From: Thermovibrio ammonificans HB-1
Lineage (GTDB): Bacteria > Aquificota > Aquificia > Desulfurobacteriales > Desulfurobacteriaceae
Direction of reading: 5' to 3'
DNA: 64,000 nt
NCBI RefSeq assembly: GCF_000185805.1
Contig: NC_014926.1
Span: forward strand, 328,418 to 392,417
In this document: piece by piece, positions 1 through 64,000 of the stretch
Numbering within the stretch: the stretch's first letter is position 1
Layout: every line of letters begins with the position of its first letter
Notes under the pieces: model-generated
What the model was told of the DNA's origin: nothing
The model's database searches: none
Seen by the model: only the letters and a program-made list of their open reading frames with translations
Made by a program: the position numbers and the translations under genes

Positions 1-1129
1 TTGTGTCTCGGAAGAACCGGTAGATGGCCCTCTCTGTAAGCTCTCCCTTTTTGAAGAGTTCAAAAAGGAAGAATGGGCGTAAATGGTGCCGGATAACGTT
101 TTTAACGAGCTTCGCGCTTCTTTTCCCGAAGGACAGCCTCAGCATTGCGTTGAAGGCTATTTCGGCTCCTAAGGCGTCGTGGCCGTAGAAGGTAAGCTTC
201 CCGTTCTCCTCTTTCATCGTTTGGGGTTTGGCAACGTCGTGGTATAGTGCCGCAAGCTCTAAGAGCCCGATGTCGGGCAGTTCCGGCAGGTGGCTGTTTT
301 TAAAGAGCACCTCTGCCTCTTCAGAGAGCATCTCTTCTGCCCGTTCGGCGAGCCTCTCCACCCACTCTACCGTTCTTAAGGTGTGCTCCTTAAGGTTGAA
401 CTGGTGGAAGCCGGAAGGTGGAACTTTCTCTATTCCTTGGAGCTCTGGGAAAACCGGGAAGAGGGCTCCTATTTCGTCCAGCTCCCTGAGGGCCAAAGCA
501 AAGAACCCTCCCTTTAGGCACTTTACGAGTTCCTCCTTTATCCGTTCGGGAGCAACGCTTTTTAGCCCTTCTGCTGCTTCCCGGGCGAGTTTAAGGAAGG
601 AAGGATGGTAGGTGAAGTCGAGCTCGTTTTTTATCCGAACTCCTCTCAGAACTCTGAGGGGGTCTGCCCTGAGTGCACCTTCGGATACTGGCCTCACAAG
701 GCCTTTCTGGAGGTCTTCAAGGCCTCCGGTTGGGTCTATTATCAGGGCGTCGTCGTTAAAGGGCAGGAAGAGCTCTCTGAGGTCTACTGCAAGGGCGTTT
801 ATCGTAAAGTCCCTTTTCAGGAGGTCTTCTTCTACGGTTGCGCCGTCTACTCGGGTGAGGTCTATTCTCCAGTCCGGGCCGCAGAAGCTGAAAACGGCCT
901 TTTCCCTCTCTATTACAAACGGTTTTTTCTTTAAGGTTTCCTCTATGCAACGGGCGCACTCTTGGGGTTTAAAGCAAACTACGTCTATGTCTACTTTCTC
1001 CTTTGCAACCCGCAGGAGGCGGTCCCTTATGAAGCCTCCCACTATGTAGCAGCGGCCGTTTACAAGGCACTCCTGGAGCTTCTCCAGCTTCGGGTGGTAA
1101 AAGGTAAACTTGTGTATCCGCTTCTCCAT
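1..1129 (-). CDS. cca: tRNA nucleotidyltransferase / poly(A) polymerase family protein with HD domain (3' end off the window)
   Basis: This is a CCA-adding enzyme or poly(A) polymerase-family protein that builds or repairs tRNA 3' ends. The 376 codons visible begin at ATG 1129, with GGAG about 8 nt upstream. Near the N-terminus is the nucleotidyltransferase head motif YIVGGFIRDRLL, followed by a DID metal-binding pair. Further on are RDFTINALAV and the DPTGG/RADPLRVLRG stretch typical of class II enzymes. A C-terminal HD phosphohydrolase-like segment (LYHDVAKP) follows. The stop lies left of position 1. The gene is divergent from lolD, with a 20-bp gap. CCA- versus A-adding specificity cannot be told from sequence alone; Aquifex splits these activities between two proteins. 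Confidence 0.9.
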   Translation of the reverse strand, partial: MEKRIHKFTFYHPKLEKLQECLVNGRCYIVGGFIRDRLLRVAKEKVDIDVVCFKPQECARCIEETLKKKPFVIEREKAVFSFCGPDWRIDLTRVDGATVEEDLLKRDFTINALAVDLRELFLPFNDDALIIDPTGGLEDLQKGLVRPVSEGALRADPLRVLRGVRIKNELDFTYHPSFLKLAREAAEGLKSVAPERIKEELVKCLKGGFFALALRELDEIGALFPVFPELQGIEKVPPSGFHQFNLKEHTLRTVEWVERLAERAEEMLSEEAEVLFKNSHLPELPDIGLLELAALYHDVAKPQTMKEENGKLTFYGHDALGAEIAFNAMLRLSFGKRSAKLVKNVIRHHLRPFFLFELFKKGELTERAIYRFFRDT

Positions 1130-1149
1130 TTAAGTCTCCGGGAGGTAAG

Positions 1150-1821
1150 GTGGAAGTAATTATAAAGGCCGAAAACTTGGTTAAGGTTTACAGGAGCGAA
1201 GGGGACGAGGTTGTTGCCCTTAAGGGGGTAAACCTTGAGCTTACGGCCGGTGAGTTCTCTCTGCTTATGGGAGCTTCCGGCTCGGGTAAATCTACGCTCC
1301 TTCACATACTTGGAACTCTCGACAGGCCGACGGAGGGCAGGGTGCTGTACAGGGGAAGAGACCTCTTTGCCCTGCCCGAAGGGGAGCTTGCCAAGTTCAG
1401 GAACAGGAAGGTGGGTTTTGTTTTCCAGTTTCACTACCTTATAAACGAGCTCACCCTGCTTGAAAACGTTATGGCTCCTCTGCTTGTTGGGGGTTTCCCA
1501 AGGGATGAGGCGGCAGTTAGGGCAGAGGAGGTGTTGAAGAGGGTAGGTCTGGGGCATAGATTATCTCACAGACCGTTTGAGGTTTCGGGCGGAGAGAAGC
1601 AGCGGACGGCAGTTGCAAGGGCGCTTGTCACCGAGCCAGAGGTGGTTCTGGCCGATGAACCTACCGGTAACCTCGACTCTCAAACGGCCCGTTCGGTAGT
1701 TGAGCTCATGAGGGAACTCAACCGCGAGCTCGGAACCACCTTCCTGATAGCCACCCACAACAGCGAGCTGGAATCTTTTGCCGACAAAGTATACTTTATT
1801 AAGGATGGTGTAATCCTTTAG
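1150..1821 (+). CDS. lolD: LolD-like ABC transporter ATP-binding protein
   Basis: This is the ATPase subunit of an ABC transporter, closest in pattern to LolD, which powers lipoprotein release from the inner membrane. Walker A is GASGSGKST, the Q-loop region [16 protein letters not shown] is LolD-like, and Walker B is [13 protein letters not shown] followed by the H-loop histidine (ATHN). The signature motif is [15 protein letters not shown] rather than the usual LSGGEQQRVAIARAL, a mild variant. Start is GTG 1150 after GGAGG. At 223 aa it has the normal length. No LolC/E permease is adjacent; clpC follows after 27 bp, so the permease must be elsewhere. The MacB/FtsE-type family is an alternative label. 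Confidence 0.85.
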
Positions 1822-1848
1822 GCTTCAAACCAAATCAAAGGAGCGTAG

Positions 1849-4323
1849 ATGTTTGAAAGGTTTACAACAAAAGCCCGCCAAATAATTATAAAGGCCAAAG
1901 AGCAGGCGGTATCCTTACGGTGTGAGAAACTGGGAACGGAGCATATACTCCTTTCCCTTTTAAAGGAAGATGAGATAACCAACCAGATTCTTGCCCGTTA
2001 CAACATATCCAAGGCGAGAATTCAGGAGATTATCCTGTCTCAGATTCAGCCTGCACCTTACGAGGTGGATATAAACACTGTTACCTTCTCTACCGAGGCC
2101 CGTAGGGTTTTGGAGCATGCAGTTGAAGAGGCCAAGCTTATGGCCAGCCCCTACGTTGGCCCCGAGCACCTCTTTATAGCCCTTGCTAAGGAGAAGCTCG
2201 GCCTTGCGGGGAGAATTCTCAGAAGCTACGGGCTCGACCACTACACCCTTCGCAGGGAGGTTGCAACCCTCCTTAAGGGGATAACAACCGAGAAGAAGGG
2301 GCCCAAGAAGAGCTCTACTCCCAACCTGGATAAGTTCGGTAGGGATTTAACCAAGCTTGCCGAAGAGGGTAAGCTCGACCCCGTTATAGGCCGGGAAAAG
2401 GAGATAGAGAGGGTTACCCATATCCTTGCCCGCAGGAGGAAGAACAACCCGGTGCTTGTTGGAGAGCCGGGTGTAGGTAAAACGGCCATAGTAGAGGGAC
2501 TTGCCCTTAAAATCGCCAAGGGTGAAGTGCCCGAGAAGCTGAAGAACAAGCGGATAGTGTCCCTTGATATGGCTTCCCTTATTGCCGGCACGAAGTACCG
2601 TGGGCAGTTTGAGGAGCGTTTAAAGGCGATAGTTAAGGAGCTTGAGAACAACAAGGACGTGATTCTGTTTATCGACGAGCTTCACACCCTTGTAGGCGCC
2701 GGTGCGGCAGAGGGCTCCATGGACGCCTCCAACATACTCAAACCCTCCCTTTCAAGGGGAGAGATTCAGGTAATCGGTGCAACAACCATAGACGAGTACC
2801 GCAAGTACATCGAGAAGGACGGAGCCCTGGAGAGGAGGTTCCAGCCCGTTATGGTTGAGGAGCCTTCCGTTGAGGACACCATAGAGATACTTAAGGGGCT
2901 CAAGCCTAAGTTTGAGGAGTTCCACAACGTTGTTATAACCGACGAGGCCATAGAGAGGGCGGTGAAGCTCTCGGTTCGCTACATAAACGACAGGAAGCTC
3001 CCCGATAAGGCTATAGACATAATAGACGAGGCGGGGGCTAAGGCCCAGCTTCAGGTTAGTGCTAAAGACGACAGGGTAAGGGCCCTTGAGAAAAAAATAG
3101 AAGAGGTTAAGGCCCTGAAAGAAGAGGCCCTTGCCATGGCCGAGTACGAAAAGGCCCACGAGTACAAGCAGAAGGAGCTGAAGCTCCTTGCCGAACTGGA
3201 GGAGCTCAAGAGAGAGGCTCGCCTCAGGCAGAAGCAGGAGAGGGTTGTAATAGACGAGAAGAAGGTAGAGGAGATAGTGGCCCTCTGGACGGGTATTCCC
3301 GTTCAGCAGCTTCAAGAAAAAGAGGCCGAGAAGCTCAAACGCCTTGAGGAAGAGCTCCACAAGAGGGTTGTCGGCCAGCACGAGGCTGTAGAGGCCGTTG
3401 CAAAGGCCATTAAGCGCTCCCGCCTTGGTATAAGGGCAAACGTAAACAGGCCCATAGGTTGCTTCCTCTTCCTCGGGCCTACTGGCGTGGGTAAAACCGA
3501 GCTTGCAAAAGCCCTGGCCGAGTACCTCTTCGGCGACGAGAAGGCCCTTATACGGATAGACATGTCCGAGTACATGGAGAAACACTCCGTCTCAAGGCTT
3601 ATAGGTTCGCCTCCGGGCTACGTAGGCTACGAAGAGGGCGGCCAGCTTACCGAGGCTGTAAGGCGTAAGCCCTACTCTGTAATACTCCTCGACGAGATAG
3701 AAAAGGCCCACCCAGACGTTCTCAACATACTCCTTCAAATCATGGAAGACGGCAGGCTTACAGACGGCCTGGGCAGAACCGTCTCCTTCACCAACACCAT
3801 ACTCATTATGACCAGCAACCTCGGGGCAAAACACCTCATCTCCGCCCAGAGGGGAATGGGGTTTGAAGTGGCCGACGGCAAAGAGGAAGAGCGCTCCTTT
3901 GAGCGTATGAAGTCCCTCGTCCTCGACGAAGTGAAGCGCTACTTCAAACCCGAGTTCATAAACAGGCTCGACGGCATAGTCGTATTCCATCCCCTTACCG
4001 AGAAGGAGGTTAAAGAAATCGTTAAGAAGCAGATTGAGCGGCTCAACAAGGAGCTCGAGGAGAAGGGTCTCAAAGTTCACGTTACCAAGAAGTTCATAGA
4101 CTACATAGTTGCCCGTGAGTTTAAGAAGGAGTACGGTGCCCGAACAATCAGAAGGGCCATCCAGACCCTTGTGGAAGATAGGCTCACAGACGAAATCCTA
4201 ATGGGGCGGTTCACAGAGGGTGGTGAAGTCCTCTTTGACGTTACGCCTAAGGGTAGAATCTCCGTCAGGGAGAAGAAGAAGCGGAAGAAAACGGAGAAGC
4301 CTACGGAGCTTGCCAACAAATGA
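1849..4323 (+). CDS. clpC: ATP-dependent Clp protease ATP-binding subunit ClpC
   Basis: This is a class I Hsp100 unfoldase of 824 aa that feeds substrates to ClpP. Two N-terminal Clp-N repeats occupy about residues 1-145. AAA1 has Walker A GEPGVGKT at about 205-212. A UVR-type coiled segment ([14 protein letters not shown]) lies near 425-440, which marks ClpC rather than ClpA or ClpB. AAA2 has GPTGVGKT near 543. A ClpP-contact loop of the (I/L/M)GF type is seen at RGMGFEV. Start ATG 1849 follows AAAGGAG. The last codons overlap rsmE (ATGA), so the genes are translationally coupled. No CIRCE or CtsR-type operator was recognised upstream; transcription probably starts before lolD. Confidence 0.97.
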
Positions 4324-5039
4324 GAAGGTTTAAAGTAGACTCAATCAAGGGAAGCGTGGCCTACCTGCGGGGGCAGGAGGCCCGCCACGCCCTTAAAGTT
4401 CTTAGGCTCAAAAAGGGCGACGAGATAATAGTTTTCGACGGCGAAGGTAAGGAGTACTCTGCCGTTATAGAGGCCGCTTCGCCCACCTCTGTGAAGCTCA
4501 AAATCGTTGAGGAGATAAACGTAAACAGAGATTCCCCCTTGAACTCCACCCTCTATATGGGTCTTACCAACAAGCTTCAGAAGTTTGAGCTTGCCCTCCA
4601 GAAGGTTACCGAGCTCGGCGTTACGAGGATTGTTCCGGTGGTTTGTGCCCGCTCGTCAACCGCCCAGCTGGTAAAGAACTGGTCGGGGAAGATGCGCAGG
4701 TGGCAGGAGATAGTTGTTAACGCTGCAAAGCAATGCGGCAGAAGTGTTTTGCCCGAGCTTTTGGAACCCGTGCCGCTACCCGAGGTGGAAGACGACTCCG
4801 ATCTTAAGTTTGTTCTTTGGGAGAAGGGAGGTAAGTCCCTGAAGAACTACCAGGACTACGTTGCCTCCTCCGTTTCCCTCCTTGTAGGCCCGGAAGGCGG
4901 CCTTGAGAAGGGAGAGATAGAGCTGCTTGAGTCTAAGGGGTTTAAGCCCATCTATTTGGGCAAGCGGATACTAAGGGCGGAAACGGCGGCTATTGCAGGA
5001 GTTACACTTGTCCAGTTCATCTGGGGAGACCTGGGATAG
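4320..5039 (+). CDS. rsmE: 16S rRNA (uracil-1498-N3)-methyltransferase RsmE
   Basis: This 239-aa SPOUT-family enzyme methylates U1498 of 16S rRNA in the ribosome decoding region. The N-terminal PUA-like part contains the [20 protein letters not shown] stretch. The C-terminal trefoil knot that binds S-adenosylmethionine shows [17 protein letters not shown] and [15 protein letters not shown]. The length fits the family. The ATG at 4320 overlaps the clpC stop by four bases (ATGA), so lolD-clpC-rsmE looks like one operon. The final 69 bp lie antisense to the small Cys-rich ORF 4971-5135. Confidence 0.95.
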
Positions 5040-5135
5040 AGAGCAGCTGTCTCCGCTACACTCTTTCCCGTCTTTTAGCCTGAGAACCAGCCAGATGCCT
5101 ACGGCTCCTACTACAAGCGGAACCCACAGCTCCAT
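4971..5135 (-). CDS. Small Cys-rich single-pass membrane protein
   Basis: This is a 54-codon frame that I do not recognise as a named gene. ATG 5135 has a strong AAGGAG ribosome site five bases upstream. The protein starts with one hydrophobic helix ([16 protein letters not shown]), then a short basic-acidic stretch with the cysteines CSGDSC and CNSC. The layout (one helix, then paired cysteines) resembles the small FeoB-associated Cys-rich membrane proteins, but no feoB is present. The 3' part overlaps rsmE on the other strand. The ribosome site and helix argue that it is real; its small size and antisense overlap argue for caution. Confidence 0.5.
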
Positions 5136-5188
5136 ATCGACTCCTTCAAGGTGGGTTTAACTTAAACTTATACGCTCGGGAGGCAAAA

Positions 5189-5740
5189 TTGAAGGTACTT
5201 GCAGAAAGAGAGGTAAACGGTTGCACTTTTAAGGCTGTTCAGGGTGATATTACCGAGGAATCTACCGAGGCTATTGTGAACCCGGCCAACTCCCTTCTGA
5301 AACACGGCGGAGGTGTTGCCGGTGCGATAGTCAGAAAAGGGGGAGCGGTTATTCAAAAAGAGAGCGACGCTTTGGTTGAGAGGAACGGCCCTGTTCCCGT
5401 TGGAAGTGCCGTTTACACCTCTGCAGGGAACTTAAAGGCGAAGTACGTTATTCACACGGTCGGCCCGGTTTGGGGCGAGGGAAACGAGGAGGAGAAACTG
5501 AGGCGGGCCGTTCGTTCGGCCTTGAGGGTTGCCGACTCTTTGGGTGTAAGCTCTGTGGCTCTCCCTGCGATAAGCACCGGGATATTCGGTTATCCCAAGA
5601 GGGAAGGGGTTAAGGTGATAGTCAGCGAGGCTGTTAACTACTTTAAAGACACTCCGAACTCTTCTGTGAAGGAGCTTCACTTCACCGCCTTAGACTCTGA
5701 AACGGCCGAGCTGTTTAAAGAGGCCCTTGAGAACCTCTGA
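5189..5740 (+). CDS. Macro domain (ADP-ribose-binding/hydrolysing) protein
   Basis: This stand-alone macro domain of 183 aa binds ADP-ribose or O-acetyl-ADP-ribose and probably removes mono-ADP-ribose from proteins or nucleic acids. Diagnostic motifs are [18 protein letters not shown] with the catalytic-site Asn, the glycine-rich HGGGVAGAI, and the phosphate loop [12 protein letters not shown]. Translation probably starts at TTG 5189, six bases after GGGAGG; no better start exists upstream. A lysine/glutamate-rich tail ends the domain. It stands between rsmE and a chemoreceptor with no obvious functional link. The family is close to MacroD/YmdB, and the exact substrate cannot be deduced. Confidence 0.88.
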
Positions 5741-5794
5741 TTCCCTGCCCTCCTTGAAGCTTCAGAAGTTAAGAGTATTACTCTATGGTTTGGT

Positions 5795-5821
5795 TAAAAC
5801 TTTTGAATCCAATGCCGATTA
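5795..5821 (+). promoter_or_regulatory. Sigma-28 (FliA) type promoter of the nitrate-sensor chemoreceptor
   Basis: TAAAACTT at 5795-5802 is followed after exactly 11 bases by GCCGATTA at 5814-5821. The FliA consensus is TAAAGTTT-N11-GCCGATAA. The element lies 33 bp before the chemoreceptor ATG, and no competing sigma-70 pair with proper spacing is seen. It therefore probably ties expression of the receptor to late flagellar genes. Confidence 0.75.
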
Positions 5822-5853
5822 TATAGGTGAGACTCCTGCCGCGGAGAGGTCTG

Positions 5854-7827
5854 ATGACCATAAAGCAGAAGTTGCTGCTCATAAACGTTGTCATTCTGGC
5901 CTTCGTTATTGCCCTTGTGGGGTTTTTCTTCTTCGACGTGAAGCTTCAGATGGAAGCTCTGAACAGGGAGAAGGTTTTAAATGACCTCTCGTCTAAAATC
6001 AGTCTTCTCGTCCATGAAACCCAGAGGGAGCGCGGAGCCAGCGCCGGCTACTTGGGTAGCAGGGGGAAGAAGTTTGCCGCTATTTTGAGGCAGCAGCGTT
6101 TAAGGACCGATGAACGGGTTGCTCAGTTTAAGGAGTTCCTCTCACGCGTTGGGCTCGATGCCTTCCCCGAGGATATAAGGGAGAAGCTTCAGGAGGCGCT
6201 CGCTTACCTTGCTCAGCTTCCCCAGGTAAGGCAGAAGGTTGATTCACTATCCATACCGGTTAAGGAAGAGGTGGCCTACTACACCAACCTCAACAAGGTT
6301 CTGCTCGACGCAGTTGCCCTCTCTGCAAAGCACGCAAGCACTTCATCTCTCGTAAAGGCTCTAAAGGGTTACTCTTGCTTCCTGAAGGCGAAGGAGAGGG
6401 TCGGCATAGAGCGGGCCATTCTCAGCAACGCCTTTGCCGCCGATAAGTTCGCTCCGGGAATGTTCGCCAAGTGGCTTCAGCTTGTTGCCCAGCAAGAGGC
6501 CTACCTGGATGCCTTCAAGTCTATAGCCAGCGACAGGGTTTTAGAGTTCTACAGGGAGAAGATGAACTCTCCGGTTGTTTCTGAAGTTGAGAGGATGAGG
6601 CGTATAGCCCTTGAGAAAGCCGAAACCGGAGGGTTCGGCGTAGACAGCGTTTACTGGTACAAGACAATCACGAGGATGATAGACCTTATGAAACAGGTTG
6701 ACGACTTCATATCCGAGAGCAACCGCGAGCTTATAAAGAGCCTTTACAGGAAGAACGAGGCCAAGGCCATTGCGGTGGGAGTTTCATCTCTGGTCTTTAT
6801 GGTCGGCATTTCCCTCTTCCTCTACCTTGTGAGTAGGAGCATAAGCAGGAGGATAGAGCTTCTCAACGAAAAAGTCGGCCGGCTGGAACAGCTCGACCTT
6901 ACCGTTGACCTCTCGGTTGAGGGTAACGACGAGATTGCCGATATGGTCCGCTCCCTCAACGGCGTTATCCAGCGTATCAAGGAGCTTCTGCTGCGCTCCT
7001 TGGAGGTTGCTCAGGTTAACTACAAAGAGAGCGAGCACCTGGACCAGATTGCCAAAAAACTCAAGGAGCTCAGTGATTCGGTTGCCGAGGACGTTGCCGA
7101 AATAAGGGAGAGCATCTCTACAACGAAGGAAGACGCCTTTGTTAACAAGCAGACCGCCTCTGAAATCGCCCAGGTTCTCTCAGAGGCCGGCGGCGTTGTG
7201 AACGAACTTCTAAAAAGCGTTACCTCTTTCACCGAAGTTGTCTCGAGCGGTAAGGCTAAACAGGAAGAGCTTGAAGAGCTTGTCTCCTCGATAGAGAGCA
7301 AAACCGGAGAGATAAAACGGATAGTGGACATAATCTCCAACATTGCAGAGCAGACCAACCTCCTTGCCCTGAACGCGGCCATAGAGGCCTCGAGGGCCGG
7401 TGAGGCCGGCAAAGGGTTCGCCGTTGTTGCAGACGAGGTAAGGAAGCTCGCCGAGAAGGTGAGAAGCTCCCTCCTTGAAATCAGCCAGATAACCGAGTTT
7501 ATCACCAAGGGGATAAAACAGGTTGCCGTTCAAACTAAAGAGATGGCGGCTCAGATGGAGGAGATGTCGGAGAGCTTCTCGGGCCTTGTTGCAGAAGCGG
7601 AAAAGACCAAGGAGAGCCTTGTTGAGGCAGAGGAGAAGACCGACCTGCTCACCCGCCGTCAGGAAGAGCTCGTTGAGCTTATGGAAGGGCTTGAAGGCAG
7701 GGTAGAGGAGATAGACGGTGCGGTTGAGCAGGAGAAGAAAGGCGTTGAAGAGGTTCAGCAGGCAACAAAGGCCCTGAAGCGGGAGGCCAACGTCCTTAAG
7801 GAGCTCCTCTCTCAGTTTAAGGTGTAA
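5854..7827 (+). CDS. Methyl-accepting chemotaxis protein with nitrate/nitrite-sensing (NIT) domain
   Basis: This transmembrane chemoreceptor signals to CheA/CheW. ATG 5854 follows GGAGAGG; a GTG nine codons upstream lacks a ribosome site. A first membrane helix spans about residues 5-25. The periplasmic part carries NIT-domain motifs ([17 protein letters not shown], then RQQRLRTDE). A second helix lies near 310-330, then a HAMP segment and a long coiled signalling domain whose tip reads [19 protein letters not shown]. No CheR-docking pentapeptide ends the protein. NIT domains are predicted to bind nitrate or nitrite. With the nap cluster nearby and a sigma-28 promoter in front, the receptor probably directs taxis toward its electron acceptor; ligand binding is inferred. 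Confidence 0.93.
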
Positions 7828-8206
7828 GGTTGCTCTTTTTGAGCTCCGAGAGAAGCGCCTCCCCGAGTTTAAGGGCTTTTGAGGCTTTCTTCTCGGTTAT
7901 CTGTACTTTGCGGTCGTAGTCGGCTGCGATGCGCAGGGTTTGGAGTCTTTTGAGCTTGGTGAACAGCTTTGGGTAGTGCCCTTTCACGTAGGTTAGAAGC
8001 TCTTTGTGGCTGCTGTTTTCGGACAGAACGCCGACTTTTCTAAAGTAGTCTTCGAGGTTCTTAAATACTGCGTAGTAACACCTGTTGCACACGGTTCTGT
8101 AGCAGGCCTGTCTGTTGCCCAGCGAAGTTGAAAGGGGTGAGTTTGAAACTTTCAGCAGGAACTTGGCGGTGTTCAGAAGCTCTTCCCAGCGAAAGTGGTT
8201 ACTCAT
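7817..8206 (-). CDS. HEPN-like small protein, possible toxin of a two-gene module
   Basis: This 129-aa, mostly helical protein resembles HEPN-family proteins. It opens with [13 protein letters not shown]. Its central signature [15 protein letters not shown] matches the (S/N)RxYYAxF pattern of the UPF0332/HEPN group, followed by HKELL. Four cysteines cluster around this motif. HEPN proteins are often RNases paired with an antitoxin. Here the partner at 8199-8492 overlaps the start by eight bases, so the two are translationally coupled. ATG 8206 is chosen over TTG 8209. The 3' end overlaps the tail of the chemoreceptor gene. Assignment is by motif only, and RNase activity is not shown. Confidence 0.6.
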
Positions 8207-8492
8207 CAAGCTCTATACCCACCTCGATGGCAAGGTCCTTATACCTGGTGAGTAACAGGCTATAGGCTTTTTCTATTAAGGTTTCCTTTTCATTCTCGGT
8301 TAGGCCTTCGGTCACCTCAAGCAAAAGGGCAGTTCCTTCGGGGGAGGTTACTTTTTTAACGCCGCAAACCGCCTCTAACATTTTGAGTTCATCTGTAAAC
8401 TGCTTGAGCCGCTCTTTAAAGCACGGCCTCTTCTCTTTAGGGTAGGTTGCCGGTATTACTGCCGGTTGGAACTCCGTAGGTTCTGTAAACAC
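8199..8492 (-). CDS. Hypothetical 97-aa partner of the HEPN-like protein
   Basis: I do not recognise this protein. It is 97 aa, charged and probably helical at the C-terminus (LTENEKETLIEKAYSLLLTR), with a proline-rich first 25 residues and two cysteines. It shows no nucleotidyltransferase GSxxxG/DxD motif, so it is not the MNT antitoxin usually paired with HEPN proteins. Its stop overlaps the start of the HEPN-like gene (ATGAGTAA), a layout common in toxin-antitoxin and other obligate two-gene modules. A role as antitoxin or binding partner is a guess from position. Confidence 0.6.
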   Translation of the reverse strand: MFTEPTEFQPAVIPATYPKEKRPCFKERLKQFTDELKMLEAVCGVKKVTSPEGTALLLEVTEGLTENEKETLIEKAYSLLLTRYKDLAIEVGIELDE

Positions 8493-8544
8493 TTTTTTAC
8501 CCGTGGGTTTTAAAGGTTTTACACTTTAATTATCCGCCGGGGGG

Positions 8545-9489
8545 TTACTCGGTGCTATAAAAACCTTTAAGGTAGTTCAGAACCCTTTGGTAGCCTTTCG
8601 GAAGCTCCACCTCAAACTCCATTCTCTTGCCGGTTCTGGGGTGGTCGAAGGCGAGGTAGTAAGCGCAGAGGGCGTGCATTCCCATCTCGTCTATCAGCCT
8701 GCGGAGCTTTTCATCCTCTATTCTACTTGGTTTGTAGCCGTAGGTTCTGTCTCCAAGTAGCGGGTGGCCCAGGTTAGACATGTGGACCCTTATCTGGTGG
8801 GTTCTTCCCGTTTCCAGTTTGCACTTTATCTCTGCAACGTTGTGCTCGGGGAACTTTTCAATAACCCAGTAGTTGGTTATGGCCTCCTTGGGGCTTGTGG
8901 TGTTGGGAGAGAACTTCTTCCTGTCGAACTTATCCCTTCCTATCGGAAGGACTATTCTGTCGTGCTCTCTCTTTGGAATTCCGTAGATTAGGGCTCTGTA
9001 AAACCTGCCTACGCTTCTGTTTTTAAACTGCTCAATTAGTGACTGCTGGGCAAGGTCGTTCTTTGCAACAACAATTAGGCCGGCGGTGTCTTTGTCGAGC
9101 CTGTGGACTATTCCCGGCCTGAGGGCCCCGCCTATTCCTCCCAAGTCCTTACAGTGGTGGAGGAGCGCGTTAACCAGAGTTCCCGAGTAGTGGCCGGGGG
9201 CGGGGTGGACAACCATTCCCGCCGGTTTGTTTATCACTATAACGTCTTGGTCTTCGTAAATTACCTCTAAGGGGATGGCCTCCGGTTTGACCTCTATGGG
9301 CTCGGGCTCCGGGACTTCAAACTCTACCCTCTCACCCTCTTTAACTTTATATGCCGGTTTCTGAACGGTCTTTCCGTTGACCTTTACAAGGCCTTTCTCG
9401 ATAATCTCCTTTGCCTGGCTTCTGGATATCTGGGCCGCCTCGGCAACGAACTGGTCGAGCCGCTGCTTCTGGGTGGCCACCTTCTCCAT
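8545..9489 (-). CDS. rluD: 23S rRNA pseudouridine synthase RluD family
   Basis: This RluA/RluD-type pseudouridine synthase of 314 aa modifies 23S rRNA, classically helix 69. An N-terminal S4 domain (DQFVAEAAQISRSQAKEIIE) precedes the catalytic domain. The active-site stretch HRLDKDTAGLIVVAKN holds the catalytic Asp, and GRTHQIRVHMSNLGHPLLGD is the second conserved block. Start is taken at ATG 9489 after GGAGGGACA, five codons inside the longest frame. RluD versus RluC or RluA specificity cannot be read from sequence, but the S4 domain and length favour RluD. Confidence 0.9.
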   Translation of the reverse strand: MEKVATQKQRLDQFVAEAAQISRSQAKEIIEKGLVKVNGKTVQKPAYKVKEGERVEFEVPEPEPIEVKPEAIPLEVIYEDQDVIVINKPAGMVVHPAPGHYSGTLVNALLHHCKDLGGIGGALRPGIVHRLDKDTAGLIVVAKNDLAQQSLIEQFKNRSVGRFYRALIYGIPKREHDRIVLPIGRDKFDRKKFSPNTTSPKEAITNYWVIEKFPEHNVAEIKCKLETGRTHQIRVHMSNLGHPLLGDRTYGYKPSRIEDEKLRRLIDEMGMHALCAYYLAFDHPRTGKRMEFEVELPKGYQRVLNYLKGFYSTE

Positions 9490-9554
9490 TGTCCCTCCGT
9501 GCACTTAGGTGGTGATAAATCTATATTTCATAGGAACCTTTGCGGAGGCTTCCC

Positions 9555-9728
9555 TTGAAAAAGGTAAAGTGCCCTAACTGCGGAAAGGAGGTGGAGTGGG
9601 AGAACAACCCTTTCCGTCCTTTCTGCTGTGAGCAGTGTAAGCTGGCAGACCTCTCAAAGTGGCTGAACGAAGAGTACGCAGTTGTGGAGGAGATAGTCCT
9701 TGAAGAAGAAGGTGACTCCGGCTCTTAG
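9555..9728 (+). CDS. yacG: YacG-like zinc-binding DNA gyrase inhibitor
   Basis: This 57-aa zinc-ribbon protein of the YacG family binds GyrB and inhibits gyrase in E. coli. The two ligand pairs CPNCG and CCEQC are separated by the conserved PFRPFCCEQCKLADLSKWL block, which is diagnostic. Start is TTG 9555, with GGAGG seven bases upstream; a TTG five codons earlier lacks such a site. The acidic tail EEEGDSGS overlaps the start of mutS by 29 bp in another frame, so the two are probably co-translated. Confidence 0.88.
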   Translation: MKKVKCPNCGKEVEWENNPFRPFCCEQCKLADLSKWLNEEYAVVEEIVLEEEGDSGS

Positions 9729-12282
9729 GCAGTACTTGGAGCTTAAGGAGCAGTATAAAGACGCCATTTTGATGTTCCGGATGGGCGACTTTTACGAGAT
9801 GTTCTTTGAAGACGCCGAAGTTGCCGCCCGGGAGCTCGAGATTGCCCTTACAAAGCGCTCCTTCGGCAAGGGGGGCGAGAAGGCCCCGATGTGCGGCGTT
9901 CCCTACCACGCCGTTGAGGGCTACATAGCCAAGCTGGTTAAGAAGGGCTACAAGGTGGCCGTTTGCGAGCAGCTGGAGGAGCCTAAGCCTGGTAAGAAGG
10001 TGGTTAAGCGCGGCGTTGTAAGGGTGATTACTCCCGGAACCTATTTTGAGGACGAAAGTGAAGACCGCTTTCTCATGGCGGTTTTCCCCGCCTCCAGGGG
10101 GCGCTTTGCCGTTGCCTGGGCAGAGCTTTCAAGCGGAGACTTCCTGTTTACAACCGTAGATGCCCAAGGGCTTCGCTCCCTTTTGAATAAGTTTAGGCCC
10201 AAGGAGGTTATCCTGCCTCCCGGGGTGAAGCTCCCCCTCGTTAAGGAAGAGCTTCCCGCCGCGCTTGTTCAGGAGAGGGACTACTTTAAGCCCGAGCTTA
10301 AACTGCCCGATGCCGCAGATAACGGCGAACTTTCGGCCGTTAACGCCATTTACCGCTTTGTTGAAGAGACCCAGAAGGAGTTTGTTCCCAAGCTGAAATC
10401 CCCCAGGCGTTACACGGGGGAGCGCTACGTTTACATAGACCCTTATACCCAGAGGAACCTGGAGCTTACAGAGCCCCTTGTTGAGAACCTCTCCAGGGAT
10501 ACCCTCTTTTCTACCCTTAACAGAACGAAAACGGGAATGGGGCGCAGGCTCTTAAAGTTCTGGATACTCCACCCTTTAAGGAGCGTAAGCGAAATCAACA
10601 GGCGGCTTGATGCCGTTGGAGAGCTGAAGGAGAGCTTCCTCCTCGCCGACGAGCTCTCGGAGCTCCTTTCGGGGGTTTACGATGTAGAGCGCCTTGTTAC
10701 CAAGGCAACGGCCGGAATCATAAACCCCAAAGAGATGGCCTCGCTCAGGGCCTCCTTGAAGGCTCTGCCTAAAATTAAGAAGCTCCTTGAGAGCTTCTCC
10801 TCCGAGCTTCTATCTCAGCTTGCCTCAACTTTCGACGACCTCTACGATATCTACTGCGAGCTTGAAAGGGTTCTCGTTGACTCTCCGCCCCTCTCTCCCA
10901 AGGAGGGGGGCCTCATAAGGAAGGGTGTTCACCCGGAACTCGATGAACTCCGCCGCATAAAGGAGAACGCCGAGCAGATAATCAGGGAGATTGAGGAGAG
11001 GGAGCGGAAAAGAACCGGTATTCAGAGCCTTAAGGTAGGCTTCAACAACGTTTTCGGCTACTACATCGAGGTCTCAAAGCCCAATTTGCACCTGGTTCCC
11101 TCCGACTACATAAGGAGGCAGACCCTCGTTAACGCCGAGCGTTTCATCACTCCCGAGCTCAAGGAGTTCGAAGAGAAAGTCCTCTCGGCTCAGGAGCGCA
11201 TAGAGAAGATAGAGTACGAACTCTTTAAAGAGCTTCGCCGCTTTATTTCAGACAGGGCCTCCCGTATAGTTGAAACGGCCGAGAAGCTCGCCACGATAGA
11301 CGTTCTCCTCTCCTTTGCGAAGGTGGCAAGGGACTTTAACTACACCCGGCCGGAGGTGGGCGACTTCTACGAAGTAGAGATAGTTCAGGGGCGCCATCCC
11401 GTTCTTGAAAGGAGCCTCCAGGAGGAGTTCATACCCAACGACACCACCCTTAACAGGGAGCAGTTTTTCCTCCTTATTACCGGTCCGAACATGGGAGGAA
11501 AGTCGGTCTTCCTCCGGCAGACCGCCCTCATAGTTGCCATGGCCCAAATGGGCTCCTTTGTTCCGGCCGAGAGTGCCCGAATAGGCGTTGTAGACAGGAT
11601 ATTTACCCGGGTTGGCGCTTCCGATAGCCTCAGCCGAGGCCTCTCTACCTTTATGATGGAGATGGTTGAAACCGCCAACATCTTAAAGAACGCCACCGAG
11701 AAGAGCCTCATAATCCTCGACGAAATCGGTAGGGGCACAAGCACCTACGACGGTATGAGCATAGCCCGGGCCGTAGTTGAGTACATATGCAACAGAATAG
11801 GTGCCAAAACCCTCTTTGCCACCCACTACCACGAGCTTACCGAGCTTGAGGGGCAGGTGAGGGGAGTGAAGAACTACCACGTCTGCGTTAAAGAGGTAGA
11901 CGGCAAGGTCGTTTTCACCCACCGGGTAAAGCCCGGGCCTTCGGAGAAATCCTACGGCATCCACGTTGCCGAGCTTGCAGGCCTTCCCGAAGAGGTGGTA
12001 GAGAGGGCAAGGGAGATACTAAAAAGCCTTGAGTCGGGCGGCCGTAAAGGCAGTAAGAGCCTTACCTACTCCGCTGGAAGCTCCGAGCTTCCCCTCCTTC
12101 AGGTTGCCCAGAAAAGGGTTGAGTACGGCTCCGGCCCCAACCTTGAGCCGGAAGTTGAAAAAATACTCAGGGAAATTGCTCAGGTGGAGATATCTACAAC
12201 CACCCCCCTTGAAGCTCTGATGCTCCTTGCTAAGCTCAAGGAGGCGGTTAAATCCTTGAAAACCTTCAAGGAGATGGCCTGA
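9700..12282 (+). CDS. mutS: DNA mismatch repair protein MutS
   Basis: This is a MutS1-type mismatch-recognition ATPase of 860 aa. The N-terminal mismatch-binding motif GDFYEMFFEDA contains the Phe-x-Glu that stacks on mispairs. The connector, core and clamp follow, then the ATPase with Walker A TGPNMGGKSVFLRQ, the SLSRGLSTFMMEM signature, Walker B LIILDEIGRGTSTYDG and FATHYHELTEL. A C-terminal helix-turn-helix region (EVEKILREIAQVEISTTTPLEALMLL split around 830) completes the protein. Start TTG 9700 lies after GGAGGAGA and inside the 3' end of yacG. No mutL is visible in the window. Confidence 0.97.
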   Translation: MKKKVTPALRQYLELKEQYKDAILMFRMGDFYEMFFEDAEVAARELEIALTKRSFGKGGEKAPMCGVPYHAVEGYIAKLVKKGYKVAVCEQLEEPKPGKKVVKRGVVRVITPGTYFEDESEDRFLMAVFPASRGRFAVAWAELSSGDFLFTTVDAQGLRSLLNKFRPKEVILPPGVKLPLVKEELPAALVQERDYFKPELKLPDAADNGELSAVNAIYRFVEETQKEFVPKLKSPRRYTGERYVYIDPYTQRNLELTEPLVENLSRDTLFSTLNRTKTGMGRRLLKFWILHPLRSVSEINRRLDAVGELKESFLLADELSELLSGVYDVERLVTKATAGIINPKEMASLRASLKALPKIKKLLESFSSELLSQLASTFDDLYDIYCELERVLVDSPPLSPKEGGLIRKGVHPELDELRRIKENAEQIIREIEERERKRTGIQSLKVGFNNVFGYYIEVSKPNLHLVPSDYIRRQTLVNAERFITPELKEFEEKVLSAQERIEKIEYELFKELRRFISDRASRIVETAEKLATIDVLLSFAKVARDFNYTRPEVGDFYEVEIVQGRHPVLERSLQEEFIPNDTTLNREQFFLLITGPNMGGKSVFLRQTALIVAMAQMGSFVPAESARIGVVDRIFTRVGASDSLSRGLSTFMMEMVETANILKNATEKSLIILDEIGRGTSTYDGMSIARAVVEYICNRIGAKTLFATHYHELTELEGQVRGVKNYHVCVKEVDGKVVFTHRVKPGPSEKSYGIHVAELAGLPEEVVERAREILKSLESGGRKGSKSLTYSAGSSELPLLQVAQKRVEYGSGPNLEPEVEKILREIAQVEISTTTPLEALMLLAKLKEAVKSLKTFKEMA

Positions 12283-12769
12283 GCCTCTCGGGTGCTGTAA
12301 AGAAGGCAACGGCCGCAACAACCCAGCCTGCCCAGGCCACAACCACGCCTATACCCAAAACGAGCAAAACGGCGCCTGCTAAAAATAGCTTCCCGGCCCA
12401 GCCGAAAAGCTCCTGACCCGTAAGGCGCTGTAGGTTGTCGAAAACCCTCTTTAAGAAAAGGGCCTGGACAACTCCGGTCACGTAACCCAATAGCAGCCCC
12501 GCACCGGTTATAACGTAACTCGGTGCCCCGGTTCCCTTAATTGCCGGTAGGGTTCCCGTAAAAACCAAAAGGGCGGCAGCCGCACCGCCTACAATCCCCA
12601 CGGCAACCCACAGCAGAAAATCCCTAAAGAGCTGCGGCTCCCCGAGGCTCTTTAAGGCCAAGCCGAGAAGGATAACCCCTGTCAGTGTGAGCAGGGGGCC
12701 TATGTAGGGAACTACGCTTAAACAGATGAAAACCGCCCCCAATCCCCCGAGAACCTTGTAGTCCCTCAT
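12266..12769 (-). CDS. DUF996-type integral membrane protein
   Basis: This 167-aa protein has four to five membrane helices and a short basic C-terminus. The start [20 protein letters not shown] and the [14 protein letters not shown] stretch match the DUF996 family as I know it. No function is established. Its stop overlaps the 3' end of mutS convergently by 17 bp. Its ATG at 12769 overlaps the cimA stop by four bases, so it is probably co-transcribed with cimA and lysC. The family assignment is by pattern, and a role in amino-acid export would be speculation. Confidence 0.7.
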
Positions 12770-14370
12770 CTTCTCTTCTTCTCCTCTTCCTTCATCAGCT
12801 TGTACTTAAAGGCGTCTGCCAGGGCCAGCCACGACGCCTCAATTATATTGGGAGAAACGCCCACCGTTCCCCACTTGCTCTCGCCGTCTGTAGACTCTAT
12901 CAGAACCCTCGGCAGCGCCTTCGTTCCGGCCGCCTCGTTCAGGATTCTCACCTTGTAGTCGGTGAGCTTCACGCTCTTGAGCTCGGGGTAGAACTTCTCA
13001 AGGGCCTTCCTCAGGGCCTTGTCCAGGGCCTCAACCGGCCCTCTGCCTTCTGCTGCGGTGTGCTCTACTCTCTCTTCTAATCCCTTCTCCCTTGCAACCT
13101 CCTCCGGTATCTCAACCTTGATTGTGGCCTCTGCGTAGGCCTCGTCGTTGTCGGAGCGTTTCTCGGTTAAAACCCTAAAGCCTTTGAGCTCAAAGTATTT
13201 CTTCGCCTTGCCCACGCTCTCCTTAAAGAGGAGCTCTAAAGTCCCCTCCGCCCCCTCAAAATGGTAGCCTTGGGCTTCAAGCTCCTTAACCCTTTCGAGG
13301 ACCTTTTTAACTTCCGGAGAGCCCTTCTCGAGCTCTACGCCAAACTCCCTGGCCTTGTTAACGATGTTGCTCCTTCCCGAGAGCTCCGAGACCGTAATCT
13401 TCCTCCTGTTCCCTACCAGCTCTGGCTCCATATGCTCGTAGAGCTTGGGGTTTTTCTCAACCGCCGAAACGTGAACTCCGGCCTTGTGGGCAAAGGCGTT
13501 CTCCCCTACAAACGGCAGGTTTGCAGGGTGGGGTCTGTTTGATAGCTCCGAAACCAGCCGCGACACCTTGTAGAGCTTCTTCAAGTTCTCCTTTGGAATC
13601 GACTCAACCCCCATCTTCAGGACCAGGTTGGGGATTATCGAGCACAGGTTGGCGTTTCCGGTTCGCTCCCCTAAGCCGTTTATCGTTCCCTGAACTTGAA
13701 CTGCCCCCTTCCTTACGGCTATGAGCGAGTTCACAACGGCCATATCGGCGTCGTTGTGGGCGTGAATTCCCAGGGGAGCCTTAACCTCCTTTAGCACCGC
13801 GTCGAATATCTCCTCGGTTTCAAACCATAAAGTTCCGCCGTTTGTGTCGCACAGGACGAGGCAGTCGGCTCCCGCTTCCTCTGCAACTTTTAAGGTCTTA
13901 ACGGCGTACTCGGGGTTCGACTTGTAGCCGTCGAAGAAGTGTTCTGCGTCGAAGAAAACCTCCTCAAAGTAGCGCTTCAGGTAGGAGATTGTGTCGTATA
14001 TGAGCTGGAGGTTCTCCTCAAGGCTGATGCCCAAAGCCTGGGTGGCGTGAAGGTCCCAGGACTTGCCGAACACGGTAACAGCCGGAACCTCCGTTTTTAC
14101 AAGCTGCTGGATGTTGGGGTCCTCTTCAACTTTTAAACCTTTCCGCCTGGTTGAGCTAAACGCAACAACCTTTGAGTTCCCGAGCCTTAACCCCTTAACG
14201 GCCTCAAAGTATGCAAGGTCTTTGGGGTTTGAGCCGGGCCAGCCGCCCTCTATGTAGTGAACCCCGAGCTCGTCGAGGGCTTGGGTGATTCTGAGCTTAT
14301 CCTCAAGGGAGAAAGAGACCCCTTTAGTCTGTGCTCCGTCTCTCAGGGTGGTGTCGTAGATGTAAACCAT
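12766..14370 (-). CDS. cimA: (R)-citramalate synthase
   Basis: This acyltransferase condenses pyruvate and acetyl-CoA to citramalate, the first step of the threonine-independent isoleucine route. At 534 aa it has the CimA length and layout. The HMGL-type TIM barrel starts [13 protein letters not shown] and contains [17 protein letters not shown] and [18 protein letters not shown]-terminal LeuA-type allosteric domain ([20 protein letters not shown]) would bind isoleucine. The DGAQTKG signature separates it from isopropylmalate synthases (DGEQ). Start ATG 14370 follows AGAGGGG. It is downstream of lysC by 10 bp and shares its operon, linking aspartate- and pyruvate-derived amino-acid synthesis. 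Confidence 0.93.
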
Positions 14371-14380
14371 CTGCACCCCT

Positions 14381-15601
14381 CTAATGTTCCTTATCGAGGC
14401 CGAAGGCTTCGTGGAGAACCCTTACCGCGAGCTCTGTGAACTTCTCGTCGATTATGCAGGATATCTTTATCTCCGATGTGGAAATCATCAGTATGTTGAT
14501 TCCGTAGTTGGCAAGGGTTTCAAACACCTTGCCGGCAACTCCGGCGTGGCTCCTCATTCCGAGGCCTACAATGGAGACCTTGGCTATTTTGTCGTCCCTT
14601 ATAACTTCCCTTGCCCCTATCTCTTGGGCCACTTTCTGGGTTATCTTCTCGGCCTTCTGGGCGTCGTTTTTGTCTACGGTGAAGGAGATGTCGGTGTAGC
14701 CGTCTACCGAAACGTTCTGAACTATCATATCTACCGGTATGTTCGCCTCTGCCAGGGCGTCGAAGAGCTTAGCCGCAATGCCCGGCTTGTCGGGCACCCT
14801 TACAACCGTAATCCTCGCCTCGTTCTTGTTGTGGGCTATTCCCCTTACTACCACTCTCTCCATGGTCTCGTCTTCCTCCTTGATGAGGGTTCCCTCGTCT
14901 GGCTGGAAGGTGCTGCGCACCCTAAGCGGGACCTTGTACTTCATCGCAAACTCAACGGAGCGAATCTGTAAAACCTTCGCACCGAGTGAGGCGAGCTCCA
15001 ACATCTCCTCGTAGGAGAGTACCGGTATCTTCCTCGCCTCGGGAACTATTCTGGGGTCTGCGGTGTAAACGCCGTCTACGTCGGTGTAGATGTCGCACCG
15101 GTCGGCGTTGAGTGCCGCCGCAAGGGCCACCGCCGAAGTGTCGGAACCTCCCCTGCCCAGCGTTGTTATCTCGCCCTCTTCGGTTATGCCTTGGAAGCCT
15201 GTAATTACAACTATCTTGCCCTCTTTAAGGTGCTTTAGGATTCTCTCCGTGTCTATCGAGATTATCCTCGCCTTGGTGAAGGCGTCGTCGGTCTTTATGC
15301 CGGCCTGCCACCCCGACAGGGCCACTGCCGGGTGTCCCAGGTGGTTTAGGGTTATAGAGAGGAGCCCTGCCGATACCTGCTCCCCCGTAGAGACCACAAA
15401 GTCCATGTCCCGCTCGTTGGGCTCGGGGGTTATGGACTTTACGAGCTCTATGAGCCTGTCGGTCTCGCCGGCCATTGCCGATACTACCACTACAACCTGG
15501 TTGCCCTTCTCCTTCTCCTCAAGGACCCTTTGGGCCACCAGCCTTATTCTCTCTATGGAGCCCATGGAGGTTCCGCCAAACTTCTGGACGATTAGAGCCA
15601 T
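14381..15601 (-). CDS. lysC: Aspartate kinase
   Basis: This enzyme phosphorylates aspartate, the entry step to lysine, threonine, methionine and diaminopimelate. At 406 aa it is the monofunctional form. The kinase domain begins [15 protein letters not shown] and includes [20 protein letters not shown] and [15 protein letters not shown]. Two C-terminal ACT domains follow ([40 protein letters not shown]) and would give feedback control, usually by lysine or threonine. An internal GTG could give a separate small subunit, as in Bacillus, but I see no strong internal ribosome site. A sigma-70-like promoter lies at 15642-15670. Confidence 0.96.
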
Positions 15602-15641
15602 AGAACCGCCTCCGGCCAGTAGGTTGGAAGTTTAAACTTTG

Positions 15642-15670
15642 ATTATAGGTTCTACTTTCACGCAGAACAA
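15642..15670 (-). promoter_or_regulatory. Sigma-70-like promoter for lysC-cimA
   Basis: On the minus strand TTGTTC (15670-15665) is followed after 17 bases by a perfect TATAAT (15647-15642), about 40 bp before the lysC ATG. The box lies in the short divergent gap to moeA. Confidence 0.55.
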
Positions 15671-15692
15671 GGATATCTCTTCAGGAGGGAGC

Positions 15693-16916
15693 GTGAGGGT
15701 TTACGTTTCGTTTGAGGAGGCTGTTAGCCTGATTCTTGAAAGGGCCGTTAGGTTGGGCACCGAGAGGGTTTTCCTCACCGAGGCTTCCGGCAGGGTTTTG
15801 GCCTGCGACGTTATCGCTCCGTTTAACCAGCCCCGGCTTCCCCTTTCGGCTATGGACGGCTATGCCGTTTCCGTAGCTTCCCTCAGCGAGCTTCCCGCCC
15901 GGCTGAGGCTCGTAGGAGAGGTTCCTGCGGGCTCTGCCTGGAGTGGCAGGTTGGGCCGCGGCGAGGCGGTAACGGTTTACACCGGCTCCCCCGTTCCCAA
16001 GGGGGCCGACGCCGTTGTTCCCTTCGAGCAGGCGAAGGTAGAGGGTGGGTTTGTCGTTGTAGAGAGGCCCTTCCCTTCGGGCTGCAACGTTAGGGAGGTT
16101 GGAGAGGATTTTAAAGAAGGAGAGCTCCTGTTGGAGAGGGGCACCCTTTTGGGCCCGGCCGAAGTAGGAATAGCCGCCGAGGCCGGTTATTCCCAGCTTG
16201 AAGTTTACAGAAGGCCCCGGGTGGCGGTTTTTGCCACCGGTAACGAGGTTGTTGAGCCCTTCTCTCCCCTTCCCTCCCCTCAGGCGGTTTACAACGCAAA
16301 CGCCTATCAGCTTCTTGCCTACATTGAGGAGGCAGGGGGCGAGCCCCACTACCTCGGAATTCTGAGGGATTCAAGGGAAGAGGTGCTCGGCAGGCTGAAG
16401 GAGGCCCTGGCGGAGTTCGACGTTGTTGTTACAACCGGCGGAGTCTCCATGGGGAACTACGACTTCGTGAAGGAGGTGGTGCCCGAGCTCGGGCTTAGTG
16501 TGGTCTTTTACAAAGTACAGGTAAAGCCCGGGAAACCGGTTCTCTTTGCCGCAGGAGGCGGCAGATTCCTCTTTGGGCTTCCGGGCTTTCCGGTCTCAAC
16601 GGCTGTAAGCTTTAACCTCTTCCTCTTCCCCTTTTTAAGGGCCCTTCAGGGGGCGAAGGAGCTCTTCAGGAGGAAGGTGGTTGCAGAGCTCTCGGCGCCT
16701 TACTCCCGGAAGAGGGCCGAGAGGACGGAGTTTGCCCGCTGCCTTTACAGCTTCAGCAGGGAGAGGGGCCGCTACGTTGCCGTGCCCTTGAAGAACCAGA
16801 GCTCCGGGGCCCTCTCTACTTTGGCCGGCAACGTTGCCCTGATGGTTGTTCCCAAGGGGGTAAGGAAGCTCCCGGAGGGGAGCTCGGTGGAGCTTATCCT
16901 GTTCAAGGAGTTATAG
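15693..16916 (+). CDS. moeA: Molybdopterin molybdenumtransferase MoeA
   Basis: MoeA inserts molybdate (or tungstate in this lineage) into adenylylated molybdopterin. GTG 15693 is preferred because GGAGGGA lies just upstream; a longer frame starts 18 codons earlier without such a site. The 407-aa product shows LPLSAMDGYAV, VYTGSPVPKGADAVVPFE, the MoCF-fold signatures VAVFATGNEV and VVTTGGVSMGNYDFV, and KPGKPVLFA followed by FGLPGFPVS. A beta-barrel C-terminal domain closes the protein. Its 3' end overlaps the convergent AOR gene by six bases. Likely clients nearby are NapA and the AOR homologue. Confidence 0.95.
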   Translation: MRVYVSFEEAVSLILERAVRLGTERVFLTEASGRVLACDVIAPFNQPRLPLSAMDGYAVSVASLSELPARLRLVGEVPAGSAWSGRLGRGEAVTVYTGSPVPKGADAVVPFEQAKVEGGFVVVERPFPSGCNVREVGEDFKEGELLLERGTLLGPAEVGIAAEAGYSQLEVYRRPRVAVFATGNEVVEPFSPLPSPQAVYNANAYQLLAYIEEAGGEPHYLGILRDSREEVLGRLKEALAEFDVVVTTGGVSMGNYDFVKEVVPELGLSVVFYKVQVKPGKPVLFAAGGGRFLFGLPGFPVSTAVSFNLFLFPFLRALQGAKELFRRKVVAELSAPYSRKRAERTEFARCLYSFSRERGRYVAVPLKNQSSGALSTLAGNVALMVVPKGVRKLPEGSSVELILFKEL

Positions 16917-18920
16917 CCTCCACCTGTCGTAACCTATGAGCTCTCCGTAGGCGGTTAGGGTGCTGCTTAAGTACTCCCTGACCGCCTTCACTTTACTCTC
17001 TTTGAACCGCTCTTCCCACCTCTTGTTGCCGAACTCGCTGCTTGCCGCGGCTATGAGGTCTACAACCCGCTCCGAGGGCGGGAACACCGGGTAGCAGTCC
17101 GCCTTGAGGGCGTAGTCGCAAAGCCTTGATAGAACGTTTTTGGCGTGTTCTGCAAGGTCTATCCTCTCGCCGTAAACAACCTCAAACAGCCTTTCGAGAA
17201 CGGGCTTTGAGAGGCTTCGCTCAAGCTCACACTCACCCTCCAGCTCGCAGCTGCTCGGCCCTGCCGTAAGCCAACGCCTGTGGAACCTGCACCAGCCCAC
17301 GTTGTCGTACCAGAACTCAGATATTGAGCTCTCCGCAATTTTCTCGGCCAGGGCCTCGGGCTCCGGGAATACCCCGAACTTGTAGTAGGTCCAGTACTTT
17401 CCCTGAACCGGCAGCGGAACGAAGTTCCCCACGGCCCAGTACATTGTGGGGTTTACCTCACCTTCCGTTCCGAGTGCAACTAAAACGGCGTAGTCCAGGG
17501 AGCTCTTCCCCTTGGGCAGCCTCTCGCCGTAGCGGCTATCTATGAAGGCTGCCGCCTTCCGTTTGCCCTTTCCCAGGAGTTTGTGGAGCTCCGCTTCGGG
17601 GTATGCCACTTTGTGGGCAAGCTCTACCAGAAGCTCTGCGTTCTTCTTCGATACCTCCTTGGGGCTTTTTTGAATCTCGTTCAGGTCGAGAACGGGCTTA
17701 CCGCTTATACCCGCCTCTTCCGGCTTTAAAATCCCCCTTGCCACGAGCTCAAATATCCAGGCGGCCGCGCCGCCGAACTCTATGGCGTCGAACCCTAAGG
17801 CGTCTACCGTTCTGACTGCGCTGTCTGCCGCCTTCAGGTAAACGTTCCCTGCAAGGGGGCCGTTGGCGTTGTAAGGTTCGTAGTCGGTTTTCAGTCCGTT
17901 CCTGACCTTTTTGCAGGCGGCGGGGCACGGCTCGCCGCAGGTTGTCCAGCTCTTTGTCTCTATCGCCTCCTTGTTGAAGATTTCAAGGTACTCCTTCTCT
18001 ATCACCTTGAAGAGCTTCACCCTCTCTTCCCGGGGTATGTAGGGCATCTGCCAGTTTAAAACCGGGGTCTTTTCCCTTTCGGCGTAGTAGTCTTCTCCGA
18101 AGGTTCCCCCGGTTTTGTGTTTCGGGTTGTAGCGGTACTTGGTCGTTTTCTCGGTTATCACCTGGAAGAGGGGCTTGGAGTAAACGGCCCCGAAGACTTT
18201 TTTCGTCTGGTCGGGGTTGGAGATAACCCTCTTCTCTTCCCTGTAGATTCCTCCGAAAATTACGGCCGCTATGTTGTGGGCTCTCAGGAGAACGCTGCCT
18301 CCTCCGCCCCTTGCGGCCCAGTCTTCGCTCCCCTCTACGGGAGTGCCGTTTCTGAGGGTCTGCGAAAAGATTGCCCCGTAGTCGGTTGTGAGGGATGCGG
18401 GCCCCACGCAGGCAACCCTGAATTCGCCCGCTATCCTGTTTTTGAACTTCTCCACTAAGTAGTCGGTGAAGCTGTAAACGCCGAAGCGCTCGGTCGTTCC
18501 CTTCCAGAGGGTTTGAAGCTCCTCTTCTAAAGGTTCTACGTAAACCTTTACGCTCCTTTCGAGCCCCTCTATAACCAGAACCGACGGCTTTTGGGCCTTT
18601 CCTATGAGTGTCACAAAGTCAACGCCGGTCCTCTGGAAGGTGTAGGCTGCCCCTCCCATGGTTGAGGGGTAGAGGGTTTTGTAGAGGGGAGACCTGAAGA
18701 AGAAGACGAGCCGGTGAGAGCCGGGAAGTATCGAGCCGGCAAAGGGGCCCTTGCCGAAAACAACTGCGTTATAAGGGGAGTAGGGGGCGTGCTTGTAGGT
18801 TTTCAGCTCCTCGTGGACTTTTAAGCCGTAGTCGAGAACGCCGAAAACGCCTTTCCCCTTTTCCCTTCTAAGGGTTGCCTTCCCCTCGAGGAGGTCTACG
18901 GTTAGGGTGGTAAACTCCAT
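16911..18920 (-). CDS. Aldehyde:ferredoxin oxidoreductase family protein (tungsten-type)
   Basis: This member of the AOR family oxidises aldehydes to acids, or the reverse, using a bis-pterin tungsten cofactor and one [4Fe-4S] cluster with ferredoxin. ATG 18920 (MEFTTL) is chosen because GAGAGG precedes it; ATG 18950 has no ribosome site. N-terminal pterin-binding motifs include FGKGPFAGSILPG and MGGAAYTFQRTG. The cluster cysteines appear as CGEPCPAAC, spaced CX3CX3C rather than the CX2CX3C of Pyrococcus AOR, with a distal Cys at VGWCRFHRRW. The GFDAIEFGGAAAW helix is typical. Length is about 669 aa. Substrate cannot be deduced; the spacing suggests a divergent subgroup. Confidence 0.85.
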   Translation of the reverse strand: MEFTTLTVDLLEGKATLRREKGKGVFGVLDYGLKVHEELKTYKHAPYSPYNAVVFGKGPFAGSILPGSHRLVFFFRSPLYKTLYPSTMGGAAYTFQRTGVDFVTLIGKAQKPSVLVIEGLERSVKVYVEPLEEELQTLWKGTTERFGVYSFTDYLVEKFKNRIAGEFRVACVGPASLTTDYGAIFSQTLRNGTPVEGSEDWAARGGGGSVLLRAHNIAAVIFGGIYREEKRVISNPDQTKKVFGAVYSKPLFQVITEKTTKYRYNPKHKTGGTFGEDYYAEREKTPVLNWQMPYIPREERVKLFKVIEKEYLEIFNKEAIETKSWTTCGEPCPAACKKVRNGLKTDYEPYNANGPLAGNVYLKAADSAVRTVDALGFDAIEFGGAAAWIFELVARGILKPEEAGISGKPVLDLNEIQKSPKEVSKKNAELLVELAHKVAYPEAELHKLLGKGKRKAAAFIDSRYGERLPKGKSSLDYAVLVALGTEGEVNPTMYWAVGNFVPLPVQGKYWTYYKFGVFPEPEALAEKIAESSISEFWYDNVGWCRFHRRWLTAGPSSCELEGECELERSLSKPVLERLFEVVYGERIDLAEHAKNVLSRLCDYALKADCYPVFPPSERVVDLIAAASSEFGNKRWEERFKESKVKAVREYLSSTLTAYGELIGYDRWRL

Positions 18921-18990
18921 CTCCTGCCCTCTCTTTGAACTTAAGACCATTATAAAACAGCGAAAGAGCTGCCGAGGGCAGGCGGAGTTG

Positions 18991-20040
18991 CTATATCCAC
19001 AGGCTGAAGAGCTTCAGTCCGGCCTCTTCCGGCAGGCCGAACATCAAGTTCATGTTTTGAACCGCTTGGGAGGACGCCCCTTTCCCCAGGTTATCTATTG
19101 CAGATACAACAACCGCAAGGCCGCTCTCTTTATCCTTTGTAACGTAGATGTCGCAGAAGTTGGTTCCGGCTACGTCGTGGGTTCTCGGCGGGGAGGTTCT
19201 GACCCTTACGAAGAACTCCCCCTTGTAGCGGTTTTCGTAAAGGTGCTGAAGCTCCTCTTTAGAGAGCTCCGTTTTAAAGTAGGCGGTTGTCAGAATCCCC
19301 CTGTTCATCGGAACAAGGTGGGGGGTAAACCTTACGCTCTTTAACCCCAGCTTCTCGGCAATCTCCGGTCCGTGTCTGTGGCCGTCTACCGAGTAGGCTC
19401 TGAAATCCTCGTTCACCTCGCAGAAGGTAAAAGTGACGCTCTCCTTCCTACCGGCTCCGCTCACCCCCGACTTACTGTCGACCACAACGGGGTGGTCTGT
19501 ATCCACGGCTCCTGCCTCTACCGCCGGGTATAGGGCCAAGATGGCGCTTGTCGGGTAACACCCCGGGTTTGCAACGAGCCTGCTTCTCTTTATCTGCTCC
19601 CTGAAGAGCTCCGGAAGGCCGTAAACCGCCTCTTTGAAAAGCTCCCTTGCGCCGTGCTCAACTCCGTAAACCGACTCGTAAGTTTCAAAGGAGTTGAACC
19701 GGAAGTCTGCACTGAAGTCAATCACCTTAACCTTACTGCTTGCCTCCATAAGGGCCTTTACGGCCGGGAAAGAGGCCCTGTGGGGCAAACAGCAGAAGAC
19801 AACGTCGCACAGCTCAACGGCCCTTTCCGGGTTGAACTCATCGAAGGAGAGCTCTTCAAAGGGGCTTCTAATCAGGTGGGGGAAAATCTCTTTAACCTGC
19901 TTTCCCCTGAACTGGCGGGAGGTTAAATAGGTAACGGTTGCGTTGGGGTGAATGGAGAGGAGGCGGAGAAGCTCCGCCCCTGTATATCCGGAAGCGCCGA
20001 CAATACCGACCTTAACGCTTGGACCACTGGTACCTTGCAC
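18991..20040 (-). CDS. argC: N-acetyl-gamma-glutamyl-phosphate reductase
   Basis: ArgC reduces N-acetylglutamyl phosphate to the semialdehyde in arginine synthesis. The dinucleotide fold begins [19 protein letters not shown], and the catalytic Cys is in [14 protein letters not shown]. The blocks [13 protein letters not shown] and [12 protein letters not shown] are standard for the long ArgC type. GTG 20040 is chosen, with GAGGGG five bases upstream, giving 349 aa and a 29-bp overlap with the end of rpsI. The longer open frame has no usable start. The gene therefore rides on the rplM-rpsI ribosomal transcript, an odd but clear coupling of arginine synthesis to ribosomal protein expression. Confidence 0.95.
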
Positions 20041-20422
20041 GAGCTCCCCTCTGACCGTACTTCTTCCTCTCTTTGATTCTTGCATCCCTTGTGAGGAATC
20101 CGGCCTTCTTGAGGGTCTGCCTCAGCTCCGGGTTGAAGGCGAGGAGAGCCTTGGCTATACCGTACTTAACCGCGTCTGCCTGCGCAGACTTACCGCCGCC
20201 CTTTACGGTGCAGAGAACGTTGAACCTTCCGTTTGTTCCGGTTACGTCAAAGGGCTGCTGCATTATCTTCAGGAGCGTGAGCCTGTTGAAGTACTCCTCT
20301 GCGGGTATCTCCTTCTTCTTGGATACCCTTACGAATATCTTCCCCTCTCCGTTGGGGATAAGCCAAACCCTTGCGATTGCAGTCTTCCTCTTGCCGGTAC
20401 CGTAGTATCTTATTTCAGCCAT
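20012..20422 (-). CDS. rpsI: 30S ribosomal protein S9
   Basis: S9 of 136 aa begins [20 protein letters not shown] and ends with the universally conserved SKR tail that reaches the P-site tRNA. The blocks [20 protein letters not shown] and [16 protein letters not shown] are classic. ATG 20422 follows GGAG. It lies 11 bp after rplM in the usual L13-S9 pair and overlaps argC downstream by 29 bp. Confidence 0.98.
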
Positions 20423-20433
20423 TGTCTCCTCCG

Positions 20434-20862
20434 TTAAAGCTCAAGGGGTTTAGGGTTTTGTGCTCCGTGGGGGTGCTCAGAGCCTGCGTAAACTTTGAGC
20501 CTCTTCATCCTCCTGTCGCGGAGCTTGTTCTTGGGAAGCATGCCTTTAACGGCAAGCCTGATAACCTCTTCCGGCTTCTCTTTGAGCATGTCCTTGAGCT
20601 TGGTCTCCTTAAGGCCACCCGGGTAGAGGGTGTGCTTGTAGTAAATCTTCTTCTCCAGCTTCCTTCCGGTAACGTGGATTTTGTCGGCGTTGATTACAAC
20701 TACGAAATCTCCACCGTCTACGTGGGGGGTGTAGGTGGGCTTGTGCTTGCCCATGAGGATTTTTGCGATTTCAGACGCGAGCCTACCGAGCGTTTTCCCG
20801 GTTGCGTCTACCAGGAACCACTCCCTCTGAACCTCTTCCTTCTTCTGCATGAAGGTCTTCAT
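20434..20862 (-). CDS. rplM: 50S ribosomal protein L13
   Basis: L13 of 142 aa is identified by [36 protein letters not shown] and [23 protein letters not shown] 20862 follows GGAGGAACACAGG. Alternative internal Met codons lack ribosome sites. It heads the rplM-rpsI-argC operon, with a promoter at 20923-20951 and a strong hairpin in the leader (20883-20901) that could serve autoregulation. Confidence 0.98.
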
Positions 20863-20882
20863 CCTGTGTTCCTCCGAAAATT

Positions 20883-20901
20883 GGCGTTTTTGTAAAACGC
20901 C
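20883..20901 (-). promoter_or_regulatory. Leader hairpin upstream of rplM (candidate L13 leader)
   Basis: A perfect inverted repeat, GGCGTTTT / AAAACGCC with a 3-base loop, sits in the 5' untranslated region between the promoter and the L13 ribosome site, ending about 20 bp before the ATG. It is not followed by a U-run on the transcript, so it is not a plain terminator. L13 is known to control its own mRNA in several bacteria, and this element is a candidate for that site. Confidence 0.45.
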
Positions 20902-20922
20902 GAAAATGTAGCGGGCAGCGGA

Positions 20923-20951
20923 AATTTACTAAAGGAGCAATCACTTGTCAA
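20923..20951 (-). promoter_or_regulatory. Promoter of rplM-rpsI-argC
   Basis: The minus strand shows TTGACA (20951-20946), a 17-base spacer and TAAATT (20928-20923). The -35 box overlaps, base for base on the other strand, the -35 box of the divergent tRNA-Ser promoter. Confidence 0.75.
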
Positions 20952-20973
20952 CACCGCTCAAAGAGACTATATT
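20945..20973 (+). promoter_or_regulatory. Promoter of tRNA-Ser
   Basis: TTGTCA (20945-20950), a 17-base spacer and TATATT (20968-20973) are placed 12 bases before the mature tRNA 5' end. The -35 box is shared in inverted sense with the rplM promoter. Confidence 0.75.
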
Positions 20974-20985
20974 TGCACTCTGCAC

Positions 20986-21080
20986 GGAGGGGTGCCCGAG
21001 CCTGGCTGAAGGGGCACGATTGGAAATCGTGTGTACCCCTAAAAGGGGTACCGCGGGTTCGAATCCCGCCCCCTCCGCCA
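20986..21080 (+). tRNA. tRNA-Ser(GGA)
   Basis: The cloverleaf is complete: acceptor GGAGGGG pairs with CCCCTCC before G-CCA. The anticodon arm CACGA-TTGGAAA-TCGTG carries GGA at 21022-21024. A long variable arm (TACCCCT AAAA GGGGTA) fits class II serine tRNA, and the T-arm is GCGGG TTCGAAT CCCGC. CCA is encoded. The anticodon reads UCC and UCU. Confidence 0.97.
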
Positions 21081-21331
21081 TTTTAAATTAAAAATAAACG
21101 TTGTGGGGGAAAGGTCTAAGTTTATAGTCGGCAGTTGGATTCCCACCTTTGAGCTTTTCTGTTTTCAAGACTTTTCCTGAGTTCCTCTCCTCTGTTACAA
21201 AAAAGGATTTGGCGTTTGAATATTAGGTAGTTTTTAAGGGAGCTTGTTTTCTTTAAGGCCTGTGAAAACTTACATAGTGTTCATGTGTAAATTTCTGTTA
21301 TAAGCTAACGGTTGGGGTTTTTAAATCAAGG
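21081..21331 (+). other. AT-rich intergenic stretch after tRNA-Ser
   Basis: About 250 bp without a gene I can support on either strand. It is richer in A+T than its surroundings. I see no clear terminator after the tRNA, no repeat array and no convincing promoter pair. Confidence 0.5.
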
Positions 21332-21433
21332 ATGATGGAGTCTCTTGAGCTTAAGGCATATCAGCTTGGAGCTATAGGGGTTCTGCTCGAGGGGTTAGGT
21401 GTTTTTCTTGGTTTAGTTGGGCTGTTGAGGTAA
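21332..21433 (+). CDS. Possible 33-aa hydrophobic peptide
   Basis: A short frame begins with two ATG codons (21332 or 21335) and reads a single hydrophobic helix (GAIGVLLEGLGVFLGLVGLL) after a charged start. The upstream AAGG is too close to be a good ribosome site. It ends about 20 bp before the next ORF. The composition suggests a small membrane peptide, but the coding evidence is weak. Confidence 0.3.
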   Translation: MMESLELKAYQLGAIGVLLEGLGVFLGLVGLLR

Positions 21434-21454
21434 CAGTTATATTTGGAGACGGCC

Positions 21455-21742
21455 GTGGATAAGGCTATAGATATCGATGCTGTTATTGAGAGGTACGTTA
21501 ACGGGGGAGTCTATCCCGAAGACGACGAGGAGCTTCGGCGCGTAGTTGATATGCTACTCGATATAGGGATTCTGAAGTTCGGAGTGGACCCTGAAAAAAA
21601 GGAGGTTAGAGTTAAGGTTAACAGGGCCTCGTACTATCAAGATTATAAGCCTTCTCTTTTTGACAAGTTCAGTGCGCTATCGCTGGTTTTGGGTTTGAAG
21701 CTCTTTCACCCTTTTAAAAGCTTTAAAGCTTCCCAAAAGTAG
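21455..21742 (+). CDS. Hypothetical 95-aa protein
   Basis: I do not recognise this protein. GTG 21455 is preferred, with GGAG six bases upstream, over TTG 21443. It has an acidic N-terminal half (IDAVIERYVNGG; PEDDEELRRVVDMLLDIGI), a lysine-rich middle (DPEKKEVRVKV) and a basic-hydrophobic C-terminus with an FHPFKSFK tail. No signal peptide or clear helix is seen. It sits between tRNA-Ser and the SRP RNA with no functional neighbour. It could be a small regulatory or toxin-like protein, but there is no direct evidence. Confidence 0.55.
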   Translation: MDKAIDIDAVIERYVNGGVYPEDDEELRRVVDMLLDIGILKFGVDPEKKEVRVKVNRASYYQDYKPSLFDKFSALSLVLGLKLFHPFKSFKASQK

Positions 21743-21765
21743 TTCACCGGGCATATATTAATAGC

Positions 21766-21860
21766 AGCCGGGGTCTCTGCAACGCCCGGAGGGTGAACCC
21801 CGCCAGGCCCGGAAGGGAGCAACGGTAAGCCTGAAGGGCGTGTGCAGTAAGGCTCCGGCT
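21766..21860 (+). ncRNA. ffs: Signal recognition particle RNA (4.5S type)
   Basis: The conserved Ffh-binding hairpin is unmistakable: GGTGAACCCCGCCAGG, then GGCCCGGAAGGGAGCAACGG and TA. The ends AGCCGG (21766-21771) and CCGGCT (21855-21860) pair, giving a single long hairpin of about 95 nt, followed by a T-rich tail (TTATTTTTT) as terminator. A TATATT -10 box lies at 21754-21759. This is the short bacterial SRP RNA without an Alu domain. Confidence 0.95.
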
Positions 21861-21861
21861 C

Positions 21862-22890
21862 TTATTTTTTCTCTTCAAGCAGTTTCGACAGAGCCCGGGC
21901 TACGTTTTCCACCAGGGGAATAACACTTGTGTAGTCCATCCTCTTGGGGCCTATTATCCCTACGACTCCGCTGTTTTTAAAGCCTATCCTGAACTTGCTT
22001 ATAACCAGGCTGAAGGGTTTTAACGGCTCTACTTCGGTTTCGGAGCCGAGAATTACCGATACCTCTTTTTTCTCCTCGAGGAAGTTCCTGAGTATCTCTA
22101 AGAAGAGGCTCTTCTCTTCAAGTATTTCAAGGACCTTCTTCATACGGGCTATGTCGTCGGCCACCATGTTTACTATGTTTGCGGTTCCCTGGATTTCCAG
22201 GTGGTTGACTTCGTTTAGCGTTTTCAGGATTTGGGTGTTGAGCTTGAACGAGAGCTCGGCTATCTCCTTTCGGAGGCCGTCTATTTCTTCTATCAGTTCC
22301 CTTTTTACTTCCCTGAGCGTTTTGCCCCGGAACTTTTGGGTTAGGGCTCTGCTGAGTTTTTGAAGCTCTCCTTCGGGGATTGAAGCTCGGATGACCTTGT
22401 GGAGGACGTAGTCGGGTTTGAAGTTGATAACTATTAAAACTTTCTCGGAAGCCACCTTCACCAGGGTTATCGATTCAACTGTTAGATTCTCTACCAAGTT
22501 GACGCCGAAGCCTACATAACCCGTAAAAGACTGCAGGTAGTCTAAGACTTTCAGGAGTATTTCGTCGCGGTCTTGGACTTTTTCGCTCTTTAAGTAGTCT
22601 ATCAGCCTGTTTACAAGGATCTCTTCCTCTTCGCCGAGTGCGAGGAAGAGGCTATTTATGTAAATTTTGAGCCCTTTATCCGTGGGGACTCTGCCGGCAG
22701 ATGTGTGGGGTTGGTAAAGGTACCCTTTATCCTCTAAGTCTGCCATTACGTTTCTGATAGTGGCAGGGCTAAAGGGGAGTTTGAAGGTTTTTTGAAGAGT
22801 TCGCGAGCCCACCGGCTCTCCTTCCCTTATGTAGAGCTCGGTAAGTTTTAAAAGTATATCCCTCTCTCTTTCGGTCAGTCTCTCTTCCAA
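21862..22890 (-). CDS. hrcA: Heat-inducible transcription repressor HrcA
   Basis: HrcA represses chaperone operons by binding CIRCE operators and needs GroEL for activity. At 342 aa it shows the N-terminal winged helix (ERERDILLKLTELYIREGEP, then VGSRTL) and the conserved FSPATIRNVMADLEDKGYL block. A GAF-like C-terminal domain contains IIGPKRMDYTSVIPLVENVA. TTG 22890 is the start, eight bases after AAGGAG and 11 bp downstream of the gamma carbonic anhydrase-like gene, so the two form an operon. I saw no CIRCE repeat in the window; the regulated groESL or dnaK operons must lie elsewhere. Confidence 0.95.
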   Translation of the reverse strand: MEERLTERERDILLKLTELYIREGEPVGSRTLQKTFKLPFSPATIRNVMADLEDKGYLYQPHTSAGRVPTDKGLKIYINSLFLALGEEEEILVNRLIDYLKSEKVQDRDEILLKVLDYLQSFTGYVGFGVNLVENLTVESITLVKVASEKVLIVINFKPDYVLHKVIRASIPEGELQKLSRALTQKFRGKTLREVKRELIEEIDGLRKEIAELSFKLNTQILKTLNEVNHLEIQGTANIVNMVADDIARMKKVLEILEEKSLFLEILRNFLEEKKEVSVILGSETEVEPLKPFSLVISKFRIGFKNSGVVGIIGPKRMDYTSVIPLVENVARALSKLLEEKK

Positions 22891-22901
22891 TGAGGCGCTC
22901 C

Positions 22902-23417
22902 TTACTTAAAGCTTTCAAGGTACTCGTTCTTATATTTAACGTATCTAAGGGCGTGCTCTTTAAGGCCTTTAATCTCCTCGGGTGTAAGCTCCCTCTTTAC
23001 CGTTGCGGGAAAGCCCATTATGAGGCTGCCCGGAGGGAACTCTTTGCCGGGAGGGACAAGGCTCCCTGCGGCAACTATGGAGTTCTCTCCTATTACTGCG
23101 CCGTCGAGTATGATTGCCCCTATGCCTATAAGGCAGTTGTCTTTTACGGTGCACCCGTGGAGTTTAACTGCATGTCCTACGGTTACGTAGTCTCCGATTA
23201 TTGTGGGGTGGGTTCTGTTTGTTACGTGGACTACAGTGCCGTCTTGAATGGACGTGCAGGCCCCTACCTTTATGAAGTTTACGTCTCCCCTGAGGATTGC
23301 TCCGAACCAGATGCTGCTGTCGTCGCCGATTTCAACGTCGCCTATGACGGTTGCGTTCTCGGCTATGAAAACTCTTTTGCCTATTTTCGGTTCTATTCCT
23401 TTGTAGGGCTTAATCAA
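22902..23417 (-). CDS. Gamma-class carbonic anhydrase-like hexapeptide protein
   Basis: This 171-aa left-handed beta-helix protein belongs to the gamma carbonic anhydrase / YrdA family. The repeats run through ENATVIGDVEIGDDSSIWFG, and the candidate zinc histidines appear in GTVVHVTN and in GHAVKLHGC, at the usual spacing. Family members interconvert CO2 and bicarbonate or are structural homologues lacking activity. A C-terminal amphipathic helix (TPEEIKGLKEHALRYVKY) closes the trimer subunit. It is co-transcribed with hrcA. Activity is plausible because the three histidines are kept, though the YrdA/PaaY subgroup is often inactive. Confidence 0.88.
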   Translation of the reverse strand: MIKPYKGIEPKIGKRVFIAENATVIGDVEIGDDSSIWFGAILRGDVNFIKVGACTSIQDGTVVHVTNRTHPTIIGDYVTVGHAVKLHGCTVKDNCLIGIGAIILDGAVIGENSIVAAGSLVPPGKEFPPGSLIMGFPATVKRELTPEEIKGLKEHALRYVKYKNEYLESFK

Positions 23418-23594
23418 CTTTTACCTCCTTTTACCTATTTAGTGAGAAGTTTACAAAAGTGGTCTATCTATGAATTTTATTAATGCCTTTCCGTTGCAGT
23501 TGAGTTTTAATTATTGATGACGGAATTTCCGCTTTAATTTCATTTATGGCCTTTAAAAAAGCAAAAAAGTAAATAAAACTTAAAGGGAGGGGCC

Positions 23595-26354
23595 ATGCGA
23601 TTGCTTTTAAAACTTCTAACTGCTTCAATTTTTCTGGGGTATGCCGCCCAAGCACACCCGATTATCACCCTTAAGGATCAGTTCGGTAGGCCTGTTAGCG
23701 AAAGTCACCTGCCTATTGATATCAGGAGGAGCTGTGGTTCATGCCACGATGTCGATTTTATCGGCTCCTCTTTTCACTTTCAGCAGGGTAGGTTGGCGAT
23801 TCTTTCTGACGAGGTTTACAAGCTTTACTACGAAAGGTTCGGCGATTCTCAGTTTACTAACGGCCTTCCGAAAGAGCTGAGCAAGCTCGACATGGGAATG
23901 TACGGAAAGCTCTGAGCGCCCGCTTACCGCCAGTTGGCGCCCGTTAAGTCTTCTAACCCTCAAACTGTTGATATGACTACCCCCGAGTACGATGCTGCCT
24001 GCGGCATGTGCCACCCTGGCGGCGGTCCTATGGAGAGGGACCGGGAGGGGAATTTCCTTCACGAGAAGTCCCTGTCGGAGATAGAGGCCGCCCTCAGTAA
24101 CGGTGAGGTTCTCGGTGATTACACGGTTTGGAGTCCGAAGGAGAAGCGGTTCGTTCCTTTTGTCTGGACCATTTCCGCCGGAAACGAGACTGTAAATAAC
24201 ACCCTTGCTCCCAACTGTTTTATGTGCCATTCGAGCGTTATCGGCTCTCAGAACCCCTACGCTCCCTCTTCTACGTTTAATATGCCCCTGCTCTCTTACA
24301 GGTTGGCGACTTTTAAGCTGCGTTACTTTTCAGGTGCCGGAACTCTCTCTTCGGGAATTGCAACCCTGAACCCCGATAACACCTTTAACTACAACCTTGC
24401 CTTTGACGCCGATAACGCCACTGCCGGGTTACAGGTTGACGGTAGTTTTATAGTTCACTCCAACGATATGCACTGTAGTCAGTGTCACGGCGGCGGCTGG
24501 GACGACTTCGACGGTGACGGCAGGATAACCAAGCTGGATTTCCTCCTTCAGGTTAAGGACCTGCGCTACCTTCAGCCGGACGGTTTAAAGGAGGCTAAAG
24601 TTTGGTTCTTTAACGAGACCATTACCGACGGGAACTACGTCTCCTCTAAGGTAGACGGCTCTCTCATTCCGGTGCCCAGGAACGTTGACGTTCACAGGTG
24701 GGCAAGGTACGTAGGAGATGGCAACGTTAAAGGGTGTGTAGATTGCCACGCCCCTGTTAAGCACGACTATATAGGAACCGGTTACTTCCCCGATGTCCCC
24801 TCGCTCATTCCGTCCCACGATTTTGCAAAGGGTAACGCCGGTCCGGCGTTTACGGTAAGGTGGCACCAGCTTGCAGGTAGCGCTTCCTGCGAGAGTTGTC
24901 ATGAGAACCCGGTTGGGCTTCACTCGAGAGCTTTCGGCCCGGCAGCAGCCGAGCACCTGGAGAAGGTAGCCTGCACAACTTGCCACATTCCTAAGAAGTA
25001 CTTCTTTGAGGCTAAGCTGATGGACTGGACGTTACCTATGTTTGTGGTGTCCGGTGACAGTAACGGCTACACCTTCCTCGGCCTTACTAAGAACGTTTAC
25101 GTGGGCGGCGACTCCGTTAACGGAACACCGGTTGACGTTGCCCTCTTCCCGATTAGGGACTTTTCAACGGGTGAGGTGGTTTGGAAGTTAAGTGCTGCCA
25201 ATGCCATGGGGGTTCTGTTCTTTGCCGATAATTCGGAAGGGACCTTTAGGCCGGTGATTCCCCGTTACTTGGCTAAGGTTTTCGGCCTCAGTTACGACCT
25301 GCCGACCCGCTACATTATTGAGGAGGTGGACTCGAGCGGTAAACCGGTTAGGGTCGGTAGTTTCGGTCACCTGGTTCTGAAGGTGAAGAGCGGGGTTATA
25401 TCCCAGGATTCAGACCTTGCTGCTGGCGGTTGGAGGCTTATTAACGCCCTCCCCAACTTTATAGACGTTGACCAGGACGGAGCCTTTACTCCCGGCGTTG
25501 ATGTTCAGATAACCGACGATACCGGCCTTGACGGCTCTCCCGACGGAGTTCCCGAGGTTAACACCCAACGGGAGGTGAGCGCGGCCCTTTCTACGGTGAA
25601 AAAGGTTGTTTCCGGTGCCGTTGGGCGGGATGTGGAGGTGAAGCTCATTGCAACGGCTATTCCTTTCGGGGTTTCTCATAACGTAAGACCTGCTCCGGAG
25701 GCTTTGAGGTGTGACGACTGCCACGGCGGTAGGGAGAGTGAGCTTCAAGGGGCCGTTTTCACGAGGAAGGTAAACCTCTACTTCCCGTTTGACCCTGCGG
25801 TTGAGAACTCTACCGCTTTCGTGCCGAAGGTTCAGCGGACGCTTACCGAGTATGCCTTTGCAGATTGGACCAGGAGAGAGATTGAGTCTATGGGCTTTCC
25901 TGCTGCCATCCTCGACTACTCTACGGTTAAGGTAGAGGTAGACGGTGAAGTTATTGCCACCCGTGCTCAAACCGAGGAAGCCGCTTCTGCTTTAGGGGTT
26001 TCGGCCGGTGATTTAATAGCCGCGGTTGCGGTTGCTCCCTCCGATAACCCGTTTAAGGTGCTCTTTGAGATTAAGGAGCCTCTATCCGATTACGGTGTTA
26101 AGGTGGTTAACGGCACGGTTACTTCGAAGGTTGTTAGCGGTAACCGTCTTGAGGTTCAGGTTGCTCCCGCTTCCGGTAGAAGTGTTGTGGTTGGTCTTGT
26201 TAAGGAGGTGGCCGGTTCCGGCTCCTCGGCAGGGGTTAGCTCCGGAGGTGGGGGGTGCTCTTTCTCCCCGTCTGGGCCGGCAGGTCTCCTCTCCTACCTC
26301 CCGGCGGCTGTTGCCCTTGCCCTACTCAGGAGGAGACGCCGTTTAAGCGGCTAA
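23595..26354 (+). CDS. Octaheme c-type cytochrome with in-frame UGA (candidate selenocysteine) and C-terminal sorting tag
   Basis: I read 23595-26354 as one gene of 919 residues with UGA at codon 107. The first part has a signal peptide (LLKLLTASIFLGYAAQA) and one haem motif (CGSCH, residue 47). After the UGA the same frame continues with seven CXXCH motifs near 136, 208, 294, 381, 432, 460 and 706. The downstream frame has no signal peptide, no ATG and no ribosome site of its own, yet haem attachment needs export, so both halves must be one protein. Calcium-type loops (DFDGDGRITKLDF; DVDQDGAFTPG) suggest an extracellular protein. The end has Gly-rich GGGGCS, a hydrophobic helix and RRRRR, a Cys-containing CTERM-type sorting tag. 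It is probably a surface electron carrier. A pseudogene or sequencing error is the alternative. Confidence 0.8.
23913..23939 (+). promoter_or_regulatory. UGA codon with adjacent bacterial SECIS-like hairpin
   Basis: UGA occupies 23913-23915. Downstream, CGCC (23928-23931), loop AGUU (23932-23935) and GGCG (23936-23939) form a hairpin. The loop starts 16 bases after the UGA and has a G in its first two positions, which fits the general bacterial SECIS rules as I recall them. An outer pairing GCGCC (23916-23920) with GGCGC (23936-23940) is an alternative fold. The stem is short, so the element is a candidate only. Confidence 0.5.
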
Positions 26355-26381
26355 CCACTCCCTCTTCGATTTCTCTTCTTT

Positions 26382-26407
26382 AAGGGGGCTCTTGCCCCCT
26401 TTTTTTA
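26382..26407 (+). terminator. Rho-independent terminator after the octaheme cytochrome
   Basis: AAGGGGGC-TCTT-GCCCCCTT is followed by a run of T residues, 28 bp after the cytochrome stop and before rpe. Confidence 0.9.
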
Positions 26408-26449
26408 TTTGTAGGGCGCTGGTAGAATTTGGCTTCACCGGAGGTTGAG

Positions 26450-27118
26450 ATGGTGCCGATGCTTGCTCCTTCCATACTGTCTGCGGATTTTGCCCGCCTG
26501 GCCCAGGAGGTTTCGGCCGTAGAGAGGGCCGGAGCAGACCTCCTGCACGTTGATGTTATGGACGGCCGTTTTGTCCCCAATATCACCGTTGGTATTCCCG
26601 TTGTTGAGTCTCTGAGGCAGGTAACGGAGCTTCCTTTAGACGTTCACCTGATGATTGTTGAGCCCGAGCGGTATATTCCTGCCTTTGTAAAGGCCGGGGC
26701 CGACTGGGTGTCGTTTCACTTTGAGGCGGCCGTTCACCACCACCGTATAGTTGAGCAGATAAAGGAGCTGGGAGCCAAGGCGGGGATTGTTATAAACCCT
26801 TCTACTCCCGTTGACTTCCTGGTGGAGATACTGCCCTTTCTCGATTTTGTTCTGGTTATGTCGGTTAACCCGGGCTTTGGCGGGCAGAAGTTTATACCCA
26901 CTTCCCTTGGGAAGATTCGCAGGTTAAGGGAGCTGGCAGTTGAGCTGAACCCTTCGCTTGTTATTGAGGTTGACGGAGGGGTGAAGCTATCGAACGTGGA
27001 AGATGTTTTGAAAGCGGGTGCCGACGTTGTTGTGGCCGGCTCGGCCGTGTTTAAGGGAAACCCGGCAGAGAACGTTGCAGCCTTTAAAGAGAAGTTAAAC
27101 CGATTTGGGGAGAGGTGA
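26450..27118 (+). CDS. rpe: Ribulose-phosphate 3-epimerase
   Basis: Rpe interconverts ribulose 5-phosphate and xylulose 5-phosphate in the pentose phosphate pathway. The 222-aa TIM barrel shows [52 protein letters not shown] and EVDGGV, covering the metal and phosphate sites. ATG 26450 is five bases after GGAGG; the open frame extends seven codons further upstream without a better site. It overlaps nothing and is followed almost directly by prs, whose product uses ribose 5-phosphate, so the pair forms a metabolic operon. Confidence 0.96.
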
Positions 27119-27119
27119 T

Positions 27120-28070
27120 ATGAAGCAGGTTAAGCTGATGACCGGAACCGCCAATCCCGAGCTTGCAAGGAAGGTGGCCGCAAACTTGGGAGTTCCGCTT
27201 GCAGACGTTACTGTTGGCCGTTTCAGCGACGGAGAGATTCAAGTGGTTGTCAACGAAAGCGTAAGGGACTGTGATGTCTTTATCGTTCAGTCCCTGTGCA
27301 GGCCGGCAAACGACAACATAATGGAGCTTCTCCTCCTTGCAGACGCCCTTAAGAGGGCTTCTGCCGGACGGATTACCGCCGTTATTCCCTACTACGCTTA
27401 CGGCCGTCAGGACAGGAAGGTTAATCCGAGGGACCCCATTAGTGCCAAGGTTCTTGCCGATATAATTACCACCGCCGGCGTTAACCACGTTGTTGTTGTA
27501 GACCTTCACGCTAAGCAGGTTGAGGGCTTCTTCGACATCCCGGTTGACCACCTGGAGGCCCGTCCGGTTCTGACCGACTACTTCCTAAGGATGGGAATGG
27601 GGGGCGAGGATACCGTTGTGGTTTCCCCGGATATCGGCGGCGTTGCAAGGGCCAGGAACTTTGCAAAGGTTCTGGGCTCTCCGATAGCGATAATAGACAA
27701 GAGGCGTCCGCGTCCGAACGTTTCAGAGGTTATGAACATTATCGGAGAGGTGAAGGGGAAGCGGGCCATCATCATAGACGACATCATAGACACTGCGGGA
27801 ACTATAGTAAACGCATCGAGGGCCATTAAGGAAGCCGGAGCTGTTGAGGTTTATACGGCCTGCACTCACCCTGTATTCTCCGGGCCGGCTGTTGAGAGGC
27901 TCTCAACGGCCGTTAAGGAGGGGGTTATTAAGGAGGTTGTTGTTACCGATACTATTCCCCTTCAGCAGGAGTTCGAGGGCGTTAAGGTGCTTTCGATATC
28001 TGCAATGCTTGCAGAGGCCATCAGGCGTATCCACTACGGGGATTCAATCAGTCAGATGTTCAGGTTCTGA
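27120..28070 (+). CDS. prs: Ribose-phosphate pyrophosphokinase
   Basis: This enzyme makes PRPP from ribose 5-phosphate and ATP for nucleotide, histidine and tryptophan synthesis. The 316-aa class I sequence includes GRFSDGEIQVVVNESVRD, PYYAYGRQDRK, DLHAKQVEGFFDIPVD and the PRPP loop AIIIDDIIDTAGTI. ATG 27120 follows GGGGAGAGG and sits one base after the rpe stop. Its 3' end overlaps a convergent pseudopilin gene by 11 bp. Confidence 0.97.
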   Translation: MKQVKLMTGTANPELARKVAANLGVPLADVTVGRFSDGEIQVVVNESVRDCDVFIVQSLCRPANDNIMELLLLADALKRASAGRITAVIPYYAYGRQDRKVNPRDPISAKVLADIITTAGVNHVVVVDLHAKQVEGFFDIPVDHLEARPVLTDYFLRMGMGGEDTVVVSPDIGGVARARNFAKVLGSPIAIIDKRRPRPNVSEVMNIIGEVKGKRAIIIDDIIDTAGTIVNASRAIKEAGAVEVYTACTHPVFSGPAVERLSTAVKEGVIKEVVVTDTIPLQQEFEGVKVLSISAMLAEAIRRIHYGDSISQMFRF

Positions 28071-28620
28071 GCTTGAAGGTGAGGGGAAGCTCCCCCTCGC
28101 CTTTTATCTTTAGAATTAGCTTGATTAACCCTCCTCTTGCAACGTTAACCTCTTTCCAGCCGTCTGTAGAGGGTGCCAGTAGGTCGATTGAAGAGACCTT
28201 CCCGCTTATGAATGAATCCTTCCAGGGCGTTGCCGTAAGTGCGTTTATCGGCCTTTCACTCCTTACGAGGAAAAGGGGTTTTTCCTCCTTTTTTAGAATC
28301 CAGAGCTTCACCTGGCAGACTCCCTTGAAGAAGTAGCAGTTCTCGGTGTAGTAGGTTATCTGGGTCACGTTGCCGTCCAGGTCTCTGCGGGCCGTTAGCG
28401 GTCCGTATGCTCCGTTGACCGACTCTAAATCTTTCAACAGCAGGTAAAAGAGGGGAGTTATCGTGTTTGAAGCCTTTGAGGTTTCAACGGCCGCTTTCCC
28501 TCCCCTTTCCACGAAGTTGAAAAACTGGTAGGCCACCGTGAGAACTATACCGGCAAGGGCAACCGCTATCAGGAGCTCAAGGAGCGTAAAGCCACCCTTA
28601 GCGGGCTTCGTAGACCTCAA
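28060..28620 (-). CDS. Prepilin-like protein (GspJ-type pseudopilin)
   Basis: This 186-aa protein has a class III prepilin signal: a short basic leader, then GGFTLLELLIAVALAGI with Glu at +5 of the mature chain. Prepilin peptidase would cut after the glycine. The C-terminal globular part is longer than in major pilins, as in minor pseudopilin J of type II secretion. It overlaps the upstream GspI-like gene by 23 bp, so they are co-translated. No other secretion or pilus gene is adjacent, so the machine served (type II secretion, type IV pilus or competence) is not known. Confidence 0.82.
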   Translation of the reverse strand: MRSTKPAKGGFTLLELLIAVALAGIVLTVAYQFFNFVERGGKAAVETSKASNTITPLFYLLLKDLESVNGAYGPLTARRDLDGNVTQITYYTENCYFFKGVCQVKLWILKKEEKPLFLVRSERPINALTATPWKDSFISGKVSSIDLLAPSTDGWKEVNVARGGLIKLILKIKGEGELPLTFKLRT

Positions 28621-28924
28621 CCAGCTTCCCCCAGTTAGGTGTTCTGGCCTCTACTCTCACAACCCTTATGCCCATAATCTCCTGGAAGTCCTGTTTCAGC
28701 TCTACTGTGCAACCGAGGACCTCTACCTTTTTGTTCTGGCAAGAGCGGTTCAGGTAAACGGCCTCGTTTATGCAGTTGTGGGCGGCAACGGCGGATACTG
28801 CCGTTTTAAACTGCTGGTCTGCCGTTGAAACTGCCGAAGTTGTTAGTAGAATAAAAGCACCGAAGGCCATACCCACTATGGCTGTGGCTATCAGAACCTC
28901 GAGTAGCGTGAAGCCGTACCTCAT
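28598..28924 (-). CDS. Prepilin-like protein (GspI-type minor pseudopilin)
   Basis: This 108-aa protein begins YGFTLLEVLIATAIVGMAFG, a type IV prepilin N-terminus with only three residues before the cleavage site and Glu at position 5. The small C-terminal domain contains two cysteines (CQNKKVEVLGC) that may form a disulfide. Its size matches minor pseudopilin I. The ATG at 28924 lies 30 bp from the divergent pdxJ start. With the next gene it makes an I-J pair as in type II secretion clusters. Confidence 0.82.
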   Translation of the reverse strand: MRYGFTLLEVLIATAIVGMAFGAFILLTTSAVSTADQQFKTAVSAVAAHNCINEAVYLNRSCQNKKVEVLGCTVELKQDFQEIMGIRVVRVEARTPNWGKLVEVYEAR

Positions 28925-28953
28925 GAAACCGATTATAACGCCGGGAGGTAGCA

Positions 28954-29688
28954 GTGGGAAGGAGAATCAGACTCGGAGTTAACATAGACCACGTTGCCAC
29001 CGTAAGGAACGCAAGGAGGACTTTTGAACCCGACCCTGTTCACGCCGCCGTTATTGCCGACCTTGCAGGGGCCGACCAGATAACCCTTCACGTAAGGGAG
29101 GACCGCAGGCACGTTAACGAGAGGGACCTGAAGCTCATAAAGGAGCTCATCCACTCAAGAGTAAACCTTGAGATGGCCGTCACCGAGGAGATGCTTCAGA
29201 TAGCCACTTCGGTTAGGCCCCACCAGGTTACCCTCGTTCCCGAGAGGAGGGAGGAGGTAACCACGGAAGGGGGGCTCGACGTTAAGGGGCAGCTGGAGCG
29301 GGTTCGTGCGGCCGTTGAACGTTTGAAAGGGGCTGGTATAGTTGTAAACCTCTTTATAGACCCGGAAGAGGAGCAGGTAAGGGCTGCCGCCGAGGTGGGA
29401 GCCAATGCGGTTGAGCTTCACACCGGCCGTTACGCCGAGGCCTTTGCGGCCGGTAATGAGGGAGAGGTTCAGGAGGAGCTTGAGAGGCTGAAAAGGGCTG
29501 CCAAGCTTGCCAAGGAGCTCGGCCTCAGGGTTTACGCCGGTCACGGCCTTACCTACAAAAACGTAAAGCCTATAGCGGAAATTCCCGAAATAGAGGAGCT
29601 GAACATCGGCCACTCCATTGTTGCCAACGCCGTTTTACTCGGCCTTAAAGAGGCTGTTGAGAAGATGATAAAGCTCATAAACGGTTAG
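28954..29688 (+). CDS. pdxJ: Pyridoxine 5'-phosphate synthase
   Basis: PdxJ condenses 1-deoxyxylulose 5-phosphate with 3-amino-1-hydroxyacetone phosphate to make vitamin B6 phosphate. The 244-aa barrel shows [68 protein letters not shown] and [12 protein letters not shown], all diagnostic. GTG 28954 has GGGAGG seven bases upstream. acpS follows after two bases, a gene pair common in bacteria. Confidence 0.97.
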
Positions 29689-29690
29689 CC

Positions 29691-30056
29691 GTGCTTGTTG
29701 CTATCGGAATAGATATAGTTTCGGTTGCCCGTTTCGAGGGGCTGCTCTCAAGGTACGGAGAGAGGTTGCTGAAGAGGCTCTTTCCCGAAGGGGTTGAGTA
29801 TTGCCTGAAGAAAAGGCCCGGGGAGCTTGCAGGCTGTTTGGCCGCCCGGTTTGCCTTAAAGGAGGCGGCCGTTAAGGCCTACTCCCAGGCGGGGGTTGCC
29901 GTGGGGCTTTCGGCAGTTAGGGTTATCGGCGGAGGTAGGGAAATTAGGCTCTCGGTGGAAGGGGCGCCGGCTCACCTCAGGCCGGTTTTCTCCATATCCC
30001 ACGAGCGGGAGTTCGCAGTAGCGGTTGTTAACCTGGTAGAGCTCCGCCGATGTTGA
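29691..30056 (+). CDS. acpS: Holo-[acyl-carrier-protein] synthase
   Basis: AcpS transfers phosphopantetheine from CoA to the serine of acyl carrier protein, here encoded about 0.6 kb away (30589). The 121-aa sequence has the N-terminal IGIDIVSVARFEGLL with the metal-binding Asp, then AARFALKEAAVKAYSQAG with the Glu-x3-Lys motif. FSISHERE follows near the end. GTG 29691 is two bases after the pdxJ stop. It converges with the hemerythrin gene, overlapping by 29 bp. Confidence 0.95.
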   Translation: MLVAIGIDIVSVARFEGLLSRYGERLLKRLFPEGVEYCLKKRPGELAGCLAARFALKEAAVKAYSQAGVAVGLSAVRVIGGGREIRLSVEGAPAHLRPVFSISHEREFAVAVVNLVELRRC

Positions 30057-30465
30057 AGAGGCTCTTTGCCACCCATTGGGCGGTTACGGTGTCCATGGTG
30101 TTTATGTGCTCTACTATCCAGGGCTTAAAGGTGCTTTCAAAGTAGTTGAGGGCGGCCTTTCTGTCCTTTGTTTTCAGCCAGCGGTTGAACACCTCTTTAA
30201 GCTCCTGCCGGACTCTGTTGTGCTCTCCGTGGTGGCAGTCGAAGGCGAAGAAGTAGGTGAGCTTCATAAGCTCTTCTTCGTAGGAGAAGTGGTTCTCAAC
30301 GTCCTCTATGAACTCTCTGAAGAGCTTCTCAACCTCTGAGTCGTCGGCCTCCCCTCCCAGAGCGCTGTAGAGGCGGTTTAAAATTCCCAGCTCCCTTAGG
30401 TGGACGGCGTTCATCCCCTCGTAGGCGGTAAGAGGAAGGTCTTTCGGCTCTATGAGCGCTCCCAT
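30028..30465 (-). CDS. Bacteriohemerythrin-type protein
   Basis: This 145-aa four-helix protein should bind O2 at a non-haem di-iron site. Ligand motifs are present in order: an N-terminal His (NAVHLRELG), HFSYEEELM with HxxxE, HHGEHNRV with HxxxH, and HINTMDT with HxxxxD. Such proteins store or sense oxygen or protect anaerobic enzymes. An isolated small hemerythrin in a strict anaerobe or microaerophile fits oxygen scavenging. It is a single-domain protein with no sensor partner. The 3' end overlaps acpS on the other strand. Confidence 0.88.
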   Translation of the reverse strand: MGALIEPKDLPLTAYEGMNAVHLRELGILNRLYSALGGEADDSEVEKLFREFIEDVENHFSYEEELMKLTYFFAFDCHHGEHNRVRQELKEVFNRWLKTKDRKAALNYFESTFKPWIVEHINTMDTVTAQWVAKSLFNIGGALPG

Positions 30466-30537
30466 CGGTCACCTCTCAATAACTTTAACTTCAATTTAAA
30501 CTGCTTCCCCTTACCCCTGTAATGAGGGAAATCAAAA

Positions 30538-30562
30538 AAGCCCCCTTAATCAAGGGGGCTTT
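30538..30562 (-). terminator. Rho-independent terminator after acpP
   Basis: On the minus strand AAGCCCCCTTGATTAAGGGGGC is followed by six T residues, 27 bp after the acpP stop. Confidence 0.9.
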
Positions 30563-30588
30563 CGGTGGCTTTAAGGGTATGGGTGAAC

Positions 30589-30822
30589 TTAAAGGTGCTT
30601 CTGTATGTACTCTATTGCGTCTCCTACGGTCTGTATCTTCTCGGCCTCTTCATCGGGAATCTCAATGCCGAACTCCTCTTCCAGTGCCATAACGAGCTCT
30701 ACAGTGTCGAGGGAGTCGGCACCGAGGTCCTCAACGAAAGAAGCCTCGGGTGTAACCTCTTCGGGGTCAACACCGAGTCTATCGGCCACAATCTCTTTAA
30801 CTTTCTGCTCGATGTTTTCCAT
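30589..30822 (-). CDS. acpP: Acyl carrier protein
   Basis: This 77-aa acidic carrier of fatty acid synthesis has the modified serine in [18 protein letters not shown], the standard phosphopantetheine site. The rest ([36 protein letters not shown]) is typical. ATG 30822 follows GGGAGGTAGAGCC. It lies downstream of fabG and is closed by a strong terminator. A TATAAT box in the fabG-acpP gap may give extra transcription. Confidence 0.97.
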
Positions 30823-30857
30823 GGCTCTACCTCCCAGGTTATTTAATGGCGCTTCGT

Positions 30858-30863
30858 ATTATA
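30858..30863 (-). promoter_or_regulatory. Candidate -10 box of an acpP promoter
   Basis: TATAAT on the minus strand, 36 bp before the acpP ATG, within the fabG-acpP gap. The -35 position (GTGGAC) is weak. An internal promoter would explain the higher need for ACP than for FabG. Confidence 0.4.
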
Positions 30864-30872
30864 AGCTAACCC

Positions 30873-31601
30873 TTAGAAAAGTCCACCGTTTACGTGGAGA
30901 GTGGTTCCCGTTATGTATGAGGCCATGTCCGAAGCCAAGAAGAGGCAGGCGTCTGCAACCTCCCTGGGCTCCCCTTCCCTTCTAAGGGGAATGGACTTCA
31001 GCAGCTCCGCCTTTATCTTCTCCGGAATCGCCTTTGTCATGTCGGTTGTTATGTAGCCAGGGGCCACCGCGTTTACCCTTATTCCCCTGCCTCCCAGCTC
31101 TTTTGCCAGCGACTTCGTAAAGCCTATAAGGGCCGACTTCGTGGCCGAGTAGTTTACCTGCCCCACGTTTCCTGTAAAGCCCACAACCGATGAGATGTTT
31201 ATTATCACCCCTTTACGCTTTTTCACCATAGAGGGGACAACCGCCCTTGTAACGTTGTAAACGCCGGTGAGGTTTGTGTTTATAACGGCATCCCAGTCTT
31301 CGTCTTTCATCCTTATGAAGAGGGAGTCGCGGGTTATGCCTGCGTTGTTTACGAGGACGTCTATCTGCCCCTCCTTCTCGAGGATGTCGAAGATAACTTC
31401 TTTAACCTCTTCCCTGTTGAAAACGTCCATCTTAACGCCTACGGCCCCGATTTCCCGGGCTACCGCCTCGGCCCTTTCTTGGTTTGTTCCGGTTATGTAC
31501 ACCTTGGCTCCAACCTCTACGAAGCGCTCGGCGATTGCCCTTCCTATCCCTCTTGTTCCTCCGGTAACCAGGACAACTGCCCCTTTAAGCTCTTCGAACA
31601 T
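30873..31601 (-). CDS. fabG: 3-oxoacyl-[acyl-carrier-protein] reductase
   Basis: FabG reduces 3-oxoacyl-ACP with NADPH in each round of fatty acid elongation. The 242-aa short-chain dehydrogenase has the Rossmann motif VTGGTRGIGRAIAERF, NNAGITRD, the catalytic Ser in INISSVVGFTGN and the YSATK Tyr-Lys pair, then VNAVAPGYITTDMT. The C-terminus ITGTTLHVNGGLF is standard. It is upstream of acpP on the same strand, 50 bp away. Confidence 0.96.
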   Translation of the reverse strand: MFEELKGAVVLVTGGTRGIGRAIAERFVEVGAKVYITGTNQERAEAVAREIGAVGVKMDVFNREEVKEVIFDILEKEGQIDVLVNNAGITRDSLFIRMKDEDWDAVINTNLTGVYNVTRAVVPSMVKKRKGVIINISSVVGFTGNVGQVNYSATKSALIGFTKSLAKELGGRGIRVNAVAPGYITTDMTKAIPEKIKAELLKSIPLRREGEPREVADACLFLASDMASYITGTTLHVNGGLF

Positions 31602-31628
31602 CGGCTCCTCCTTTTTGATTTAATTATC

Positions 31629-32108
31629 TCACTTGGCTGCGTCAAGGCCAAAGCTGCCCATAACCGAAAAGAGGGAGACCAGCACAACCGCCCTCAGGAA
31701 CCACTCTTTGGAGTCCACTATCGCCGGGTAGACGCCGAGTATGAGCAGCGCCAGTGCCGATACGGTAAACGAAACGGCCAGAATCGTTATGAGCCGCAGG
31801 GGAACGAACCCTCCTACGTTTTGAACCTTCCAGTTCCCGATTTTCCCGTACTTAATTACGAAGTAAAGGCCCACCACTATCAGCACTACGAGCAGTAGTG
31901 CGTGGAGGTTGCTCATCTTTTGGGAGAGCTCCCACACGTCGGAGTTGGCCGCAAACGGAAAGGCCATGAGGGTGGCTCCCGCTATCTCCTGGATGAAGTC
32001 GCTGAACTTGAACCCTTCCTGCAGCTTGAACCGGCTGTTTATCTCTTTAAGCTGCTCTTCTATGTTGTGGAGTTCTCGCTCTATCTCCTCTATTTTCTTC
32101 TCTTCCAA
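31629..32108 (-). CDS. DUF2391-like integral membrane protein
   Basis: This 159-aa protein has an N-terminal coiled-coil (EEIERELHNIEEQLKEINS), then four membrane helices. The stretch IQEIAGATLMAFPFAANSDVW resembles the DUF2391 family as I remember it. No function is known. It ends 27 bp upstream of fabG on the same strand, so co-transcription is possible. Its start is 27 bp from the divergent DsbC-like gene. Confidence 0.6.
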   Translation of the reverse strand: MEEKKIEEIERELHNIEEQLKEINSRFKLQEGFKFSDFIQEIAGATLMAFPFAANSDVWELSQKMSNLHALLLVVLIVVGLYFVIKYGKIGNWKVQNVGGFVPLRLITILAVSFTVSALALLILGVYPAIVDSKEWFLRAVVLVSLFSVMGSFGLDAAK

Positions 32109-32135
32109 GGGTGCTCCGTTTGTTAGAATTCTGCT

Positions 32136-32816
32136 ATGTTTCGGGCGATAGCAATTTTATTCCCTCTGTTTCTCTTTTCCACAGTTTTGGCCTCTGAGTG
32201 TCCGTCCCTCTATAGGGTACAGGCGGTTTTAGCTTCTTCCGGTTACCCCTTTATAGTTAAGGGGGTTGAACCGGTTAACGGAACTTCCCTGTGTAGGGTC
32301 TTTACAGTTTCGGGAGAGGAGCTCCTGGTAACTTCCAACTTGAGGTTCGTTGTTGAGGGGAAGCTCAAGCCTCTAAAACCGCTAAGGCTCTCGGAGAGGG
32401 AGCTGGAAATCTTGAGGTCTGAGATTCTCTTCTCTGTTGGGAAGGGGCCCGAGCTTCTCCTCCTTACAAACCCCTTGTGTAGCGCGTGTCGCAGCCACAG
32501 GGCACTGCTGGATGAGCTTGCCGCCCGTTTCAGGGTTGAGTTTGTTCCGGTAGGGTTTGAGGGAAGGGAGTTTGAGGCTGCGGTTTCCGCCTACTGTTTG
32601 GGGCTTAAGCCTTCCCAGTTCTTCCGGTTTAACGGTCCGTTTAAGGTGTGTAACCTCGGGAAGCTGAAGGTTTGGAGCGTTCAGGCAGTTTTGAAGCGCC
32701 ACGGGCTCTTCGGGACTCCGGTGGCCGTTGACTCTGCCGGCAGGGTCTACGTAGGTGCCGACGAGATAGCAGGGCTTGTTAAAGGAAGAGCTTCTTTACC
32801 TTCTCAATCTCCATAG
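32136..32816 (+). CDS. DsbC/DsbG-like periplasmic thiol:disulfide protein
   Basis: This 226-aa exported protein has a clear signal peptide (MFRAIAILFPLFLFSTVLA). A thioredoxin-fold domain carries the active-site CSAC in LLTNPLCSACRSHRALLDEL, the cis-Pro in LFGTPVAVDS, and a further Cys pair (SAYCLG; FKVCNL). The N-terminal 80 residues look like a DsbC-type dimerisation domain but are weakly conserved. Such proteins shuffle or reduce disulfides and can keep CXXCH apocytochromes reduced, which matters for a cell with many multihaem cytochromes. The 3' end overlaps the GGDEF/EAL gene by 38 bp. Confidence 0.75.
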   Translation: MFRAIAILFPLFLFSTVLASECPSLYRVQAVLASSGYPFIVKGVEPVNGTSLCRVFTVSGEELLVTSNLRFVVEGKLKPLKPLRLSERELEILRSEILFSVGKGPELLLLTNPLCSACRSHRALLDELAARFRVEFVPVGFEGREFEAAVSAYCLGLKPSQFFRFNGPFKVCNLGKLKVWSVQAVLKRHGLFGTPVAVDSAGRVYVGADEIAGLVKGRASLPSQSP

Positions 32817-35172
32817 GTTTACCTATGAAGTTCCCCTGGGAGTAGTCAACTTTGAGCTCCTTTACTTTCCTTAGTAGCTCCTCTGAGGAGACGAACTCAG
32901 CAACGGTTTTCACTTTTAGTTCCTGGGCAAGTGAGACTATAGCCTCGCACAGGACTTGAGCTTCTTTGTCTTTGAGGAGCCTGCTTATTATGGAGCCGTC
33001 TATTTTCAGGTAGTCGACCTGAAGCTCTATGAGGTGTTTCAGGTTGGAAAAGCCCGCCCCGAAGTCGTCTACCGCTATGGAGCAGCCGAGCTTTTTCACC
33101 TTTTTTATGAACTCCCTTACCTGTTGGTAGCTCTCTATGCTGTAGCTCTCGAGTATTTCAAAGGTTACCCTGTGGGGGTTGGGAAACCGGCTCAGGGTTT
33201 CGGTTATGGTGGCTTTCGTCTCCTTAGAGGTGATGTCGGGGTAGCCCAAGTTTATGCTTACCCCGAAGGGTAGCTCTCTGAAGTCTGCAAGGGCTCTGGT
33301 TATCACCTGCCGGCTCAGCTCGTGGTAGAGCTTCGCCCTCACCGCTATCGGGAGGAACTCGTTTGGCCTTAAAATTTCTCCGTTTTTCGTTTTTATTCTG
33401 ACGAGGGCCTCGAACCTCTCGACTCTGTCGGTTGAGTTGTTGAGTATGGGCTGGTAAAGGAGCAGTATCCGGTTCTCCTTGAGGGCCGACTGAAGCTCTT
33501 TCAGTAGTTCCAGGTTGCGGCGATAGGTCTGTTTGGGAAGCTCCGACTCTTTCAGGATGACAACTTTCCTGTTCTGCTCCCTCGCCTCGTTCAGCGCCAC
33601 TTCCGCGTGGTTTATGAGCTTTTCGCTCCCCTCCCTGCCTATGCAGACTCCGGCTGTTAGGGATACCGATACCTCAAGGCCGTTACAGTGGAAGGGTTTC
33701 GCCTCTATTGAACCGAGCGCTTCCCTCAGCCGCTTTTCAGAGAACTCCTCCCCTTCCAGCATCAGGGCGAAGTCGTCGGAGTAGAGCCGGTAAACCCTGC
33801 CCGGGAAGAGGGAGCTTAGCCTGTAGGCCAGCTCTTTCAGTATTTCGTCTCCGCACTTTTCACCGTATATCTCGTTTATGAAGCGGAAGTTTGTAACGTC
33901 TATCAGGCATATTACCGGTTTCCGGAGCTTTTTAACCTCCTCTACCAGCTTCTCCCTGTTGGGAAGGTTGGTAAGGGTGTCGTAGTAGAGGAGCTTTTTC
34001 AGCCTGTTCTGGGTTCTCCTTAACTCCCTTACCGTTTCGTTCACCCTGTTAACGGCAAAGTTCAGGGCCTTTGCAACCTCTCCCGTTTCATCGGGAACCA
34101 CTATCTTTGCCTGAACCTTGAAGTTCCCCTTGGAGACCTGGTTGGCAACCCTCGTAAGCTCGTCGAGCGACGCTGTTGTGAGCCTGTAGATTTTGGCGAT
34201 GAATAGCAAGGCCACTCCGGAAAGCGTTGCAGAAACCAGAACCGTAAGGGTAAGCTCTGCAACCGCCCCGTTCCTCACCCGGATTAGGAACTTCTCCAGC
34301 TTCAGCGACAGGAAGTCGTAGAAGAGGAAGGTTCTGTTTACCGTTTGGGTCGCCTCGTTGAAGTAGGTCAGCGGGTTTATGCGCCCCTCCTCCCCCGTGA
34401 GGAAGAGGGTTTTAACTATGGCCGCAAGCCTTTGGATGCTCTGTCTGGTTGACTGAAGCTCCTCTTGAACCCCCTTTAGGGAGGCGTTTTTTAATGTCCA
34501 AACGATTAGGTTCTCGTAGCTGTTAAGGGATGAGTAGAGGTCTACAATTCTGCCCCTCTCCTCGGGGGTAATCTCCCCTTTTGCCAGGTAGCCGCTGCCG
34601 AGGCCCCTCAGCTGGCCCTCTATCTCTACAAGGTTGGGAAGCTCAAGGAGCGTGGCGTCTGCCAGTATCCTCACCTTAACGTTGGGGTCGGTCACTATCC
34701 CGTGTTTTATCGCCTCGCTCCTGAGCAGCTTTATGAACCTCTCTATGAGGTCGGTATGGAGCCTGAAGGCTTCGTCGGGCCTCAGCTTGAGAACTACCGG
34801 GAGCTTAAGCTCCCGGTACTCCTTGTTAAAAGATTCCAGCCGCCTCTTTATCTCTTCGTCTTCACACTTTTCGATACACTCTTCAAAGTAGCCGTTCATC
34901 TCCTCTTCCAGCTTCAGGAGCTCCTCTTTCACCTTGGGGTCGGAAAAGCCGTTCATGTAGATGTACAGGAGCCCCCTGTGGCGCTGGAGGAGGAATATCA
35001 GGTTGGTGTAGCGTTTGGCGTGCTCTATCCCCTTTATCTCGTTGTTGAGCTTGGTTACCTTGTTAACGCCAGTGAGAATTGCGTAGCCGGTGAGCAGCTG
35101 AAAGGGCACAGCGAATATTAGAACAAGCAGAATCAGCCGCTTTTTAAGGGATATCCTCTTAAGTATCTCCAC
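32779..35172 (-). CDS. Membrane-bound GGDEF/EAL cyclic-di-GMP protein
   Basis: This 797-aa sensor has a TM helix near residues 12-32, a helical periplasmic domain, a second helix near 300-325, HAMP, then GGDEF and EAL domains. The GGDEF active-site loop is degenerate: RLYSDDFALML instead of GGDEF, so cyclase activity is unlikely. The EAL domain keeps FEALVRI, the Asn in SINLGYPD, FEILES, DDFGAGFSNL and DYLKIDGS, the metal and catalytic residues, so phosphodiesterase activity is likely. It would lower c-di-GMP and favour motility. It sits 29 bp downstream of a beta-CA-like gene. Confidence 0.9.
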   Translation of the reverse strand: MEILKRISLKKRLILLVLIFAVPFQLLTGYAILTGVNKVTKLNNEIKGIEHAKRYTNLIFLLQRHRGLLYIYMNGFSDPKVKEELLKLEEEMNGYFEECIEKCEDEEIKRRLESFNKEYRELKLPVVLKLRPDEAFRLHTDLIERFIKLLRSEAIKHGIVTDPNVKVRILADATLLELPNLVEIEGQLRGLGSGYLAKGEITPEERGRIVDLYSSLNSYENLIVWTLKNASLKGVQEELQSTRQSIQRLAAIVKTLFLTGEEGRINPLTYFNEATQTVNRTFLFYDFLSLKLEKFLIRVRNGAVAELTLTVLVSATLSGVALLFIAKIYRLTTASLDELTRVANQVSKGNFKVQAKIVVPDETGEVAKALNFAVNRVNETVRELRRTQNRLKKLLYYDTLTNLPNREKLVEEVKKLRKPVICLIDVTNFRFINEIYGEKCGDEILKELAYRLSSLFPGRVYRLYSDDFALMLEGEEFSEKRLREALGSIEAKPFHCNGLEVSVSLTAGVCIGREGSEKLINHAEVALNEAREQNRKVVILKESELPKQTYRRNLELLKELQSALKENRILLLYQPILNNSTDRVERFEALVRIKTKNGEILRPNEFLPIAVRAKLYHELSRQVITRALADFRELPFGVSINLGYPDITSKETKATITETLSRFPNPHRVTFEILESYSIESYQQVREFIKKVKKLGCSIAVDDFGAGFSNLKHLIELQVDYLKIDGSIISRLLKDKEAQVLCEAIVSLAQELKVKTVAEFVSSEELLRKVKELKVDYSQGNFIGKPMEIEKVKKLFL

Positions 35173-35201
35173 CCACTCTCCCTATTGCGGTGGCCCTCCC
35201 G

Positions 35202-35843
35202 TTAGAACTGGACGAGAATCCTCCTTACTTTTTGCTTCCTTACCGATTCGGGAATCTCGCTCAGGGCGTCGCTTGTCCGTATCTCGTCCGGGTCTTTAAT
35301 CCCATTAAAGTTTATCAGGTAGAAGCCTACAGAGTCGCCGTATATTAGCTCCTCGTCTAAAATAAGGCCGCAGACGGCAAGCTCCCCCTTCTCCACCAGA
35401 ACGCCGATTTCCGGCGTAGAGAGGAGCTTCTCTATCTGGCTGTCTATGTTCACCTCCATTAGGGCCGCGTTAAACTGTTTCCTGTTTTCGCCGTAGAGCG
35501 AGAGCAGAATCTCTGCGTTCTCTTCGTAGCTTTTTTTCAGCAGCTTAAACTCAAACTCGGCGGCCTGGAGGTTGAGCTTGATAAAAGGCTCAAGCTCCAG
35601 GCCGCTGCTCCCCACTATTGCAACCAGTGAAACTTTGAGCTCTCTGACGGCGTAGTAAACGGAGGCGAGGTTCGGGAAAATCTGGGCCGCTGCGTTTGCC
35701 ACTATGAAGCTCTCGGGGAAGAGGGAGGCAACCCTCCAGACAACCGGCGTTGCGCAAACTATACAGGAATCGTAGTTGTTGCTCCTTTTAGAGGGAGCAC
35801 ACTCCTTAACGAGCAGCTTCTCTATGACTTTTGCCGGGGTCAT
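35202..35843 (-). CDS. Beta-carbonic-anhydrase-like protein lacking the zinc site
   Basis: This 213-aa protein follows the fold pattern of beta carbonic anhydrases: SCIVCATPVV where CxDSR is expected, FIVANAAAQIFPN in place of the RNAGN loop, a helix ASVYYAVRELKVSLVAIVG, then SSGLELE where GHxxCG should be. The Asp-Arg dyad and the His and second Cys zinc ligands are absent, so it cannot be a normal carbonic anhydrase. A C-terminal part with VCGLILDE is kept. It overlaps the phosphoesterase gene by four bases in the topA operon. Its function is unknown, perhaps small-molecule binding. Confidence 0.55.
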   Translation of the reverse strand: MTPAKVIEKLLVKECAPSKRSNNYDSCIVCATPVVWRVASLFPESFIVANAAAQIFPNLASVYYAVRELKVSLVAIVGSSGLELEPFIKLNLQAAEFEFKLLKKSYEENAEILLSLYGENRKQFNAALMEVNIDSQIEKLLSTPEIGVLVEKGELAVCGLILDEELIYGDSVGFYLINFNGIKDPDEIRTSDALSEIPESVRKQKVRRILVQF

Positions 35844-36325
35844 TTGAGCTCTCTCACCTCAACGGAAAGGTCGCGGGTATCAAGTATAACAAAGGTCTTC
35901 TTCCCCGTTAGGTAGCCGCACAGCTCTCCGGGGTTTATAACCTTACACCCGTTTATCTCCTCTACCCGGAGCTGGTGGGTGTGGCCGTATAAAAGGGCGT
36001 CGAACTCCCCGGACTTTGCCAGCGCCTCAACGAACAGGGGCTCGTGCATAACGGCAACCTTTAGGCCGTTTAACTCCTTCAGAACCGGCGGCTTCTCTAT
36101 GAGCCCTCCGGAAACCTTTAACAGCCCTGCCACTTCCCCGTCGTTGTTGCCGAAAACGGCCGTGAAGTCACACTTGAGCTTCTGGAGCATCAGCTTAACC
36201 GTAAAGGGCGAAACAAAGTCGCCGCAGTGGATAACAAGCTCAACTTCCGAGTTGTTCACCTCCTCTATGAACTGCTCCACCGCTTTAAGGTTGTCGTGGC
36301 TGTCTGACACAACCGCAACCTTCAA
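35840..36325 (-). CDS. YfcE/MJ0936-family metallophosphoesterase
   Basis: This 161-aa calcineurin-like phosphodiesterase contains all metal motifs: VVSDSHDNL (DxH), VIHCGDFVS (GD), FGNNDGE (GNxD), VMHEP and LYGHTHQ (GHxH). Family members hydrolyse phosphodiesters such as bis-pNPP in vitro; natural substrates are uncertain. The start ATG 36325 overlaps the topA stop by four bases, and the stop overlaps the next gene by four, so three genes are translated as a coupled set. Confidence 0.9.
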   Translation of the reverse strand: MKVAVVSDSHDNLKAVEQFIEEVNNSEVELVIHCGDFVSPFTVKLMLQKLKCDFTAVFGNNDGEVAGLLKVSGGLIEKPPVLKELNGLKVAVMHEPLFVEALAKSGEFDALLYGHTHQLRVEEINGCKVINPGELCGYLTGKKTFVILDTRDLSVEVRELK

Positions 36326-38418
36326 CTTTCACCTCCCTTGGGCGGTTTAGAGGAGACAAAGTCGCAATCGGGGTAGCGGCTGCAGCCGTAGAACCGCTTC
36401 CCCTTCTTGCTCCTCCTTTCCACAACCTCTCCCTCTCCGCACTTGGGGCACTTGCCGAAAGTTAACGGCTCGGTGTGCTTACACTCCGGGTAGTTGGAGC
36501 AGGCTATAAACCTTCCGAACTTGCCGTTTTTGATTACCAGCTCGCCTCCGCACTCGGGACACTTCCTGTCGAGTTTTTGAGGCTCCTCCTTTATGCTCTC
36601 CTTGTAGGTGCACTCCGGGTAGGCCGAGCAGGCTATAAACGCCCCGTACCTGCCGTGTATCTTCACCAGGGGAGCGCCGCAGCGGGGGCACTCTCTTCCG
36701 ATTTCCTCGCCCTTTATCTGCTTCAGCTCCTTCTCGGCCCTGTCAAGGAGCTCCTTAAACTCCCCGAAGTAGAACTCTTTTAAAAGCTCCTTCCACTCCT
36801 TCTGCCCCTCCTCTATTTTGTCGAGCTCCTCTTCTACGTTTGCGGTGAACTTAACGTCTACTATCTTGGGGAAGAGCTTCTTCAGCAGCGAGTTGATGAA
36901 CTCTCCCAGCTCTGTAGGTTTTAGCTTCTGCTTCTCCTTTGCAACGTATCCCCTCTGGATGATGTTGGAGATTATGGTGGCGTAGGTGGAGGGCCTACCC
37001 ACCCCTTCCTCTTCAAGGGCCTTTACCAGGGTTCCTTCGGTGTACCTGGGGGGTGGCTCTGTAAAGTGTTGAACCCCTTTAACCTCTTTCAGCTCCAAGG
37101 CTTCACCCTTGTTCAGCTCGGGAAGGAGCTTCTCCTCAACCTCTACCGGGTAGACCTTCAGGAACCCTTCCTCCTTCAAGGTAGAGCCCGTAGACCTGAA
37201 GGTGAGCCCTCCCCCTTCAACGTCTACCGAAACGGTGTTGAACACCGCGTCTTTCATCTGGGATGCAACGAACCTGCGCCATATTAGGTCGTACAGCTTG
37301 AACTGTTCCGGCGTTAGGTAGGGTTTTACAGATTCCGGCGTTCTGAAAACGGAGGTGGGCCTTATGGCCTCGTGGGCGTCTTGGGCAGACTTGGGCTTTT
37401 TCGTTTCGTAGCTGCGCTTCGTTTTCGGCAGGTAGTTCTGGCCGAAGTGCTCCTTTATGAACTCCCTTACCTCCTTTACGGCCTCGTCGGATACCCTTGT
37501 AGAGTCGGTCCTCATGTAGGTTATGAGGCCCACCCTTTCGCTTCCCAAGTCGATACCTTCGTAGAGCTCCTGGGCTATCTGCATCGTTACCTTGGCCGGG
37601 AAACCGAACCGCCTTGAGGCCTCCTGCTGAAGGGTAGAGGTTATGAAGGGAGCCGGCGGCTTCCTCCTCCTCTCCTTCCTCTCAACCTTGGCAACCGAGA
37701 AAGCGGCCCCCTTTGCTCTCTCTACAAGCTCTTTGGCCGCCTTTTCGTTTGGAATGTCGAACTTCTCCAGCCGTTTCCCGTCTACCTTCCACAGCTTGGC
37801 GGGAAGCTCCTCGCTCCCCTTGGCGAACTTGGCCTCTACCGTCCAGTACTCCTTGGGGACGAACTTCCTTATCTCCTCTTCCCTGTCGCATATGAGCCTG
37901 AGCGCTACCGACTGAACTCTGCCGGCGGAGAGGGCCCGTTTGAACCTTCTGGAAAGGAGCGGAGATATCGTGTAGCCTACGATTCTGTCGAGGATTCTCC
38001 TGGCCTGTTGGGCGTTTACCTTCTTCTCGTCTATAGTGTCGGGGTTTTTTACCGCCTCCTGAATCGCCCTCTTTGTAATTTCGTGGAACCTTATGCGGTA
38101 TATGTTGTCCTTCTTAACCCTTTTCAGGGCGTTTGCAATGTGCCAGCTTATCGCCTCCCCTTCCCGGTCCGGGTCTGTTGCAAGGTAAACCTCGTCGCTC
38201 TTTTTTGCCGCCTCTTTAATCTCCTTTAGAACCTTCTCCTTTCCCTTTATCGTTGTGTACTTGGGTTTAAACCCCTTTTCTATGTCTACGCCGAACTCCT
38301 TTTCCGGCAGGTCTATAACGTGGCCCATGGAAGCCTTTACTATGAAGTCCTTGCCCAGGTACTTCTGTATCGTTTTAGCCTTTGCCGGAGACTCAACGAT
38401 TATGAGCTTCTTTCCCAC
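36322..38418 (-). CDS. topA: DNA topoisomerase I
   Basis: This type IA topoisomerase of 698 aa relaxes negative supercoils. The Toprim domain has VESPAKAKTIQKYLG and ATDPDREGEAISWH. The catalytic Tyr is in RVGLITYMRTDSTRVS. LSAGRVQSVALRLI and GRPSTYATIISNI are conserved blocks. Three C-terminal zinc ribbons follow, starting CPRCGAP, CPECGGE and CPKCGEG. ATG 38418 is first in its operon, with a promoter at 38452-38480. It has no reverse gyrase helicase domain. Confidence 0.97.
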   Translation of the reverse strand: MGKKLIIVESPAKAKTIQKYLGKDFIVKASMGHVIDLPEKEFGVDIEKGFKPKYTTIKGKEKVLKEIKEAAKKSDEVYLATDPDREGEAISWHIANALKRVKKDNIYRIRFHEITKRAIQEAVKNPDTIDEKKVNAQQARRILDRIVGYTISPLLSRRFKRALSAGRVQSVALRLICDREEEIRKFVPKEYWTVEAKFAKGSEELPAKLWKVDGKRLEKFDIPNEKAAKELVERAKGAAFSVAKVERKERRRKPPAPFITSTLQQEASRRFGFPAKVTMQIAQELYEGIDLGSERVGLITYMRTDSTRVSDEAVKEVREFIKEHFGQNYLPKTKRSYETKKPKSAQDAHEAIRPTSVFRTPESVKPYLTPEQFKLYDLIWRRFVASQMKDAVFNTVSVDVEGGGLTFRSTGSTLKEEGFLKVYPVEVEEKLLPELNKGEALELKEVKGVQHFTEPPPRYTEGTLVKALEEEGVGRPSTYATIISNIIQRGYVAKEKQKLKPTELGEFINSLLKKLFPKIVDVKFTANVEEELDKIEEGQKEWKELLKEFYFGEFKELLDRAEKELKQIKGEEIGRECPRCGAPLVKIHGRYGAFIACSAYPECTYKESIKEEPQKLDRKCPECGGELVIKNGKFGRFIACSNYPECKHTEPLTFGKCPKCGEGEVVERRSKKGKRFYGCSRYPDCDFVSSKPPKGGES

Positions 38419-38451
38419 TTCCTCTCCTTTAAAGGGTTTAGCCTCTGCTCA

Positions 38452-38480
38452 AATGTAACCGCGGTGGACTTGGCCGTCAA
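38452..38480 (-). promoter_or_regulatory. Candidate promoter of topA operon
   Basis: The minus strand has TTGACG (38480-38475), a 17-base spacer and TACATT (38457-38452), about 35 bp before the topA ATG. Confidence 0.55.
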
Positions 38481-38530
38481 ACAGCATACCTTAACAAGTG
38501 GAGAAAAACTATAAAACGGGAGGTGGAAAA

Positions 38531-39655
38531 ATGGGTCTCTCGCTAAACGCCCTTCTGCCCTATGTGGTAGTGGCGGTAAAGGCGGTGGTCATTTTCGTTG
38601 TAGGCTGGATTTTTGCCGCCGTTGCAAAGAGCATCACCTACAAAATCTGCAACAGCATCGAGACCATCAAAAAGCACGAGGGGCTGCCCAAGAGCACGTC
38701 GAGCCTGGTTTACTACTTCATTCTGCTGATTACCGTTGTTGCCGTCCTTGAGGTGCTCGGGCTCAAGTACGTTACCCAGCCCTTCCTAGACCTACTCAAC
38801 AAGGTTGCCGCTTACATTCCCAACATCATCGGTGCTGTGGTTATCCTCTTTGTGGGTGTTTTCTTCGCCAAGGTGGCCAAGGAGTTTGTCAACTCCCTCC
38901 TTGAGACCTTCCAGATTGAGGAGCTGGGCAAGAAGTACGGCATAGAGGACCTTGGCGGTGCAGTAGGTAACCTGGTTTACCTCTTTATCCTTCTTTTTGT
39001 TGTGATTGCCGCCCTGAACGCCCTTCAGATTCAGGCGATTACCGCTCCTGCCGTTGCAATGCTCAGCGCGATTCTTGAGGCGATTCCGAGAATCGTTGCC
39101 GCAGTTTTGGTCTTCGGCATCATCTTCTACGTGGGTAGAATCGTTGCCGACGTTGCCGCCAAAGTTGTAGACGAGCTCAACATCGACGAGATTGCCAAGG
39201 ACATCGGCATCAGCTCCGACAAGCTCAAGTTCGACGACCTCGTAAGGTACCTCATCCTCACCTTTGCAGTCCTCCTGGGCCTCTCTCAGGCTTTCCACTA
39301 CCTGGAGGCGGAAGCTCTCTACGAGATTACCTACCGCTTCACGGTAATAGCCTTCAGAATTGTTGTTGCTTCCGTGATTCTCTTTGTAGGAGCTTACATA
39401 GGCTCCCTTATAGAGAAGAGGGTTGAGAGTGAGACCATAGGGAAGTTTGCAAAGGTGGCCTTCATCGTTGCCGCCTTCTTCATCGCCCTTCCCTACGTTG
39501 GCGTCTCCCCGATTGTTATCGAGATTGTTGTCTTCTCCCTCTGCTTCGGCGTTGGTCTCGCCTTTGCCCTTGCCTTCGGCCTGGGCGGTAAAGACGTTGC
39601 CGCTAAAATCCTTGAAGACCTCATGAAGAAGAGGGAAGACAACCAGGGTAAGTAA
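38531..39655 (+). CDS. Conserved TM-helix (MscS/CmpX-like) membrane protein
   Basis: This 374-aa protein has about eight to ten helices organised as repeats of a TM-helix unit: LDLLNKVAAYIPNIIGAVVI, and later MLSAILEAIPRIVAAVLV. Each is followed by a helix ending in FVGVFFAKVAKEFV or YVGRIVADVAAKVV. This repeat architecture matches mechanosensitive-channel-like CmpX proteins without the MscS beta domain. The C-terminus has a GLGGKDVAAKILEDLMKK tail seen in MscS relatives. ATG 38531 follows GGGAGGTGG; the frame extends 11 codons upstream without a ribosome site. It is monocistronic, ended by a strong terminator. Confidence 0.8.
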   Translation: MGLSLNALLPYVVVAVKAVVIFVVGWIFAAVAKSITYKICNSIETIKKHEGLPKSTSSLVYYFILLITVVAVLEVLGLKYVTQPFLDLLNKVAAYIPNIIGAVVILFVGVFFAKVAKEFVNSLLETFQIEELGKKYGIEDLGGAVGNLVYLFILLFVVIAALNALQIQAITAPAVAMLSAILEAIPRIVAAVLVFGIIFYVGRIVADVAAKVVDELNIDEIAKDIGISSDKLKFDDLVRYLILTFAVLLGLSQAFHYLEAEALYEITYRFTVIAFRIVVASVILFVGAYIGSLIEKRVESETIGKFAKVAFIVAAFFIALPYVGVSPIVIEIVVFSLCFGVGLAFALAFGLGGKDVAAKILEDLMKKREDNQGK

Positions 39656-39671
39656 CCCTTTTTCGTTCTTA

Positions 39672-39704
39672 AGAGGGGGCTTTCCGCCCCCTTTTATTTT
39701 TTTA
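39672..39704 (+). terminator. Rho-independent terminator after the TM-helix protein
   Basis: AGGGGGC-TTTCC-GCCCCCT is followed by TTTATTTTTTT, 18 bp after the stop codon. The tRNA-Leu promoter begins directly behind it. Confidence 0.92.
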
Positions 39705-39710
39705 AACTGC

Positions 39711-39739
39711 TTGACAAACAGAAGGGGCCTTCCTATATT
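39711..39739 (+). promoter_or_regulatory. Promoter of tRNA-Leu
   Basis: TTGACA (39711-39716), a 17-base spacer and TATATT (39734-39739), 14 bases before the tRNA. The -10 box is the same as that of the tRNA-Ser gene. Confidence 0.85.
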
Positions 39740-39753
39740 ATTCACCGTCCGTT

Positions 39754-39840
39754 GCGGGAGTGGCGGAATCGGCAGACGCGCCGTCTTGAGGGGGCGGTGC
39801 CCTTACGGGCGTGCGGGTTCAAATCCCGCCTCCCGCACCA
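39754..39840 (+). tRNA. tRNA-Leu(GAG)
   Basis: Acceptor GCGGGAG pairs with CTCCCGC before A-CCA. The D-arm is leucine-like (GTGGCGGAATCGGCAGACGC), and the anticodon arm is CCGTC-TTGAGGG-GGCGG with anticodon GAG. A long variable arm (TGCCC TTAC GGGCG) and T-arm GCGGG-TTCAAAT-CCCGC follow. CCA is encoded. It reads CUC and CUU. Confidence 0.95.
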
Positions 39841-39987
39841 CTTTAATCCTCTTAAATCCCACCCGGTAAACACCTGAATTCCCCTTACTCGACCCTAAAA
39901 ACTTTCCTTTTAACTGCCCTGGTTTTTTTTGAGGAAGCCCGCAGGAGCTTCCCCTCCTAATTGTATTGTTCTTGTTTCTACCTGCAC

Positions 39988-40320
39988 TTACTCCCTTCTC
40001 AGGAGCTCCTGAATCTCTGCCCTGAGCTTCTCCGCCCTTGAGAACCTGTCGAACATTATCTCAACGAGCTCGTGGGCAATCTCTTCCCTTATATTCTCAA
40101 ATTTCTGGGGATTGTTTTTTAGTTCATCAACTAATTTAAGCATCTTTCTCTTTCTGCTCCCCTCTCCGTGGAGCTGGCTTACGGCGTTTCTCAGCTTCGA
40201 TGTATCTCCCTCTTCCTGAACTCTTAAGAGGTTTATGGCCCCTTCCTGAACGTCGGGGCACAGGTCTCCGAGCCTGTTTGTCCGTAGAAGTTCTTTAAGG
40301 TAGTTAAAACTATCCCTCAT
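39988..40320 (-). CDS. Hypothetical 110-aa helical protein
   Basis: I do not recognise this protein. It is 110 aa, highly charged and predicted all-helical (DSFNYLKELLRTNRLG; REEIAHELVEIMFDRFSRA; LRAEIQELLRRE). One cysteine is present, with no signal peptide and no known motif. ATG 40320 is preceded by GGAG. The 147 bp between its stop and tRNA-Leu hold only an imperfect hairpin (39933-39952). It stands alone between a tRNA and a broken channel gene, so context gives no function. Confidence 0.65.
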   Translation of the reverse strand: MRDSFNYLKELLRTNRLGDLCPDVQEGAINLLRVQEEGDTSKLRNAVSQLHGEGSRKRKMLKLVDELKNNPQKFENIREEIAHELVEIMFDRFSRAEKLRAEIQELLRRE

Positions 40321-40433
40321 CTCCTCTCCTTAATTGCGGTTTTCGTAGAAAAACAACTCCTGCGGGCCACTTTAAGACCATTATATACCGACGTTTAAAT
40401 TATGAATCTGTATTCCGGAGGGCAAAGGAAGAC

Positions 40434-41497
40434 TCAGGCGGCCTCCTTAGAGGTTACGAGCTTTTTGAGCTTCTCCGCCTGCTCCTTGGTCCCTATTATG
40501 ATGAGGGTATCCCCTTCAAGGACCATGGTTGTTGAGGTGGGGTTTAAGATGAACGAGCCGTCTTCCCTGCGGATTCCGATAACTATCACGCCGGTTTTCC
40601 TGGGTATGTCGAGGTCTCTGAGGAGCTTCCCGTGGAAGGGTGAACCTTTCGGAACCTCCACCTCCTCCAGCCTCAGGTCCACCTCGCCGTGGTGGGTCAC
40701 TATGTCTAAGAAGCTCACAACGCTGGGCCTTATGGCCAGCGAGGCCATCCTTATGCCCCCTATCACGTTGGGCAGGATAACCTCGGTTGCTCCTGCCCGT
40801 TTGAGTTTTATAACGTTTTTGCCCGTTTGAGTTTTATAACGTTTTCCTCCCTGTTTGCCCGGGTAACTATCCGTATCCTCGGGTTCAGGTTCTTTGCCGA
40901 CAGGGTTATGAACAGGTTGTCTGCGTCGTTTGCCGTTGCAACTATTAAGTTTGCCGCCGACTTTACACCCGCCCGGATTAAGGTCTCGTCTTGGGTTGCG
41001 TCCCCCTGGATGTAGATGAGGTTGGGGTACTTCTCCCGGGCCTCTTCGATTCTCGCCTCGTCTTTCTCTACAACTACGAAGGGAATCTTCTCCCGGTAGA
41101 GCTCCTTTATTGCGGCCTGTCCGGTTCTTCCCAGTCCGCACACAATCGTGTGGTTCTTTAGCTTCGTAACCATCTTCTCCATCCTCTTTACGGTGAATAC
41201 CTTTTTAAGCTCCCCTTCAAACACCATTGCGGCAACGGTTGAAGCCCCGTAGGCAAACGTTGCAAAGGCAACCACAATAACGGTCATTGTGAATATCTTG
41301 CCCAAGGGTGAGAGGGGCTTCACCTCGCCGTAGCCTACCGTAGAGATGGTGATTATCGTGTGCCAGAGACAGTCGAGCCAGTCCCACCCCTCTATGAGCT
41401 TTATCCCGACGGTGGAGATTACAACCAGCAGAATCAGACTTGTTAAAATCTTTGTAAACTTCTTTACCGTATCCCTGTAGGCGGCTTCCCCGGTCAT
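40434..41497 (-). pseudogene. RCK-domain potassium channel gene disrupted by a 26-bp tandem duplication
   Basis: The frame from ATG 41497 encodes a two-helix K+ channel pore with filter STVGYGEV and an RCK/TrkA-N domain (HTIVCGLGRTGQAAIKEL, then GDATQDETL). It runs out at 40808, just after REENVIKLKRA. The missing TrkA-C part continues in another frame to 40434 (GATEVILPNVIGGIRM ... GDTLIIIGTKEQAEKL). The break falls in a 26-bp direct repeat at 40795-40846; deleting one copy restores a seamless 345-aa channel. So the frame was lost by a recent tandem duplication, a phase-switch state, or an assembly error. The intact protein would be an MthK-like ligand-gated K+ channel. Confidence 0.85.
40795..40846. 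repeat. 26-bp tandem direct repeat inside the K+ channel gene
   Basis: Copy A (40795-40820) and copy B (40821-40846) are identical at the first 25 positions. They differ only at the last base, where copy A has an extra T in its T-run. Each begins GCCCGTTTGAG. Unit length is not a multiple of three. Confidence 0.95.
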
Positions 41498-41559
41498 AAC
41501 TTTATAAATAGATTCCTTTATTGCGAAAATTCTTAATTTCTATTATAGGTAGGTGAACT

Positions 41560-42066
41560 GTGAAGTTCAAGTTCTTTATAGTGGGGAAAATTCCCAGTAA
41601 AGCCAACTACAAAAAGATATCCCACCGGCGGGTCAACGGAGAGATAAAGCCCTTTATCGTTAACAACCCCGACGTTATAAAAGCCCAGCAGGACGCCGTT
41701 TGGCAGCTCCACAAGCAGAAAGTCGCCTACGGGCTCGATAAGTTCCCCATAGAGCGCCCCGTTAAGATATCGGTCACCTTCTACCTTACCGGAAGGGTTA
41801 AGCAGCGGGACATAGACAACGCCGAGAAGTTCGTTGGAGATGTTCTCGAGAAGGCGGAGGTTCTAAAGAGGGACTCTCTGATTTACCTGAAGGAGAGAGT
41901 TGAAAAGAGGTTGGGTATTAAGAGCTTTAAAGAGGTTATAGAGCTCGAGCTTGAGGAGCTTCCCGACTCTGCCAGACTTGAAATGGAAAAGGGTGAGCCC
42001 AACTTTCCCCCTGAGTTCTTTTCTTTTCTGAAGCTCATTAACGAGAGGTTCCCCGATGAAAGTTGA
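41560..42066 (+). CDS. RusA-like Holliday junction resolvase family protein
   Basis: RusA-family endonucleases cut Holliday junctions. The 168-aa sequence has the N-terminal VGKIPSKANYKK block and the acidic core RDIDNAEKFVGDVLEKAEVLKRDS, matching the DxDN...K..D.L....-DD-.I catalytic pattern; here the last pair is RD rather than DD. The C-terminal 50 residues are extra compared with phage RusA (about 120 aa). GTG 41560 is the start. It overlaps the FAD dehydrogenase gene by 11 bp. No phage genes are nearby, so this is a resident chromosomal copy. Confidence 0.7.
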   Translation: MKFKFFIVGKIPSKANYKKISHRRVNGEIKPFIVNNPDVIKAQQDAVWQLHKQKVAYGLDKFPIERPVKISVTFYLTGRVKQRDIDNAEKFVGDVLEKAEVLKRDSLIYLKERVEKRLGIKSFKEVIELELEELPDSARLEMEKGEPNFPPEFFSFLKLINERFPDES

Positions 42067-43615
42067 AGTAGAGGTTAAAGTTCCCGTTGACTCTACCTTA
42101 GAGGCCCAACTTGAAAAGCTCGGTTTAACCGGCGACTACACCGTTCTCAGGCGCTCCATAGACTCCCGGAAGAAGCCCACCTTCGTTTACAGGCTGCTGT
42201 TTGACCTGCCCGAGGAGAGGGCAAAGGAGCTAATCTCCTCGGGGGTTGCCAGGGAGCACAAGCCCGTTCCCGACTTTACCGTGCCCAAGGTCCCAAAGAA
42301 AAAGAGGGTTCTGGTTGTGGGTGCTGGACCGGCGGGGCTGTTTGCCGCCCTTACCCTTGCCCGGGCCGGCCTTGAGGTTGTGGTTGTAGAGCGCGGAAAG
42401 CCCGTAGAGGAACGGGTTAAAGACGTTTCCCGCTTCTGGAAGTATAGGAGGCTGAACGAAAACTCAAACGTTCAGTTCGGCGAGGGAGGAGCAGGAACCT
42501 TCTCCGACGGGAAGCTGACAACCCGGCTGAAGGACCCGAAGAAGCACTTCGTTTATAAGGTTTTGGTAGAGTGTGGAGCCCCCGAGGAGATACTCTACTC
42601 CAGCAAACCCCACCTTGGAACCGACAAGCTGCGGGAGGTTATTCCGAACCTGAGGCGGAAGCTCTCCTCTATGGGGGTTGAGTTCAGGTTCTCCACTCTG
42701 CTCGGCGGCCTTGAGCTTGACTCCGGCCGGGTTGTAGAGGCCACCTTTACGGAGCTTTCCTCCGGCAGGAGTTACAGCGAAGAGTTCGACTTTTACTTTC
42801 TGGCAGTGGGAAACGGTGCAAGGGACACCTTCTCCCTGCTGAAAGAGGCCGGCGTGGCCCTGGAGGCAAAGCCTTTTGCCGTAGGGTTGAGGGTTATCCA
42901 CAGGCAGAAAACCATTAACCGCCTTCAGTACGGCCGCAGGTGGTTTAAGAATCCGAAACTGCCCCCGGCAGATTACGCCTTTACCTTCCGCTCAAGCAGC
43001 GGCCGGGGAGTTTACACATTCTGTATGTGTCCCGGCGGCTACGTTATCTGCGCCTCGTCGGAGAAGAACACCGTTGTGTGCAACGGCATGAGCAACTTCG
43101 CCAGGGACAGCGGCTACGCAAACAGCGCCGTAGTTGTTCAGCTCTTTCCCGCAGACTTCGACAACGACCCCTTTAAGGCCATAGAGTTTCAGAGGGCCCT
43201 TGAACGGGCGGCTTTTGTTATGGGAGGCGGCAACTACGCCATGCCGGCCCAGAGGGTGTGGGACTTTCTGGAAGGGTGTAGCTCCTCGGAGCTCATAGAG
43301 GGCGGCTACATCCCCGAGATAAAGGGCGCCAGACTCGACAGGCTCCTGCCGCCGGAGATATCGGTTCCCCTTAAGGAGGCCTTTAGCTACTGGAGGGAGC
43401 GTTACTCTTTCTTCGTTCCCAGCAACGCAACCCTTGTAGGGGTTGAAACGAGAACCTCGTCTCCGGTGAGAATCGTAAGGGACGAGCTTTTCAGAAGCGT
43501 GAGTGCCGGGAACCTCTACCCTATAGGGGAAGGGGCCGGCTACGCCGGAGGTATAACGAGCTCGGCTGTAGACGGTATAAACGCGGCCGTTGCCCTTGTT
43601 GAGTCACTCCTTTAG
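42056..43615 (+). CDS. Uncharacterised FAD-dependent dehydrogenase (COG2509 type)
   Basis: This 519-aa flavoprotein has an N-terminal 80-residue ferredoxin-like region, then a dinucleotide-binding motif VLVVGAGPAGLFAALTLARAG and the family signature NSNVQFGEGGAGTFSDGKLT. The C-terminal FAD motif is NLYPIGEGAGYAGGITSSA. Such proteins are widespread, flavin-binding and of unknown substrate. The block TFCMCPGGYVICASSE is also conserved in the family. It is translationally coupled to the RusA-like gene and converges with the TerC-like gene, overlapping by 12 bp. Confidence 0.88.
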   Translation: MKVEVEVKVPVDSTLEAQLEKLGLTGDYTVLRRSIDSRKKPTFVYRLLFDLPEERAKELISSGVAREHKPVPDFTVPKVPKKKRVLVVGAGPAGLFAALTLARAGLEVVVVERGKPVEERVKDVSRFWKYRRLNENSNVQFGEGGAGTFSDGKLTTRLKDPKKHFVYKVLVECGAPEEILYSSKPHLGTDKLREVIPNLRRKLSSMGVEFRFSTLLGGLELDSGRVVEATFTELSSGRSYSEEFDFYFLAVGNGARDTFSLLKEAGVALEAKPFAVGLRVIHRQKTINRLQYGRRWFKNPKLPPADYAFTFRSSSGRGVYTFCMCPGGYVICASSEKNTVVCNGMSNFARDSGYANSAVVVQLFPADFDNDPFKAIEFQRALERAAFVMGGGNYAMPAQRVWDFLEGCSSSELIEGGYIPEIKGARLDRLLPPEISVPLKEAFSYWRERYSFFVPSNATLVGVETRTSSPVRIVRDELFRSVSAGNLYPIGEGAGYAGGITSSAVDGINAAVALVESLL

Positions 43616-44602
43616 CATCGGCTCGGTCCGCTTTACAGAAGAGTAGAGGGACGAGAGTATGAAAAGGAGCGCAACCGAGCTGATAACCGGCTCTGGGATG
43701 TGGATGAAGAGCTCAAGGAGCATCATTATGCCCAATCCCCCTATTCCCCAGTGGGCGCCGTGCTCAAGGTAGGGAAGCTCTTTTAGCTTCCCGCTCTCTA
43801 CAAAGTAGAGGGTTAGGGTTCTCAGTATGAAGGCTCCTACGGAAAGGCCCACGGTGATGATTATCAGGTTTTTACTTATTGCAAACGCCCCTACCGTTCC
43901 GTCCAGTGAGCAGGAGGCGTCGAGGAGTTCCAGGTAGATGAAGCTTCCCAGCCCTGCATCTACGGCGCCCCCGTGCTCCTTAAAGTACTCTATGGCCCCC
44001 TTTATAAAGTGAACCACCTCAAAGAGCAGTATCCCGAGTATCAGTGCCAGTATGATGTTCGGCTCCCTCTTCAGGTAGCCTACTGTGAATATTACGGAGA
44101 GGGCTATTATCAGCTTAACCTCTCCCATTTTGGCAGCCTTAGAGGCCATCTCCTCCAGCTTCCTTATCCAGAAGAGCTCTTTGCCTGCGTCGAAGAGCCA
44201 GTTTATGAACACCATCAGCAGGAACGCTCCGCCGAAGGCGAGGATGAGGGGTTCGGCGTGTTCAAGGTGGTGGGCGTACTTCTCCGGCTCTTTAAAGGCC
44301 AGCTCTACGACTTTCGTTACCGGCAGACCTGCCGTAACCGCCACTATCAGAACGGGAAACAGGAACCTCATTCCGAAAACGGCGATTACCATGCCCCAGG
44401 TGAGGAAGCGCCGCCTCCACAGCTGGGACATTCCCGCCAGTATTACGGCGTTCATTACCGCGTTGTCGAAGGATAGGGAGATTTCAAGGAGCGAGAGTGT
44501 GGTTCCCTCAAAGACCCCTTTAATTCCCATGTAGGCGAACTCAATCACCCAGCTGACGGCGAAGATAACCAGAAACTCAGCCAGTAGCCGTTTTAACTTC
44601 AA
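43604..44602 (-). CDS. TerC/DUF475-family integral membrane protein
   Basis: This 332-aa protein has about nine membrane helices and the two acidic signatures of the TerC superfamily: ISLSFDNAVMNAVIL near residue 45 and LELLDASCSLDGTVGAFAI in the second half. They form a pseudo-symmetric pair with conserved Asp and Asn residues in membrane helices. DUF475 members are linked to metal ion (for example manganese) efflux or tellurite response. The 5' end overlaps the glycosyltransferase gene by 26 bp, so they share a transcript. Confidence 0.82.
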   Translation of the reverse strand: MKLKRLLAEFLVIFAVSWVIEFAYMGIKGVFEGTTLSLLEISLSFDNAVMNAVILAGMSQLWRRRFLTWGMVIAVFGMRFLFPVLIVAVTAGLPVTKVVELAFKEPEKYAHHLEHAEPLILAFGGAFLLMVFINWLFDAGKELFWIRKLEEMASKAAKMGEVKLIIALSVIFTVGYLKREPNIILALILGILLFEVVHFIKGAIEYFKEHGGAVDAGLGSFIYLELLDASCSLDGTVGAFAISKNLIIITVGLSVGAFILRTLTLYFVESGKLKELPYLEHGAHWGIGGLGIMMLLELFIHIPEPVISSVALLFILSSLYSSVKRTEPMLKE

Positions 44603-45593
44603 CCCCTTCCTCCTTTCTGCTGCCAGATTCTACCAGCCTCAGGAGCTCACCTACTACCCTTTCGGGTTCGATGTTAAAGCATCGTCTGTGGGTACAGCTC
44701 GTTTTACCGTGTAGGGAGCAGGGGGAGCAGGGAAGGTTTAAGGTTACGGCCACCCCTTCGTCGGGGTAGGGGGCAAACCCGAATGCCGGGTGTGTGGGGC
44801 CGAAAACTGCAACTACCGGCGTTTTTACGGCCCTTGCCATGTGAACTACGGCCGAGTCGTTGGATATCACTCCTTTTACAAGGCTTAGTAGGGCAAGGCT
44901 TTCGCTGAGTGAGAGCTTCCCACACAGGTTCTCCGCCCCTTCCTCTTTTAGGGCTTCGCCCAGCTCAAACTCCTCTCTTCCTCCAACCACTAAAACCGTA
45001 AACCCTTTGCTTTTAAGGAGCTTCACAACCTCCTTAAACTTCTCTACCGGGTAGCGTTTCCCCTCCCACTTTGCCCCCGGTGCAACTGCAACTGCGTTCC
45101 CCGCCGGGAGGAGCTTCTTAACTTTGTTCAGCTCCTCTTTTCCCGGGTAGAGCTTCGGCCTGAGACTCTCGGCCCCTATGCCGGCCCTTTTCAGGGCCTC
45201 TCCGTAGAGCTCCGGCACGTAGAGCCACTTTGCCTTAAACGGCTTAAAAACAACCATGAGCCGCCTGAGCAGGGCCCTCTTGGGATATACAAACACCTTT
45301 GCCGGTATAAACGGGCGCATGAGTTTGGTTCGGAGGTTGTCCTGGAGGTCGAAAACGGCGTCGTAGCCTTTTAGGCCCTCTGCGAAGCTTTTGAGGTTTG
45401 AGAGGCCCCGAAGCTCCTCCCTGGAGGTCTCTAACACCCTGGAAACTCCCGGGTGGTTTCTGAAGAGCTCGCCAAAGGGCCTGAAGGTTAAAAACTCCAC
45501 CCTGTAGCCGGCCCGTTTCAGGGGCTCTATAACGGAGCTTGCCAGAACAACGTCTCCCAGGGAGGAGAGCCTTATTACCAGGGCCCTTTTCAT
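44577..45593 (-). CDS. Glycosyltransferase family 9 (heptosyltransferase-like)
   Basis: This ADP-heptose:LPS heptosyltransferase-like protein of 338 aa probably builds lipopolysaccharide inner core in the cytoplasm. Motifs: [19 protein letters not shown] at the N-terminus, [20 protein letters not shown] in the linker, and the donor-site [26 protein letters not shown] Cys-rich stretch [20 protein letters not shown] follows, common in this family. ATG 45593 overlaps the rubredoxin stop (ATGA). WaaF versus WaaC cannot be decided. Confidence 0.88.
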
Positions 45594-45766
45594 TCGTCTA
45601 CTGGTTCGAACTTATCCTTTGTGGCTCCGCACACCGGGCACACCCAATCTACGGGCAGTGCCTCAAAGGGCGTTCCCGGAGGGATGTTGTTCTCGGGGTC
45701 TCCCTCATCTACGTTGTAGATGTAGCCGCAAACGGTGCAGCGCCAGAGCTTGTGTCTTACTTCCAC
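45590..45766 (-). CDS. Rubredoxin
   Basis: This 58-aa electron carrier has a single Fe(Cys)4 site. The two ligand pairs are CTVCGYIYN and [12 protein letters not shown], and [19 protein letters not shown] lies between, as in classical rubredoxins. GTG 45766 has AGGAGGAG upstream. The stop overlaps the start of the heptosyltransferase gene by four bases, so they are translationally coupled. In anaerobes rubredoxin usually serves superoxide reductase or rubrerythrin detoxification; no such partner is adjacent here. Confidence 0.95.
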
Positions 45767-45852
45767 CTTCTCCTCCTGAGATTTTAAAAGTTCCCGATGG
45801 TGACTCGGGACTATCTTAAAAATTAGGCCTTAAACCGTTTTTAGGAGTTGCT

Positions 45853-46290
45853 ATGAAGAGCCCGGTGAAGAAGGCGGAGCTCGCTCCGGAGGTGAAGCTC
45901 TTAAAACCCCTGGCCCCCATAAGGCGCTTTGACGTTTTTGCCGAGTGGAACAGGCTTAAAGCCCTGAAAGAGCTCGGCTTTACCGAAGATGACGCAAAGG
46001 CCTACGGGCTTGCAGTGGCCAAAGTGGTTGCCGCCCGCAAATTCTACGGTCACAGGATAAAATACAAGGGGGCAACAAAGGCCTTCGTTGAGGGTAGAAC
46101 AAAGGAGAAGTGGTGGGAGAAGCTCGCCTCTGCCGCAGAGTTCGACGAGAAGATAGTCAACAGGATGGGCAGGGACTTTTACGAGAAAGTCTTCTCCCCC
46201 ACCATAGAGAGCCTCTACGAGCAGGGTAAGAAGTACGAAGAGATAAGGGATACGGTTAGACAGGAGTGGAACAAGCTGCTGAAGGAGTAG
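45853..46290 (+). CDS. Hypothetical 145-aa basic protein
   Basis: I do not recognise this protein. It is 145 aa, lysine-rich and mostly helical, with blocks FDVFAEWNRLKALKELGFTE, DAKAYGLAVAKVVAARKFYG and KWWEKLASAAEFDEKI. No signal peptide, cysteines or known motif are seen. ATG 45853 follows TAGGAG. The next gene (YlxP-like) starts three bases after the stop, so they are probably an operon. The rich basic surface suggests nucleic-acid or ribosome binding, but that is a guess. Confidence 0.7.
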   Translation: MKSPVKKAELAPEVKLLKPLAPIRRFDVFAEWNRLKALKELGFTEDDAKAYGLAVAKVVAARKFYGHRIKYKGATKAFVEGRTKEKWWEKLASAAEFDEKIVNRMGRDFYEKVFSPTIESLYEQGKKYEEIRDTVRQEWNKLLKE

Positions 46291-46292
46291 CC

Positions 46293-46580
46293 GTGGCTTC
46301 GGTTATCGGTTACCTCGAGCTTGAGCTCTACATACCGCAGGCCCACTCCCTTAAAGAGAAGAGGGGGGTGGTTAAAGGGACGGTTGAGAGAATAAAGAAG
46401 AAGTTCAACGCCTCCGTTAGCGAGGTAGACGCCCAGGACAGCTGGCAGAGGGCCGTGATAGGGGTTGCCGTGGTCGGGACCAGCTCTAAAGTTGTAGACG
46501 CCACTTTAGAGTCCATAGTCCGCTTTATAGACGAGCTCTACCCCGGCCTCTTAACAACTTACCATAAGGAGCTCCTCTGA
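46293..46580 (+). CDS. DUF503 / YlxP-like protein
   Basis: This is a 95-aa member of the DUF503 family, small ferredoxin-fold proteins often found in nusA-infB-rbfA operons and linked to ribosome biology. The pattern is plain: LELELYIPQAHSLKEKRGVV, FNASVSEVDAQDSWQRAVIG, then a C-terminal helix. GTG 46293 with AAGGAG is chosen over a longer frame starting inside the previous gene. It sits three bases behind the preceding gene. Confidence 0.85.
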   Translation: MASVIGYLELELYIPQAHSLKEKRGVVKGTVERIKKKFNASVSEVDAQDSWQRAVIGVAVVGTSSKVVDATLESIVRFIDELYPGLLTTYHKELL

Positions 46581-46608
46581 TTTGGTATAGAATAAACTGC
46601 TAATTTGC

Positions 46609-46687
46609 CGGTTGAAGCCCTGTTAAGGCTAAAAAACTCTTCGGTTTTACTTTTTCGGTTGAAGCCAAAAACACGGTTCGGCTTAAC
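46609..46687. promoter_or_regulatory. Repeated CGGTTGAAGCC elements before the LuxR-type gene
   Basis: CGGTTGAAGCC occurs at 46609-46619 and 46656-46666, 47 bp apart. The second copy forms an inverted repeat with GGCTTAAC at 46680-46687, and the first is followed by GGCT at 46627-46630. The array ends 24 bp before the LuxR-type ATG. It may be an operator for that regulator. Confidence 0.4.
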
Positions 46688-46711
46688 TACAAGGGTTAGG
46701 GGTTGAATTAG

Positions 46712-47293
46712 ATGGTAAGGGTAAGCGTTTCGCTTTACAACAACCTCCTTGAAGAGGCGTTTGAGGGTTTCTTAAAAACTTTAAAAGAAATTAAGGTTGT
46801 TCCTACTCCGGACGAGGGGGAGATATTCCTCTTTGATAAATCGGGAATCATAAATTTCGACCTCCGCGCTCTCTCGGAAAGGGGGGTAAAACACCTGCTT
46901 GTAGACACCGGAATCGGTGAGGAGGAGCTTCTGTTCCTCGTTATCAACTTCCCGATTTCGGGCGTCATCTCCCCGGATACAACAAAGGAACTGCTCCTCA
47001 AGTGTTTTAACGCAGTTTTAAGGGGAGAGAAGTGGTTTAAGAGGGAGCTTCTCAACCTCATCTCCGGCAGCAAGGGCTCGCTGAAGATAGACTCACTCTC
47101 CGATAGGGAGCTGAAGGTCCTCTCCCTCCTCGTTGAGGGTAAAACAAACAAGGAGATAGCCCGGGAGCTGGGGATATCGGAGCAGACCGTTAAGTACTAC
47201 ATAAACCAGCTTCTCAAAAAGGCAAACTGCTCAAACAGGGTGAACCTTGTAAGCCTTTTCAGCAGGATTATCCACTACGTGAACTGCCGGTGA
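46712..47293 (+). CDS. LuxR/NarL-type transcriptional regulator with degenerate receiver
   Basis: This 193-aa protein has a C-terminal LuxR helix-turn-helix (LSDRELKVLSLLVEGKTNKE, then IARELGISEQTVKYYINQLL). The N-terminal half follows the size and strand pattern of a response-regulator receiver (GEIFLFD; KHLLVDTGI; ISGVISPDTTKELL). The acidic N-terminal pair and the conserved Lys are missing, so it is probably not controlled by ordinary phosphorylation. No histidine kinase is adjacent. Direct repeats upstream suggest autoregulation. The last 26 bp overlap convergent holB. Confidence 0.85.
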   Translation: MVRVSVSLYNNLLEEAFEGFLKTLKEIKVVPTPDEGEIFLFDKSGIINFDLRALSERGVKHLLVDTGIGEEELLFLVINFPISGVISPDTTKELLLKCFNAVLRGEKWFKRELLNLISGSKGSLKIDSLSDRELKVLSLLVEGKTNKEIARELGISEQTVKYYINQLLKKANCSNRVNLVSLFSRIIHYVNCR

Positions 47294-48092
47294 TGAGCTC
47301 TAAAACCATCCACTCTACAACCGACTGAGGTTTGCCGTAAAAGTTCAGAAACTCCCTGGCTCTCTGAATCACCTCCTCCAGGGCCAGCAGGGAGCCCTCC
47401 TCCCGGATGTAGTTCTCGAGGGCCTGGAGGAAGAGCAGGGCCTCCTCCCTGCTTACGCTGCTGAACAGCTCCCCCAGGGGGACCACTTCCCGTGCGGGCT
47501 TGGGGCCCTTTACCGCCTTTAGAAAAGCCTCTACCAACTGTGGAACGTTGCTCTCGCTCAGCCTCAGGGCAAGGCCCACGCTCCCGCCGGCCAGCTTTAC
47601 AACCCTCCTGTCGGCCTCAACCCCCAGCCTCTTCAGTGCGTACTCTACGCTCGTGTCGGGGAGCCTGGAGAACCGGAAAACCTTACACCTTGACCTTATG
47701 GTCGGCAGAACGGCCACCTCGCTGTTTGCCACCAGAATCAGGTAGCCGTACTCGGGGGGCTCTTCAAGGGTTTTGAGAAGGGCGTTTGCCGCCTCGCTTC
47801 TCATCCGGTCGGCCATGTCTATAACCGCCCCCTTCCCCCTTCCCGAAGAGGGTTTTGTAAAGAGCCAGCTCGAAAGCTCCCTCACCTCCTCAACGGTGGG
47901 CGGCTTTTCCTCCCCTACCACCTTTACCTCAAGGGGAGAGCCCGTTATCGCCTTTAAAACTTCTACGGCAACCGTTTTCTTCCCCACTCCCTCCGGGCCT
48001 ACAAAGAGGGCGCTCTGGGGGAAGAGTCCCCTCTCTACGAGGCTCCTTATCACCCCCAGGGTTTTAGAGTGACCCACTACTTGGCTGAACAC
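47268..48092 (-). CDS. holB: DNA polymerase III delta' subunit
   Basis: This clamp-loader subunit of 274 aa has an N-terminal AAA+ domain: VVGHSKTLGVIRSLVERGLF, a P-loop GPEGVGKKTVAVE, GKGAVIDMADRMRSEAANAL, then KTLEEPPEYGYLIL and the sensor 1/SRC motif TIRSRCKVFRFSRL. The zinc-finger cysteines of E. coli delta' are absent, as in several thermophiles. It is the last gene of a seven-gene operon, overlapping tmk by 16 bp, an order (tmk-holB) common in bacteria. Confidence 0.9.
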   Translation of the reverse strand: MFSQVVGHSKTLGVIRSLVERGLFPQSALFVGPEGVGKKTVAVEVLKAITGSPLEVKVVGEEKPPTVEEVRELSSWLFTKPSSGRGKGAVIDMADRMRSEAANALLKTLEEPPEYGYLILVANSEVAVLPTIRSRCKVFRFSRLPDTSVEYALKRLGVEADRRVVKLAGGSVGLALRLSESNVPQLVEAFLKAVKGPKPAREVVPLGELFSSVSREEALLFLQALENYIREEGSLLALEEVIQRAREFLNFYGKPQSVVEWMVLELITGSSRSG

Positions 48093-48697
48093 CTTAGCCT
48101 CTCTTCGATTACCCTTTTCACCCTTTCAAACACTTCGCTTACCGTGCCCCGGCCGTCTATAACCGCAACTCTTTCGGGCTCTTCCCTGGCGATTGAGAGG
48201 AAACCCTCTCTTACTCTTCTGTGGAACTCTAAAGGCTCAGACTCCATTCGGTCGCGGCTCTTTTGGGCTATCCGCCTGAAGGCCTCCTCCACCGGCAGGT
48301 CTATGAGGAGCGTCAGGTCCGGCTTTAGGCCTCCGGTGGCCTTCCGGTTCAACAAGGCTACAAACTCCCTGCTGAGCCCCCGGCCGAAGCTCTGGTAGGC
48401 AAGGGTGGAGTCTGTGAACCTGTCGCATATCACAATTGAACCTTCCTGCAGGGCCGGCTTTATCAGGTTCTCAACGTGAAACGCCCTTGCCGCCTCGTAC
48501 AGAAAGAGCTCCGCCATAGGCGGAAAACGCTCCTCCCAGCGTTTTAAGAGCACTTCCCTCACCTTTTCTGCGGCCGGTGTTCCCCCCGGCTCCCTGGTTA
48601 AAACCGAAGTGTAACCCCTATCCAGCAGCCACTCGTAGGTTAGCCGAGCCTGGGTGCTCTTCCCGCACCCTTCTATCCCTTCAAAGGTGATAAACAT
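48077..48697 (-). CDS. tmk: Thymidylate kinase
   Basis: This enzyme makes dTDP from dTMP. The 206-aa protein shows the P-loop FEGIEGCGKSTQARL, LTREPGGTPAAEKVRE, the DRF motif VICDRFTDSTLAYQ and LDLP-type IDLPVEEAFRRI. The lid region is RKATGG/RDRMESE. It lies directly after khtU and overlaps holB. Confidence 0.96.
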   Translation of the reverse strand: MFITFEGIEGCGKSTQARLTYEWLLDRGYTSVLTREPGGTPAAEKVREVLLKRWEERFPPMAELFLYEAARAFHVENLIKPALQEGSIVICDRFTDSTLAYQSFGRGLSREFVALLNRKATGGLKPDLTLLIDLPVEEAFRRIAQKSRDRMESEPLEFHRRVREGFLSIAREEPERVAVIDGRGTVSEVFERVKRVIEERLRCSAK

Positions 48698-49876
48698 CTA
48701 ATCCCCCAAGAGCTGCGATTTTGAGAGCCTGCTCTTCCTCTTTTTCTTCTTCCTGAACAGCAGGTTCAGTATTTTGCCGGACTCCTTTACCGCAAACGAA
48801 CCCAGTATCGACGAGGCGAGAACGTAAACGGCGGTTATGGGAACCAGCTTGGGAACGGTTGCTGCAACCAGTATGGAGAACTCTCCCCGGGGCAGCAGCA
48901 TGAGGCCCGCCGAAACGCCCCTTTTAAGAGAGAGCCCGTAGAGCTTCCCGGCCGCAACGCCGGTTAAGAGCTTAGTCGCAAATGAGGCAACAATAAGCAC
49001 CCCGAGGGGCACAATGAGCGATGCCTCCATCTTGCTCAGGTCTATCGAGATGCCGAACGTCAGGAAAAAGAGCGCCCCGAAGAGGTCTCTGTAGGGTATT
49101 ACTACCTGCTCAACGCTCTCCTTGTGGGAGGTTTCGGCAAACAGGGTGCCGGCGGCAAACGCTCCTATGGCCTCGGAGAGGCCGAACCCCATTGCCACCT
49201 CTACGAACGCAAACAGAACCGTTCCCACAAGCAGAACCAGGAACTCCGTTGCCGTTCCGTACTTACCTATTACAACGTCGACCACCTTGTTGAAGTTCTT
49301 TATGAACACAACGGCGAAGAAGATGAACAGGGCAATCTTAATCACCACCTTTAAAACTGTCACGGGGTCTGCACTGCCCGTTGTAGAGATGTTTACCAGA
49401 ACCGCCAGAAGGGTTGCCGCGGCTATGTCTTCGAATACCAGTATGGCCAGAACCGGCTCAACTTCCGGGTTGGCCAGCTTCTTAAGGTCTATGAGGAGCT
49501 TAGAGACAATTGCCGACGAGCTGGGGTAGAGAATCACCGCAAGAACAAATGCCGTAAAGGGGTCGAACCCCAGGGCAGCCGAAACGGCCCACAGGGGAAA
49601 GAGGTTAAGGGTTAGGTCTACAATTCCAACGGAGAGTATGTTCTTGAAGTTCTTCTCCATCTCCGCCAGGGAGAACTCGAGCCCTATGTAAAACAGAAGC
49701 AGTATCACTCCGAGGGCTTCAAATACTTTGGTTTCCCCGGCGTGAACGAACAGCGATACACCAATCCCCGCCAGTATGTAAACCGGTATGACGGGAAGCC
49801 TGAGCTTGTGGGCAACGAAGTAGGAGGCGAGCAGGGCCCCGGTAAAGAGGGCAAGGTATGTTGTAAAGTGGGCCAT
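48698..49876 (-). CDS. khtU: K+/H+ antiporter membrane subunit KhtU-like (CPA2 family)
   Basis: This 392-aa CPA2 antiporter has about 12 membrane helices. The core includes LRLPVIPVYILAGIGVSLFV, LLLFYIGLEFSLAEME, AVILYPSSSAIVSKLL, FEDIAAATLLAVL with the conserved Asp, and AAGTLFAETSHKE. It lacks the cytoplasmic RCK domain of KefB/C. The neighbouring gene supplies a KhtT-like regulatory subunit, whose stop overlaps this start by one base. Together they resemble the Bacillus KhtTU K+ efflux system that answers to nucleotides or pH. Confidence 0.87.
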   Translation of the reverse strand: MAHFTTYLALFTGALLASYFVAHKLRLPVIPVYILAGIGVSLFVHAGETKVFEALGVILLLFYIGLEFSLAEMEKNFKNILSVGIVDLTLNLFPLWAVSAALGFDPFTAFVLAVILYPSSSAIVSKLLIDLKKLANPEVEPVLAILVFEDIAAATLLAVLVNISTTGSADPVTVLKVVIKIALFIFFAVVFIKNFNKVVDVVIGKYGTATEFLVLLVGTVLFAFVEVAMGFGLSEAIGAFAAGTLFAETSHKESVEQVVIPYRDLFGALFFLTFGISIDLSKMEASLIVPLGVLIVASFATKLLTGVAAGKLYGLSLKRGVSAGLMLLPRGEFSILVAATVPKLVPITAVYVLASSILGSFAVKESGKILNLLFRKKKKRKSRLSKSQLLGD

Positions 49877-50370
49877 TACTCCCTCTTCTCTCCCTCTACG
49901 GCCTTAACGAACTTCTTTATGTTCTCTAAGGTTCCCACCACAACCAGCGTGTCTCCGGGCTCAATAACAAACAGGGGCGACGGGGAAACTATCACGTTCT
50001 CGTCCCTTATAACTGCCACGATTATCACGCCGAAGCGCTTCCTGATTTCCAGCTCTTTGATGCTTTTGCCCACAAGGAAGGAGTCTTTCGGAACTTTTAT
50101 CCACTCGAAGGCAAGGTGTTTCATCAGGAAGCCTATCTTCTCCTCGTCGGAGGTGGGCTGGAAGAGTGCACCCACGAGTATAGTTCCGAGGGTACGGGCC
50201 TCTTCGTCTGTAAGCTCTATCACCGCCGTGGGCTCCTCGCTGTCCTCTTCGAAGTAGTAAATCTCCCGCTTGCCCGTGTAGTGGATTACGACAACTATCG
50301 TGTCGCCGTTTTCTGTTTTCATGGAGTACTTCTTCCCTATGCCGGGAAGCTCACCCTCTTTAACGAACAT
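49876..50370 (-). CDS. khtT: KhtT-like regulatory subunit with TrkA-C domain
   Basis: This 164-aa protein has the KhtT N-terminal signature KEGELPGIGKKYSMKTENGD and VVIHYTGKREIYYF, followed by a short linker. A C-terminal TrkA-C (RCK_C) domain follows, with VGKSIKELEIRKRFGVIIVA and IEPGDTLVVVGTLENIKKF. KhtT binds a nucleotide such as c-di-AMP in Bacillus and gates KhtU. ATG 50370 directly abuts the end of the DUF3365 gene. The pair with khtU is translationally coupled. Confidence 0.88.
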   Translation of the reverse strand: MFVKEGELPGIGKKYSMKTENGDTIVVVIHYTGKREIYYFEEDSEEPTAVIELTDEEARTLGTILVGALFQPTSDEEKIGFLMKHLAFEWIKVPKDSFLVGKSIKELEIRKRFGVIIVAVIRDENVIVSPSPLFVIEPGDTLVVVGTLENIKKFVKAVEGEKRE

Positions 50371-50976
50371 CTACCCCTCCTTAAGTGCCTTTTCGGGAAT
50401 TACAACTTTAAACACACCCCTTAACTGTCCCACCTTGTAGCCGAGGGCCCTGTCGTAGGGGTACTTCTCCCGAAGTATCCTTAAAACCTCCGGGTCCATG
50501 TGGCGCGGGTCGCCGTGGCAGTTAAGGCAGAAAGCACCAACTCTGATGGGCTTGTAGTAGATGAAGTAGGTCTCTGTGCCCTTTTTAACCTTCACCACTT
50601 TGTAGGGGGGAAGTTTACCCTCCTTTAACTTCTCTTTGAAGTAGTTAATCACCTTCAGGTCGAGGGGTGTGGGCCTATCTTTTGGGTTTCTGAACTTGTC
50701 CGAAACTCTGCTCACCTTTACGAGAACGAGCTCCCTGTTTACCTTCTCGGTGAGCTCCTGGGCCTGCCGAGAGCAGAACTCGATTGCGCCGGGCAGCCCT
50801 CCCTCTTTAAGGGCCATTCCGAGGTTCCTCTTCAGGGTTGCCATCAGCTTTCTGCAGGCGGCGTTTCCGAGCTTCACAACTTCCTTCTCTTCGCTCTTTG
50901 TGGGCTGTTGGGGCTGGTGTACACACCCGGCAGCCGTAAAGAGCAGGCAGCAGGTCAGGAGAGCTTTAAGCCTCAT
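50371..50976 (-). CDS. DUF3365 (Tll0287-like) haem lipoprotein
   Basis: This 201-aa exported protein has a lipobox-like LLFTAAGCVHQP signal, so it is probably membrane-anchored. The mature part matches DUF3365 proteins: GLPGAIEFCSRQAQELTEKV, then VSDKFRNPKDRPTPLDLKVI. One haem-attachment motif CLNCHGDP follows. Tll0287-type domains are haem-based redox or gas sensors. Here it is a free lipoprotein, not fused to a kinase. It sits in the ricT-holB operon with 11 bp of overlap to the radical SAM gene. Confidence 0.8.
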   Translation of the reverse strand: MRLKALLTCCLLFTAAGCVHQPQQPTKSEEKEVVKLGNAACRKLMATLKRNLGMALKEGGLPGAIEFCSRQAQELTEKVNRELVLVKVSRVSDKFRNPKDRPTPLDLKVINYFKEKLKEGKLPPYKVVKVKKGTETYFIYYKPIRVGAFCLNCHGDPRHMDPEVLRILREKYPYDRALGYKVGQLRGVFKVVIPEKALKEG

Positions 50977-51781
50977 CTTTAACCTCCCTTGCGATTGTGA
51001 GCGTTCCGCAACCGCCGAGTTTGTCGCGTCTGAACCTGTTGCTTAGAGTTACCCTCACTCCCAGCTCCCTCAGCTTCAGGAACGCCTTTTCGTACTCCTC
51101 TTCAGAGAGGCCCTTAAACGGCAGCCCTTCAACCTCGTTGTACGCCATGAGCATAACGGTGAAGCGGTGCCTCTTTGCAAGCTCGGCAAGGAGCTTCAAG
51201 CTCTCTTCGTCGTCGTTCACCCCTTTTATGAGCAGGTAACCCAGCTGGAACCTCTTCCTCCTGCTTGAAGAGCTCCTCTCAAGGTGCTCTTCAACAACTT
51301 CCAGCACCTTCTCTATCGGCTGCTTCAGCTTAAACAGCCGCTCCCTTATGTGGGGCTTAACCGCGTGAACCGAAATCGTCAGCCCGTTGTGGGGGGCTTC
51401 AACCAGCTTCCTAAAACCCTCAAGGTCGCAGCCTGTAGAGCTTACCGTAACCTTTAGCCCTTCCTTTTTAAAGCGTCCTATCGCCTCAACAACGGAGTCT
51501 GCGTTAAGGGCCGGCTCTCCTATGCCGGCTATCGCAATACCCCTTATCGGCAGTTCCCCCTTTAAAAGGGAGTACTGGGCGTATATCTCTTCGGCAGAGA
51601 GGTTTCGCTTCAGCCCCTTAAGCCCCGAAGCGCAGAATGCGCACCCCACCGGGCAGCCCACCTGGCTGGAAACGCAGAGTCGCTCTCCCTTGTAGAAAAC
51701 CGACTCTACCCTGTAGCCGTCGGCCGTTTCGTATATGAAGAGCCTGTTTAAGGGGCTTTTAAGCTCAGTGGTGATTCTCAT
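50966..51781 (-). CDS. Radical SAM RlmN/Cfr-like protein lacking the N-terminal domain
   Basis: This 271-aa radical SAM enzyme has the cluster motif VGCPVGCAFCASGLKGLKRN (CX3CX2C), the RlmN-type GIGEPALNAD, a mid-protein STGCDL, and SVHAVKPHIRERLFKLKQPI. The C-terminal GGCGTL corresponds to the methyl-carrying Cys of RlmN/Cfr. It lacks about 80 N-terminal residues of RlmN, the RNA-binding accessory domain. Function is probably methylation of adenosine in RNA, but the truncation makes the substrate uncertain; a true RlmN may exist elsewhere. It overlaps ricT by 17 bp. Confidence 0.8.
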   Translation of the reverse strand: MRITTELKSPLNRLFIYETADGYRVESVFYKGERLCVSSQVGCPVGCAFCASGLKGLKRNLSAEEIYAQYSLLKGELPIRGIAIAGIGEPALNADSVVEAIGRFKKEGLKVTVSSTGCDLEGFRKLVEAPHNGLTISVHAVKPHIRERLFKLKQPIEKVLEVVEEHLERSSSSRRKRFQLGYLLIKGVNDDEESLKLLAELAKRHRFTVMLMAYNEVEGLPFKGLSEEEYEKAFLKLRELGVRVTLSNRFRRDKLGGCGTLTIAREVKDEA

Positions 51782-52679
51782 CGCCTATTACCCCTGCTTT
51801 GAAGAAGCACTTGATTCTGTCGTCTGCTTTCTCCTTCAGTTTGTTAACGTACTCCTCCCACTGCTCCTCTGTTACAAAGAGCCTCAGCGGAACGGCCACC
51901 TTCCCCTTTTCGGGAACTTCAACCACTACGGTTTCAAGGGGCACGTTTATATCGACAACAGTTCCCGCCCCCTCGGGGGTTTCAACCTGCTGGCCCACCT
52001 CGGGGAGGAACTGCCTGATGTAGTAGTTCGCCTCTTCAAACTTGAGACAGCACATTAGCCTGCCGCACGTTCCCGACAGCTTGGCAGGGTTCGGGGGGAG
52101 CCCCTGGAGCTTGGCCATATTAAGGGAGATTGAGCTGAAGCACTCGAGGAACTCTTTGCAGCAGCAAACCCTGCCGCACATTCCTACGGCGCCTATCATC
52201 TTCACTTCGTCGCGGACCCCTATCTGCTGAAGCTCTATTCGCGTTCTGAAGTGGGAGGCAAGGTCCCTGACCAGCTGGCGGAAGTCAACCCGGGACTTTG
52301 CCGTAAAGTAGAAGACTATCCGCTCCCTCTTTAAGGTTGTGTAGGCTTTAACCAGCTTCATCTCGAGTCCGTGTTTTAGAACTTTCCTCTTGCACACCTC
52401 CAGGGCGTCTTGGGCAAACAGCTCGTTGTCTACAAAGCGGTTTCTGTCTTCGGCGGTTTCCCGGCGGAGGGCTTGGTAGAGCTCCTCTTCTTTAACTCCA
52501 AACTTCTCCATGCTCTCTTTATCGAGCTCGTAAACTTTCAGTACTTTAACCAGCTCCTCTCCCCTGTCGGTTCTGACAACTATCCAATCTCCGTAGTTTA
52601 AGGGCAGAAGCTCCTCTTTACTCTTTGCGAGCCCTACCTTCTCCGTGTCGGGGTACTTGAACTTTATCACCTGGGTCAT
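51765..52679 (-). CDS. ricT: PSP1 / RicT (YaaT) family protein
   Basis: This 304-aa PSP1-domain protein is homologous to RicT of Bacillus, part of a [4Fe-4S] complex (RicAFT) that modulates RNase Y. The Cys-rich core is present: GMCGRVCCCKEFLECF and SGTCGRLMCCLKFEE, giving ten closely spaced cysteines. The N-terminal PSP1 block is VKAYTTLKRERIVFYFTAKS. A KOW-like tail (PEGAGTVVDINVPLETVVVE) follows. It heads the ricT-holB operon; in Bacillus yaaT also follows holB. The C-terminal ENHH histidines are a short extension. Confidence 0.92.
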   Translation of the reverse strand: MTQVIKFKYPDTEKVGLAKSKEELLPLNYGDWIVVRTDRGEELVKVLKVYELDKESMEKFGVKEEELYQALRRETAEDRNRFVDNELFAQDALEVCKRKVLKHGLEMKLVKAYTTLKRERIVFYFTAKSRVDFRQLVRDLASHFRTRIELQQIGVRDEVKMIGAVGMCGRVCCCKEFLECFSSISLNMAKLQGLPPNPAKLSGTCGRLMCCLKFEEANYYIRQFLPEVGQQVETPEGAGTVVDINVPLETVVVEVPEKGKVAVPLRLFVTEEQWEEYVNKLKEKADDRIKCFFKAGVIGDENHH

Positions 52680-52817
52680 CTTCCGCTCCGGTTCTATATA
52701 TTTATTAAGGATTAAGAAGTGCGTGGTATATAATCTATACGCCGAATGAAGTCTATGGGGGAGGTGCGAGAATAAGAAATTCCTAATCTACTTCCTAACG
52801 AATAAAACAATAAACTC

Positions 52818-52845
52818 TTGACAACCAATTGGCGCTGAGTATAAT
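52818..52845 (+). promoter_or_regulatory. Consensus promoter of the hao-nap cluster with palindromic spacer
   Basis: TTGACA (52818-52823) and TATAAT (52840-52845) are both perfect sigma-70 hexamers, 16 bases apart. The spacer contains the palindrome CCAATTGG (52825-52832), a possible operator. The -10 box lies 48 bp before the hao ATG. A second TATAAT at 52729-52734 has no good -35. Confidence 0.8.
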
Positions 52846-52893
52846 AAAACTTTAGAAATAAAAGGGAAAACTCCAAGCCTAAGGAGGGAAACC

Positions 52894-54270
52894 ATGAAGG
52901 GGAAGCTCAGCAAGCTTCGCACAGGGCTGCTGGCGGTTACCTTCGCTGCAGCAGCAGTGATTGGTCTTAATACTACCGACGCCAGCGCAGCCCTGAGGTA
53001 CATCTCTAAGGAGTCCCAGGCGTGCCTCGGCTGTCACAAGGGCATGAACCCCGCTCTTGTTCAGCAGTGGGCTACCAGCAAGCACGCCGATGCCGGTGTT
53101 GGCTGTTACGAGTGTCACCAGGCCAACAAGGGCGACAAGGACGCCTTCCAGCACTTTGGCTTCACAATCTCCACAATCGTATCTCCTCTCGACTGTGGTA
53201 AGTGTCACCCCAAAGAGGAGAAAGAGGTTACCGAGTCCCACCACGCAAAAGCTGCCCAGTTCGTTGGTTCTCTTGACAACGTTCTCGGTAGGATTGTAGA
53301 GGGTGAGCCTCTCTTCAACCTCGGTTGTGCACAGTGTCACGGCCGTACAATCCCCGTTAAGAACGGCCTCCCGATTCTTGGACCGTGGCCCAACGAGGGT
53401 ATCGGAAGGGTTAACCCCGACGGCTCCAAGGGTAACTGTGCTGCTTGCCACTACAGGCACAGTTTCAGCCTCAAGCAGGTTCGTGAGCCCGGTACTTGTG
53501 GTAAGTGTCACCAGGGTCCCGACCACCCGCAAATCGAGATTTGGGAGCTCTCCAAGCACGGTATCGCTTACAAGGCTCACCTGTCTGAAATCGAGCAGAC
53601 CCTCGACAGGGCTAAGTGGGTTCTCGGTGAGGACTACTACCAGGCTCCCAACTGTGTAACTTGCCACATGGGAGCTTCTGTAACCGGTGCTAAGCCGACT
53701 CACGACGTAGGTGCAAGGCTCTCCTGGACACTCAGGCCGCCTATCTCCAAGCACAAGCCCAACTGGCAGGCTAAGCGTGCCGAGATGAAGAAGGTTTGTG
53801 CAGCTTGCCACCAGAAACTCTGGATAGATGGTTTCTACTACCAGTACGACCAGCTTGTTGAGCTCTACAACAACAAGTTTGCTAAGCCTGCCGCAGCCAT
53901 CATGAAGTTCCTCAGGCAGAACAAGCTCATCGACCCGATTCCGTTCAACCAGAAGATTGAGTGGGAGTACTTCCTCCTCTGGCACCACGAAGGTCGTAGG
54001 GCAAGGATGGGTGCTTCTATGATGGCTCCCGACTGGACCCACTGGCACGGTCTCTTTGAAGTTGCTTACAACTTCTACTTCAAGCTCCTCCCCGAAGCCG
54101 ACAAGATTGTTGCCGAGAAGGGCAACAGGCGTGTTAAGAGGGAGTGGGCTGAGTTCAAGAAGAAGCTCTTCTCCAACCCGTACCACAAGTGGTTCCACGA
54201 GTTCAACAAGGAAGAGCTCAGGAAGATTGCAGAGTTCTACGTCAAGCGTTACGGAGAGGCTGCTCAGTAA
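52894..54270 (+). CDS. Octaheme hydroxylamine oxidoreductase-like cytochrome c (probably reductive)
   Basis: This 458-aa exported protein has a signal peptide ending TTDASA. Eight CXXCH motifs begin near residues 44, 71, 101, 145, 182, 202, 254 and 302, in HAO-family order. After the last haem come the family blocks HHEGRRARMGASMM and PDWTHWHG. HAO enzymes with a cross-linked P460 haem carry, as I recall, a Tyr in that block (PDYTxWHG). Here it is Trp, pointing to a reductive enzyme that converts nitrite or hydroxylamine, as proposed for the epsilon-proteobacterial Hao proteins. Strong promoter upstream, terminator downstream. Role in ammonification is inferred. Confidence 0.9.
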   Translation: MKGKLSKLRTGLLAVTFAAAAVIGLNTTDASAALRYISKESQACLGCHKGMNPALVQQWATSKHADAGVGCYECHQANKGDKDAFQHFGFTISTIVSPLDCGKCHPKEEKEVTESHHAKAAQFVGSLDNVLGRIVEGEPLFNLGCAQCHGRTIPVKNGLPILGPWPNEGIGRVNPDGSKGNCAACHYRHSFSLKQVREPGTCGKCHQGPDHPQIEIWELSKHGIAYKAHLSEIEQTLDRAKWVLGEDYYQAPNCVTCHMGASVTGAKPTHDVGARLSWTLRPPISKHKPNWQAKRAEMKKVCAACHQKLWIDGFYYQYDQLVELYNNKFAKPAAAIMKFLRQNKLIDPIPFNQKIEWEYFLLWHHEGRRARMGASMMAPDWTHWHGLFEVAYNFYFKLLPEADKIVAEKGNRRVKREWAEFKKKLFSNPYHKWFHEFNKEELRKIAEFYVKRYGEAAQ

Positions 54271-54287
54271 GCCTTTATACTCTTTCT

Positions 54288-54312
54288 GGGAGGGCTTCGG
54301 CCCTCCCTTTTT
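54288..54312 (+). terminator. Terminator after hao
   Basis: GGGAGGGC-TTCG-GCCCTCCC followed by TTTTT, 17 bp after the hao stop. No clear promoter follows before the next gene, so partial read-through into the TPR-nap genes is likely. Confidence 0.9.
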
Positions 54313-54346
54313 AATTTCCCCCCTATACAACCTCTGGAGGTAAAAA

Positions 54347-55249
54347 TTGAAAAAGAAAATTCTCCTTCTGACCGCCGCTCTTTCCGTTTTTACAGCTTCC
54401 TCAGGTTTTGCAAAGCCCGCCTCCTTTGAAAAACAGATAGAGAAAAGGCTTCAGTGCCCTAAAGATTTCCTTCAGAATCCGCCCCTTTACTTCTACTGCA
54501 TTTATAGGGATTACCACAATCACAAGTACGACGACGGTATAAAAAAGATAAAACTGGCCCTTAAAGAGGTTGAGCCCATTTTAAAGGAAAATCCAAACAA
54601 GCCCATTCCGAATGCAAAACAGAAACTCGGAAGTCTTAAAGACCCCCGGGCCTTTAAAGTCGCCTCCGACCTTCACATGCTTTTGGGTATGTTCTACTAC
54701 AAGAAGGCAATGAACCTGAAAGATACTGCAACCTCTAAGGTGTTCCGTAAGTTCTACTCAAAACTTGAGAAAAAGGGCTTTAACTTCTTCCAGGTTAACG
54801 AGCTTATGACCCTTTACAGTATGAAGAAGCTCTTCCCCGAAAATATGACAAAAGAGCGAGAGAAGAAGTATCGGGAACTTTTAAAGAAAATGGGCCTTAA
54901 AGAGTCCGACCTTGATAGGCTTATGGAAGAGTCTCAAGCCGCGGCTGAGCGTGTAGATAAAGAGCGTCTTTCCCTCCTTCAGAAGGCGGTTCAGGAGCTT
55001 CAAACTGCCGTGAAGCTCGACCCGAACAACGCCGAGGCCTACTACCAGCTTGGTAACTTCTACAGCGGAGCCATGTCTGAAGATATGCCCGAGGCTTCTG
55101 AAGCCGCAGAAGAGGCCTACTACAAGGCGGCCCTTATACTGAAGAAGGAAGGGGATACTGCCGCCTACAAGGAGGTTGTTAAAAGGCTCAAGCTGATGAA
55201 CCCCAACTCTAAATACCTTAAACTGCTGGAGAAAAACGGCAATGCGTAA
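54347..55249 (+). CDS. Periplasmic TPR-repeat protein of the hao-nap cluster
   Basis: I do not recognise a named gene. TTG 54347 follows GGAGG and gives a 300-aa protein with a signal peptide (LLTAALSVFTASSGFA). The first half is a lysine-rich helical region with two cysteines (RLQCPKD; FYCIY). The second half has a TPR unit, LDPNNAEAYYQLGNFYSGAM, then EEAYYKAALILKKEGDTAAY. TPR proteins often assemble multiprotein complexes or assist cytochrome maturation. It overlaps the next lipoprotein gene by eight bases and sits between hao and napC, so a role in building or docking these haem enzymes is likely but unproven. Confidence 0.8.
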   Translation: MKKKILLLTAALSVFTASSGFAKPASFEKQIEKRLQCPKDFLQNPPLYFYCIYRDYHNHKYDDGIKKIKLALKEVEPILKENPNKPIPNAKQKLGSLKDPRAFKVASDLHMLLGMFYYKKAMNLKDTATSKVFRKFYSKLEKKGFNFFQVNELMTLYSMKKLFPENMTKEREKKYRELLKKMGLKESDLDRLMEESQAAAERVDKERLSLLQKAVQELQTAVKLDPNNAEAYYQLGNFYSGAMSEDMPEASEAAEEAYYKAALILKKEGDTAAYKEVVKRLKLMNPNSKYLKLLEKNGNA

Positions 55250-55751
55250 GTTTGTCGCTCTTGCCCTTACTGCGTTTGCGCTGGCTTCCTGTGCAACAAC
55301 CTCTCCAAAGAACGAAACCGCCAATAACTACCTTCCCCCTCCACCCCCTCAAACTCCCCTCGACAGAAAGCTTGCAGGTTCAATGCCTCAGGAACTCCCC
55401 CTTTCTGCTCCTGTGAATCCCAATTCATTGGATAAGTGTACGAGATACTTGCTCTTTACAGACCAGTACATTTCGGCTGCTGATTACCCGGAAGCTGAGG
55501 AAGAGTTACATAAGGCGGAGGCTTACTGCTCTCCTAACGACCCGAGGCTTAACTATATGAGAGCGGTTCTACTTGATAACGACGAAAAGTACAAGGAAGC
55601 TTACCACTACTACTACCTTGCGGCTAAAGGATATATAAAAGAGGGTAAACTTGACGAGGCGTTCAAGTGTTATTCTGGTATGGTGTCGATTAACCCTAAC
55701 GGCAAAGAAGTGAAGGAGCTGAAACACTATTTTGAAGACGAAGACTATTAG
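55242..55751 (+). CDS. TPR-like lipoprotein of the hao-nap cluster
   Basis: This 169-aa lipoprotein has signal and lipobox FALASCATT. A proline-rich linker (YLPPPPPQTPLDRKL) leads to helical repeats in TPR style: DQYISAADYPEAEEELHKAE, then YLAAKGYIKEGKLDEAFKCY. It is not a named family to me. It is coupled to the preceding TPR gene by an eight-base overlap and lies 81 bp before napC. The two may form a membrane-tethered pair in the periplasm. Confidence 0.78.
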   Translation: MRKFVALALTAFALASCATTSPKNETANNYLPPPPPQTPLDRKLAGSMPQELPLSAPVNPNSLDKCTRYLLFTDQYISAADYPEAEEELHKAEAYCSPNDPRLNYMRAVLLDNDEKYKEAYHYYYLAAKGYIKEGKLDEAFKCYSGMVSINPNGKEVKELKHYFEDEDY

Positions 55752-55832
55752 TGATTTCTTTAAAACTACAAAACTATGGTAAAATTGTTGCCTGAAATAA
55801 GGAAGTTTTAATATTAGGGTTAGGAGGTAGAG

Positions 55833-56396
55833 GTGGCGGAGAAGAAGGCCTTTGTAGTAGGTGCCATTGTCGGAGCTGTTGTTGCAGGCGTTGGTGCCCT
55901 TATAGCGGCCCAGATGATAGAGGAGACCTCAACGCCTGAGTTCTGTAGCTCCTGTCACGAGATGAAGCCCATGTACGAGACCTGGAAGACCGGACCCCAC
56001 GGTCCCCTCGGGAACAAGAGGGGGGCAATAAGGGCTGCGTGTACCCAGTGTCACCTGCCCCACGGAAATGTTGTAACATATCTTGTAACTAAGGGTATGT
56101 CCGGAACGAGAGACTTCATCGGTCACATCTTCCACGGAGGCTGGGTTAACGACCCGGAACACTGGATAGAGAAGAGACAGGAGCGTGAGCGTTACGTATT
56201 CGTGTCTAACTGTGAGCACTGCCATGTGGCACTGCCGGACAACATCATGCACGAAAAGCTTAAGGCCGGCGAGATTAAGGGCGACTGCCTTACCTGCCAC
56301 TGGTATGTCGGCCACGGATTTGACTTAGAGCAGAAGTTGAAGGAATATTTTAGTAAGAAGGGAGAGAGTGAAACCACTGGAGAGGCTCACGAGTAG
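55833..56396 (+). CDS. napC: NapC/NirT-type tetraheme quinol dehydrogenase
   Basis: This membrane-anchored tetrahaem cytochrome takes electrons from menaquinol. GTG 55833 follows AGGAGG. Residues 6-28 form the single anchor helix. Four CXXCH motifs begin at about 38, 70, 127 and 152. The N-terminal TPEFCSSCHEMKP is the NapC/NrfH signature. At 187 aa it is of normal NapC length. It is upstream of napM and napA, fitting the order napCMADGH. Confidence 0.93.
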   Translation: MAEKKAFVVGAIVGAVVAGVGALIAAQMIEETSTPEFCSSCHEMKPMYETWKTGPHGPLGNKRGAIRAACTQCHLPHGNVVTYLVTKGMSGTRDFIGHIFHGGWVNDPEHWIEKRQERERYVFVSNCEHCHVALPDNIMHEKLKAGEIKGDCLTCHWYVGHGFDLEQKLKEYFSKKGESETTGEAHE

Positions 56397-56423
56397 AACT
56401 GAAATAAAACGGGGAGGTGCAAA

Positions 56424-56840
56424 GTGAAGGTAAAGACCCTAGCACTACTGGCAGGCCTGATGGTGGCAGGCTCAGGTCTTGCCATGGCAGACCAGCACCC
56501 GGTTCCACCGAGCGTTATAGCCAAGCTTCCGCCTCAGCAGCAGCAGTGTAGGGTGTGCCACGAGAAGGTAACCCCGAAGGTTTACCAGCAGTGGGCACAC
56601 TCCAAGCACGCCATAGCTAACGTAAGGTGTTTCCAGTGCCACGGAACTTTCAGCGACTTCCACAAAGTTCCGCCCATTACCAAGTGTATGGCTTGCCACT
56701 ACCAGGAAGTGGTGACCATGCAGGAGAAAGCGCCTAACTTTAAATGTTGGACCTGCCACACACCGCACGTGTTTGAGTTCCACGGTAACGGCGTTAAGAA
56801 CATCAAGAACGCCAAAGAGTTTAACCCGGCTCAGTACTAA
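56424..56840 (+). CDS. napM: Periplasmic tetraheme cytochrome NapM
   Basis: This 138-aa exported cytochrome (signal ends GLAMA) has CXXCH motifs near residues 42, 69, 88 and 108. It takes the place of NapB as electron donor to NapA in clusters of this kind. The motif set CRVCHEKVT, CFQCHGTF, CMACHYQE and CWTCHTPH, each near a distal His, suggests bis-His hemes. GTG 56424 follows GGAGG. napA begins 17 bp after the stop. Confidence 0.9.
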   Translation: MKVKTLALLAGLMVAGSGLAMADQHPVPPSVIAKLPPQQQQCRVCHEKVTPKVYQQWAHSKHAIANVRCFQCHGTFSDFHKVPPITKCMACHYQEVVTMQEKAPNFKCWTCHTPHVFEFHGNGVKNIKNAKEFNPAQY

Positions 56841-56857
56841 ATCTTAAGGAGGGTACG

Positions 56858-59506
56858 ATGGGAATTGGAAGGAGAGACTTCCTCAAAAAGAGTGCTGCTC
56901 TAACGGCAGCTTCTCTTGTTGGGGTTAACCTAAAGATAAAGGCAGACCAGCTTCCCACCTTTGAAGAGGCCAAGGCCGAAGAAAACCTTATGAGAATTCC
57001 CGAGGAGGTTAAGAAGTCTCCTGCTTACAAGAAAGAGGGAGGTTACACCTGGGTAAGGGGTGTTTGCCGTTTCTGCGGAACCGGGTGTAAGGTATGGCTC
57101 GGTTTCAGGAACGGAAAACCTGCAGTAATCCGCGGTGAGCGCCACTCCCAGATTAACTTCGGCTTCCTCTGCATGAAGGGAATGCTCTTTTACAAGCTCT
57201 TCAGGCACCCCGACAGGCTTACCCAGCCCCTCTACAGGAAGAGCAAGAAGGAGCCCTTCAGGCCTATTTCCTGGGAAGAGGCTTACAACATCATTGCCGA
57301 CGAGATGATTAAAGCTATGAAGAAGGGAGAGTGGACTCCCTTCGGTTGGTCCGGCATTGCCTACTACGGTTCCGGTCAGGCCCTTACGGAAGAGACCTAC
57401 CTTTTCCAGAAGCTCTTCAGGTGCATCGGAACCAACCAGGTAGAGGGTAACCCCAGGCTCTGTATGGCATCTGCGGTTGGTGGTTACCTTACATCTTTCG
57501 GAACAGACGAGCCTGCAGGTGGTTATGCAGACCTCGACAAGGCTCAAACCGTCTTCATCATAGGTTCCAACACTGCAGAGTGTCACCCGATTCTCTACCG
57601 CCGTATTATGCACAACAAGCTTGCAAGGCCCAACGAGTACATGGTAATTAACGTAGACCCGAGGATTTCTCCCACCTCTAAGATTGCAGATATCCACATG
57701 CAGTTTAAGCCCGGAACAGACCTCGCCCTTCTCAACGCTATAGCCCATGTAATCGTTAACGAGGGCCTCTACGATAAGGAGTTCGTGAACAAGTACTGTG
57801 CTTTCCACATCTACACCAAAGGAAAGGACAAAGTTCCCCTTATCGGTCACCAGGTATCCTTCGAGGAGTACAAGCGTTTCCTCCAGAAGTACACGCCCGA
57901 GTACGCTGCTCAAATCTGCGGCGGGAACATCACTCCCGAGATGATTAGAAAGGTTGCAAGGCGCTTTGCAACCACAAGAACGGTTTCCATATGGACAATG
58001 GGTCTCAACCAGAGGACCCGCGGTGTATGGGCAAACAACCTGGTAACCAACCTCCACCTCCTTACAGGTAACATCTGCAAGGACGGTGCAGACGCCCTCT
58101 CCCTTACTGGTCAGCCCAACGCCTGTGGTGGTGTTCGTGAAGGTGGCGGTCTGTGTCACATCCTTCCCGGTCACAGGTTTGTTAAGAGTGCCCACGACAG
58201 GCATCAGCTTGAGAGAATCTGGGGCGTTCCTCAGGGAACCATTCCTCCCAAGCCCGGTTACCACACTGTAAAGATGTTCTCTGCTTGCTCCTACACCGAG
58301 GAGGACAGGAAGAGGTTCCCCGGCCTCAAGAAGATTTATTTCATGTGGATAGAGGAGACCAACCCGCTGCAGTCTCTCCCCAACCTTAGGAGGTTCCGTG
58401 AAGCCTTCCGTAACAGGGAAGACCTCTTCGTTGTTGTAAACGACATCTTCCCCACAAGGACAACCGAGTTTGCAAACCTCATTCTTCCAACACCGTTCCA
58501 CTTTGAAAAGACAGGTGTTTACGGATGTACCGAGCGCCGTTCTCAGCTGACACCTGTTGCCGTTAAAGCTCCCGGACAGTGTAAGCCCGAGCTTCAAATC
58601 ATCGTTGAGTTTGCTCAGGTTCTTGCCAAGAAGCTCAGGCGTGAGCGTGACCCGAGGATGAGGCAGCGTGCCCACACCGTTTACCAGTGTGTAGCTCCGT
58701 TTATAGAGGCTGCCAAGCGTGACCCCTGGTGGGAGCTTGCTAAAGAGGTTTGGAGTGAATACGCCGGTAGGGTTACGAAGGGGCAGGACAACGACCTCTC
58801 CGGAGCCACCTACGAAGTTCTCCTTGCAAGGCCCGACGGCGTTCAGTGGCCTGCACCTACAGTTGAGATTGCAATGAAGGGCGGAACTCTCAGAAGGTTC
58901 GTTGTTGGTAAAGACCCGCTTGCTACCAAGTTTGCCAAGGAGTGGGGTCTCACCGACTGGAAGGTTGTTGACTACGGCCACCTCCACAAGGACCATAAGT
59001 TCTGGATTTGGCTCAGGCCTTACAAAGGTCCTGCCGAGCCTCCAGATGCCGAATACCCGTTCTACCTCTCTACAGGCCGTGTTATCGACATGTGGCATAC
59101 CGCTACAATGACCGGCCGTATCCCCGAGCTTGCAAACGACTACCCCTACGCTTGGGTAGAGGTTAACCCGAAGGATGCTCAGCGTCTCGGCATTAATCCC
59201 GGCGACCTCGTTCTCATCGAGACCCGTCGCGGTAAGAACATCATTCCCGCCCGCATCTCTACCGACGAAGGCCCGATGGAGGGTATGGTCTTCGTTTACT
59301 GGTACGACCAGGAGAAGCACAGGATGATTAACTACTGTACCATTGATGCGTTCGATCCCGGCTCTAAGCAGCCCGAGTTCAAGATTTGTGCTTGCCGCAT
59401 TAAGAAGTATGCTCCTGCTCAACCCCTCAAGCAGTACCTTGTTAAGCTTGAGAAGGTTAGGGGCGGATACCTCCACAACGCCGAGCTTGACCCGAACGAG
59501 GTTTAA
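56858..59506 (+). CDS. napA: Periplasmic nitrate reductase catalytic subunit NapA
   Basis: This 882-aa molybdo-bis-MGD enzyme reduces nitrate to nitrite in the periplasm. The Tat signal is RRDFLKKSAALTAASLVG. The [4Fe-4S] cysteines are near 70, 73, 77 and 105 (CRFCGTGC; FLCMKG). The Mo ligand is Cys near 202 in NPRLCMASAVGG, so it is a Cys and not a selenocysteine enzyme. The family block NTAECHPILYRRI lies further on. Start ATG 56858 follows AAGGAGG. A terminator hairpin just downstream could lower expression of napDGH relative to napA. Confidence 0.97.
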   Translation: MGIGRRDFLKKSAALTAASLVGVNLKIKADQLPTFEEAKAEENLMRIPEEVKKSPAYKKEGGYTWVRGVCRFCGTGCKVWLGFRNGKPAVIRGERHSQINFGFLCMKGMLFYKLFRHPDRLTQPLYRKSKKEPFRPISWEEAYNIIADEMIKAMKKGEWTPFGWSGIAYYGSGQALTEETYLFQKLFRCIGTNQVEGNPRLCMASAVGGYLTSFGTDEPAGGYADLDKAQTVFIIGSNTAECHPILYRRIMHNKLARPNEYMVINVDPRISPTSKIADIHMQFKPGTDLALLNAIAHVIVNEGLYDKEFVNKYCAFHIYTKGKDKVPLIGHQVSFEEYKRFLQKYTPEYAAQICGGNITPEMIRKVARRFATTRTVSIWTMGLNQRTRGVWANNLVTNLHLLTGNICKDGADALSLTGQPNACGGVREGGGLCHILPGHRFVKSAHDRHQLERIWGVPQGTIPPKPGYHTVKMFSACSYTEEDRKRFPGLKKIYFMWIEETNPLQSLPNLRRFREAFRNREDLFVVVNDIFPTRTTEFANLILPTPFHFEKTGVYGCTERRSQLTPVAVKAPGQCKPELQIIVEFAQVLAKKLRRERDPRMRQRAHTVYQCVAPFIEAAKRDPWWELAKEVWSEYAGRVTKGQDNDLSGATYEVLLARPDGVQWPAPTVEIAMKGGTLRRFVVGKDPLATKFAKEWGLTDWKVVDYGHLHKDHKFWIWLRPYKGPAEPPDAEYPFYLSTGRVIDMWHTATMTGRIPELANDYPYAWVEVNPKDAQRLGINPGDLVLIETRRGKNIIPARISTDEGPMEGMVFVYWYDQEKHRMINYCTIDAFDPGSKQPEFKICACRIKKYAPAQPLKQYLVKLEKVRGGYLHNAELDPNEV

Positions 59507-59517
59507 TGGACACTTTG

Positions 59518-59543
59518 GCGGGGGCTCTGCCCCCGCTTTTCTT
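59518..59543 (+). terminator. Intra-cluster terminator between napA and napD
   Basis: GCGGGGGC-TCT-GCCCCCGC is followed by TTTTCTT, 11 bp after the napA stop. A TATAAT at 59570-59575 without a well-spaced -35 precedes napD. Confidence 0.88.
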
Positions 59544-59593
59544 ATTCCCTTTTGATTCAATTTCCCGAATATAATAAAACAGCGAGGTGATGT

Positions 59594-59959
59594 ATGCCCA
59601 TAGTCAGTTGCGTTGTTACCGCAGAGCCCGATAAGGGGTTTCAGGTTGAGAGGGCGTTACTTGACATTCCCGGTGTGGAAGTTTACGGCGGAGAACTAAA
59701 GGAGAAAGATAATGCATACTACATAATAGTTGTTTTGGATGCTGAACGATATGAAGAACTTGAGGAAATTGAAAAGAAGATAAAAGAGATAGACGGCGTT
59801 TTACAGTTAGCTGTTGTTGAAGCTTACTTCCTCGATGAGTTTGAAAAGATAGAGAGGGGAGAGCTGCACCCCGGTAACCCGTTCCACGGCCTAAAAAGGG
59901 CGGAAAAGAAGGCGGAGAAGATGTGGTTTGGAGAAGACGATGAAGGAGAAGAGAACTAA
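59594..59959 (+). CDS. napD: NapD chaperone
   Basis: NapD binds the Tat signal of NapA and proofreads its maturation. The N-terminal ferredoxin-like domain has PIVSCVVTAEPDKGFQVERA and IPGVEVYGGELKEKDNAYYI. At 121 aa it is longer than E. coli NapD (about 87 aa), with a Lys/Glu-rich tail after residue 95. The napG ATG at 59940 lies inside its 3' end (20-bp overlap). Confidence 0.85.
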   Translation: MPIVSCVVTAEPDKGFQVERALLDIPGVEVYGGELKEKDNAYYIIVVLDAERYEELEEIEKKIKEIDGVLQLAVVEAYFLDEFEKIERGELHPGNPFHGLKRAEKKAEKMWFGEDDEGEEN

Positions 59960-60614
59960 CAGAAGGGAATTTCTAAAAGTTACCCTCGGTGCCTTTATGG
60001 CCGGAACTCTCTTTAACTCCTGCGACCTTTCAAGGTTGAAAAACCCGAAAACGATGATTAAATCGCCGATAGGCCCCAACATCCTAAGGCCTCCCGGTGC
60101 CGTATCTGAAGAACACTTTGCCCAAAAGTGTATAAGGTGCGGTAGGTGCGGAGAGGTCTGTCCTTACCACTGCATTAAGTACTTTGACGTTAAAGAGGCC
60201 GGTGTTTTCTCCGGAACCCCTTACGTTGCCGTTCTTGAAAAGCCCTGCTACCTCTGTATGAAGTGTGTTTACGTCTGTCCTACCGGCTCCCTTGTTCCCT
60301 GCGCCAAGGAAGATGTTCGTATGGGAGTTGCGGTTATCAACAGGGAGATTTGCGTAACGTGGCAGCAGGATAAAACCGGGCTTATGTGTAAAACCTGCTT
60401 TAGCGTCTGTCCCTTCTCCGGGGTTGCAATTAAAATCGATCACGACTTCAGGCCTTACATAGTAGAGGAGTACTGTACCGGCTGCGGAATCTGCGCCTAC
60501 TCCTGCATTGCCGATACCTGGCCCGAAAACCACGGTAAAAAGGCAATCACCATAATGCCTATTAAGTGGAAGAAGATTAAGGAAATCAAGCTCTCCGATA
60601 TTAAAAAGGCGTAG
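59940..60614 (+). CDS. napG: NapG ferredoxin-type quinol dehydrogenase subunit
   Basis: This 224-aa periplasmic iron-sulfur protein works with NapH in moving electrons from quinol to the nitrate reductase. ATG 59940 follows GGAGA; a TTG four codons earlier lies over that site. A Tat signal (TNRREFLKVTLGAFMAGTLF) starts the protein. Four cluster motifs follow: CIRCGRCGEVCP, CYLCMKCVYVCP, MCKTCFSVCP and CTGCGICAYSC. It overlaps napD and lies 11 bp before napH. Confidence 0.93.
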   Translation: MKEKRTNRREFLKVTLGAFMAGTLFNSCDLSRLKNPKTMIKSPIGPNILRPPGAVSEEHFAQKCIRCGRCGEVCPYHCIKYFDVKEAGVFSGTPYVAVLEKPCYLCMKCVYVCPTGSLVPCAKEDVRMGVAVINREICVTWQQDKTGLMCKTCFSVCPFSGVAIKIDHDFRPYIVEEYCTGCGICAYSCIADTWPENHGKKAITIMPIKWKKIKEIKLSDIKKA

Positions 60615-60625
60615 CGGGGTGGACT

Positions 60626-61489
60626 GTGGCAAAGAAACCTTTCTTTAAACGGATAACCCTCTGGCGCTACCTGTTTCTTCTGGTCTGTTTCGTTACTGTT
60701 GTGGGAAACCCGTTCCTGAACTACAAGTGGGATATTAACTTCGTTCAGGGTTGGTTTCAGTCCCTCGGGGTGGGCAACCTGTGGGTTGTTTCCCCTCTGG
60801 AAGGTGTAGAGTCAATCCTTACGGCCAAGGCCTTTTACATGCCCTCTCTCGTGGGAATGGTTATTCCGGTTGCCCTTGCTTTTCTGATGGGTAGGGTTTT
60901 CTGTAGCTGGATGTGTCCTGTTGAGTTCCTCTCTATGCTTACCGACAAGGTACTCGGCCTCGTTCCCAAGTGGGGAAGGAAGCTGAAGTACAGGCCCGAC
61001 CTTCTGCGCCTTGCCAAGAGGACCCTCTGGTTTGCCCTCATAGCGGAGCTCCTGGTTACTATGATTATCGGCTACCCGATGTTTGTGTGGTGGTCTCCGC
61101 CGGGTCTGATAGGTAGGGAGACTATGTTTTACGTTTTCTACAAGCACATTACCGTTGAGGTTTGGATAGTTGTTGTTGTTCTGCTGATGAACCTGTTTAC
61201 CAGGCGCTTTTTCTGCAGGTACCTGTGTCCCCTCGGGGCTACTTTGGCCCTTATAGGCAAGTGGCGTCAGCTCGTTATCAGGTACGACGCCTCAAGGTGT
61301 GTAGGGTGTAAGGTGTGTGATTCCCGCTGTCCGATGGGGATTAAGCCCAGTGTAGGCGAGAGCCAGAGCGTTTACTGCTGGAACTGTGCTGAATGTGTGG
61401 ACTCCTGCCCCACAAACGCCCTCAACTTCGTCTGGAGGGACGACGGTATTGTGAGGGTGAAGGTGGCCCCTCAGCAGGCCGGGAAGTAG
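60626..61489 (+). CDS. napH: NapH membrane quinol oxidase subunit
   Basis: NapH is the membrane partner of NapG. The 287-aa protein has four membrane helices, the cytoplasmic-facing CxxxCP motifs MGRVFCSWMCPVEF and FFCRYLCPLGATLALIG, and two C-terminal [4Fe-4S] motifs (CVGCKVCDSRCP; CWNCAECVDSCP). GTG 60626 is the start. The gene ends the napCMADGH series; a promoter and a small cytochrome follow. Confidence 0.93.
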   Translation: MAKKPFFKRITLWRYLFLLVCFVTVVGNPFLNYKWDINFVQGWFQSLGVGNLWVVSPLEGVESILTAKAFYMPSLVGMVIPVALAFLMGRVFCSWMCPVEFLSMLTDKVLGLVPKWGRKLKYRPDLLRLAKRTLWFALIAELLVTMIIGYPMFVWWSPPGLIGRETMFYVFYKHITVEVWIVVVVLLMNLFTRRFFCRYLCPLGATLALIGKWRQLVIRYDASRCVGCKVCDSRCPMGIKPSVGESQSVYCWNCAECVDSCPTNALNFVWRDDGIVRVKVAPQQAGK

Positions 61490-61508
61490 GATTAATTTTT
61501 TATAATCT

Positions 61509-61537
61509 TTGACAGTTCTACACAATTTCCATAAATT
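61509..61537 (+). promoter_or_regulatory. Promoter of the monohaem cytochrome gene
   Basis: TTGACA (61509-61514), a 17-base spacer and TAAATT (61532-61537), 34 bp before the ATG and just after napH. It has the same -10 sequence as the rplM promoter. Confidence 0.7.
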
Positions 61538-61571
61538 AAGAGCTGCTAAACTACCGTTAAGGAGGAAGAGG

Positions 61572-61826
61572 ATGAAAAGGTTCTTAGGTGCTATGGCGGT
61601 AGTTGCACTGCTCGCAGCTCCGGCATCTGCCGGCGTATGGGAGTCCCAGTGCGCTTCCTGCCACAACGGCAGCCTTGCTCCGAGCGCCGCTCAGCTGAAG
61701 GCCAAGTTCAAGACTCCTCAGGCTTTCGTTAAGGCTGCTCAGACAACCAGCAACCCGATGATGGCCGCAGTTAAGGGCAACGTTGCCGCCCTTAAAGCTG
61801 CTGCTAAGGAGCTCTACGGCAAGTAA
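61572..61826 (+). CDS. Small monohaem cytochrome c
   Basis: This 84-aa exported protein has signal MKRFLGAMAVVALLAAPASA. The single haem motif CASCHNGSLAP follows closely, and a Met (NPMMAAV) could be the sixth ligand, as in class I cytochromes. ATG 61572 has a GGAGG upstream. It follows napH and has its own promoter and terminator, so it can be made in excess. It probably shuttles electrons in the periplasm; whether it serves Nap, HAO or another enzyme is unknown. Confidence 0.85.
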   Translation: MKRFLGAMAVVALLAAPASAGVWESQCASCHNGSLAPSAAQLKAKFKTPQAFVKAAQTTSNPMMAAVKGNVAALKAAAKELYGK

Positions 61827-62548
61827 ACTGTAGGGGGGATTTTCCCCCCTTTATTGAGCAGGTAGAGCGTAACAATTCCCCGTAGAACTAAGCCCTCTAC
61901 CAGCCTCCACCCGGTTACACGGCCCACATCTTTGGCGGCACCTCCCGTCAGGAATACCCTGTTTGGCTCTATGCCGATGTGTTCCACTACCGCTTTTACG
62001 GCCCCCACCGTTGCCGCAAGTATTCCGGCAGATATGCACTCTCTGGTAGACCTCCCCGGTTTTAAGGTTTTGAACTCTTTAACTTCAGGTAGCAGGGCGG
62101 TCTTTTCTCTTAAGGCCTCTGCCATTGTGTAAAGGCCCGGGAGTATGTAGCCTCCGACAAACTCCTTCTCCTTTACTGCGTCTATTACGGTTGCCGTTCC
62201 GCAGCTTACAACTACGTAGCTTTCAAAGTGGTGCAGGGCGCTCATTGCCGCCAGCCTGTCGGCCCCCATTTTGGAGCCGTAGTTTACGTTTATCGGGAGC
62301 TTTTGGGCCCGGGAGACTGAAAAGCTCTGGGGAAAGAGCTTGTCTATGAGTCGGGATACTTCGGGAACAACCGAGGCGTAGGCAAGGGGGGTGCCGGAAA
62401 GGTTTTTAAGTTGGAGGGGAAGCTCCTCGGAGGCTCTTGCCGTAGGAACGGTAAAGAGGGAGAAGAGCTTCCCCCCTTCAAACAGGGCCGCCTTTACCGC
62501 CGTGTTCCCTACGTCGAGGACAACCAGTTTACGTTCTGTACTCTGCAT
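61814..62548 (-). CDS. coaX: Type III pantothenate kinase
   Basis: CoaX phosphorylates pantothenate in coenzyme A synthesis without feedback by CoA. The 244-aa ASKHA-fold protein shows LVVLDVGNTAVKAALFE, INVNYGSKMGADRLAAM, VVSCGTATVIDAV, GGYILPGL and VFLTGGAAKDVG. It overlaps argJ by 20 bp at its start and the monohaem cytochrome gene by 13 bp at its end, so the terminator hairpin of the latter encodes part of its C-terminus. Confidence 0.94.
   Translation of the reverse strand: MQSTERKLVVLDVGNTAVKAALFEGGKLFSLFTVPTARASEELPLQLKNLSGTPLAYASVVPEVSRLIDKLFPQSFSVSRAQKLPINVNYGSKMGADRLAAMSALHHFESYVVVSCGTATVIDAVKEKEFVGGYILPGLYTMAEALREKTALLPEVKEFKTLKPGRSTRECISAGILAATVGAVKAVVEHIGIEPNRVFLTGGAAKDVGRVTGWRLVEGLVLRGIVTLYLLNKGGKIPPTVYLP
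61832..61855 (+). terminator. Terminator after the monohaem cytochrome, inside coaX 3' end
   Basis: AGGGGGGAT / TTCCCCCCT followed by TTATT, six bases after the cytochrome stop. It lies within the coding end of coaX on the opposite strand. Confidence 0.85.
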
Positions 62549-63701
62549 TTATTCTCACGTAGTCGTAGGTTAGGTCGCAGGTAAGGTAGGTGAAGGAAAA
62601 GCTCCCCAGGTTGAGGTTTAGCCTTATTACAACCTCTTGGCTCTCCTTCATGTAGTTGGATACCGCCTCTTCCGAGAACTCGGCTCTTCCCCCTTTAAAG
62701 AGCAGGTAGGAGCCGAAGTAGAGCTCCGTCTGCTCCTCTACTATGCCCGCTCCTGCAGAGCCGGCCGCGGCGAGCACCCTGCCCCAGTTGGGGTCGTTCC
62801 CGAAAACGGCCGTTTTAACAAGGGGCGACAGGGCTACTTTCCTCGCCACGCTCCTTGCCTGCTGCGGGCTTTCCGCTCCTTCAACTACAACCCGTATGAC
62901 CTTTGTGGCGCCTTCGCCGTCTTTTACTATTTGGTAGGCGAGTTTTTCGAGTACTTCGGTAAGGGCAACTTTAAATAGCGAGTAGTTCTCCTCGGTTATT
63001 TCCACTCCGGACTTTCCGGTGGAGAGGAGGAAGACGCAGTCGTTTGTGCTCATATCTCCGTCTACGGTGATTGCGTTGAACGTTACCTCTACGGCCTCCT
63101 TTAGGGCCCGCTGAAGCAGCTCTTTGGGAACCTTTGCGTCTGTTGCAACGAAGGAGAGCATTGTGGCCATTGCAGGGTCTATCATTCCTGCCCCCTTTGC
63201 GATTCCGCCGACCACAAAGCCCGAGCTCTCTTTGAATGCCAGTTTGGGGAAGATATCGGTTGTCATTATCGCCCTTGCGGGCTCTTCCCCTTGGGCCTTT
63301 CCGAGGTTTGCCACCGCTTGGGCTATGCCGGTTCTGACTCTATCCATGGGCAGCGGCTCTCCGATTACTCCCGTTGAGGCCACCAGGAACCTTCCCTTTC
63401 CTGTGAGCTGAGAGGCGAGTGAGGCCATTTCCAGTGCGTCTTTTATCCCCCTTTCGCCTGTGCAGGCGTTTGCGTTGCCGCTGTTTGCCACAATGCCCGA
63501 TACCTTACCGCTGAGCTCCATGCTCACCTTTACCGGTGCGGCTTTAACGTCGTTGGTTGTGTAAACGGCTGCAAACTCTGCCGGCTCCTCGGTTACAACA
63601 ACGAGGAGGTCGGGCCTCTCCTGGGGTTTGGCGGTTTTTTTTATGCCGGCCCTTGCAACTCCGCAGGTTATTCCCGGAACTTCGGCAATTCCTTTAGCCA
63701 T
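62529..63701 (-). CDS. argJ: Ornithine acetyltransferase / N-acetylglutamate synthase
   Basis: ArgJ moves the acetyl group from N-acetylornithine to glutamate in cyclic arginine synthesis. The 390-aa precursor cleaves itself before a Thr in MIDPAMATMLSFVATDA. Further blocks: VVANSGNANACTGERG, GDMSTNDCVF and FGNDPNWGRVLAAAG. The signature is full length. argC is about 43 kb away in the window, so the arginine genes are scattered. It is upstream of coaX on the same strand. Confidence 0.96.
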   Translation of the reverse strand: MAKGIAEVPGITCGVARAGIKKTAKPQERPDLLVVVTEEPAEFAAVYTTNDVKAAPVKVSMELSGKVSGIVANSGNANACTGERGIKDALEMASLASQLTGKGRFLVASTGVIGEPLPMDRVRTGIAQAVANLGKAQGEEPARAIMTTDIFPKLAFKESSGFVVGGIAKGAGMIDPAMATMLSFVATDAKVPKELLQRALKEAVEVTFNAITVDGDMSTNDCVFLLSTGKSGVEITEENYSLFKVALTEVLEKLAYQIVKDGEGATKVIRVVVEGAESPQQARSVARKVALSPLVKTAVFGNDPNWGRVLAAAGSAGAGIVEEQTELYFGSYLLFKGGRAEFSEEAVSNYMKESQEVVIRLNLNLGSFSFTYLTCDLTYDYVRINAEYRT

Positions 63702-63760
63702 AGTGCCTCCGCTTTCTATAATTGTGGTTACTTCTGTGTAAGTTTAACACCGGAGGGGCC

Positions 63761-64000
63761 GTGAAGTTCAGGAAACCCAAGGAGCTGGTTGCTGAAGCCC
63801 TTGTTCGGACGGGAGTGAAACGCCCGAAACTGCTTTTTCAGCCCGGCAGGGGAGATTTCTTTAACCGCATAGCTTACAGGCTCGTTAAGGGGGATTACGG
63901 AGTTGTTAGGGCTGAAGAGCTCGGTGAGGAGATAAGGCCCGGTAAGGTTGTAGAGGAGTGTGGCGAGCTGAAGCTCCTCGCTTTTCGCGGAGCCGTAGAG
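63761..64000 (+). CDS. Unidentified protein, N-terminal part (runs off the window)
   Basis: An open frame begins with GTG 63761 after GGAGGGG and continues to the window edge (80 codons). It starts MKFRKPKELVAEALVR and contains FFNRIAYRLVKGDYGVVRAE. No motif is recognised. It is divergent from argJ, 59 bp away. Length and function cannot be judged. Confidence 0.6.
   Translation, partial: MKFRKPKELVAEALVRTGVKRPKLLFQPGRGDFFNRIAYRLVKGDYGVVRAEELGEEIRPGKVVEECGELKLLAFRGAVE

Follow-up and report, generated by a model that had tools for sequence, protein, structure and literature searches.

Does the UGA at positions 23913–23915 of this stretch of Thermovibrio ammonificans HB-1 DNA (64,000 nucleotides; hereafter 'the window') bring a short monohaem peptide to an end, or is it read through within one much larger cytochrome? 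The initial annotation of the locus favoured the latter, with the UGA encoding selenocysteine (Sec). Our comparative analysis leads to the same answer: judged from sequence, UGA 23913 is very probably decoded as Sec107 of a single, exported, octahaem c-type cytochrome.

A single reading frame with one internal UGA

Reading from the 5′ end, the gene (23595–26354, forward strand; 919 amino acids with the single UGA read through; assigned to subfamily A, see below) begins with an ATG at 23595, preceded by a ribosome-binding site (AGGGAGG, 23583–23594), and encodes an N-terminus that resembles a signal peptide (MRLLLKLLTASIFLGYAAQA-HP), predicted to span residues 1–20 (23595–23654); the hydrophobic character of this segment is conserved among orthologues. 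The only internal stop in the frame is the UGA itself, at residue 107, after which the frame stays open to its terminal stop. Eight CXXCH motifs are present. One lies 5′ of the UGA: haem 1 (CGSCH, residues 47–51, 23733–23747). The other seven lie 3′ of it: haem 2 (CGMCH, residues 136–140, 24000–24014), haem 3 (CFMCH, residues 208–212, 24216–24230), haem 4 (CSQCH, residues 294–298, 24474–24488), haem 5 (CVDCH, residues 381–385, 24735–24749), haem 6 (CESCH, residues 432–436, 24888–24902), haem 7 (CTTCH, residues 460–464, 24972–24986) and haem 8 (CDDCH, residues 706–710, 25710–25724).

The layout given in the initial annotation, a signal-like N-terminus with one haem motif on the 5′ side of the UGA and seven on the 3′ side, therefore stands; its C-terminal sorting tag does so in part. 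The segment in question (26241–26351), Gly-rich around Cys888 and followed by a hydrophobic stretch and RRRRR, is conserved in orthologues and in the paralogues P0002–P0004, but no NCBIfam sorting-tag model scored over its cut-off for the window protein or the paralogues, and we describe it as a putative tag for surface sorting or anchoring. P0002, P0003 and P0004 each end in the same succession: a Gly-run with Cys, next a hydrophobic stretch, and last a tail of Arg/Lys.

Were the UGA a real stop, the locus would instead encode a 106-amino acid monohaem leader and, separately, a heptahaem cytochrome started at TTG 23934. This TTG, 18 nt after the UGA, is conserved in every gene, as the two-protein arrangement would have it; it falls, however, within an invariant hairpin (described below), which accounts for its conservation. 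It is the sole start available to the downstream ORF, lacks a Shine-Dalgarno sequence and would yield a product lacking the export signal on which haem attachment depends, in keeping with the earlier judgement that the second part alone is not a sensible gene. Moreover, UGA, and never another stop, is kept in 36 frames, and in a Sec-less paralogue (subfamily D) the frame runs on uninterrupted, Ser taking the place of the UGA. Taking these points together, we regard two separate proteins as very improbable.

A lone in-frame stop in a long ORF is equally the mark of a pseudogene or a sequencing error; here we consider either to be so improbable as to be negligible. The UGA is kept in 17 genomes, and there is purifying selection on both sides of it: pN/pS is 0.17–0.28 before the UGA and 0.26–0.44 in the 100 codons after, values to be read with synonymous sites near saturation. 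The HB-1 genome (1,759,526 bp in total, with a chromosome of 1,682,965 bp) is finished, having been sequenced to 40x with 454 and 4,285x with Illumina (PMC3570795), and an error at this codon is thus very unlikely; such depth, together with the 36 frames in 17 genomes, excludes the sequencing error that the initial annotation had raised as a means by which its reading might fail.

Conservation of the UGA across three subfamilies

Orthologues of the window gene (subfamily A) are found in eight other Desulfurobacteriaceae genomes, the UGA being kept in nine genomes in all; each orthologue, at 52–57% overall identity to the window protein, has exactly one UGA, with frame and motif unchanged. The context reads MYGKL-U-PPAYRQLAP in the alignment, with UAP in the window copy, confirming the MYGKL-U-APAYRQL segment noted earlier between haems 1 and 2. 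Two further subfamilies, B and C, comprise longer paralogous octahaem cytochromes in which a UGA also lies between haems 1 and 2, here in the context W-U-PPSYRQLA. The T. ammonificans genome carries one gene of each UGA-containing subfamily, those for B (P0002, 1,525 amino acids) and C (P0003, 1,312 amino acids) being located at C2:1644007-1648581 and C2:925478-929413, respectively.

We searched 136 Aquificota genomes with a profile covering the region from haem 1 to haem 2 and obtained 42 matches in 17 of them, all Desulfurobacteriaceae; 36 of the matches have one UGA and six have none. Across the alignment, UGA occupies the site in 31/31 UGA-type genes, and the five aligned UGA-less genes, which form subfamily D, have Ser codons there (TCA in three, TCT in one and AGT in one). 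The initial annotation had looked to homologues for Sec or Cys with conservation on both sides: the UGA and its flanking conservation were found, but the profile search of the 136 genomes returned no homologue with Cys at this position, its place being taken by Ser in the one paralogue clade. A tblastn search of plasmids with the window protein (P0001) gave no match, and a search of contigs with short peptide patterns, drawn from one sequence and thus liable to miss distant homologues, matched only in two Desulfurobacteriaceae. With three related proteins sharing one identical RNA signal (described below), the UGA-containing cytochromes almost certainly represent a genuine, little-studied family of selenium proteins rather than a broken gene. 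As a separate observation, the subfamily D paralogue at L020 (G016:C19) has an in-frame TAG some 260 codons in, and is possibly a pseudogene or the product of an assembly error.

Selenocysteine machinery and a candidate recoding hairpin

All four sel genes, whose presence the initial annotation had put forward as a check, are in the T. ammonificans genome: selA (616 bits), selB (423 bits) and selD (365 bits) each score over the curated cut-off, and selC, the tRNA-Sec, scores 80.7 bits against a cut-off of 47 bits and has the anticodon UCA. This agrees with the published tRNA set of HB-1, which includes selenocysteine (PMC5441870). The selD gene carries an in-frame UGA of its own, in an SGUG context (L045, G000:C2:1591236-1592159), and SelB is over cut-off in 14/14 other Desulfurobacteriaceae genomes tested.

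Downstream of the cytochrome UGA we find a hairpin resembling a bacterial SECIS element (bSECIS; UACCGCCAGUUGGCG, 23925–23939, forward strand), with its 5′ arm at 23928–23931, an AGUU loop at 23932–23935 and its 3′ arm at 23936–23939. The stem pairs CGCC with GGCG, over 4 bp in subfamily A and extended to five pairs in B and C, and the loop starts after 16 nt from the UGA. The published model calls for a loop of 3–9 nt, a stem of 4–16 bp, a distance of 16–37 nt from the UGA and, at the first or second position of the loop, a G with G or U after it (PMC13188914); the family hairpin agrees with this geometry in loop, stem, loop G and spacing.

The hairpin is nucleotide-invariant in all UGA genes. 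Around the UGA, the alignment of 31 such genes contains 25 amino-acid-invariant columns, 20 of which use at least two codons; only the segment YRQLA, which begins 9 nt downstream of the UGA, is written with a single set of codons (UAC CGC CAG UUG GCG) in 31/31, three of these being rare choices for their amino acid in the UGA genes (CGC 7.6%, TTG 6.1% and GCG 6.9%). Synonymous resampling seldom reproduces the hairpin. In the D genes, which lack Sec, the UGA, the YRQLA codons and the hairpin are all missing. Searching with the pattern UGA-N12-CGCCAGUUGGCG gave 36 matches, in 17/61 genomes; the reversed control gave none in 61.

Folding energies do not single the hairpin out, and our argument for a SECIS therefore rests on codon invariance and not on energy. 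Against the bSECIS threshold of −7.5 kcal/mol, the minimum free energy is −9.4 for B and C and −5.7, over 20 nt, for an isolated A-type hairpin; the window copy reaches −11.2 kcal/mol only by way of a competing stem, its predicted minimum-free-energy fold being a different stem. Single-sequence z-scores lie between −0.9 and −1.5 (about −1.2, and so unexceptional, for the window copy), with the near-certain SelD case likewise at −0.9. As the hairpin never varies, covariation is not usable as support. The T. ammonificans selD has, at about the same spacing from its UGA, a hairpin with the loop GGUC; what sets the cytochrome hairpin apart from those of other SelB-dependent selenoproteins, FdhA and SelD for example, is its nucleotide invariance across three very divergent paralogous subfamilies.

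The hairpin was not part of the initial annotation; with the sel genes and the conserved UGA, it lends support to the Sec reading proposed there. In our model, SelB and tRNA-Sec would decode UGA 23913 as Sec107 under the direction of this CGCC-AGUU-GGCG hairpin, set inside the coding sequence.

Relationship to octahaem tetrathionate reductase

The family is distantly collinear with octahaem tetrathionate reductase (OTR; TIGR04315, PDB 1SP3); against the TIGR04315 model, subfamilies A, B and C score 63.6, 24.7 and 30.0 bits, respectively, all below the curated cut-off of 375 bits. The A3 profile matches Shewanella OTR (PDB: 1SP3) at 2.5e-5, and hhalign, comparing the Sec family with OTR-like proteins, gave 97.9% for the haem-1 region and 97.3% for haems 4–7, taken in order. 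The aligned haem-1 segments read SCLPCHKKEVEDVFHSYHFQM in the OTR-like proteins and SCGSCHDVDFIGSSFHFQQ in the Sec family. The eight haems are collinear with those of OTR, haem 1 and haems 4–8 by alignment, haems 2 and 3 from their order alone, and motifs are alike at haem 1, at haems 5 to 7 (haem 7 lying within a CHIP motif common to OTR) and at haem 8, which is preceded by HNVRP where OTR has HMVSP. Differences are also apparent: proteins of the Sec family are about twice the size of OTR or more, have Sec in a UPPxYRQLA context, and show no evident counterpart of the OTR Lys motif (AVKHGDL after haem 4; KHGD-type). One Sec member of TIGR04315, WP_331457571.1, annotated as such in GenBank, appears in a review of 2026 (PMC13188914).

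By position, Sec107 has a possible counterpart. OTR carries a free Cys between haems 1 and 2 (INNFC64), as do OTR-like proteins (NDYC). Cys64 and Sec107 fall in the same interval between haems, with any equivalence given by haem order, as the intervening stretch does not align. Three genomes of genus g7 (G009, G014 and G017), without the Sec family, have OTR-like octahaem cytochromes with a nearly full-length match to TIGR04315; in these relatives from the same family, Desulfurobacteriaceae, a free Cys (NDYC) precedes haem 2 and there is no UGA (L098, L100), in contrast to the UGA of the Sec family. The g7 loci are L098 (G017), L099 (G009) and L100 (G014), of which the G009 copy has an in-frame TAA.

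A possible role for Sec107

Catalysis in OTR takes place at haem II (PMC4484225), which is ligated by Lys (PMC12285233); the counterpart of haem II in the window protein, by collinear order, is haem 2. This order, and the free Cys found shortly before the catalytic haem in OTR, lead us to suggest, tentatively, that Sec107 occupies or neighbours an active site at haem 2. The initial annotation had pictured the selenolate as a ligand or a redox partner of haem iron; by analogy with OTR, Sec may belong to an active site at haem 2 and do more than simply ligate a haem. AlphaFold2 modelling of P0001 from 21 aligned sequences gave too poor a result to place Sec107 (mean pLDDT 48.7, pTM 0.34).

In the mechanism we have in mind, the selenolate of Sec107 would sit at the active-site haem 2 and there either attack an S-, Se- or N-oxo substrate or bind it; the other haems would deliver the electrons, drawn from the periplasm or the outer membrane. 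T. ammonificans respires sulfur or nitrate, and a sulfur-compound reductase is for this reason our leading guess; that the protein is a reductase acting on sulfur or a related substrate is nonetheless doubtful enough to be called a guess.

Sec might alternatively serve as the axial ligand of haem 2, or of another haem, and tune its potential, in which case the protein would be an electron-transfer cytochrome and not an enzyme. All eight haems are of the CXXCH type and the C-terminus of the family resembles a surface tag, as would befit such a carrier, and with the Lys motif of OTR not evident a replacement ligand is conceivable. Known selenoproteins, however, nearly always use Sec for catalysis (PMC13188914), and here Sec lies in the interval of the OTR-family free Cys, whereas the catalytic haem of OTR takes Lys as its ligand. 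We therefore think a ligand role unlikely, and retain the active-site placement as our working model.

Probable origin and loss of selenocysteine

In a quick maximum-likelihood analysis of the haem 1–7 core, with OTR-like proteins outside, the topology is ((A,D),(B,C)), the fork uniting A and D having an SH-aLRT of 93. D thus groups with A, nested inside the Sec tree, which points to a single loss: Sec was probably present before the three UGA-containing subfamilies diverged and gave way to Ser on one occasion, in D. The branches between A+D and B+C are very long, so that recent ancestry does not explain the identity of the hairpin.

Drawing these threads together, we put forward, with some hesitation, selenoenzymes of a new class, their selenolate working at a c-type haem and Sec having replaced the Cys by catalytic haem 2 of an OTR-like octahaem reductase. 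Sec would go back to the common ancestor of the three paralogous cytochromes, surface or periplasmic, of the Desulfurobacteriaceae, with one loss, to Ser.

Comparison with ExtKL

The initial annotation suggested that related UGA-containing multihaem cytochromes might exist in metal-reducing bacteria, and this proves to be right. ExtKL of Geobacter (gsu2937-gsu2936) is a predicted Sec cytochrome of five haems and 49.5 kDa, encoded in the ext gene cluster; its proposed role is selenite reduction, and the cluster has been tied to selenite/tellurite reduction (PMC5877670). The ExtKL family, from Geobacteraceae, is listed in the 2026 review as NF040886 (PMC13188914). As in the window gene, an in-frame UGA would be read as Sec within a c-type multihaem cytochrome, annotated in the case of ExtKL as two genes; gene callers that do not recode UGA will likewise split the cytochrome genes described here. 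The window family differs in its eight haems, its greater mass (from about 100 kDa upwards), its genes, which stand alone, and its three paralogues. NF040886 has no match in the T. ammonificans genome, is absent from the NCBIfam matches of P0001–P0003, and gave only weak partial matches across the 23 genomes searched; nor did we find an ext cluster (ExtI porin, ExtM, ExtN, ExtO, ExtP) at the window locus, where the neighbours are housekeeping genes.

Since the family matches neither NF040886 nor TIGR04315 over cut-off, and given the precedent of ExtKL, what is new is a variety of Sec multihaem cytochrome (eight haems, three paralogous lines, in Aquificota), Sec multihaem cytochromes as such being already known. 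Our literature search found no paper describing a Sec octahaem cytochrome family, and none defining a catalytic role for Sec in multihaem cytochromes, an arrangement known from very few predicted families. Here a single cultivable thermophile with a finished genome holds three Sec cytochromes with an identical recoding signal, and its relatives carry a natural Sec-to-Ser paralogue; T. ammonificans and these Ser-type relatives thus offer a direct system in which to ask what selenium does beside haem.

Genomic neighbourhood and other cytochromes

The subfamily A gene keeps its position among relatives, with hrcA/gamma carbonic anhydrase on one side and rpe/prs on the other (named by recognising their sequences); these neighbours are of the housekeeping kind and indicate no substrate or partner. 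A PPIC-type peptidyl-prolyl isomerase adjoins or is near the B genes in the loci examined, and is also near the C gene of T. ammonificans; such an isomerase suits an exported, complex protein, and it is possible that it acts as a dedicated folding factor. PPIC-type isomerases, often lipoprotein-like, are seen 3′ of subfamily B genes at L048:1144-2388 (reverse strand) and L064:9217-10509 (forward strand), for example.

Two other multihaem cytochromes deserve mention. The window holds a second octahaem cytochrome (52894–54270; 458 amino acids, no UGA), upstream of a NapC/NrfH-like gene (55833–56396) and a NapA-like molybdopterin oxidoreductase (56858–59506); it resembles an octahaem protein of the hydroxylamine-oxidoreductase type, serving nitrate ammonification. 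In genome G005, a 1,025-amino acid cytochrome with 28 CXXCH motifs (L067:972-4049, forward strand) adjoins an NHL-repeat propeller protein, beside a subfamily C Sec cytochrome.
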